From contig NZ_KB235948.1 in assembly GCF_000332335.1 (NCBI RefSeq), positions 5,572,625-5,605,619 of the forward strand: 32,995 bases of DNA, written 5' to 3'. This DNA comes from Kamptonema formosum PCC 10802 (GTDB taxonomy: Bacteria; Cyanobacteriota; Cyanobacteriia; Cyanobacteriales; Oscillatoriaceae). A program made the position numbers and the translations under genes. The notes under the pieces are model-generated. The model made no database searches and was not told the DNA's origin. It worked only from the letters and a program-made list of their open reading frames with translations. Shown here one piece after another: positions 1 through 32,995 of this stretch; within the stretch, counting starts at the first letter, position 1; each line of letters opens with the position of its first letter.

Positions 1-579
1 CAGGAAAGTTCTCACACCCGGGTCTAACGCAATTATCCCATCAGCTTCGGTGGGACTAATTTGCGCGGGCTTGGGGAAAACAGCAAACCATCGCCCCCTA
101 GAGAAAATCAACTGCGTTCCCTGTTCGCAGGTACTGGGGATGGGTTCCGCAGATGTGAATGATAGTCTTTTTGTTAGCCTTGGATACCAAGTTCCCTGAG
201 AAAAGTTGCCGTTATTGAACTTAATGGCTTGGGAGGCGTCTCGGCAGCTTCTAAACTTAGCGTCTCGACTTGCGCCAAAAGCCAAGTGAGCGTCAAAGAC
301 TGCATTTTGCCGGATGTGGCAGGGCGTTTCACTCACCCACTGGGGTAAGTCGCCCTGCATGATTTCATTGCGCAATTTCAGCTTTCCCAGACGCTTGCCA
401 CTTCGCTGCAAGGCAATGGCCTGGTTGTAACAGTACCTGCAGGCGGCAAGCCATTTCCTCCAGGTTTTATTAAGTTCGGATCTTGGGTATATCCTGATCT
501 TCCTTGACCTGAGCTTTGTACTTTCGGAGTCCGTAAAGCCTGGAGCTGAAGCAGTGAAGGATGGCGAGGATGTCTTCAA
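1..579 (-). CDS. tnpB: TnpB-family RNA-guided nuclease of an IS607-type element (partial, runs off left edge)
   Basis: I translated the minus strand from about 579 to base 1 and found one open frame with no stop. It has the typical TnpB N-terminus (RIYPRSELNKTWRKWLA, then CRYCYNQAIALQ) and ends at the window edge in DPGVRTF, the first RuvC catalytic Asp motif of TnpB/Cas12-like nucleases. The remaining RuvC motifs, zinc finger and right end of the element lie outside. No ATG or GTG is visible upstream in frame; a TTG at 577-579 is the best start I can find, so the start is uncertain. The gene overlaps the end of tnpA in another frame, as is usual in IS607 elements. TnpB family members are known to be RNA-guided DNA nucleases; whether this copy is active cannot be judged from the part seen. 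Confidence 0.82.
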   Translation of the reverse strand, partial: MKTSSPSFTASAPGFTDSESTKLRSRKIRIYPRSELNKTWRKWLAACRYCYNQAIALQRSGKRLGKLKLRNEIMQGDLPQWVSETPCHIRQNAVFDAHLAFGASRDAKFRSCRDASQAIKFNNGNFSQGTWYPRLTKRLSFTSAEPIPSTCEQGTQLIFSRGRWFAVFPKPAQISPTEADGIIALDPGVRTFL

Positions 580-1129
580 CCATTTCTCGCTCCCGGCTAA
601 GACCTGCGTCATTGAGAACCACGAGCTCACACCCGTTTTGCTCACAGAGCCATCGAAACAGGTCAAATCCGTTGGCGATAGCCTGCCGTCAGGCATACCT
701 TGCCAGTCTGTTTTTGTGGGCAATGATAACCATCCCGACATCTCTTGACAAGATTCGTTCCAATAAGGCCAGCAATTTCTTTCGTTTGAAATTGAGTCCG
801 CCGCCGATTTCAGCGATGATTTCGGCTTATGGGTAGAGGATGCTGAGAGATGCAACTTGCCTGTTGAGGTCCGGCTGTTGGGCCCGCCCGCTGGCCCTGG
901 TGTAAATAACAGTTTTTCCGCCTCTGCTGCTTTCGGTGGACTTGGCGGTATAGGATTCGATGTTGTACCGGCGCTGTCCTGAGGGAGTCTTAATGGCTTC
1001 GATTCGGCCTTTTTCTTCCCACCGACAGAGAGTCCGCTCGTGGACTCCGAGGATTTCCGCCGCTTCCTTTGGCTTGACATACTTCACCAACGCTGCTTCC
1101 TCAATTCTTTCGTGTCTGCATTGTATCAC
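470..1129 (-). pseudogene. tnpA: IS607-type serine recombinase TnpA, broken by two in-frame stops
   Basis: The N-terminal part is a MerR-like helix-turn-helix (KPKEAAEILGVHERTLCRWE) followed by the start of a serine-recombinase catalytic domain (VIYTRAS, with RQVASL further on). The frame meets TAA at 827-829 inside the expected YPxAEII motif. It then continues in the same frame through AEIIAEIGGGLNFKRKKLL, meets TGA at 689-691, and resumes with GFDLFRWLCEQNGCELVV to a final TAA at 470-472. Without the stops the product would be about 219 residues, normal for the family. A GTG at 1085-1087 is a plausible alternative start. The second stop lies in a 24-bp segment (671-694) that has no counterpart in the family motif. 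The gene appears dead as a full-length protein; stop read-through or trans supply cannot be excluded. Confidence 0.85.
671..694. repeat. 24-bp palindrome-containing insertion within tnpA
   Basis: Between RLARY and GFDLFRW of the recombinase there are eight extra codons including TGA. The DNA contains the perfect inverted repeat GCCTG-ACGG-CAGGC. The length is a multiple of three, so the downstream frame is kept. That it is an insertion is inferred from the family motif R(F/Y)GFDL being contiguous. Confidence 0.45.
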
Positions 1130-1281
1130 GTTTTACAGCTTGGCATCAAGAATCTAGGATTAAATTTCACCTCTTTCGTGCCAGTCTGCAACGCCGATTC
1201 GCCTGTACCTCGAAAGCGAAAGCCCACCGGCACCCTCGCCCTCGCCCCCGCCTGCTCTTAACGCGCCGAGAACGCCAGCAT

Positions 1282-2883
1282 TCAAGCTGCGCCGCCCCGC
1301 ACAAACAGCCAAGACAGCACCGCCGCACCGCCGGCACAAAAAGCCAGCAGGACTGTCACAGCCTCGCGCGAGAGATATCTATTTATCAATTTACCCTGAA
1401 TGCCGCGCTCTGGAAACTTGGGGTCTGTCCCGACTTGAATGCTGTCACTTTCCCCAGAAATGCGCACTGACAAGCCTTGCGGCTTTCCGGTGTGAATCTG
1501 GAGATTGCCCAGCCTCTGAATCCCCGGTTTCCCCGCCATGAGAACCTGACTGGCTCCCACCGGCAATTCTCGACCGGCCATGCGGATTTTTCCTTGAATT
1601 ATGCTAGAATCAGGCAGACCATTTTTTACGCTAGCCCTTCCACTGTTCCGGTCAAACCGCACGTCTTTTACCGCTAAGTCGCCCCGCAACCATTCCTCTG
1701 ACTCCACCGCTTTGGGGTCGGGCAAGCTGAGAGAAATACGGGCAGATTCTCCCACCGGCACCTTGACATCTGTCTCAGTTGGTGTTAAAATAAATTCCAA
1801 ATGATTCGGGATTTTGCTATCTTTCAAGGCGCGTCCTGGCAAGCGATAGTCTTCTAGGGTGACTTTGACCGGCTGTTTTCCGAGAGACAGTTTCAACAGG
1901 TTGGGCTGCGGGAACTCACCGGCTCGCGACTCACCGGCTCGCAGAGAGAGCGCCAGCTGATTGCTAGAAATATTATAGCTTAGTTCAGCAACTTTGGCAG
2001 CCGGTTGCAGCTGCAGTTCAGCGAGTTCAAGCTGGCTTTGTTCAGGTTTTGCCGGCTCAACGCTCCACTTGCTGGTTTCGTTGGGGAGCAGAATTTCCAG
2101 CTTGGTTAACTCGTTCAAGCTGGGATTCGACTGGCTTTGAAAGTTGCCGGTTAGCGCCAGCTGTTGCGAGCCGGCAATTTCGACTCGCTTCAGGTTGCGG
2201 ATGCCGTTGAGAAAGAGCGTGTGGGCTTCTGTGCCGGTGTGGGTGAAGCTGATTTCTCGGACCGTCAGATCGCCCTCAAATACATAACTTGCGGGAGCAA
2301 AAGCTGCAGCGAGGGTGACAAGCGAGAAGCTCAGGAAAATCAGGGCAACAAAGACCGGCGCTGGCTGCCGGTGGCGCTCAGTTCCAGAAACCGGGTTTCT
2401 TTGAGAAAGCAGGTTTCTAGCTTTATTTTCCGCGATTTGACTGTTGCGGCGCAGCTGAGACATCGCTTTGCGGCGCATCTCAACCGAAGGCGGAAGTGGG
2501 GTTTCCTCCGGCTGATTTTGTGGGGCGGGAGCGTTTTGGAGCAGCAGCGATCCCAAGCTCGACACAACCCAGGCGAACAGCTCAATAATTTGGATTAACA
2601 GCCAGAAAACTGTGACAGTAACTGCCCACAAGCCGCGCCAGAGCTGCTTGAATGGCCACAAGAAAAAAGCCATTTTGTTTCGTTTCAGAGAGACGCTCAG
2701 CAGGCGCTGGGTTCGCTTGATTCTTTTGCTGAGGGCAGAGACAGCCCACGCTGACAGTTCAATCAGCCCGATGAGCAGCCACAAGGATATTTTGAAGATT
2801 TCCCAGAAGCCGGCTAGCAGCCACTTGAGAAATTGGAGGGGGAGAGTGATAAATTTTTCCAAGGTTTTCCGCACGAATTCCAC
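1282..2883 (-). CDS. Multi-pass membrane protein of unknown function with a duplicated N-terminal helix unit
   Basis: The product is 533 residues and I do not recognise the family. Two related hydrophobic units occur near the N-terminus: residues 34-51 (LWLLIGLIELSAWAVSAL) and 93-110 (FWLLIQIIELFAWVVSSL), 59 residues apart. A polar linker follows (about 117-175), then a membrane segment (about 176-197), a long beta-rich probably extracytoplasmic region (200-505) and a C-terminal membrane helix (about 508-527). This suggests a large soluble domain tethered at both ends. Residues 156-166 (LSQRNPVS and neighbours) are encoded by a 33-bp palindrome that also occurs as a dispersed intergenic repeat. 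The gene is monocistronic; its neighbours do not indicate a role. Confidence 0.8.
   Translation of the reverse strand: MEFVRKTLEKFITLPLQFLKWLLAGFWEIFKISLWLLIGLIELSAWAVSALSKRIKRTQRLLSVSLKRNKMAFFLWPFKQLWRGLWAVTVTVFWLLIQIIELFAWVVSSLGSLLLQNAPAPQNQPEETPLPPSVEMRRKAMSQLRRNSQIAENKARNLLSQRNPVSGTERHRQPAPVFVALIFLSFSLVTLAAAFAPASYVFEGDLTVREISFTHTGTEAHTLFLNGIRNLKRVEIAGSQQLALTGNFQSQSNPSLNELTKLEILLPNETSKWSVEPAKPEQSQLELAELQLQPAAKVAELSYNISSNQLALSLRAGESRAGEFPQPNLLKLSLGKQPVKVTLEDYRLPGRALKDSKIPNHLEFILTPTETDVKVPVGESARISLSLPDPKAVESEEWLRGDLAVKDVRFDRNSGRASVKNGLPDSSIIQGKIRMAGRELPVGASQVLMAGKPGIQRLGNLQIHTGKPQGLSVRISGESDSIQVGTDPKFPERGIQGKLINRYLSREAVTVLLAFCAGGAAVLSWLFVRGGAA
2386..2418. repeat. 33-bp dispersed palindrome captured in frame inside a coding sequence
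   Basis: The segment starts AGAAACCGGGTTTCT and ends GGTTTCT. It matches 28 of 33 positions of the intergenic element at 6776-6808 with no gaps, and related cores lie at about 8529-8555, 17731-17747 and 19798-19825. Its length adds exactly 11 codons to the host gene, in the linker before a membrane helix. Confidence 0.7.
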
Positions 2884-3441
2884 AATTTTACCTCTCGCAA
2901 GCGCCCCAGACGCGATTCAAGATTTGCTTGGGGAGGGTGGGGCTGAGATATCCTCTCGCCCCAATCCCTTTGCGAACACAGCGATTCTTCCTTATATTAG
3001 CGCTGTTGCACCGGCATGTTGCCTGTATCGCCCGGGGGATAGCGGGGAGTGGGGAAGGGGGTTGGGGGGTTAGGTTTGTTGTGCCACCTTGGCTAATTTA
3101 CAGGTTTCGCAAGCCGGTGTGCCGGCTATTTGCCTGCGTTTCCCCTGCGGGAGGGAAGGAAGCCTACTTCTCAGCCGGTCCAGGGGTGCCGGTGGCAAAA
3201 CTCCTGCCGAGCTACCGGACAATAGTGGCAGGCTGCCGGTTTTATGATCTATTATAAGACTGGCAGAGCGGTGGGAGTGCACCGGCTGCAACGGTTACGT
3301 CTCACTAAAGTCATCCCCTCACCCCCCAACCCCCTCTCCCACAAGGGGAGAGGGGGAGAAATAAGAGGGCCTGTGGTAGATTTAGTACAGTGAGATGCTG
3401 TCGGCTGCCACAAGCTGCTCTCACACTAAGGGGTATCAAAG
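2884..3441. other. Intergenic region between divergent genes, G/C-skewed, with one REP hairpin
   Basis: No credible gene was found in these 558 bases. The region holds G-runs (2931-2943, 3033-3070), scattered CCGGT/ACCGG-rich sequence typical of this genome, and a strong palindrome at 3315-3358. The promoters of the flanking divergent genes must lie here, but no convincing -35/-10 pair was identified. Confidence 0.6.
3315..3358. repeat. G-rich REP-like hairpin
   Basis: The arms CCCCCTCTCCC and GGGAGAGGGGG form an 11-bp stem with a short ACAAG loop, preceded by a CCCCTCACCCCCCAA tract. Related elements occur at 22873-22911, 30960-30998 and 32171-32221. The strand carrying G-runs could fold as a G-quadruplex. 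Confidence 0.7.
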
Positions 3442-4728
3442 ATGATGTGCCGGCAGATGGGAAACTCCTTTGAACTCCCGGCAGCCTTGCTGGGTGCGGC
3501 TGCTGCAATTGCGGTTGCGCAACCTCAAGTCGCAGTGGCGCTGACTGTGCGGGAAGTCAGCAATGTGGCGGAAAAAATTACGGTGTTAATTGATGGGGAA
3601 GTTCCCGGATCGGGGGTGATTGTTGCCCGGGATGGGAACACTTACTACGTCCTGACTGCCAAGCATGTTGCTGAGCGTGCCGGTGAGTATAAGGCAGTCA
3701 CGCCTGACGGCAGGCGATATCCCATCAGCTCCAGCACTGTGCAAAAACTGCCAGACGCCGACTTGGCGGTGTTTCAATTCACCAGCAAAAAAGATTACCA
3801 AATTGCTACCTTTGCTGATTATAACTTAGCGGGAGAGCAGTTTGTCTTCGTTTCTGGCTGGCCGGCACCCAGTCGCGCTGTAAAAAATCGCGCCCGTGTC
3901 TTGAGTTTTGGCAAACTGATTCCGCCGGTGATGCTGCACCTGTTAAGCGCCGCGCCGTTTGGGGAGGGTTCTCAGGGATATGAGCTGCTCTACACTAGTA
4001 TAACGCAGAATGGCATGAGTGGGGGGCCGGTGCTGGATACCGGCGGTCGAGTGATTGGCATTCACGGGGGAGAAGAAGGAGAAGTTATCTATAACGAGAT
4101 TAATACCGGCTCCCCTCCGCTCAAGATTGGCTTTAGTTTGGGGATGAGCACCGGCACTTTTCTGCTGGCAGCTCGCAAGGCGGGACTTGCCGCAAAATTG
4201 AAAGTGGAAAAGTCTCCGCCTGAACCTATATCGCTGGAAGAAATCGGAGAGCTGTACTTAACCTCTTTGGAAATGCCAGATGTGAGGAATACCGATGCTG
4301 TCTACTGGGCAGATCGAGGCAATAAAATGTTGAGGTTGGGGCAGCTAGCAATGGCCAGCTCTGCCTATGACAGAGCGCTGGAAATCAATCCGAATTTTTA
4401 TCAAGCTTGGTATGGCAAAGGTTTGATGCTGACTTACTGGAAAAAGTACCAAGAGGCGATTGCCGCCTATGACAGAGCGCTGGGAATTATTGAAAGGCAG
4501 CTGCAAACCGAAACCGAGCCGAATTTACGGGATAAATTGCAGAAGGTGGGCGATAATGTTATTCAGCTGCGCGGGAATCTCCAGCAGGAGTTGGGTTTGT
4601 CCACCCCGCCGGCGGGCCAGTCACGCACAGCAGAACCGGAGGATTGGATTGTGCCGGGGTTATGTGGGACCGACTCAGCAGAATGTCCTCCGCCCGAGGT
4701 TGAGCCGGTGCCACCGCCTCTGTGGTAA
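3442..4728 (+). CDS. Exported trypsin-like serine protease with C-terminal TPRs
   Basis: The product is 428 residues. A hydrophobic N-terminus (about 11-34, ending near AVAL) looks like a signal peptide, so the enzyme probably acts in the periplasm or outside. The protease domain spans about residues 40-250 with a complete catalytic triad by motif: His75 (LTAKHV), Asp107 (DADLAVF) and Ser193 (GMSGGPV). A TPR pair follows at about 284-350 (AYDRALEINP, then AIAAYDRAL), probably for substrate or partner binding. The proline-rich tail ends at PPPLW. Proteases of this type with TPRs are common in cyanobacteria and usually uncharacterised. There is no PDZ domain, so it is not a standard DegP/HtrA. 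Two adjacent ATGs (3442 and 3445) make the exact start uncertain by one residue. Confidence 0.88.
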   Translation: MMCRQMGNSFELPAALLGAAAAIAVAQPQVAVALTVREVSNVAEKITVLIDGEVPGSGVIVARDGNTYYVLTAKHVAERAGEYKAVTPDGRRYPISSSTVQKLPDADLAVFQFTSKKDYQIATFADYNLAGEQFVFVSGWPAPSRAVKNRARVLSFGKLIPPVMLHLLSAAPFGEGSQGYELLYTSITQNGMSGGPVLDTGGRVIGIHGGEEGEVIYNEINTGSPPLKIGFSLGMSTGTFLLAARKAGLAAKLKVEKSPPEPISLEEIGELYLTSLEMPDVRNTDAVYWADRGNKMLRLGQLAMASSAYDRALEINPNFYQAWYGKGLMLTYWKKYQEAIAAYDRALGIIERQLQTETEPNLRDKLQKVGDNVIQLRGNLQQELGLSTPPAGQSRTAEPEDWIVPGLCGTDSAECPPPEVEPVPPPLW

Positions 4729-5052
4729 TCAGCTTATTAAGGGGATAAGGCGTAGGACAGGCGTCTCGCCTGTCCTACGCACACCGCTACCAATGAAAAC
4801 TTGCTCCACTGCGGGAGATCCGGTGGGGCTAAAGCCCAACTACAAACCTTTTCTCTGGAGGCGGGGCAACGGTTGGGCTAAAGCCCAACTACAAACTTTG
4901 GGCTGAAGCCCAACTACAAACTTTGGGCTGAAGCCCAACTACAAACATAATGAAAATTGTCTTTGGAGGCGGGGCAACGGTTGGGCTAAAGCCCAACTGC
5001 AAACGAAGGCGTAGGACAGGCGTCCCGCCTGTCCAGTGGGTTTTTGGGCGAA
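4729..5052. repeat. Block of two interleaved palindrome families downstream of the protease gene
   Basis: A near-perfect hairpin at 4750-4780 pairs GCGTAGGACAGGCG with CGCCTGTCCTACGC; a partial second copy is at 5009-5035. Between them, the palindrome TTGGGCTAAAGCCCAA and its variants, each followed by CTACAAAC or similar, occur about five times (near 4825, 4872, 4897, 4921 and 4979). The same two families make up the block at 26460-26803. No gene is seen. Confidence 0.75.
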
Positions 5053-5775
5053 CTAGCCGGCAGCCGGCGCGGCGGGCGCAAGCGAAGGCACCTCCGTTGC
5101 CAGCAACCCCTGAAACAGCGCCATCCCATCCGTACCGCCCAGCACTGGGTCAGCTGCCCGTTCGGGATGGGGCATCATTCCTAGCACATTTCCCGGCAAA
5201 TTGCAAATCCCCGCAATATTATTTAACGAACCGTTAGGATTGCCCTCCGAGCTGACCTCACCGGTGCCGGTGCAGTAGCGGAACAGGACTTGGCCATTAT
5301 CTTCGAGGCGAGCCAGGGTATCGGCATCGGCGTAGTAGCGCCCCTCACCGTGGGCTATCGGGAGCGAGATTACCTGACCGGCGGCATAAGCGGAAGTCCA
5401 AGGCAAGCCGGTGCGCTCCACCTTGAGGGGGACCCGATCGCAGATAAAGTGCAAATCCCGATTGCGGATCAGCGCCCCAGGCAAAAGTCCCACCTCGGTC
5501 AGCACCTGAAAGCCATTGCAGATGCCGAGGACTTTCTTGCCCTGGCTGGCGTGTCTCACCACCTCCTGCATGACAGGGGAAAAGCGCGCAATCGCGCCAC
5601 AGCGGAGATAGTCGCCATAGCTGAAGCCACCCGGAAGCACCACCACATCCAGATCCGAAATATCCGTTTCCTCATGCCAGACCATGCGCGTCGGCAGGCC
5701 CAGCAGTCCTTGCGTGACCCAGGCCACGTCGCGATCGCAATTAGAACCCGGAAAAACAACAACCCCAAATTTCAT
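5053..5775 (-). CDS. purQ: Phosphoribosylformylglycinamidine synthase subunit PurQ (glutaminase)
   Basis: The product is 240 residues and a class I glutamine amidotransferase. It supplies ammonia to PurL for the ATP-dependent conversion of FGAR to FGAM, the fourth step of purine synthesis in the cytoplasm. The N-terminus [15 protein letters not shown] is diagnostic. The nucleophile is Cys86 (GICNGFQ), with His203 and Glu205 in [18 protein letters not shown] is also family-typical. The C-terminal tail (LAPAAPAAG) is a short low-complexity extension. purS lies 127 bp upstream on the same strand, and the spacer carries a palindromic repeat remnant. No purL is in the window. Confidence 0.96.
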
Positions 5776-5794
5776 AACTTTTGCTCGTAATTTC

Positions 5795-5890
5795 CTCGCT
5801 CCCAGGCTGAGGCTGAGAGCGCCTTTTCCTCGCGTCCAGGAGGATCTTGCCTTCTGGGAGGTAGCTCCAAAGTGGCAGCCCGGGAACGAG
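5795..5890. repeat. Degenerate palindromic repeat between purS and purQ
   Basis: The arms CTCGCTCCC (5795-5803) and GGGAACGAG (5882-5890) bracket about 78 bp. The core resembles the compact hairpins at 12315-12341 and 22819-22843 (CGTTCCCAGCC and GGCTGGGAACG). It fills most of the purS-purQ spacer, so it probably inserted between two genes that are usually closely spaced. Confidence 0.5.
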
Positions 5891-5902
5891 AGAAGTGGTA
5901 AT

Positions 5903-6187
5903 TTAGACTCCAGCTTCCACCGGCAAAGGCGTCTCAGTCAGCTCGAAGCGGTAATTTTCGATCACAGGATTGGCCAGGAGCTGGTCGCAGATCCTGTGCA
6001 GCTGCTCGCTCGCCTCTCCCTCGCCGGCTGCAGAGAGCGTCAGCTCAATATATTTACCGATGCGCACCCGCTCCACATTCTCATAGCCCATGTGCTTAAG
6101 CCCGGACCCGACTGCCGTGCCGGCGGGGTCTAAGACCGAGGGGCGCAGAGTAACATAGATTTGAGCCTGATATTTTTTGTGAATCAC
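5903..6187 (-). CDS. purS: Phosphoribosylformylglycinamidine synthase subunit PurS
   Basis: The product is 94 residues, the usual size for this small bridging subunit of the PurLQS complex. It helps channel ammonia between PurQ and PurL. The motif [20 protein letters not shown] at the N-terminus, followed by [16 protein letters not shown], is characteristic. It is transcribed ahead of purQ, probably in one operon despite the 127-bp repeat-bearing spacer. The divergent Fur-family gene starts 157 bp away. Confidence 0.94.
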
Positions 6188-6344
6188 AGCAGAGCCCTAA
6201 ATTCTTTAGATAGTGCTTATGACGCCGCAGACTCTCTCATTTTAAAGCTAGAGCTGAGAAGATTTGTCAGATCAGCGGAAGAAAGCGGCCTCAAAAAGCA
6301 TGGATTATGGTTGCAACCTGAATTAAAGATAGATAACACTGGCC

Positions 6345-6746
6345 ATGAAAGTCAAACGCACCCGCAGTCAGGAACGGATTCTGAACCTGCTCAAGACCAT
6401 CAAGCAAGCCGTTTCAGCTCAAGATATCTATGTAGAGCTGCGAAACCGCAACCAAGGGGTGGGTCTGGCCACCGTCTACCGCGCCTTGGAAGGCTTGAAA
6501 CTGGAAGGGATGGTTCAGGTGCGAACCTTGGCCAACGGCGAGTCCCTGTACAGCAGCGCCCAGGAAGACTTGCACCACCTCACTTGCCTGCAGTGCGGGA
6601 CATCCACTCCGATTGACGAGTGCCCCGTCCACCAGCTAGAGAGCCAGCTGCAACAGTCCTACCAGTTCAAAGTGTTCTATCACACTTTGGAGTTTTTTGG
6701 GCTGTGCGACCGCTGCCAGCTGGCCCAAGCTGCCGGGAAAACTTAG
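6345..6746 (+). CDS. zur: Fur-family metal-dependent repressor, probably zinc regulator Zur (FurB)
   Basis: The product is 133 residues. An N-terminal winged helix (QERILNLLKTIKQAVSAQDI, then GLATVYRALEGL) carries the Fur recognition helix. The C-terminal dimerisation half has two CxxC pairs for structural zinc, Cys81/Cys84 (TCLQCG) and Cys121/Cys124 (LCDRCQ), plus candidate metal ligands His77, His78, Cys93, His96 and His113. The sequence resembles cyanobacterial FurB/Zur more than FurA or PerR, especially RTLANGESLYS and HHLTCLQCG; that subfamily call is from memory of the family. No zinc transporter or Zur-regulated paralogue lies nearby to support it. The gene is divergent from purS and is followed by a dispersed hairpin at 6776. 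Confidence 0.85.
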   Translation: MKVKRTRSQERILNLLKTIKQAVSAQDIYVELRNRNQGVGLATVYRALEGLKLEGMVQVRTLANGESLYSSAQEDLHHLTCLQCGTSTPIDECPVHQLESQLQQSYQFKVFYHTLEFFGLCDRCQLAQAAGKT

Positions 6747-6775
6747 GGGCGTTTCTCATCCTTTGTGAGGTACTG

Positions 6776-6837
6776 AGAAACCCGGTTTCTTAAAGAAACC
6801 GGGTTTCTGGCCCCTGAGAACCGCTCTAAATAATTTG
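6776..6837. repeat. MITE-like hairpin element downstream of the Fur-family gene
   Basis: Positions 6776-6808 form a long palindrome of AGAAACC/GGTTTCT units around TTAAAG. The flank CCGCTCTAAATAATTT resembles the end of the fuller element at 19754-19859. It may also act as a transcription end for the upstream gene. Confidence 0.55.
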
Positions 6838-6931
6838 TCAGCCCCTCTCTTTTCTTTCCTTGGCGTACTTGGCGTCTTGGCGGTTTCTAAAAAAAAATTC
6901 CCCCCCATCAAATCCGCCTCAAAATGACAAA

Positions 6932-7891
6932 CTAATCAGGTTGAACCTCCTGCGAGACAATCGAGCGGATGCCCTCAAAGGTTGCCGGTATGCTGCGCGG
7001 GTCCATAAACATCACCTTGCTGCTGTCGCTGGTGCCAATTTTCATCCCCATTTCCAGATAGTTCTGCGCCAGTAAAAACTGGAGCGCTTGGCCGGCGTTC
7101 GGATCGGCCTGGAGCGTTTTGCCAATAATTTGCAGCGCCTCAGACGTTGCTTGGGCTTTCAGGACTTGCTGCTGGCGTTCCGCTTGAGCTTTGAGGACGA
7201 TCGTCTTTTGCTGCGCCTCCGCATCCAGAATAGCAGCCTTCTGTCGGGCTTCCGCGTCGAGAACTTGCGCCTCAGCTTTCCCTTTGGCGCTGTTAATTGC
7301 CGATTCGCGATCCCCTTCCGAAGTCAGAATAGCAGCCCGCTTGCGCCGTTCCGCAGACATTTGCAATTCCATCGACTCCAGCACCGCTTTGGAAGGCACA
7401 ATATCGCGCAGTTCCACCCGCGTCACCTTCACGCCCCAAGGATCGGTGGCGATGTCGAGATCCCGCAGCAGGATTTCATTGATTTGATCGCGGGCGGTAA
7501 AGGTTTCATCTAGCTCCAGTTTTCCCATTTCAGCGCGAATCTGGGTGAGCACCAAATTCACCATTGCTGACTGGAGATTTTCTACCTTGTAGTAGGCTTT
7601 CTCCAGGTCTACGATCCGCCAGTACACCACGGCGTCAGCGGTGATCGACACATTGTCGCGGGTGATGCACTGTTGGGGGGGGATGTCTAGGACTTTTTCC
7701 CGGATGGTTTGCTGGTAAACAATTCTGTCGAGGAAAGGGGTGACGAAATTCAGTCCGGGTTCCAGTTTTTTGCCGCTATATTTGCCCAAGGTTTCCACCA
7801 AGGCTTCGTTCCCTTGATTGATAATCTTGACGGAGCCGGCCAGGGCAGACCCGCCGAAGACCAGGAAGACGAGAAAAAATAATTGCTCCAC
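6932..7891 (-). CDS. SPFH/stomatin-like (QmcA/paraslipin type) membrane protein
   Basis: The product is 319 residues. The N-terminal hydrophobic segment (1-19) anchors it in the membrane. An SPFH/Band 7 domain follows (about 20-180; [20 protein letters not shown], then [11 protein letters not shown] and [18 protein letters not shown]). A long Ala/Glu/Gln-rich coiled coil (about 180-260; [10 protein letters not shown]-type repeats) and the conserved end [16 protein letters not shown] complete it. Such proteins oligomerise into membrane cages or rings and organise membrane-protein quality control. It lies 39 bp downstream of the NfeD-like gene on the same strand, the standard pairing, so the two are probably co-transcribed and interact. 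Confidence 0.93.
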
Positions 7892-7930
7892 TTGTACCCT
7901 CCTGCCTTTGAGGTTTTTAACAGGTTTATC

Positions 7931-8437
7931 TTAGGAATGCAATAGGTGTTCTGGCACGACAATCAGGGTAGTGCCCTCCCGCCTGACGACGCAGACTTTT
8001 TGCTTGGGGGGAATGGCCAGTTTGTCATCCTCGCAGCGGGCGCGCCAGGAATTTCCTTCGTAAAGCACCCGACCGGCCTCACCGGGCGGAATTTCGGTCA
8101 GGGTTTCTGCTTCTTTGGGGTCCTCCAGGGTGTAGACCTTGCGTTTCGGCAGCAGGCGGCGCGTTAGCAAAACGCCTCCTATAGAAAGCCCCATCCACAA
8201 GAAAACTTGCAAGCCAAACTGAATGGGGAATATCCAACAAATCAGCGAAACCGTAATGGCGCTCAGTCCCATTGTGAAGGCTGTAAACGCTGTTGGCACC
8301 GGCACTTCTATCAAGCAAAGCACCGCCCCTGTGACCAGCCAGAACAGTGCGGGGCTTAATTGCACGGTGCCGGCAAGCGGTGCAGCGGAGAGCACCCCCC
8401 CGCCCAAAAACCAGATTGTCGCCGGTGTTTGTGGCAT
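7931..8437 (-). CDS. NfeD-family membrane protein
   Basis: The product is 168 residues. It has two to three hydrophobic segments in residues 26-85 (LFWLVTGAVLCLIEVPVPTA, then FTMGLSAITVSLICWIFPI and QVFLWMGLSIGGVLL). A C-terminal OB-fold-like domain (about 115-165) contains PPGEAGRVLYEGNSWRARCE and KVCVVRREGTTLIVVP, the hallmarks of short NfeD proteins. It is the first gene of a two-gene unit with the SPFH protein. NfeD proteins are known partners of SPFH proteins at the membrane. There is no protease domain, so this is the short (NfeD1b) form. Confidence 0.9.
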   Translation of the reverse strand: MPQTPATIWFLGGGVLSAAPLAGTVQLSPALFWLVTGAVLCLIEVPVPTAFTAFTMGLSAITVSLICWIFPIQFGLQVFLWMGLSIGGVLLTRRLLPKRKVYTLEDPKEAETLTEIPPGEAGRVLYEGNSWRARCEDDKLAIPPKQKVCVVRREGTTLIVVPEHLLHS

Positions 8438-8484
8438 ATTGACCTCCTGTTAAGGGCATCTACTAGGCTAGATTCCAGGCATTT

Positions 8485-8570
8485 CTATAGCGAGTCTAAA
8501 TGATGGGCGCAACCGCTCTTGGCCCAGACCCCCAGTTTCTTTAAGAAACCGGGGGTCTGAAATTTACTTC
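8485..8570. repeat. Truncated MITE-like element
   Basis: The left end CTATAGCGAGTCTAAATGAT, followed by GGGCGCAACCGCT, closely matches the left half of the element at 19754-19859. The core palindrome CAGTTTCTTTAAGAAACCGG and GAAATTTAC are also shared. The right inverted end is missing here, so this looks like a decayed copy. Confidence 0.6.
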
Positions 8571-8753
8571 TGCGGGCGCTTCCCCCATCAATCGAGGGCA
8601 GCTTTCTGTTAGCTGCCCGACAGTCCTTTATCTCCAGTCCGTCCAAGCGCTTTTGACCCACGAGCGCTCGCCTTTAACCCCTGACCTGTATTTCCCCTAT
8701 GCTAGCTTTCTTTTCACCGGCACCCCAATCAACTTAAAGAAAACTTATAAATC

Positions 8754-8784
8754 TTTACTCAATTTGACCTAAATAAGGTATAAT
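8754..8784 (+). promoter_or_regulatory. Candidate promoter for the PP2C gene
   Basis: There is a perfect -10 TATAAT at 8779-8784. The best -35 at a workable distance is weak (TTTACT, 8754-8759, 19-bp spacer). TTGACC at 8764-8769 is a better -35 by sequence but is only 9 bp away. If used, transcription would start near 8791, giving a leader of about 310 nt. Confidence 0.35.
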
Positions 8785-8790
8785 AGTATC

Positions 8791-9103
8791 GTTCTGACTT
8801 AAGAACCGGTGACGGGGACGCTAGATGTAACGTCTGTGCGGGAAGTCGTGGCCCCAAAAGCAAGAGCAGCCTCTATCCAGGGACGAGTGAGGGCGATTCC
8901 TCCCGGGCAATCCAGCTTTGGGTGGCACAGCAGTTCCGACAGCCTTTGGGCGGCATCCGGTCAGCCCGGCACCGGCACCCCCCAGTCGGTGCGGGGGAGG
9001 GGGGCGAGTGATGATTTAAGCTCGGACTAATGTGCGAACAAAGAATAGGGAAATAGCAGTTCATATTTACTAAAATTATTTTCTAGAGAAAGTTATAGAA
9101 GGC
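8791..9103 (+). other. Candidate long structured leader or small RNA upstream of the PP2C gene
   Basis: The stretch follows a TATAAT box and is markedly more G/C-rich than the AT-rich DNA before it. It contains complementary segments (GGGGAC with GTGGCCCC; GACG with CGTC) and a direct repeat AGCTTTGGGTGGCA / AGCCTTTGGGCGGCA (8914 and 8941). No riboswitch class was recognised. It could equally be a degraded gene or plain 5' UTR. Confidence 0.25.
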
Positions 9104-11200
9104 ATGAGCAGTTCAGAGCCGCTTCTTTATTGCATAAATCGGGACTGTGGCAATCCGGGGAATGCCACAGGGGGGCAAGTCTGTGCCAGCTGCTCTACCC
9201 CGCTAGTGTATCGCTATCTTTGGGCGGTTGGCCCAGAGGCGGCGGAGATTGCCACCGGCGAACTGATAAACGAGCGCTACTCGGTGGTGGCGCAGCAAAT
9301 TTGGCTGGACACCAAACCAGCGGAGCCCCCCTCCGCCCCGGAAGAGCTGCCTGAGGCGATCCTGCCCTACCTGCGGCTGTACCCCCAGAGGCTGCACGTT
9401 CCGGAGGTGTACGGTTTTGCGCGGTTGGGGGGGGACCTGGAGACAGAGATCCTGTTGCTGGAGAACGTGCCGGTCGATCCGGTGGGCAACCTCCACCCCT
9501 CGCTGGCGGAAGCGTGGCCAACTGCGCCGGCGGTGCGCCAGGTTTACTGGCTGTGGCAAATCCTGCAGCTGTGGGTGCCTCTGCTGGAACAGGGTGTGGT
9601 GGCGAGCCTGCTGATCCCGGACAATATTCGGGTGGAAGGGTGGCGGGTGTGGTTGCAGGAACTGTATGTTGAGGACTCGGGGAGCGGGAAATCGCTGACG
9701 CTCTCCCAGACGCGGCTGCCAGAGCTGGCGCAGTGCTGGCTGGGGTGGGTGTCTGGGGCGCAACCGGCAGTGGCCAACCAACTGGCAGCGATTTGCCAGC
9801 AAATGCGCCGCAGCACGGCAACAGTGGAGTCGATTGCCGAGCAGCTGAACCAGCTGCTGCTGGAACTGGCGGCGAAGCTGCCGCTGCGCTTGCGAGTTGC
9901 CGGTGCCACGGATACCGGCCCAATGCGCGATCGCAATGAAGATTCCTACTATCCGGCACCGGCTGATATCAAAGCCCGTTCGGCACCGCCCCACGACCGG
10001 CTGCTCCCCTATCTGGCGATTGTCTGCGACGGCGTGGGCGGCCATGAGGGGGGCGAGGTGGCCAGCCAGCTGGCGGTCAGCGCCCTCAAGCAACTGATGC
10101 AAACCCTGCTGTTAGAAACGGCTGAATCGGAGGAAATCACCCCGCCAGAAATGGTGATGGAGCAAATTGAGGAGAGCATCCGGGTGATTAATAACACGAT
10201 AGCCGCCCAGAATGACACCGGCGGGCGCTCGGACCGGCAGCGGATGGGGACGACGCTGGTGATGGCGCTCCAGCTGCCGCAAACGGTGAGGGATTCTGAT
10301 GGCGAGGAGCTGGGGAAAGCTCACGAGCTCTATTTGGCGCATGTGGGGGACAGCCGCGCCTACTGGATTACCAGCGATTACTGCCACCGGCTGACGGCAG
10401 ACGACGATGTGGCCAGCCGGGAAGTCCGCTTGGGGCGCAGCCTGTACCGGCAGGCGCTGCAGCGAGCGGATGCCGGTGCCCTCACCCAAGCCCTGGGCAC
10501 AAGAGATGCTGAGTTCCTCCGCCCCAACATCCAGCGGTTTATTGTCGAAGAAGACGGGTTGCTGCTGCTGTGTTCCGACGGGTTGAGCGATAACGACTGG
10601 GTGGAGCTGTCCTGGGCGAATTGCGCACCGGCAGTCCTCAAGAATGAAATGCAGCTGGATGCGGCAGTCGCGGCGTTTATTAATCTGGCCAACGAAAAAA
10701 ATGGCTGCGACAACGTGACGGTGGTGCTCTCCCAGTGCCGGCTTTCCCCAGAGCCGGTGGTGCTGTTCAAGCTGAAGCCCGCCCCCAAAGCAGCAAAGCT
10801 TCCGGCGCTTGAAGTTTCCCAGGAATCTGGGGAGCCGGTTTTTGAGGGGCCAGAGCCAGCGCCCGCCCCCACAGCGACAGCCCCCCCGACGCCGGAAGTC
10901 ACCCTACCGTCTGGGGAGCCGCCTTTGCAGGAGGCTGCGCCAAAGCAAGCCCCCATAGCGGCAAACCCTCCGCTGTCGGAATTTTCCGAGGCGTCTAAAG
11001 CCCTGCTTTTCGAGGAGCCGGCAGCCTCTGGGCCGGCACCGGTGGCCAACCCCCGCCTGACCCCCTCCCGCGACCCCGCCCCTGTGCTGGGGCTGCTTGC
11101 CGTGTTGCTGATCAGCGGCGCTGTGGCGCTGTTTACTTGGTCGCAGCTCAACCCCCAGGGGTTCGGACAGGTGCGCGAGAGAGTTTTCCCCGGCAAATAG
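9104..11200 (+). CDS. Zinc-ribbon / pseudokinase-like / PP2C-type Ser/Thr protein phosphatase with C-terminal membrane anchor
   Basis: The product is 698 residues. An N-terminal zinc ribbon has Cys10, Cys15, Cys27 and Cys30. Residues about 45-250 read like a degenerate protein kinase (INERYSVVAQ, ILLLENV, then IPDNIRVEGWRVWLQEL) lacking an HRD catalytic loop and DFG motif. The PP2C domain spans about 260-545, with metal-binding and core motifs RNEDSYY, CDGVGGHEGGEVAS, HVGDSRAYW, SDGLSD and CDNVTVVLS, so the phosphatase should be active with Mn/Mg. A Pro/Ala-rich linker (about 560-655) precedes one membrane helix (about 659-680; VLGLLAVLLISGAVALF), placing the catalytic part in the cytoplasm. 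Targets are unknown. The gene is followed by a strong inverted repeat before ftrV. Confidence 0.9.
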   Translation: MSSSEPLLYCINRDCGNPGNATGGQVCASCSTPLVYRYLWAVGPEAAEIATGELINERYSVVAQQIWLDTKPAEPPSAPEELPEAILPYLRLYPQRLHVPEVYGFARLGGDLETEILLLENVPVDPVGNLHPSLAEAWPTAPAVRQVYWLWQILQLWVPLLEQGVVASLLIPDNIRVEGWRVWLQELYVEDSGSGKSLTLSQTRLPELAQCWLGWVSGAQPAVANQLAAICQQMRRSTATVESIAEQLNQLLLELAAKLPLRLRVAGATDTGPMRDRNEDSYYPAPADIKARSAPPHDRLLPYLAIVCDGVGGHEGGEVASQLAVSALKQLMQTLLLETAESEEITPPEMVMEQIEESIRVINNTIAAQNDTGGRSDRQRMGTTLVMALQLPQTVRDSDGEELGKAHELYLAHVGDSRAYWITSDYCHRLTADDDVASREVRLGRSLYRQALQRADAGALTQALGTRDAEFLRPNIQRFIVEEDGLLLLCSDGLSDNDWVELSWANCAPAVLKNEMQLDAAVAAFINLANEKNGCDNVTVVLSQCRLSPEPVVLFKLKPAPKAAKLPALEVSQESGEPVFEGPEPAPAPTATAPPTPEVTLPSGEPPLQEAAPKQAPIAANPPLSEFSEASKALLFEEPAASGPAPVANPRLTPSRDPAPVLGLLAVLLISGAVALFTWSQLNPQGFGQVRERVFPGK

Positions 11201-11322
11201 GCTCGCTGCCGGTGCCGCCTCTGTGCGAGGATGAAGAATGAAGAATCCAAGATGAGCATTTCTTCCTATCTTTCTATTTCTTCCTCTCTGCATCTCCCCA
11301 TTTCTGCCTCTCCGTGAGAAGA

Positions 11323-11380
11323 TAGAAAAACTGTCAAGGCGCGCCTTGGGGCCGTCGCACTGACAGTTTTTCTACTTTTT
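11323..11380 (+). terminator. Long inverted repeat with T-tract between the PP2C gene and ftrV
   Basis: The arms TAGAAAAACTGTCA (11323-11336) and TGACAGTTTTTCTA (11361-11374) are perfectly complementary over 14 bp and followed by CTTTTT. The loop carries the 12-bp perfect palindrome AAGGCGCGCCTT (11336-11347). It could end the PP2C transcript. It lies 25-31 bp before the ftrV start, so it could also be in the ftrV leader as a regulatory structure. Confidence 0.6.
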
Positions 11381-11404
11381 GGAGTGAGAGCACAGGGTTT
11401 TCTT

Positions 11405-11629
11405 ATGAAAGTTGGCGATCGCGTTCGCGTCAAAGAATCAGTCGTTGTTTACCACCATCCTGACCATCGCAATCAGCCCTTTGATGTCAGGGGTCAAGAA
11501 GGAGAAATTGCCGCCCTCATTCAGAACTGGCAAGGGAGACCGGTTAGCGCCAACCTGCCGTTTGAAGTCAAGTTTGACAAAAAATTCAAAGCCCACTTTC
11601 AAAAAGCGGAGCTAGAAGTCATCGAATAG
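11405..11629 (+). CDS. ftrV: Ferredoxin-thioredoxin reductase, variable chain
   Basis: The product is 74 residues starting at MKVGDRVRV; an ATG seven codons upstream (11384) would add a non-family extension. The motifs VVVYHHPDHR, GQEGEIAALIQNWQGRPVSA and FKAHFQKAELEVIE are family hallmarks, and the length equals that of known FtrV proteins. FtrV forms an SH3-like barrel that pairs with the catalytic FtrC [4Fe-4S] subunit. The complex passes electrons from ferredoxin to thioredoxin in the light. ftrC is not in the window. A HIP1 octamer lies inside the gene at 11415. Confidence 0.95.
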   Translation: MKVGDRVRVKESVVVYHHPDHRNQPFDVRGQEGEIAALIQNWQGRPVSANLPFEVKFDKKFKAHFQKAELEVIE

Positions 11630-11659
11630 GCTGCGGCGAGAATTTTTCCCGGAAAAATT

Positions 11660-11887
11660 TCACCGGCGTCCCCGGAGAAACCAGCCAAAGATATTGATAT
11701 CTCCGCGCATTTTTTGCAACTCTTGCCGGTGGCGCTCAGCTGTTGAGCAGTACCACTGGCAGTAACTGTCAAAGTCTTGCCGGTACTGAACTTCCCGGTA
11801 AAATTCGCGGGCGGTCTGGTGCGCTTCCAGAATTTCAATTTCCGGTTGGGGCGCGGGAGCGATCCATCGCAAGTCGTTGAAGCTCAT
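11660..11887 (-). CDS. Small conserved-looking protein of unknown function
   Basis: The product is 75 residues starting at MSFNDLRWIAPAPQPEIEIL. That start has a strong ribosome-binding site (GGAGGGAGG about 7 bases upstream) and is preferred over an ATG 21 codons further out. The protein is hydrophilic and rich in Gln, Arg and aromatic residues (FYREVQYRQDFDSYCQWYC) and ends in FGWFLRGRR. No membrane segment or known motif was found. It converges on ftrV with a 30-bp gap. The composition and good ribosome-binding site argue that it is real; the function is unknown. Confidence 0.65.
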   Translation of the reverse strand: MSFNDLRWIAPAPQPEIEILEAHQTAREFYREVQYRQDFDSYCQWYCSTAERHRQELQKMRGDINIFGWFLRGRR

Positions 11888-12488
11888 AACAATCTTTCCT
11901 CCCTCCGGGCAGCGATGCCAGGACTGACAGGTTAGCAGACAAGCGGGCAATAATTAGCTGAAGCGACTCGGTATCCCTCAATTCTGGCCGGTCGAAACCA
12001 CCGACCTCAGACCTGCCGGTCTGGAGCCCGGATTGCTTACGCCCACGATAGCACAGAATCCCAACCGGCGCTGGCACGCCCCGAACCGCCGGTGCCATCG
12101 AATGCAGGGCCGGCTGAGTCTCTCAGCAAAGGGCTTGACATTTTACAGCTATTATGATATGCACGCTGGAAGTGGGATGGGATAGAGCAGCAGTCATATT
12201 GCTTAGGAGACCAGTGGCCTGGGATCAAAGGCGTAGGACAGGCGTCTCGCCTGTCCCTATCCCTACTAGAAAATCAGATGCCCTGTGCTTAACTGACTGT
12301 CCATTGCTATATCTCTCGTTCCCAGCCTCAGGCTGGGAACGCAATCTGTCGGCGGAGCCGACTTTCAACAGAAAAGCAGGTTAAAAGCCTAACAGCTAAT
12401 CAGCCCTCTCTGGGGAATCGAGCGGTTAACAATCGTGCGGTTGAAAACTGCAATCCAAAAGCGCACAAGTGTGGGGGCGCGAAAAGCC
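11888..12488. other. Intergenic region with several dispersed repeats
   Basis: No convincing gene was found in these 601 bp. It holds an end fragment of the 17749-type MITE (12183-12207), a GTAGGACAGGCG/CGCCTGTCC hairpin (12233-12258) and a CGTTCCCAGCCTCAGGCTGGGAACG hairpin (12317-12341). Short open frames on both strands look like chance. Confidence 0.6.
12315..12341. repeat. Compact palindrome, CGTTCCCAGCCT family
   Basis: The arms CGTTCCCAGCCT and AGGCTGGGAACG are separated by one base, giving a nearly loop-free 12-bp inverted repeat. A sister copy is at 22819-22843 and a degraded one lies between purS and purQ. Confidence 0.7.
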
Positions 12489-13283
12489 TTAAAGCCAGCC
12501 CTTGAGGCGATATACGGCGATACCGATATATTCCTTCAAAGCTTTGGTTGTCTGCTCCAGCCGTTCCGCATCGGGAACCAGATTGAGCACAGCAGCTTGC
12601 CAGCTAATGGAGAGTTCTCGCACATCTTGCTCGCTCACCAAAAAGTCTGTGGGAGCGGGAATCGCCTCAATTTTCTGGCGCTTGAAAATCAGGAGCGAGC
12701 GGGGCATGTGCAGGGCGGAGGTGACGAGGATCACCCGCCGGCGGATGTTTCGGGAGTCGAGGAGTTTGCCGGTATTGACGGCATTTTCATAGGTGTTGAG
12801 CGAGGTTGGGTCTTGCAGGATGGCGGATGCCGGCACCCCCATTGCCCTTGCCAGCACCGCCATGTCCTCCGATTCGGGTGGCCCTCCGTCTTTCCACTCA
12901 ATGCGACCACCGCTGAGAATCAAAACGGGAGCTTTGCCCTGCCGGTGCAGCACAGCACCGTAGAGAACCCGGTCGCCGGCCTCACTGACATCCACCCAAG
13001 GTCTGGGAGGCAGCTGTGACTTGATGCCGCCACCGAGGACAACAATCGCCTCAGCCTGGGGCAGCTCACCCTTAGGCAGATTCTGCCACTCCAGCGAGCG
13101 CACCAAAGCCAGGGAAACCCAGCCGTTGCTCGCCAGCAGCAAGACCGTCAGCGCCAGCGCCACGGCAGTGAGCGCCCATCTCGGACGCCGCCACAGCACC
13201 ACCAGGGCTCCTAGCATCAGCAGGCAGCTCAGCCCCAAGGGGTAGAGGAACACCGGCAGCAGCTTCGACAAAAATAAAAACAT
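12489..13283 (-). CDS. YdcF/ElyC-family (DUF218) membrane protein
   Basis: The product is 264 residues. Two N-terminal membrane helices (about 4-30 and 37-57) precede a DUF218 domain (about 78-245). That domain has AIVVLGGGIKSQLPP, VLYGAVLHRQGKAPVLILSG, ESEDMAVLARAMGVP, NTYENAV and VILVTSALHMPRS, the conserved order for SanA/ElyC/YdcF proteins. Family members act in envelope integrity, in some bacteria affecting peptidoglycan or exopolysaccharide assembly; the reaction is not established. The gene stands alone, with repeat-rich spacers on both sides. Confidence 0.9.
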   Translation of the reverse strand: MFLFLSKLLPVFLYPLGLSCLLMLGALVVLWRRPRWALTAVALALTVLLLASNGWVSLALVRSLEWQNLPKGELPQAEAIVVLGGGIKSQLPPRPWVDVSEAGDRVLYGAVLHRQGKAPVLILSGGRIEWKDGGPPESEDMAVLARAMGVPASAILQDPTSLNTYENAVNTGKLLDSRNIRRRVILVTSALHMPRSLLIFKRQKIEAIPAPTDFLVSEQDVRELSISWQAAVLNLVPDAERLEQTTKALKEYIGIAVYRLKGWL

Positions 13284-13414
13284 CGACTACCCACTAGCTC
13301 ATCAGGGAATTCTTGGAATAGAATAGCAGAGTCATATCCGTCCGGCTTCCCGCAGCCGCCCCTTGAACGTCCAGTTCGCTGACACCAACATTCGGCTGAC
13401 CCGTGGGAAACGTT

Positions 13415-13444
13415 TTGTGAAGAAATTACTAAATCTAGTAGAAT
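13415..13444 (+). promoter_or_regulatory. Candidate promoter of the sensor kinase gene
   Basis: TTGTGA (13415-13420) and TAGAAT (13439-13444) are 18 bp apart. The resulting leader of about 165 nt would include the palindrome at 13494-13551. Confidence 0.35.
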
Positions 13445-13493
13445 AAGGGATGTTTTAGTTTAAAGTGATTTAAAAGGTTTCCCAATCAGTCGG

Positions 13494-13551
13494 GTGCGTT
13501 CCCCTTTGGGGAAGGCACTCACAATCCGCACGGCAGGGGGAACGCACCCCA
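13494..13551. repeat. GGTGCGTTCC-family palindrome
   Basis: The inverted arms GGTGCGTTCCCC and GGGGGAACGCACCCC enclose about 30 bp. The same arm motif defines the two tandem hairpins at 19906-20052. Confidence 0.6.
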
Positions 13552-13613
13552 CCACACTCCGCGCAAAACTTAGCCGGTGCTGAGCTGGCTCTCCCAGAAA
13601 AAAGAGACAGGGT

Positions 13614-16600
13614 ATGAAACTGAAAACGAAGTTGGTGTCAAGTTTTTTGGCTGTCGCCTCCCTGGCAGCAATTTTGGGCATTCTCAAAATCGAAGCCGGG
13701 AAAAATGTAAAAGAAAGTTTTAGTGCGGTTTCGGGGGAAATCACTCCTAAATTGCTGGCGCTACAGCAGATAAAAATGGCCTCCTTTAAGATGATGGTGG
13801 AGGCCAATAGTTACGCGCTGCTCCAAGGGGGGGCGGGAAAGATTTCGGGAGACGTTAAAGTTGAAGAAGACAAAGAAGAAGAGCTAGAAAGCTTTGAAGC
13901 GGCCCGAGAAGATTTAGAAAAAGAGCTGGAGAACTTTAAAAGCCTAGCCGACGCTCCAGAGGAGCGCAAGTTTGTCCAAGAAATTGAAGCTGCCAAAAAA
14001 GACTTTTATCAAGCCGGCCAAACTCTTATACAAGTGAAGGCTGAGGGGGGCAGGGGCCCAAAATTGGTGGGAAATAAAAGAAGTTTGGAACAGGCAGAAA
14101 ACTACTTTACTGAGGTAATTGACCGGGCAATAGAAGCTGAGATAGAACAGCTGGAACGGGAGAATGAAGTCGTTGCCAGCAGGGCTGGGATGGCCATAGC
14201 AATTAACGCCTTTTCGGTGGCAGCCGTAGCCCTGATATCCGGCGCGCTCGCTTTAATTTTAGCAGAAAAGATTGCCAAGCCAATCCTTGAAATTACAGAG
14301 GCGGCGGTCAAAATTGGGCGAGGGGACTTAGGGGCGAGGGTGGATGTAGAGACGGAAAGCGAAATTGGGGTTTTAGCGGAAGCGTTTAACCAGATGGCGG
14401 AGAGCCTCAACAAAACAACAGTCTCGAAAGGGTACGTCGATAACATCATCAAATCGATGCTCGACGCTCTGTTTGTTCTGAATCGGGACGGAACAATCAA
14501 AACCTTCAACTTGGCCGCGTTTTTAATGTTGAGATACCCGGAGGAGATCGACCTGTTAGGAAAGCACGTTAAAATCTTATTTGCGGAGGAGAAATTTTTA
14601 AAAGAATTGGACTTTGAGGAGTCAAAGCGAAACAGCTTTCTGGGCAGGAAAGAGACGACCTTGCTGGCAAAAGATGGCCAGACAGTCCCGGTGTATTTTT
14701 CAGTTTCAGTGATGCGGGACGAGCGGGGCGAGATTGAGGGGTTCGTCTGTTTAGCCCAGGACATCACGGAGCGGAAAGCGGCGGAGGCGGCGAGAGAGGA
14801 ATCAGAAGCCAAGTGGCGCTCCTTGGTGGAGAACGCTCCCGATATCATTCTAACCGCAGATGCTGCCGGTAGGATCAAATTCCTCAATCGCGTGACGCCC
14901 GGGTTGAGCGCCCGGCAGGTAATCGGGAGCAGTCTTTATGACTGGGTTCCGCCAGACTGCCGCCTGCCGTTCAGGGAGATCGTAGAAAGCGTTTTCACCA
15001 CCGGCATCGCGCAGCAGTTAGATCTGGCCGGTTTTGGTCCCTACAGCAGCACGTCCTGGTATTCCAGCCGCATCAGTCCCATTCAAAAGAACGGCGAAGT
15101 CGTGGCGGTTACCATCATTGCCACCGAGATCGCAGAGCGCAAGCGAATGGAAGAGGCGCTGCGGGAATCGGAAAAGCGATACCAGCTCGCCGTGCGTGCC
15201 GGCAAAGTGGGCGTTTGGGACTGGAACGTGGGAACCGGCGAAATTTATCTCGACTCCAACTTAAAAGCCATGCTGGGCTTTGAGCCTGAAGAAATCCCCA
15301 ACCGCATACAAGACTGGCTCAAGCGGGTGCATCCCGAAGACAGGTCAGCGGTGATGGCGGCGGCGAAAGCGCATCTGGAAGGGCGCACACCTGACTACGA
15401 AATAGAGCACCGCACGATCAATAAAGATGGCAGTATCCGCTGGATTCTGGCGCGGGGCACGGCCATCCGCGACGGGGGAGGCAAAGCATATCGCATGATG
15501 GGAACCGACAGCGACATCACCGAAGGCAAGCAGGGGGAGGACGCCCTGCTGCAAGCCAAACAGGACTTAGAAATTCGCGTTCAAGAGCGCACCACGGAAT
15601 TGACCCAGCTGCTAGAACAGCTGCAGCGGGAGTCTTTCGAGCGCCAGCTGGTGGCGGAAGCGCTCAGCCAAAGCCAAGACCGGCTCAATAGCATTCTCAA
15701 CTCACTTGATGACGTGGTGTGGTCAGTTCACGCCACCACGTTCGAGATGCTTTATATCAGCCCCGCCGCTGAAACAGTTTACGGACTCCCCCAGTCCGAG
15801 TTTTTCAACCATCCCAACCTGTGGATGGAGATGATTCACCCGCAAGACCGGCAGCGGGTTGAGGGCATGCTGCAAAAACGCATCACAGCCGGCACCACAG
15901 ATATGGAATACCGCATCGTGCGCCCTTCCGGGGAGGTGCACTGGCTGCGGTCCCGCAGCCGGCTGGTTTGCGACGCCACCGGCAGCCCTGTCCGCATCGA
16001 CGGCATCGAGACGGACATCACCGAGCGCAAGCGGGCTGAAGCTGCTTTGCGCCAGTCGGAAACGCAATTTAGAAAACAGGCCAAACGAGAAGCGCTGCTC
16101 AACCGGCTCGCTAGCCAGATCCGCAACTCTCTCAACCTCGACACGATCCTGGAAACCGCCGTACAGGAAATCCACACCCTGCTGCAGATTGACCGGTGCC
16201 TGTTCGTTTGGTATCGCCCTAACGGTTTGGAAAGTTGGAAAGCCGGTTCGGCGGAAACTTGGAAAGGGCTGGAAAGTTCGGACCGGCCTTCCAACCGGCG
16301 TTCCTCTAAACCATGCAACTCTTACTGGGAAGTGGTCAAAGAAGCCAAGAAGCCCAACGCGCCCAGCCTCTTGGGAGCTTATCCGGACCAGCGGGACTGT
16401 CCGGTGATTGCCAAGCTTTTAAATCGGGAAATGATTCGCCTCGATGATGTCAGGAAGCTCGCCGAACCTGAACTGCAGCAGCTGCAGTGGGTGAGCGGCT
16501 TCTCTTCGATAGCCATATTGCCGATTCACACGCCCGCCGGCGAGATTGGCTTGCTCGCCTGCGGACAGTGCTGCGGTTCCCGCCCCTGGCGCGACAGTGA

Positions 16601-17603
16601 AGTGGGGCTGCTCGCCGCCATCGCCGACCAGCTGGCGATTGCCATCAGCCAAGCTGAACTCTACGCCGGCGCAACCGAAGCCGCCCGCGCCGCCAAAGAA
16701 CAAGCCCAGCAGTTGCAGGGAGCGATGAGCGCCCTGCAGCAAACCCAAGCCCAGCTGATCCAGACGGAAAAGATGTCCAGCCTGGGACAGATGGTTGCCG
16801 GTGTCGCCCACGAAATTAACAACCCCGTCAGCTTTATCTACGGCAATGTTGACCCGGCGATGCAATACATTCAAGATTTGCTGGGGCTAATAGATCTCTA
16901 CCAGGAGCACTCTCCCTCCTCTCCAGAAATTGAGGAAGAAATTGACGCCATCGATCTGGAATTTGTCAAGGAAGACTTGCCCAAACTCCTCTATTCCATG
17001 AAAGTCGGGGCTGAGCGCATCCGCCAGATTGTCCTGTCGCTGCGCAATTTCTCAAGGCTGGATGAAGCCCAGATGAAAGCCGTAGACCTTCACGAAGGGA
17101 TAGACAGCACTCTGCTGATTTTGCAGAATCGCTTGAAAGGTAAGGGGGCAAGTGCTGAAATTAAGGTGCTTAAAGAATACGGCGAACTGCCTCAGGTGGA
17201 CTGTTTTGCGGGGCAGATGAACCAGGTGTTTATGAATATTCTCGCGAATGCAATTGATGCGCTGGAAGAGCCTCGGACAGGGGCGGCTGGGGCTGCCGGT
17301 GGCAGAGAAGCTGCCATCCGCATTCGCACCGGCACCCCCGACTCCAATCGCGTGGAAATCCGGATTGCCGACAGCGGACCGGGAATAAAACCCGAGGTTC
17401 GCTCGCGGGTTTTTGACCCCTTCTTCACCACCAAACCCGTCGGTGCCGGCACCGGTTTGGGGCTGTCAATTAGCTACCAGATTGTCGTGGAAAAACACGG
17501 GGGCCAGCTGAAGTGCTATTCTGAACCCGGGAAGGGGACTGAATTTGTCATCGAGCTGCCGGTGCGCCAGAATTACAGCGAACCGCCGATATTTAAGGAA
17601 TAG
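13614..17603 (+). CDS. Membrane-bound sensor histidine kinase: HAMP, four PAS, GAF, HisKA, HATPase
   Basis: The product is 1329 residues. Membrane helix 1 lies at about 7-24 and helix 2 at about 190-217, bracketing a charged helical sensor region rich in Glu/Lys (80-190). HAMP spans about 218-270. Four PAS domains follow at about 275-388, 398-508, 519-635 and 685-803, the first two and the last each ending in an (E/D)I(A/T)ER(K)-type linker. PAS3 and PAS4 have WxW/PED-type PAS_3 features. GAF lies at about 825-1018. The HisKA phospho-acceptor is His1066 (VAGVAHEINNPVSFI). The ATPase has an N-box (NQVFMNILANAIDA, about 1203), G1 (DSGPGI) and G2 (GTGLGL). No receiver domain is attached and no response regulator is adjacent, so it is an orphan kinase. 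The GAF lacks an obvious chromophore Cys-His motif, so a light-sensing role is not supported. Confidence 0.93.
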   Translation: MKLKTKLVSSFLAVASLAAILGILKIEAGKNVKESFSAVSGEITPKLLALQQIKMASFKMMVEANSYALLQGGAGKISGDVKVEEDKEEELESFEAAREDLEKELENFKSLADAPEERKFVQEIEAAKKDFYQAGQTLIQVKAEGGRGPKLVGNKRSLEQAENYFTEVIDRAIEAEIEQLERENEVVASRAGMAIAINAFSVAAVALISGALALILAEKIAKPILEITEAAVKIGRGDLGARVDVETESEIGVLAEAFNQMAESLNKTTVSKGYVDNIIKSMLDALFVLNRDGTIKTFNLAAFLMLRYPEEIDLLGKHVKILFAEEKFLKELDFEESKRNSFLGRKETTLLAKDGQTVPVYFSVSVMRDERGEIEGFVCLAQDITERKAAEAAREESEAKWRSLVENAPDIILTADAAGRIKFLNRVTPGLSARQVIGSSLYDWVPPDCRLPFREIVESVFTTGIAQQLDLAGFGPYSSTSWYSSRISPIQKNGEVVAVTIIATEIAERKRMEEALRESEKRYQLAVRAGKVGVWDWNVGTGEIYLDSNLKAMLGFEPEEIPNRIQDWLKRVHPEDRSAVMAAAKAHLEGRTPDYEIEHRTINKDGSIRWILARGTAIRDGGGKAYRMMGTDSDITEGKQGEDALLQAKQDLEIRVQERTTELTQLLEQLQRESFERQLVAEALSQSQDRLNSILNSLDDVVWSVHATTFEMLYISPAAETVYGLPQSEFFNHPNLWMEMIHPQDRQRVEGMLQKRITAGTTDMEYRIVRPSGEVHWLRSRSRLVCDATGSPVRIDGIETDITERKRAEAALRQSETQFRKQAKREALLNRLASQIRNSLNLDTILETAVQEIHTLLQIDRCLFVWYRPNGLESWKAGSAETWKGLESSDRPSNRRSSKPCNSYWEVVKEAKKPNAPSLLGAYPDQRDCPVIAKLLNREMIRLDDVRKLAEPELQQLQWVSGFSSIAILPIHTPAGEIGLLACGQCCGSRPWRDSEVGLLAAIADQLAIAISQAELYAGATEAARAAKEQAQQLQGAMSALQQTQAQLIQTEKMSSLGQMVAGVAHEINNPVSFIYGNVDPAMQYIQDLLGLIDLYQEHSPSSPEIEEEIDAIDLEFVKEDLPKLLYSMKVGAERIRQIVLSLRNFSRLDEAQMKAVDLHEGIDSTLLILQNRLKGKGASAEIKVLKEYGELPQVDCFAGQMNQVFMNILANAIDALEEPRTGAAGAAGGREAAIRIRTGTPDSNRVEIRIADSGPGIKPEVRSRVFDPFFTTKPVGAGTGLGLSISYQIVVEKHGGQLKCYSEPGKGTEFVIELPVRQNYSEPPIFKE

Positions 17604-17665
17604 GGAATAGGGAATTGGGAATTGGGAATAGGGCATTGGGAATTGGGAATTGGGAATAGGGCATT
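17601..17665. repeat. Short tandem repeat of GGGAAT(T/A) and GGGCATT heptamers
   Basis: Heptamers GGGAATT, GGGAATA and GGGCATT alternate about nine times directly after the sensor kinase stop codon. This is in keeping with the heptanucleotide tandem repeats known from cyanobacteria. Confidence 0.75.
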
Positions 17666-17964
17666 GCTGAGTTCTCGCCAGCGCGTAAATCTTCCCCACG
17701 CCCCATGCGCCATGCCCCATGCCAGCGTTTTAAGAAACCGGGTTTCTCATATAGCAGTATGCACTTAGGGTCCTACATTTCGACCTCTTTTGCACCCCCG
17801 CACTCCTGCTCCTATTGTTCTAACCCATATTACTGCTGGGATATAGACGTAGGCCAGCGTCTGGCTGCCCTGAAGGTTTAATGTCCTAACCTAAATGCCT
17901 ACTGCTATATAAGCAGTCACACAATATTTCGAGCGCGTGTTCAACGAATTTTTCACCGGCTCGC
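17604..17964. other. Intergenic region: simple repeat, hairpin core and MITE
   Basis: The 361 bp between convergent genes start with a GGGAATTGGGAAT-type tandem (17601-17665), followed by a lone hairpin core (17731-17747) and a MITE with inverted ends (17749-17910). No gene is seen. Confidence 0.65.
17749..17910. mobile_element. MITE-like element, 162 bp, with 21-bp terminal inverted repeats
   Basis: The left end ATATAGCAGTATGCACTTAGG and the reverse complement of the right end, ATATAGCAGTAGGCATTTAGG, match at 19 of 21 positions. There is no coding capacity. Related ends occur at 12183-12207 and in the composite at 18948-19118. The transposase that would move it is not in the window. Confidence 0.7.
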
Positions 17965-18882
17965 TTAGGCTCCTCTCTCCCGCTCTTGCGGGGGAGCGCT
18001 GATGGGAGCCGCCTTTCTTTCACTGAGAGCTACGATCATCCCCGCGATTACCAAAACTGCGCCGGCGTACCCGCTCATCCTGAAAGTTTCGCCGAGTAGA
18101 AAGAAGGCGTAAATCGAGCCGACAACCGGCTCCATTGTTTGGATTAGCCCACCTTCAAAAGCTGTTATCCGGCTCAGTGCTTTTGCCTGCAACCAGGTAA
18201 CAGCGCCGGTGCCAACTATGCCCAGGTAGAGGAGAGCCACAATATTTTTTGGTTGCGTTAAACTAGCGGTAATGACTTCAATCTGTCCGGCCATTTCCGG
18301 CGCGGCTAACAGGCAACTTAGAATAGCGATCGCCCAAATCTCAACGACGATCAGTGGCAGAACGGGATGGCGCGGTGCGATTCTCTCAAGCAAGATGACA
18401 ATAGCCGCGATAAGTGAGGCACAAATAAGCATCCAAACTGCGCCGATGGCAGGGGGACCGTCCTGCCAGCTCATGATTCCGATTCCCGTGAAGGCGAGCG
18501 CCGCCGCCAGGATAGCGACAAGTGACAGGCGACGGTAGAACACCACCTCGAACAGTGTGATTAAGATGATTACCAGACCCACAGTGAAAGACGCTTGGTT
18601 CGCCGGGATGCTCTCAAGTGCCACGGTCTGGGTAACAAAGGCAGCAAACATTAACACTCCCAGGATTGCCCCGTCGCGTATCAAGTTTCTGTTCAGGTTG
18701 CGAGCGAACGGCGCAAAGACGACCGCCCCAATAGTGAAGCGAATGGCGATTTGTACAAATGGCGAAACGGTGCTGATTACCTCATGGATCGCCACCAGCA
18801 TCGAGGGCCAGAGCAGGCTGGACAGAATCATCAGCAAAATGCCTTGGAAATGCTGGCTATTTTTTGCAAGTGGTGCGGTCAT
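17965..18882 (-). CDS. DMT-superfamily transporter (two EamA domains)
   Basis: The product is 305 residues with about ten predicted membrane helices in two homologous EamA halves (about 14-140 and 150-288). The starts are GILLMILSSLLWPSMLVAIH and AVWMLICASLIAAIVILLER. The typical FxxxPxxA-like region appears as GGLIQTMEPVVGSIYAFFLLGE near 245-267. Family members export small metabolites, often amino acids or nucleobases; the substrate cannot be told from sequence. The gene is single, flanked by MITE-like repeats on both sides. Confidence 0.92.
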   Translation of the reverse strand: MTAPLAKNSQHFQGILLMILSSLLWPSMLVAIHEVISTVSPFVQIAIRFTIGAVVFAPFARNLNRNLIRDGAILGVLMFAAFVTQTVALESIPANQASFTVGLVIILITLFEVVFYRRLSLVAILAAALAFTGIGIMSWQDGPPAIGAVWMLICASLIAAIVILLERIAPRHPVLPLIVVEIWAIAILSCLLAAPEMAGQIEVITASLTQPKNIVALLYLGIVGTGAVTWLQAKALSRITAFEGGLIQTMEPVVGSIYAFFLLGETFRMSGYAGAVLVIAGMIVALSERKAAPISAPPQERERGA

Positions 18883-19319
18883 ACAACTAACTCGTAAACT
18901 GGCACGCTCAAATTATAAGGCATCTGCCGTCCTGAATTCTATAGATTTATATCAGTAGGCACTTAGGGAAAGGACTTGGGGTTTAACATGATGTAGGGGC
19001 GGGAACACCGACAAAGAGTGCCACACAGCTACAACACCGATAAACCCGCCCCTAACCTCTGATATAGCAGCCGGCACTTGGGCCATAGCGTGTCCTAACC
19101 AATATGACTGCTGCTATAACGAATAAGAGCTTTTTTGATTGCTCTGTAGCCCCTCTCCGTCGGAAGTCGCAGCCTCTCGTCACAGGCGAGGGCCAAAAAC
19201 TTTGGCATTTCCACTTCCAGATTGGGAAACGCCGGTTTTATTCAACAGGATTTACTGCCGCCTTTTTCAATCCAAAATCTGGACATAGAAATTGCCTGAT
19301 TTGTATAAATATCCGGCAA
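18883..19319. other. Intergenic region with composite MITE-like sequence
   Basis: Of the 437 bp, 18948-19118 is a repeat composite (listed separately). The rest (19119-19319) is AT-rich with no recognisable gene; a 79-codon open frame there has no protein-like features. Confidence 0.55.
18948..19118. mobile_element. Composite MITE-like element
   Basis: The left end TATATCAGTAGGCACTTAGG and the right end (reverse complement TATAGCAGCAGTCATATTGG) belong to the same end family as 17749-17910. Inside, GGGGCGGG (18996) and CCCGCCCC (19044) form a second inverted pair around about 40 bp, and another end copy (ATATAGCAGCCGGCACTTGG) starts near 19062. This suggests one element inserted in or beside another. 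Confidence 0.5.
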
Positions 19320-19679
19320 TTAACTGCGGTTTTTCCCCAATAATCGCCCCACACTCCCTCTGCCAAAACTCCAGCGACGCCGCCGATCTTCCGCACGATC
19401 CAGCCGCTGTTTTAAACGAGTTTGGAAGCACAACTTAGGCCGGTTAGCGAGAGTCTTGGGGACTATTTCATCAACAGGAGCGTCCAAATATCCAAATTGC
19501 CACCACGCCGTCACCAAACCGCCGGCTAAGCCTCCGAGCAGCCCATAGCAGGCACTCCACTCGATGGGATAGCGGAGCAAAAAAAAGCAGACTGTAAAAC
19601 CCAGTCCAATTTTCAGCCCTGCCGAAAACCCCCTTGAGAATCCGGAATATTTTTGCTCCGCGCTATCCTTATTTTTCAT
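19320..19679 (-). CDS. Small membrane protein of unknown function
   Basis: The product is 119 residues. Two hydrophobic segments (about 21-40, GLKIGLGFTVCFFLLRYPI, and about 44-63, YGLLGGLAGGLVTAWWQFG) form a helical hairpin with small-residue packing motifs. An Arg-rich tail (DRAEDRRRRWSFGRG) follows. The family is not recognised. Codon use and the clean two-helix layout support a real gene. It sits alone between repeats. Confidence 0.65.
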   Translation of the reverse strand: MKNKDSAEQKYSGFSRGFSAGLKIGLGFTVCFFLLRYPIEWSACYGLLGGLAGGLVTAWWQFGYLDAPVDEIVPKTLANRPKLCFQTRLKQRLDRAEDRRRRWSFGRGSVGRLLGKNRS

Positions 19680-20047
19680 AAACTTTTCCAGTAATAGTTG
19701 TTATAAAACTAGCAAAATTGGCAGGCGCGACGCCTGCCCTACGAATATACCTTATATAGCAGTTCTAAATGATTTGCGCAACCGCTGGGGGCCCCGAAAC
19801 CCGGTTTCAAAGAAACCGGGTTTCGGAAATTTACACGAATGATTTAGACTCGCTATATGTAGGACCGGCATCTTGCCTGTCCTTTAATGTTTTGCGCAGG
19901 ATAGCGGTGCGTTCCGCCTGGGAGCGCAGCCTGCTGGCAGGAAGTGGGGAAGTGAGGCGCAACGCACCCTACTTGTGGGATGCCGGTGCGTTCCGCCTGG
20001 GGGCGCAGCCTGCTGGCAGGGAGTGCGAGGGGGAGGCGGAACGCACC
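19680..20047. other. Intergenic region made up of three repeat elements
   Basis: The 368 bp contain a GCAGGCGCGACGCCTGC hairpin (19721-19737), a MITE-like element (19754-19859) and two tandem GGTGCGTTCCGCC hairpins (19906-20052). No gene is seen. Confidence 0.7.
19754..19859. mobile_element. MITE-like element, about 106 bp, with inverted ends and central hairpin
   Basis: The left end ATATAGCAGTTCTAAATGATT and the reverse complement of the right end, ATATAGCGAGTCTAAATCATT, match at 17 of 21 positions. The core is a perfect palindrome, AAACCCGGTTTC-AAA-GAAACCGGGTTT. Truncated relatives are at 8485-8570 and 6776-6837. There is no coding capacity. Confidence 0.7.
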
Positions 20048-20052
20048 CTACT
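19906..20052. repeat. Two tandem GGTGCGTTCCGCC hairpins, 79-bp period
   Basis: The units begin at 19906 and 19985. Each pairs GGTGCGTTCCGCCT with AGGCG(G/C)AACGCACC around GCGCAGCCTGCTGGCAGG. The last bases of the second unit include the TAG stop codon of the neighbouring minus-strand gene. Confidence 0.75.
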
Positions 20053-21580
20053 GGCATAATTGTGCTTCAATGTCTTGCGCAGTGTCTAGAGTTCTCACAT
20101 AAACTCGCTCAGCCTCTGTGAAGGGTTCAGCACCGGCAAGCTGCGCGGCGAGCAAATCAGCGGTGGCGTCGGCAATGTCGCCGGTGCGCCGGTGCAGCCT
20201 TGCGCGCAACACTTCCACCGGCGCAGTGCAGTGGAGAATTTGTAAAGGCAGCTGGTTCACCTCAGCGAGCGCAATCGCATCCCGCCGCAACGCCTGCCGG
20301 TCGTATTTCGCATCCAGAATCACCGGCCACCCTCCAGCTGCTAGCATAACACCCAATTGCAGCAGCCGGTGATAAGTTTTCTCAGTCATCTCAGCGGTGT
20401 AAATCTCCTCCCCACCCCGCTGATGCAGGGGAATTCCAGCCAAATGCTTGCGCACCGCATCCGAGCGAATGTGAATCGCCCCCTGCCGTCTCGCCAACTT
20501 TCTCGCCACCGTACTTTTACCAGAACCCGACAGCCCCGACATCAAAATTAGCTGTCCAGTGCGCGGCTGGGTGTACTGCCAAGCGAGCCGGTAATAGTGA
20601 GCCGCTGTTTGCTGCGCCTTCTCCTTCTCTTGGGCAGAGACACCCGGATCGTCCAGCAGCAAAGAAGTCACGTTCGCCCGCACATAAGATTGCCTGATTA
20701 AGTACAGCGGCAGCACTTGCAACCCCTCCCAGTCGCCGGTGCCCTCAATGTAGGTGTTCAAAAAAGCATTGGCCAAATCTCCGCGCCCGCGCCCCTGCAA
20801 ATCCATCACCGTGAAGGCCACATCGTACATGACATCAACAAAGCGAAAGTCTTCATTGAATTCAATGCAGTCAAAGAGGAGGATTTTGTCCTCCCACAGA
20901 GCGATATTCCTCAGGTGCAAATCTCCGTGGCATTCCCGAATTCTCTGACTTTCGATTCGGCTGAAGAACAGCGCCCGCCCCTCCGCAAAAAAGTTATCCG
21001 TGTATCGCTTTGTCGCCTCGAACAGCTCCTGCGTCAGCGGACCGCCGATATATTTTTTGCTCAGTTCGTAGTTTTGCTCCACAGATTTCCGAATTTGCGA
21101 GACTTCGCCAAAAGAGAGAATCCACTCACTCACCGGCGCTTGTGCGTGGAATTTCGCCACAACCCGCCCCAGTTCCTCCAGATGCTTTTCCGCTAGGGCT
21201 CCCCGCTCCAACATACTCACAAACAGCCCATCCTGCGGGAACTGGCGCATTTTCACCGCATATTCCACCGGCTCCCCCTCCCCTCCCAGCCTGAATCCCG
21301 TTCCCGCCTGCGTCACCGGCACAACCGCCAAGTACAGCCCCGGTGCGCCCCGCTGATTCATCTGCAGCTCTCGCTGGCAAAAATACTGCCGCTTCTCCAG
21401 CGTCGAGTAATCCAGAAACCCAAAATTCACCGGCTTCTTCACCTTATAAACATAATCCCCCGTCAGCAGCACAAAAGAAATGTGAGTCTGGATCAGCTCA
21501 ACCGGCACCCGCACCGGATGCGGATAGAACTCCGGCTGCAGCATCCCCTCAATCAAACGAGGCAGACAAGTTTCTCCCAT
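20048..21580 (-). CDS. Fusion of aminoglycoside-phosphotransferase-like kinase and P-loop (zeta-toxin/gluconokinase-like) ATPase
   Basis: The product is 510 residues. The N-terminal half (about 20-330) has the APH/choline-kinase fold signatures ECHGDLHLRNI (about 214) and LFDCIEFNEDFRFVDVMYD (about 231). The C-terminal half (about 340-505) begins with a Walker A GLSGSGKST (about 347) and an AAA_33-type kinase (HIRSDAVRKHL, VILDAKYDRQALRRDA). This two-domain arrangement is a known uncharacterised bacterial family; the substrate is unknown. It is not evidence of antibiotic resistance. The TAG stop lies inside a dispersed hairpin repeat, so the C-terminus may have been reset by repeat insertion. 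Confidence 0.88.
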   Translation of the reverse strand: MGETCLPRLIEGMLQPEFYPHPVRVPVELIQTHISFVLLTGDYVYKVKKPVNFGFLDYSTLEKRQYFCQRELQMNQRGAPGLYLAVVPVTQAGTGFRLGGEGEPVEYAVKMRQFPQDGLFVSMLERGALAEKHLEELGRVVAKFHAQAPVSEWILSFGEVSQIRKSVEQNYELSKKYIGGPLTQELFEATKRYTDNFFAEGRALFFSRIESQRIRECHGDLHLRNIALWEDKILLFDCIEFNEDFRFVDVMYDVAFTVMDLQGRGRGDLANAFLNTYIEGTGDWEGLQVLPLYLIRQSYVRANVTSLLLDDPGVSAQEKEKAQQTAAHYYRLAWQYTQPRTGQLILMSGLSGSGKSTVARKLARRQGAIHIRSDAVRKHLAGIPLHQRGGEEIYTAEMTEKTYHRLLQLGVMLAAGGWPVILDAKYDRQALRRDAIALAEVNQLPLQILHCTAPVEVLRARLHRRTGDIADATADLLAAQLAGAEPFTEAERVYVRTLDTAQDIEAQLCQ

Positions 21581-21715
21581 AACAAACCCTCAACCTTACA
21601 AAACTTAAACGCTCACTCACCTCCAGACGCCCCCGCCCTAGCCTGACTCTCTTCTTGGCGCTCTACCCTGCGGGAAGCCGAGAAAGCGCGTCTATGGCGT
21701 CTTGGCGGTTTATTA

Positions 21716-21721
21716 TATAAT
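21716..21721 (+). promoter_or_regulatory. Candidate -10 box of the adenosine kinase gene
   Basis: TATAAT lies 22 bp before the ATG. No good -35 is present at 16-19 bp, so an activator or another start may be involved. Confidence 0.3.
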
Positions 21722-21742
21722 TATCCTAAAACAGAAACCCTT

Positions 21743-22762
21743 ATGACAGACAGCAGCAAACATCCCAGACCCGTCGATGTATTTGGAGTCGGCAACGCCC
21801 TAGTAGATATCCTGGCATTTGTGGGAGACGATTTTGTGCGGGAGCACGCCTTGAATCGGGGTTCCATGACCCTGATGGACGCTGAGAAGCAGGGCGGACT
21901 TTTGGTCAATCTGGAACACACGCCGGTGCAGCTGCGTTCGGGGGGTTCAGCAGCGAATACCATGATAGCCCTAGCGCAGAGTGGCGGGAACGGCTTTTAT
22001 TCTGGCAAAGTTGCCCGGGATACCAACGGTGAATTTTACCGGCAAGACATGCTGCAAGCCGGCATTCACTTTGACGTGCACCCCGCACCGGAAACTGGCG
22101 GGCCCACCGGCACCTGTCTGGTGCTGACCACTCCTGATGCGGAGCGAACCATGTGCACGCATCTGGGAGTTTCCACAACCCTAGCAGCCACGGATATTGA
22201 TACAGATCGCCTCAGCCGGTGCAAATACAGCTATGTGGAGGGCTACCTCTGGGACGCGCCCGATCCTCGAAAAGCCTGCATCGAAACAATGGAGCAGTCG
22301 AGGCGCAACGGAGTCAAAGTTTCCTTCACCTTTTCTGACAGCTTCCTGGTGGATCGGTTTGCCGGCGATTTCCACGGTGCTGTTTCGGAATACTGCGATG
22401 TGGTTTTCTGCAATGCCGATGAGGTGCGCCGGTTTTGCCAGGAAGAATCGCTGCAAGAGTGCGCTCGCAAATTGGGCGAAATAGTGGACTTGGCTTTTAT
22501 CACCGCCGGTGCGAGAGGCTGTCTGGTGGTGGAAAACAAACAAATCTCCGAAGTGCCTGGATTTCCGGTGCAGCCTCTCGATACGGTGGGCGCGGGAGAC
22601 GCCTTTGCCGGTGGGGTGCTCTACGGACTCACTCACGGTTTGAGCGCCAAACAAGCCGCCCGCTGGGGCAATTTCCTGGCGTCTCGCGTGGTGGGGGTTC
22701 ACGGTCCGCGTCTGGAGGAATCCTGCGCCCACCGGCTTGAGGAAGTGATTGCCAGCTATTAA
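21743..22762 (+). CDS. PfkB-family carbohydrate/nucleoside kinase, probably adenosine kinase
   Basis: The product is 339 residues. The ribokinase-family N-terminal motif (GVGNALVDILAFV), glycine-rich SGGSAANTMIALAQ and the C-terminal signature DTVGAGDAFAGGVLYGL (catalytic Asp near 286) are all present. The overall pattern matches bacterial and plant-like adenosine kinase-type members, which phosphorylate adenosine to AMP using ATP. The neighbouring purA and adenosine deaminase-like genes fit a purine salvage role. A sugar substrate cannot be excluded from sequence alone. It converges on rplY with about 205 bp of repeat-bearing spacer. Confidence 0.9.
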   Translation: MTDSSKHPRPVDVFGVGNALVDILAFVGDDFVREHALNRGSMTLMDAEKQGGLLVNLEHTPVQLRSGGSAANTMIALAQSGGNGFYSGKVARDTNGEFYRQDMLQAGIHFDVHPAPETGGPTGTCLVLTTPDAERTMCTHLGVSTTLAATDIDTDRLSRCKYSYVEGYLWDAPDPRKACIETMEQSRRNGVKVSFTFSDSFLVDRFAGDFHGAVSEYCDVVFCNADEVRRFCQEESLQECARKLGEIVDLAFITAGARGCLVVENKQISEVPGFPVQPLDTVGAGDAFAGGVLYGLTHGLSAKQAARWGNFLASRVVGVHGPRLEESCAHRLEEVIASY

Positions 22763-22818
22763 GCAGTTACGCTAATAATGCTGCTTATTGGAGAGAGGAG
22801 CCGGAGGCTCCAGAAGCC

Positions 22819-22843
22819 CGTTCCCAGCCCGAGGCTGGGAACG
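22819..22843. repeat. Compact palindrome, CGTTCCCAGCC family
   Basis: The arms CGTTCCCAGCC and GGCTGGGAACG surround a 3-base centre. It lies between the convergent adenosine kinase and rplY genes. Confidence 0.7.
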
Positions 22844-22872
22844 AGAAAAACGAGACAAAACCCTCTCTTTCT

Positions 22873-22911
22873 CCCCCTCCCCGCTTGCAGGGAGGGGGTT
22901 GGGGGGTGGGG
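22873..22911. repeat. G-rich REP-like hairpin with G-quadruplex potential
   Basis: CCCCCTCCC pairs with GGGAGGGGG, and the right arm continues as GGGGGTTGGGGGGTGGGG. With the stem it may serve as a bidirectional end for the two convergent genes. Confidence 0.65.
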
Positions 22912-22967
22912 TTCTCAATCCGGTGGAATATGCAACGCCTTCACTCAGGCTCTCAAATCGCTCAATC

Positions 22968-23552
22968 TCAAGCCGGTGCGCCCTCTCCAGCCTCGCCTGA
23001 AGGAAGGACGACACTGACAACCACCTGTCCCGGATCTGCGAGGGCTGCTACTCCTTCCGGCAAAACGAGCTCACTGATGTGCAGCGCACCGCCCCGGTGC
23101 AGCTCAGAAATATTCACGTCAATCTTTTCGGGGATGCTGTCCGGCTTGCATCTGACCGTCAGTTCTGTCATCACGGGGTCTAAGATACCGCCCTCTAGCT
23201 TGACGCCAACCGCCTCACCCACAAAATTCAGCGCCACCTGAACTTCTACGCTTTCTTGAGCCGAGATGGCGAAAAAGCTGAGGTGGTAGGGATTGCCTTT
23301 CCAGGGGTGGGTTTGGACTTCCCGCAGCAGGGTTTTGCCGCTCCAGCTAATGTCAGGGATATTGAGCTGGATGAGCGTGTTGTTGACGCTGGCCGCCTTG
23401 AGCAGGCGCTCGACGGTTTTGGCCGCAATCGTCAGATTGATTGATTCTGCCCCGCTGTGACCGTACACCACCGCAGGAATCTGCCCTTGCTGGCGGAGAG
23501 CGTTCGGCTTGCTCCCCTCGGGCCGTTTTTGACCTTCAACTGTGAGTTCCAT
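22968..23552 (-). CDS. rplY: 50S ribosomal protein bL25 (general stress CTC form)
   Basis: The product is 194 residues. An N-terminal 5S rRNA-binding L25 domain (about 1-92; [22 protein letters not shown]) is followed by a CTC/TL5 beta domain (about 95-185; [16 protein letters not shown], then [18 protein letters not shown] and [11 protein letters not shown]). It binds 5S rRNA in the large ribosomal subunit. It lies downstream of purA on the same strand, a common cyanobacterial neighbourhood, but the 327-bp gap suggests its own promoter. Confidence 0.95.
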
Positions 23553-23879
23553 GTTCTCAATTTTCCGCTATAGCAGTTACATTTTATCAAAAATCTCGCT
23601 CCCGACCGGCACCAGAATTCCTCTCTCACTCAGGTGCTGAGAATTTCCATTTTCAGCACACTTGAGCGAATCGAGCCACTTCCCGAACCTCCGGTAAGTT
23701 GCTTTTTGACGCTCTTGTCTGTCAGGGGAATCTGCTAAGATTCAGCCGAGATAAACAGGCTCTCAGGAATATTCAACAGCCGCAGCTTGCCGGCTCTATC
23801 CCACCGGTTTTTTGCCCGCCCGCGAGACTTTCCCACCCTCCGACACCGGCTTATTTCCTCTTCCAGGGAGCCACCGGCT
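23553..23879. other. Intergenic region between purA and rplY
   Basis: The 327 bp contain no recognisable gene. They hold a 7-bp stem hairpin (GTGCTGA / TCAGCAC, about 23633-23658) and a TATAGCAG fragment near 23570 that resembles the ends of the local MITEs. The rplY promoter should lie here, but no clear -35/-10 pair was found. Confidence 0.5.
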
Positions 23880-25232
<1,353 letters not shown>

Positions 25233-25253
25233 CTAAAGTTTACACAAACGATT

Positions 25254-25283
25254 ATTATCACCACTTCGGGTAGCAGCTGTCAA
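25254..25283 (-). promoter_or_regulatory. Promoter of purA
   Basis: On the minus strand, a perfect TTGACA (25278-25283) and GATAAT (25254-25259) are 18 bp apart. The predicted transcription start near 25247 gives a leader of about 27 nt. This is the clearest housekeeping-type promoter in the window. Confidence 0.6.
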
Positions 25284-25372
25284 ATTATTTTTTGTTAAGA
25301 TTTATGAACCGTGAGGAGTTAGAATTCAGAAATCGGAAGCTTGACAGACAACCGGGCTTTCTGGATTCTGCC

Positions 25373-25400
25373 GACCGCTGACCGCTGACTGCTGACTGCT
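25373..25400. repeat. Heptanucleotide tandem repeat GAC(C/T)GCT, four copies
   Basis: Two GACCGCT units are followed by two GACTGCT units, about 27 bp before the deaminase-like gene. Such short tandem heptamers are typical of filamentous cyanobacterial intergenic DNA. Confidence 0.75.
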
Positions 25401-25427
25401 GTCGTTCGCCAATCAAAGAGGGTTCCT

Positions 25428-26459
25428 GTGGCTTTACACGCTGAATTGCACCGCCATCTGGGCGGTTCGGTCGTGCCTCGCATCCTGTGGCGCTATTTCC
25501 ACCGGCACGATGCTGAGCTCGCCGATCGGTTTCCTGACTACCCTGCCTTCGAGCAGTTTTACACCCAGCCCCGCAACACCTTGGAGGAGTATTTAGAACT
25601 GCACACCTTGGTGGAAGGGGTTCAAACCGCCGAAACGCTGCCCTATTTCATCTACCGGCTGATTCGGGGCGCGTACACGTTTGAAAATCTGGCCTATTTG
25701 GAGCTGCGCTACACGCCCTACCTGCGGACGCCCCACCACCTGAGCCAGTCTGAGCGGATTGACTTGATGGCTGATATTGTGGAGATTGTCGGCAAGGCGA
25801 GCCGGTTGAGCGACGCTCCGATAGTCACGAGCCAAATCCTGTGCGTGCACTCGCGGCTGCCTTATGAGGTGAACCGGGCGATTGTGGATCTCGCCGCCCA
25901 GATGCCTGAGTATGTCTGCGGGGTGGATGTGGCCGGTGGGGACGCCCAGTATGCCGAGCGGCTGGATGAGTTTGTCCAGCTGTACGCCTACGCCCGAATG
26001 CGGGGGCTGAAAACCACTGGCCACCTCTACGAGACGCCGGCGGGCTGCTATCCTGAATTGCTGCCGTACCTGATGCGGATTGGGCACGGGATTCAGATTC
26101 CGCTGCTGCACCCGGAACTGCTGCCCGATTTGGCCATGCGGCGTCAGTGCCTGGAAGTCTGCCCGACGACTTACCTGAAAACCGGCACCCTTAAGGATAT
26201 CATGCAGTTGCAGGTGGTGTTTGACCGCTGTTTTGAAGCGGGGGTGGATATTGCAATCTGCACGGATAATGCCGGTCTGCACAACGTGCGGCTGCCGTTT
26301 GAATACGAGAACTTGCTGACTTACGACATTATAGACTTCCGGCAGCTGCAAGCCTGTCAGGAGGCGGCTTTCCGCCACGCCTTCGCTTGGCCGCACGGGC
26401 AGCCACCGGCATCTATTCTCACGGAAGTCCTCAAACCCGAGCCGGTGCCGGTGGGTTAA
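25428..26459 (+). CDS. Adenosine deaminase-like amidohydrolase with altered active-site motifs
   Basis: The product is 343 residues starting at GTG (25428). Metal and catalytic landmarks follow the adenosine deaminase order. ELHRHLGG supplies His8 and His10. HLYE (His199, Glu202) sits where HAGE is usual, and RIGHG gives His220. EVCPTTYLKTG follows. The last motif reads CTDNAG (Asp280, Asn281), where characterised deaminases have (S/T)DDP. So the zinc-binding Asp is kept but the second Asp is Asn. Adenosine or a related purine nucleoside is the likely substrate, supported by nearby adenosine kinase and purA, but the altered motifs leave room for another substrate or low activity. Confidence 0.88.
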   Translation: MALHAELHRHLGGSVVPRILWRYFHRHDAELADRFPDYPAFEQFYTQPRNTLEEYLELHTLVEGVQTAETLPYFIYRLIRGAYTFENLAYLELRYTPYLRTPHHLSQSERIDLMADIVEIVGKASRLSDAPIVTSQILCVHSRLPYEVNRAIVDLAAQMPEYVCGVDVAGGDAQYAERLDEFVQLYAYARMRGLKTTGHLYETPAGCYPELLPYLMRIGHGIQIPLLHPELLPDLAMRRQCLEVCPTTYLKTGTLKDIMQLQVVFDRCFEAGVDIAICTDNAGLHNVRLPFEYENLLTYDIIDFRQLQACQEAAFRHAFAWPHGQPPASILTEVLKPEPVPVG

Positions 26460-26803
26460 TAAGAGCACAGGCGTTCTGGGCACAGGTGAGACTGCACAGG
26501 CGAGACGCCTGTGCTACGCCAAAAATTTGTAGTTGGGCTAATGCCCACCGGCATTAAGGTTTGTAGTTGGGCTTTAGCCCCATTAACACCCCACCGGCAA
26601 AGGTTCGTAGTTGGGCTAATGCCCCACCAAAACTGGGCACAGGCGAGACGCCGGTGCTACGCCAAAGGTTCGTAGTTGGGCTAATGCCCCACCAAAACTG
26701 GGCACAGGCGAGACGCCTGTGCTACGCCAAAGGTTCGTAGTTGGGCTAATGCCCCACCAACACCCCACCGTCAAAGGTTCGTAGTTGGGCTTTAGCCCCA
26801 CCC
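26460..26803. repeat. Tandem block of GTAGTTGGGCT palindromes and ACAGGCG hairpins with 65-bp period
   Basis: The 344 bp are almost entirely repeat. A 65-bp unit starting AGGTTCGTAGTTGGGCTAAT recurs at 26601, 26666 and 26731, each combining a GGGCTAATGCCCC-type palindrome with an ACAGGCGAGACGCC(T/G)GTGC hairpin. Earlier partial copies fill 26465-26600. The same families occur at 4729-5052. The CHAT gene stop codon lies at its right border. Confidence 0.75.
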
Positions 26804-29800
26804 CTACCCCAACCCCCCAACAACCGGCAGCGGATCGGGATTCCCCTGACAAATAAAAGCCGCCCAGTATTTAGGCTCAGTGTACGGGCGACACTCATCA
26901 GATTCTTGGCTCAACTCCTGAAGGCGATTGGCAATAACATCGCTGCGCTGCCTTACCCAGGCAATCGCCTCTGGGGTGAGCCACTTGTCGCGGATTTGCC
27001 CAACGGTTAAATCGCGCAAATAATACTGAGCTTCCTCTAGCGCTTTCGCCCGACCCATGTTATAATCGAATAGATTGTGATAAAATCGCTCCATCAAAAT
27101 CGCGGTGGAAATATCGGGGACACTCCACAGGCTCATTACCAAAGTTTTGGCACCGGCAAGCACAAACGCCCGCCGCAATCCCAACACTCCTTCTCCTACC
27201 CGCCTGTCACCCAGCCCCGTCAGACAAGCAGACATCACCACCAGCTCAGTTGCCGGCAACTGCAAACCGGCAGCCCCTTGAGCGGTGAGCAGGGCGTCTT
27301 CCGCTTCTGGGGGAATTATACCGCCTTTTAACACAGTATTGGCACCGGCAAACGCCAAACCTGAGCGCGTCATGGGGTTGTGTTGGGGGGCGTGTTGCAC
27401 TCGCCCAATCTTCCCAATCTCAAAGGTATCCGCCGGCTTTTGTGGGAGAGATTCCTGAAAAAAGCCGTGGGTGGCGATATGGAGAATTGTGGGCGACACG
27501 CACCGGCTCACTAATGATTTTAGCGCTTTGGCGTCGGTGTGAGCCGGCACGTTTAGGAGTTGGGCAATTCGAGCGCCTTCAATGCCGGTGCCCGGAATCG
27601 GTTTGAATCCTTTGCTTTTCCCTCGCGTTAATTCGCGGCGGAGTTCTTTGATATCTGGGGTATCGGGATGTGAGGAATGGATGGAGCCCGGCGAATGGAA
27701 TTCGCGGCTATACAGACGAAACCCGCCTTCGCGGGTTTCAGGTTGTTGAGGGGAATTTGAGGGGGTGGAATTTGGCTGCGATTGTGTTATAATGCGATCT
27801 GCAGATCGCGCTTTGTCCTCGAACTCGCGCAGGCGCTCCGGGTAGGAGGCTTTTTGCACATAGAATGCCAGCCAAATTAAGCCAGCGGCTAGCAAGCAAA
27901 CCCCGAATGCCGGCACAGCAACGAGAATCACGATGCTGGCAATCACCATAAAGGCTGTTAGCACAGCAATAAACAAGTTTTTATCGATGGGCTGGGGCTG
28001 CTTTCCGGGAGATTGAGGTTGGGGGGGTTGGGGGATTTCCGGGGAGGCTAAATTGAAATCGGGATTGGCGATCACCAGCGGCGCAGTCGGTTGCGCGGGA
28101 ATGGGGAAGTTGAAGCGCAGCACGTCTCGCCCGACGCTCAGGTAGCTGAGCGCATATTCCTCCATCAAATATTGTAAACCATTGGCGGACAAAACGCCAA
28201 ACGGCAAGCAGGTGAGCTCCCCATCCGGTGCGAGAAAAACTTGCTGCTGGGGTTGCAGGTGGGGCTTGAGGGGAGCGATGAGTTTTTGGTACAGTTGTAG
28301 AGAGGCGATAGGTGGCGTATTTACAGAAGGAGTGGGTGCCGGTTCGCTTGCCGGTGTGTCTAAGCCTAAGTCCAAATCTCGCTCGCCAGAGACGGATTTG
28401 CGCAATTCCCGAATCAATTCGTCGGTGGGTTCGGCTTCCCCTAAGTCTATCATGCGCACCTCATCGGGCTGGCTAGCCGAGAGGATGAATGCCAGGTAAT
28501 GTGCCGGTTGCCATTGGGAATCGCCATTCGCCTTGACGGCTTTGAAATTCCAGACATTGAAACGCACGAACTCTACCAGCGCCGCGCCTTTCGGGAGCGC
28601 TTTGGCGATGGCATCCCGGCTGGCATTATCTAATTGCTTTTGCAGGTTCATTTCGGGAATCTGCCGGCTGATTTGTCGGTCGAGTTCATCTCGTTGCTCT
28701 TGCAGTTCCTTCAGCCGGTTTTGGTAGGCGGGCAATTGTTCTGCGGGCGGAACATTCAGAGTTTGGTAGGCAATTTGGTGGTCGAGTTGGCGCAGGTGTT
28801 CGAGTTGGGGGGCGAGGTGCCGGTGGCGTTCGGATAAGATTAGAAGTCGCTGCTGGATGGCGGCTTCTGTCGCCAGGGCTTTCCGCTGCATGATTAGCTC
28901 GAAAGCCGCTAGCACCGCTTCCGAATCGTCTGGCAAGTATTGGGCTACGAGAGATAGAAAAATTTCTACTTGGTAGTAGTTTTGTTGCATGTAGTTCAGC
29001 CGCTGGGTATCGCTGCTGATAGAGAAGATTTGACCGAGGATTTGGGTTTGAATCTTTGCCGCCTCCCGCATCAGGCGCAGCGCCTCCTGTGGGCGATCCG
29101 TTGCGGCGAGGAGTAACGCCAAATTATTCAGGCTTGCCGCATAGTCGGGATGGTTCTCGCCCAGCGCGACTCTTCTAATCTCCTTTGCTCGCACATACAG
29201 GGGTTCCGCATCCGCAAACCGCCCCACTGACTTGTACAGCCCCGCCAAATTATTCAGGCTTGTGGCATAGTCGGGATGGTTCTCGCCCAGCGCGACTCTT
29301 CTAATCTCCTTTGCTTGCACATAGAGGGGTTCCGCATCCGCAAACCGCCCCATTGACTCGTACAGTACCGCCAAATTGTTCAGGCTTGTGGCATAGTCGG
29401 GATGGTTCTCGCCCAGCGCGACTCTTCTAATCTCCTTTGCTTGCAGATACAGGGGTTCCGCATCCGCAAACCGCCCCATTGCACGGTACAGCCCCGCCAA
29501 ATTATTCAGGCTTGTGGCATAGTCGGGATGGTTCTCGCCCAGCGCGACTCTTCTAATCTCCTTTGCTTGCAGATACAGGGGTTCCGCATCCGCAAACCGC
29601 CCCATTGCATGGTACAGCTCCGCCAAATCATTCAGGCTTGTGGCATAGTCGGGATGGTTCTCTCCCAGCCTGACTCTTCTAATCTCCTTTACTTGCAGAT
29701 ACAGGGGTTCCGCTTCCGCAAACCGCCCCATTGCACGGTACAGCCCCGCCAAATTATTCAGGGTTTTGGCATAGTCGGGATGGTTTCCGCCCAGACTGAC

Positions 29801-30811
29801 TCTTATAATCTCCTTTACTTGCAGATACAGGGGTTCCGCTTCCGCAAACCGCCCCATTGCACGGTACAGCCCCGCCAAATTATTCAGGCTTGCCGCATAG
29901 GAGGGATGGTTCTCGCCCAGCGCGACTCTCCAAATCTCCTTTGCTTGCAGATACAGGGGTTCCGCATCCGCAAACCGCCCCATTGCACGGTACAGCCCCG
30001 CCAAATTATTCAGGCTTGCCGCATAGTCGGGATGGTTCTCGCCCAGCCTGTCTCTTCTAATCTCCTTTGCTTGCAGATACAGGGGTTCCGCATCCGCCAA
30101 CCGCCCCATTGACTCGTACAGCGCTGCCAAATTATTCAGGCTTGCCGCATAGGAGGGATGGTTCTCGCCCAGCCCGACTCTCCAAATCTCCTTTGCTTGC
30201 AGATACAGGGGTTCCGCTTCCGCCAACCGCCCCATTGCACGGTACAGCGCTGCCAAATCATTCAGGCTTGCCGCATAGTCGGGATGGTTCTCTCCCAGCC
30301 TGACTCTTCTAATCTCCTTTGCTTGCAGGTACAGGGGTTCCGCTTCCGCAAACCGCCCCATTGCGTAGTACAGCCCCGCCAAATTATTCAGGCTTGCCGC
30401 ATAGTCGGGATGGTTTCCGCCCAGACTGACTCTTCTAATCTCCTGTGCTTGCAGATACAGGAGTTCTGCTTCCGCAAACCGCCCCATTGCACGGTACAGC
30501 CCCGCCAAATTATTCAGGCTTGCCGCATAGGAGGGATGGTTCTCGCCCAGCCCGACTCTCCAAATCTCCTTTGCTTGCAGATACAGGGGTTCCGCTTCCG
30601 CCAACCGCCCCATTGCGCAGTACAGCGCCGCCAAATTATTCAGGCTTGTGGCATAGGAGGGATGGTTTGCGCCAAAGTAAGTTTTTGCCAAGTTACAGGA
30701 TTGTTGCGCCAAAGGGATTCCTCGCTCGTACTCCCCCCGCTCTAAAGCTGTCAATACCTGTCGATTCAGCGACCGAATTTGCTGCAATATTTGCTCGAAC
30801 ATGATGAACAC
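26804..30811 (-). CDS. TPR-CHAT protein: 12 near-identical TPRs plus caspase-like CHAT peptidase domain with internal membrane hairpin
   Basis: The product is 1335 residues. Residues 49-552 are twelve 42-residue TPR units of the kinesin-light-chain type (NHPxYAxSLNNLAxLY, MGRFAxAEPLY, KEIRRVxLGE), followed by a divergent thirteenth (553-594). A helical coiled-coil-rich region (about 610-770) leads into the CHAT domain (about 775-1330). The catalytic pair is His1115 (HIATHGFF) and Cys1196 (MSACLTG). Between CHAT strand regions, residues about 940-990 form two adjacent hydrophobic helices flanked by Pro/Gln/Ser-rich linkers, which is unusual. CHAT domains are caspase-like cysteine peptidases, and TPRs usually sense a partner. 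Known TPR-CHAT proteins include the Craspase effector, but no CRISPR genes are here. The target is unknown. Confidence 0.92.
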   Translation of the reverse strand: MFIMFEQILQQIRSLNRQVLTALERGEYERGIPLAQQSCNLAKTYFGANHPSYATSLNNLAALYCAMGRLAEAEPLYLQAKEIWRVGLGENHPSYAASLNNLAGLYRAMGRFAEAELLYLQAQEIRRVSLGGNHPDYAASLNNLAGLYYAMGRFAEAEPLYLQAKEIRRVRLGENHPDYAASLNDLAALYRAMGRLAEAEPLYLQAKEIWRVGLGENHPSYAASLNNLAALYESMGRLADAEPLYLQAKEIRRDRLGENHPDYAASLNNLAGLYRAMGRFADAEPLYLQAKEIWRVALGENHPSYAASLNNLAGLYRAMGRFAEAEPLYLQVKEIIRVSLGGNHPDYAKTLNNLAGLYRAMGRFAEAEPLYLQVKEIRRVRLGENHPDYATSLNDLAELYHAMGRFADAEPLYLQAKEIRRVALGENHPDYATSLNNLAGLYRAMGRFADAEPLYLQAKEIRRVALGENHPDYATSLNNLAVLYESMGRFADAEPLYVQAKEIRRVALGENHPDYATSLNNLAGLYKSVGRFADAEPLYVRAKEIRRVALGENHPDYAASLNNLALLLAATDRPQEALRLMREAAKIQTQILGQIFSISSDTQRLNYMQQNYYQVEIFLSLVAQYLPDDSEAVLAAFELIMQRKALATEAAIQQRLLILSERHRHLAPQLEHLRQLDHQIAYQTLNVPPAEQLPAYQNRLKELQEQRDELDRQISRQIPEMNLQKQLDNASRDAIAKALPKGAALVEFVRFNVWNFKAVKANGDSQWQPAHYLAFILSASQPDEVRMIDLGEAEPTDELIRELRKSVSGERDLDLGLDTPASEPAPTPSVNTPPIASLQLYQKLIAPLKPHLQPQQQVFLAPDGELTCLPFGVLSANGLQYLMEEYALSYLSVGRDVLRFNFPIPAQPTAPLVIANPDFNLASPEIPQPPQPQSPGKQPQPIDKNLFIAVLTAFMVIASIVILVAVPAFGVCLLAAGLIWLAFYVQKASYPERLREFEDKARSADRIITQSQPNSTPSNSPQQPETREGGFRLYSREFHSPGSIHSSHPDTPDIKELRRELTRGKSKGFKPIPGTGIEGARIAQLLNVPAHTDAKALKSLVSRCVSPTILHIATHGFFQESLPQKPADTFEIGKIGRVQHAPQHNPMTRSGLAFAGANTVLKGGIIPPEAEDALLTAQGAAGLQLPATELVVMSACLTGLGDRRVGEGVLGLRRAFVLAGAKTLVMSLWSVPDISTAILMERFYHNLFDYNMGRAKALEEAQYYLRDLTVGQIRDKWLTPEAIAWVRQRSDVIANRLQELSQESDECRPYTEPKYWAAFICQGNPDPLPVVGGLG
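29156..30667 (-). repeat. Twelve 126-bp tandem repeats encoding TPRs
   Basis: The twelve units are nearly identical at the DNA level as well as in protein (for example, CCGCCAAATTATTCAGGCTT recurs through the block). Differences cluster at a few codons: A/G/E before LY, RA/ES/HA before MGR, AE/AD before AEPLY. This indicates recent duplication or gene conversion. The final divergent TPR lies outside the block. Confidence 0.9.
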
Positions 30812-30959
30812 CGGCTCCTCTCAAGCCACCTGATGCGATTTTACCAAAATTCAGCCAACCCGTTTCCCAGATCGCCCCTAACCCCACCCCCTCACCTGTG
30901 CCGGCGTTGTTCCAAGATGATTGAAACTTCTCCCCCTCACAAGCCTACCACCTCTTAGC

Positions 30960-30998
30960 CCCCTCCCCGAAGCGCGGGGAGGGGGTTGGGGGTGGGGT
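30960..30998. repeat. G-rich REP-like hairpin with G-quadruplex potential
   Basis: CCCCTCCCCG pairs with CGGGGAGGGG, and the right arm extends as GGGGGTTGGGGGTGGGG, so the plus strand has at least four G-runs with short loops. Confidence 0.7.
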
Positions 30999-31064
30999 TC
31001 ACCGCACTGATCCGCACCCCCTATTCTAACTTAAGTTGCTACCTACAAGGTCTTTGCATCTATA

Positions 31065-31136
31065 TCCCCCCAAACCCCCCTTAAAAAGGGGGGCTTTGAG
31101 TATTCCCCCCCTTTTTAAGGGGGGGCTAGGGGGGGA
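31065..31136. repeat. Double palindromic repeat of C6/T-A/G6 arms
   Basis: CCCCCCTTAAAAAGGGGGG is followed about 14 bases later by CCCCCCCTTTTTAAGGGGGG, and the whole is bounded by ATCCCCCC and GGGGGGGAT. The two halves are also complementary to each other, so a long hairpin or a four-way structure is possible. Confidence 0.7.
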
Positions 31137-31170
31137 TCTCACCTGACTGACTGGCAAGTAGCAACTTTGG

Positions 31171-32046
31171 TTATTCTATCACCTTGTAAGTCTTGGAAAA
31201 CACCTGACAGCTTGGCTGCTGCGCCACTTTCTGAAATATCTCGCGCAGGCGCTCTTCGCTAACCACAATATCTCGCGCGTCGGAATCCGGGCGCACCCAA
31301 GACAGTTTTAAGGGCTGTTCCGTGACAATCGCCAGAAAATACTCCTCCCCAACCTCATTGTACCTCAAGAATTTAGCCGGCGCATTCAGCCGAGGGAGAC
31401 AGAGAGATGTGTCGGGCAAAAGCTGCGGTTCTAAGTGATAGGCTCTAGACGGGCAAATACAGTATTTCTGACCGCTCGTCCCCTGATTGACTAGCAGCAG
31501 ATATCCATCCACCGGCAAACCCACTTGCAGCTGATATCGTTGCGCTTTCTTTATAGTAGTCTCCTCACAAAGTTCGATTGCCTCTAAATCCAGACCCCTC
31601 TCAGCATCCCCCACCGGCTGCATCTGCAACTCCTCCAGGGCACAAGTCGCAATTTCCTTGGAAAGCGCCCACCCCCGGCGGGGGAATTCCATCTCCCACA
31701 GCCAATTATACACGATTTCCCACGGGGAAATATCTTGGGGTCTGCCCTTCCCGGCATTTAGTTTGTCCACCGGCACCCCATCCGCTTGCATGGCGTCCGC
31801 AAATGTGTCCCGCAGCTTTTGAACCACATCAGACACCGTGGGAGCAATCGAGCTTTCAGAAAACCCGTCATTGAACTTTTCTTTTATCCTCTTTGCTATC
31901 TTATCATGGTTCTCCTGCCGATGCAAGGGGTGAAAGCGCAGCTGGAAGCACAACTTTTGAGGCTCCGAGTGCCGGCGTCCGGGAAAAAGCTCGCCGGTGA
32001 GCTGCTCGATGAACTTTTGTTGCAGCGCATTGACATTTTCCATCAT
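31171..32046 (-). CDS. Uncharacterised protein with a possible DUF4384-like C-terminal domain
   Basis: The product is 291 residues. Residues 1-160 are mostly helical and charged (KIAKRIKEKFNDGF, SDVVQKLRDTFADAM, SPWEIVYNWLWEMEFPRRGW) and unlike anything I recognise. Residues about 165-255 are beta-rich: QVGLPVDGYLLLVNQG, YCICPS, LPRLNAPAKFLRYNEVG, YFLAIVTEQPLKL. They resemble the DUF4384 pattern, a domain often found with bacterial caspase-like or kinase signalling proteins. That match is by eye only. The gene lies on the same strand as the TPR-CHAT gene, with a 359-bp repeat-filled gap, so co-transcription is uncertain. An AGGAGG lies well upstream of the chosen ATG; the second ATG is one codon in. 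Confidence 0.75.
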   Translation of the reverse strand: MMENVNALQQKFIEQLTGELFPGRRHSEPQKLCFQLRFHPLHRQENHDKIAKRIKEKFNDGFSESSIAPTVSDVVQKLRDTFADAMQADGVPVDKLNAGKGRPQDISPWEIVYNWLWEMEFPRRGWALSKEIATCALEELQMQPVGDAERGLDLEAIELCEETTIKKAQRYQLQVGLPVDGYLLLVNQGTSGQKYCICPSRAYHLEPQLLPDTSLCLPRLNAPAKFLRYNEVGEEYFLAIVTEQPLKLSWVRPDSDARDIVVSEERLREIFQKVAQQPSCQVFSKTYKVIE

Positions 32047-32170
32047 TTCTGTTGCTGGCCTAGAAAGCCATTCCTCCTAACACTGTATCTTACTTTATAA
32101 ATAGACCGGGCGGGACACCGCCTCAGGCAACGCAGATGCGCGGATGGCATGAGACTGTTGGCGAATTAAT

Positions 32171-32227
32171 AGGGGGCTCAAACCCCACCCCCAACCCCTC
32201 CCCGTTCACGGGGAGGGGAGCTTTTTT
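32171..32227 (+). repeat. G-rich REP-like hairpin with following T-tract
   Basis: CCCCTCCCCG-TTCA-CGGGGAGGGG is followed by AGCTTTTTT, giving a terminator-like shape on the plus strand. It lies between the uncharacterised gene and the tandem array, where no plus-strand gene is seen upstream. Confidence 0.65.
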
Positions 32228-32260
32228 AGGGAACCCTTGTCTCCCCCTTTCTGGTCTTTC

Positions 32261-32995
32261 CTCGAAAAAAACCCCCAACATTTTGAGAGCCTCGCTCTAG
32301 TATAAAAGCCCGCGTAGGCGGGCTTTGTTTGTATAGCCGCGATTTCCAATCGCCAGGAACCTACCGATTCTCGAAAAAAACCCCTAACATTTTTGAGAGC
32401 CTCGCTCTAGTATAAAAGCCCGCGTAGGCGGGCTTTGTTTGTATAGCCGCGATTTCCAATCGCCAGGAACCTACCGATTCTCGAAAAAACCCCCAACATT
32501 TTGTAGAGCCTCGCTCTACTCTGAAAGCCCGCGTAGGCGGGCTTTGTTTGTATAGCCGCGATTTCCAATCGCCAGGAACCTACCGATTCTCGAAAAAACC
32601 CCAACATTTTGAGAGCCTCGCTCTACTCTGAAAGCCCCGCGTACGGCGGGCTTTGTTGTATAGCCGCGATTTCCAATCGCCAGGAACCTACCGATTCTCG
32701 AAAAAAAACCCAACATTTTGAGAGCCTCGCTCTACTCTGAAAGCCCGCGTAGGCGGGCTTTGTTTGTATAGCCGCGATTTCCAATCGCCAGGAACCTACC
32801 GATTCTCGAAAAAAAACCCCAACATTTTGAGAGCCTCGCTCTACTCTGAAAGCCCGCGTAGGCGGGCTTTGTTTGTATAGCCGCGATTTCCAATCGCCAG
32901 GAACCTACCGATTCTCGAAAAAAACCCCAACATTTTGAGAGCCTCGCTCTACTCTGAAAGCCCGCGTAGGCGGGCTTTGTTTGTATAGCCGCGAT
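32261..32995. repeat. Tandem array of about 109-bp units, each with three hairpins (six full units plus a partial, continues past the window)
   Basis: The unit starts are at 32261, 32370, 32480, 32589, 32697, 32805 and 32914, giving lengths of 109, 110, 109, 108, 108 and 109 and a final 82-bp fragment cut by the edge. Each unit has an A6-8/C3-5 tract, hairpin 1 (AGAGC-CTC-GCTCT), hairpin 2 (AAAGCCCGC-GTAG-GCGGGCTTT, then TTTG), hairpin 3 (GCGATT-TCC-AATCGC) and the tail CAGGAACCTACCGATT. Units 1-2 have CTAGTATAAAAG where units 3-7 have CTACTCTGAAAG. Unit 4 alone has altered hairpin 2 sequence. Unit length is not a multiple of three and varies, so the array is not coding. There are no unique spacers, so it is not a CRISPR array. 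Confidence 0.92.

Follow-up and report, generated by a model that had tools for sequence, protein, structure and literature searches.

The tandem array at positions 32261..32995 (plus strand) of the window, the whole 32,995-bp stretch of DNA that was analysed, is read here as a recent satellite: a MITE bearing a REPIN fragment was inserted, its cargo was amplified in place, and the core of the repeated unit is tied to Y1 transposases of subclass 1.2 (TnpA 1.2). The probability of this reading is put at about 0.86. TRF returned the array with a period of 109, 6.8 copies, 96% matches and a score of 1337, within exactly the bounds given for a ~109-bp unit in a first-pass annotation of the letters, and the noncoding character assigned to it there was supported. 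Rightward extension of the sequence, as advised in that annotation, showed that the units go on past the window to about G000:C3:5606410 (about L021:2811), across a 100-N assembly gap, and are followed by a plus-strand 118-aa frame with no Pfam match. The window stops at this gap, which lies in contig C3 of the 8.6-Mb genome. A total of 13 unit starts were visible on its two sides, and the size of the array is given as at least 13 units since the 100 N interrupt the assembly, 12 units being free of N.

The 12 N-free units showed a mean pairwise identity of 94% (gaps counted), and the array holds two main unit types, CTAGTATA and CTACTCTG, in interleaved order. It is therefore a set of near-identical head-to-tail units at one locus, as in satellites and minisatellites. 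Variation in length, attributed earlier to the A/C tract alone, was also found near ATTTT, where the unit alignment has an extra T in two units, and in unit 4, which carries indels within hairpin 2 and within the TTTGTTTG tail. A CRISPR array was ruled out, the units being contiguous and without unique spacers, and no tRNA was found in a search of the window. The flanking genes are divergent, both being transcribed away from the array, and the left one (DUF4384) occupies 31171..32046 on the minus strand.

The origin of the array was apparent from its outer boundaries. A 7-bp target-site duplication, ATGGCAT at 32144..32150 on the left, is repeated as ATAGCAT at L021:2824-2830 on the right, and immediately inside it stand 16-bp TIRs, GAGACTGTTGGCGAAT at 32151..32166 (plus strand) and ATTCGCCAACAGCTTC at L021:2808-2823. 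The left part of the MITE (32151..32260, plus strand) is single at the array locus and also stands beside units elsewhere: this ~110-bp part recurs at nine further distinct loci as matches of 107–117 bp with 83–91% identity (ten rows, of which two are one place), and in all nine the match stops where a unit or unit fragment starts. In the same-genus genome G002 the neighbours of the array lie near each other, their products being 94% identical for a gene which we take to be pdxA, from its protein sequence, and 92% identical for the DUF4384 gene. BLAST of both regions showed that L021:1176-2823 of the own genome (G000) is without a counterpart at the orthologous locus, where the flanking BLAST blocks overlap by exactly 7 bases. 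The single copy of these bases in G002 marks an empty site, and the same 7 bases stand on both sides of the insert in G000 (ATGGCAT and ATAGCAT). The TIRs and the target-site duplication, with the empty site in G002, mark the insert at L021:1176-2823 as MITE-like. Because of them, insertion of the MITE with its REPIN fragment is placed after the split from G002, and the amplification of the cargo after the insertion. The ~109-bp unit was expanded in place, most likely by replication slippage or unequal recombination with the help of the hairpins. Of the options named in the first-pass annotation, very recent amplification and a satellite-like repeat were both borne out by the empty site in G002, the array being a young satellite derived from a mobile repeat. 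Extra sequence is also present in G002 ahead of the 118-aa frame, separate from the MITE insertion.

Among the fetched loci, 11 other elements with this TIR pair were found, of 218–408 bp, and a single core copy was contained in 10 of them, the exception being L031 with two copies in opposite orientation; a thirteenth listed TIR pair, in L139, looks like chance. In several core copies (L023, L026, L107 and others) the MITE with the TIR GAGACTGTTGGCGAAT stands in the loop of hairpin 3, with TTTCCAA or TTTCAA as the duplication, as if the outer MITE were targeting hairpin 3. In addition, an array-type unit fragment of the GTATA type at L022:1166-1297 (G000:C3 976365-976496) borders on a further 100-N assembly gap, which may conceal a second array.

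The core element consists of hairpin 2, a linker and hairpin 3, and in unit 1 it covers 32306..32354 on the plus strand (covariance model R1, 76.8 bits; unit 1 is in the R1 seed). The remaining array units also matched R1. A solitary core copy with 74.8 bits was found at 27690..27738 on the minus strand, inside the TPR-CHAT frame 26804-30811, which stays open. This copy corresponds to residues ~1024–1040 of the frame, within a CHAT match (839–1324) that exceeds the 289-position model in length, and the TPR part of the same gene contains a 126-bp tandem repeat of 12.3 copies at 29117-30667. Other features of the window were overlapping minus-strand frames at 1-1129 with a MerR-type helix-turn-helix and TnpB-like sequence, presumably an IS607-type element (both the IS607 and the TnpB names being our own attribution), and a run of the heptamer GGAATTG at 17597-17666, which we take to be STRR-like.

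The core is widely dispersed. BLAST of one unit against the own genome gave at least 69 matches, array units included, this count being a lower bound in which the best 40 of 286 first candidates were scored; many dispersed copies span unit positions 1–22 to 97–104. When 40 genomes were searched with the unit, the long matches among those listed came from the genus only (G000, G001 and G002), and in the genomes outside the genus the listed matches started at unit position 34 or later. The exact core pattern was found 209 times in the own genome, array units included, and its reversed form not at all; the pattern was present in 21 of 100 genomes of the order, the own genome counted. The covariance-model search of genomes that had been called for found dispersed copies as well: in an even 1.6-Mb sample R1 detected 111 copies in 32 of 80 pieces, 110 after removal of one overlap. 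These formed 47 sites, three at piece ends, and 35 of the other 44 lay outside crude ORFs (at least 90 aa), within which 18465 of 24000 random positions fell. The tetranucleotide preceding hairpin 3 in the 110 sampled copies was ATAG in 73, GTAG in 24 and CTAG in one, none being recognised in 12. Like REP/REPIN sequences, the core exists as numerous hairpin copies outside genes, frequently arranged as inverted pairs. In addition, TTGGGCGAAGCCCTTCCCGAAGGG and its variants, a repeat of ~24 bp, was seen nested in the loop of hairpin 2 in L022, L027, L040, L144 and L153.

Divergent core neighbours within 400 bp numbered 31. In 17 pairs the spacing was 20–21 bp, and such pairs represent a REPIN-like element with two unlike arms; in eight of the 31 it was 89 bp, the spacing found in the region of L120 with the 217-bp array. 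The 109-bp unit aligns to the right half of the REPIN, with a shortened left hairpin, the spacer (hairpin 1) and a complete right end, and is best read as a left-truncated REPIN-like repeat. These alignments support the view that a truncated REPIN may be the cargo of the MITE. The core element also recurs in tandem arrays at four further loci, with periods of their own (147 bp × 9.6 copies; 155 bp × 2.4; 181 bp × 3.3; 217 bp × 2.1 and 3.3). Some filamentous cyanobacteria carry hundreds of small hairpin repeats whose source and spread are mostly unexplained, and the genome analysed here is one such case; the core sequence strings themselves gave no match in the text of the open-licence literature.

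In unit 1, hairpin 1 (AGAGC-CTC-GCTCT) lies at 32286..32298, hairpin 2 (AAAGCCCGC-GTAG-GCGGGCTTT) at 32305..32326, and hairpin 3 (GCGATT-TCC-AATCGC), just past ATAG, at 32339..32353, all on the plus strand. The centroid fold of this unit contained all three hairpins, hairpin 1 with 5 bp, hairpin 3 with 6 bp and hairpin 2 with an extended base; in the minimum-energy fold of a CTCTG-type unit hairpin 1 was absent, whereas hairpins 2 and 3 were present with 9 and 6 bp. Equally good folding was obtained in 2 of 200 shuffles for unit 1 and in 2 of 200 for the CTCTG-type unit. Inside the array, 7 of 40 stem columns were variable (hairpin 1, 1/10; hairpin 2, 5/18; hairpin 3, 1/12) versus 18 of 69 other columns (A/C tract, 5/16; others, 13/53), and on these counts an inference of selection on structure from the array alone was rejected.

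Conservation was next compared in a genus alignment of 28 copies, composed of two array units and 26 of 28 dispersed copies (two near-duplicates were omitted) that had been obtained from 46 BLAST pieces by a length and coverage filter. Hairpin 1 showed 16 broken cells and no two-sided change, and was rejected as a conserved structure. Hairpins 2 and 3 were invariant, except that in hairpin 2 the two outer A-T pairs were disrupted, one in 2 and the other in 22 of the 28 rows; the stem of hairpin 2 is therefore mostly 7 bp outside the array. In the wider family, represented by 20 copies chosen by hand from several cyanobacteria, the stems of hairpins 2 and 3 had 22 two-sided cells in four pairs (shuffled mean, 6.7 cells) and no one-sided changes, and 95.5% of cells were paired versus 88.8% after shuffling; the number of pairs with a two-sided change, four, was not in excess of the shuffles (mean 3.0). 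The covariance test proposed in the annotation thus gave compensatory changes for hairpins 2 and 3 in the wider family and none for hairpin 1. Folding is therefore under selection in the element family: the proposal of selection on structure holds for hairpins 2 and 3 of the dispersed copies, and not for the array taken alone. Among 104 distinct copies, comprising many sequences, the stems contained 1278 Watson-Crick, 23 G-T and 51 mismatched pairs, the best stem being chosen per copy, which biases the counts toward pairing. The scarcity of G-T pairs would be a better fit to folded DNA than to RNA.

This bears on the proposal that the array is a multi-copy sRNA locus resembling NsiR1, with a promoter in each unit and an end at hairpin 2. 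Units do fold better than most shuffled sequences, and hairpin 2 with its T-rich stretch is terminator-like in 12 visible units, the stem being complete in 11. Against this, a sigma-70-type consensus scan found no promoter-like site in any visible unit, the single sigma-70-like site of the array region lying outside the array (1.4 expected), and no Rfam match at gathering score was obtained in the window. Moreover, the array is missing at the orthologous locus of the same-genus genome, the core is common to arrays of five different periods, and few G-T pairs occur among the stem changes, though RNA would tolerate them. With promoter scan, Rfam and locus conservation all negative, the sRNA proposal was dropped as extremely improbable.

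The resemblance of hairpin 2 to a Rho-independent terminator was confirmed as a match to the pattern, and it raises the alternative that dispersed hairpins stop intergenic transcription and that the array insulates its two divergent genes. Terminator-like sites numbered 15 in the region versus 3.0 expected, core copies of the 1.6-Mb sample were mostly intergenic, and cyanobacteria are described as being without Rho in the abstract of PMC13289151. However, placement did not follow transcription: isolated copies between co-directional genes (n = 12) had the same orientation in six cases and the opposite one in six, and convergent sites made up 4 of 35 intergenic sites versus 1032 of 5273 random intergenic positions, so that no preference for orientation or for convergent genes was seen (small numbers and crude ORFs of at least 90 aa). 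In addition, a G interrupts the T tract (TTTGTTTG), and the array lies upstream of both neighbour genes. A terminator or insulator function is accordingly considered very unlikely, and of the terminator-like character of hairpin 2 the pattern is kept and the placement is not. The reading of the array as an amplified MITE cargo is retained, with the hairpins presumably maintained by the family as folded DNA ends rather than for RNA from the array, which itself probably has no dedicated function.

Eight Y1_Tnp matches were found in the own genome. Two sister Y1 genes (L044 and L045) lie within core clusters, and the other six have no core copy within 1.5 kb. The L044 and L045 transposases are IS200-like by NCBIfam, for which a score of 76.2 bits with the IS200 model was recorded (cut-off 55), and membership of RAYT (TnpA_REP) was rejected, the NCBIfam RAYT model giving 23.7 and 20.9 bits at a cut-off of 80. 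Both proteins carry HuH, WQ and Y---Q--HH. In 19 chosen proteins Y115, Q119, H123, Q96 and both HuH histidines were invariant, and H122 and W95 were conserved in at least 90%. Judged by motif and distribution, the core-associated transposase would be a TnpA_Y1 of subclass 1.2; the 20 scanned loci came from Cyanobacteria, Bacteroidetes, Chloroflexi, Armatimonadetes, Abditibacteria, Kapaibacterium and one other bacterium. For this subclass Table 1 of Quentin et al. 2018 (PMC6006769) has the entry 'no' under REP, and among the titles and abstract openings listed in searches of open-licence papers none paired subclass 1.2 with hairpin repeats. Near these genes two further repeats were seen: a CRISPR-like array (repeat GTTTCCATTAATTCGACTTCCGGGCGGAAGCCAAG, differing spacers) at ~2839-3345 of L044, beside the transposase and core cluster, and 22-bp tandem runs of CCCGGCGTTTTACCGATAGATA with 217-bp arrays near a transposase gene in L183 (G000:C3:1829500-1837500).

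The association of the core with tnpA was examined at relatives' loci outside the R1 seed (L186-L195; 10 genomes, one locus each, protein at least 58% identical; the second gene copy of G061 and the pieces of G085 lie outside this set). Outward-pointing core copies flank tnpA on both sides, at 100 bp or less in 9 of the 10; in L187 they stand, also outward-pointing, 32 and 245 bp from tnpA, and the bracket is unaffected in L192 and L193, where tnpA is on the minus strand. At the named loci L079-L085 (five cyanobacteria, one Chloroflexi MAG and one Abditibacteria MAG) a 5' core copy was present within 64 bp in 7/7 and a 3' copy within 110 bp in 6/7, the contig of L080, which lacks the 3' copy, stopping 96 bp past tnpA; five of these loci are in the R1 seed, their bracket having first been found by BLAST with own-genome copies. 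An R1 bracket was absent in 12 of the 20 scanned loci (L086, L087 and L089-L098), and L088, from an Armatimonadetes MAG, had weak partial R1 matches on both sides. The core pattern was present in 10 of 11 genomes with a close tnpA versus 11 of 89 without (Fisher 2e-7), and with the own genome excluded in 9 of 10 (Fisher 9e-7), both tests ignoring phylogeny. A plasmid search gave 391 records, all less than 60% identical to the transposase, and short core matches were found in three plasmid records. The core is paired with tnpA and dispersed in these genomes; no instance of the core itself having moved was observed, and it would be moved in trans by the subclass 1.2 TnpA.

Alternatively, the core could spread by different means (host repair, gene conversion or some other Y1 enzyme), the repeats having carried tnpA and hence bracketing it. 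The core does persist in the 11 of 89 genomes without a close tnpA, and the same-genus genomes are among them: G001 (66% complete) has 6 matches and G002 has 47, neither with a match to the core-associated tnpA at 1e-10, so that in these two genomes the core must either have moved in the past or be moved by a different enzyme. The brackets of the own genome are also degraded, the upstream copy being weak in L044 (23.8 bits) and missing in L045, and the first downstream plus-strand copies standing at 277 bp (L044) and 359 bp (L045). On the other side, the bracket has a fixed orientation in cyanobacteria, in a Chloroflexi MAG and in an Abditibacteria MAG, and ends of the same plan, specific to their own transposases, occur in a more distant clade, which makes spread by another route rather unlikely as compared with movement by TnpA 1.2.

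That second clade was recognized among 24 loci intended as controls, 19 of relatives (L196-L214, 29–43% identity) and five own-genome Y1 genes. A plain inverted-repeat test was passed by 20 of 32 subclass-1.2-like loci versus 10 of 24 intended controls, and most Bacteroidetes loci had no clear inverted ends, L095 and L096 excepted. The Y motif was found in 11 of 13 readable relatives' loci of the control set, being absent from L213 and L214, and because of this motif most of the readable control relatives represent a second clade of the subclass and no negative control. The own-genome loci L043, L046 and L047 are without the Y motif, and L047 nevertheless has an inverted repeat. Model R1 gave no two-sided bracket in the 19 loci L196-L214, although L198 and L203 had distant matches and L199, L201 and L202 had weak matches. 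Several second-clade genes are flanked by inverted two-hairpin repeats of different sequence and of the same plan as the core. An end pattern derived from five of these loci occurred at least three times in 12 of 18 genomes with the gene versus 1 of 18 chosen without it, and in 7 of 13 when the five source genomes were excluded (Fisher 0.004). Among the matches listed, G078 and G038 contained many second-clade minus-plus pairs with starts ~56–62 bp apart.

In the sequence of events proposed here, the two-hairpin sequence (hairpin 2, RTAG linker, hairpin 3) forms the inverted ends around a subclass 1.2 tnpA, and solitary copies and REPIN-like divergent pairs with a 20–21-bp spacer are dispersed genome-wide. 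A REPIN minus most of its left arm would have become the cargo of a separate MITE of ~220–270 bp with 16-bp TIRs. Once G002 had split off, this MITE was inserted between the two divergent genes in the lineage of the own genome, as the empty site and the 7-bp duplication show, and the ~109-bp cargo unit was finally multiplied to at least 13 copies. The hairpins would be kept in the family as folded DNA ends, RNA from the array not being the reason. More generally, we consider it likely that subclass 1.2 Y1 transposases have a cognate REP-like system independent of RAYTs, with clade-specific, dispersed and satellite-prone two-hairpin ends. As part of the same joint proposal, the inner hairpin would adjoin the gene and the outer one would stand beyond a TAG-containing linker, and across cyanobacteria the system would be dispersed, both as single ends and as REPINs with a short spacer, in copy numbers from tens to hundreds.

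As a locus the array is ordinary, and the pairing of the repeat with TnpA subclass 1.2 is the part worth follow-up: one hairpin family, and a second by the same logic, is tied to a subclass recorded without a REP partner. Since the repeat family is tied to one transposase subclass, a single purified protein and short oligonucleotides would suffice to test the pairing. The array with its empty site shows how a mobile repeat can become a bacterial satellite, and cautions that not every tandem hairpin array is an RNA locus.

Among known systems, NsiR1 consists of tandem non-coding sRNA units in a cyanobacterium; unlike NsiR1, the array is without a detected promoter, is missing at the orthologous locus and has a unit derived from a dispersed repeat. 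Elhai and colleagues are said to have described, in 2008, small dispersed mobile repeats of cyanobacteria. The element at the array locus is like other MITEs in being short and non-coding, with TIRs, a target duplication, several copies and an empty site, and unlike usual MITEs in that its REPIN-fragment cargo has turned satellite. With REP/REPIN sequences and RAYTs the core shares short hairpins, perhaps also the RTAG near the foot, a mostly extragenic location, many copies, inverted pairs and the bracketing of a lone Y1 transposase gene. Unlike in RAYT systems, the transposase is IS200-like and of subclass 1.2, each core-type end has two hairpins, and ATAG is commoner than GTAG. In Di Nocera et al. 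2013 (PMC3733652), TIRtrons are genes for Y1 transposases that lie between inverted repeats, the repeats themselves constituting families, and GTAG families (GTAG-12, -15 and -16 among them) occur in filamentous cyanobacteria; the core repeats likewise flank a Y1 gene. The transposases agree with the published account of TnpA_Y1 subclass 1.2 (PMC6006769) in Y---Q--HH, HuH and WQ, in few copies per genome and in occurrence in Cyanobacteria and Bacteroidetes; they have 137–141 aa, the subclass median in the published table being 148. In contrast to the 'no' entered there for REP, their close relatives studied here have dispersed inverted two-hairpin ends.
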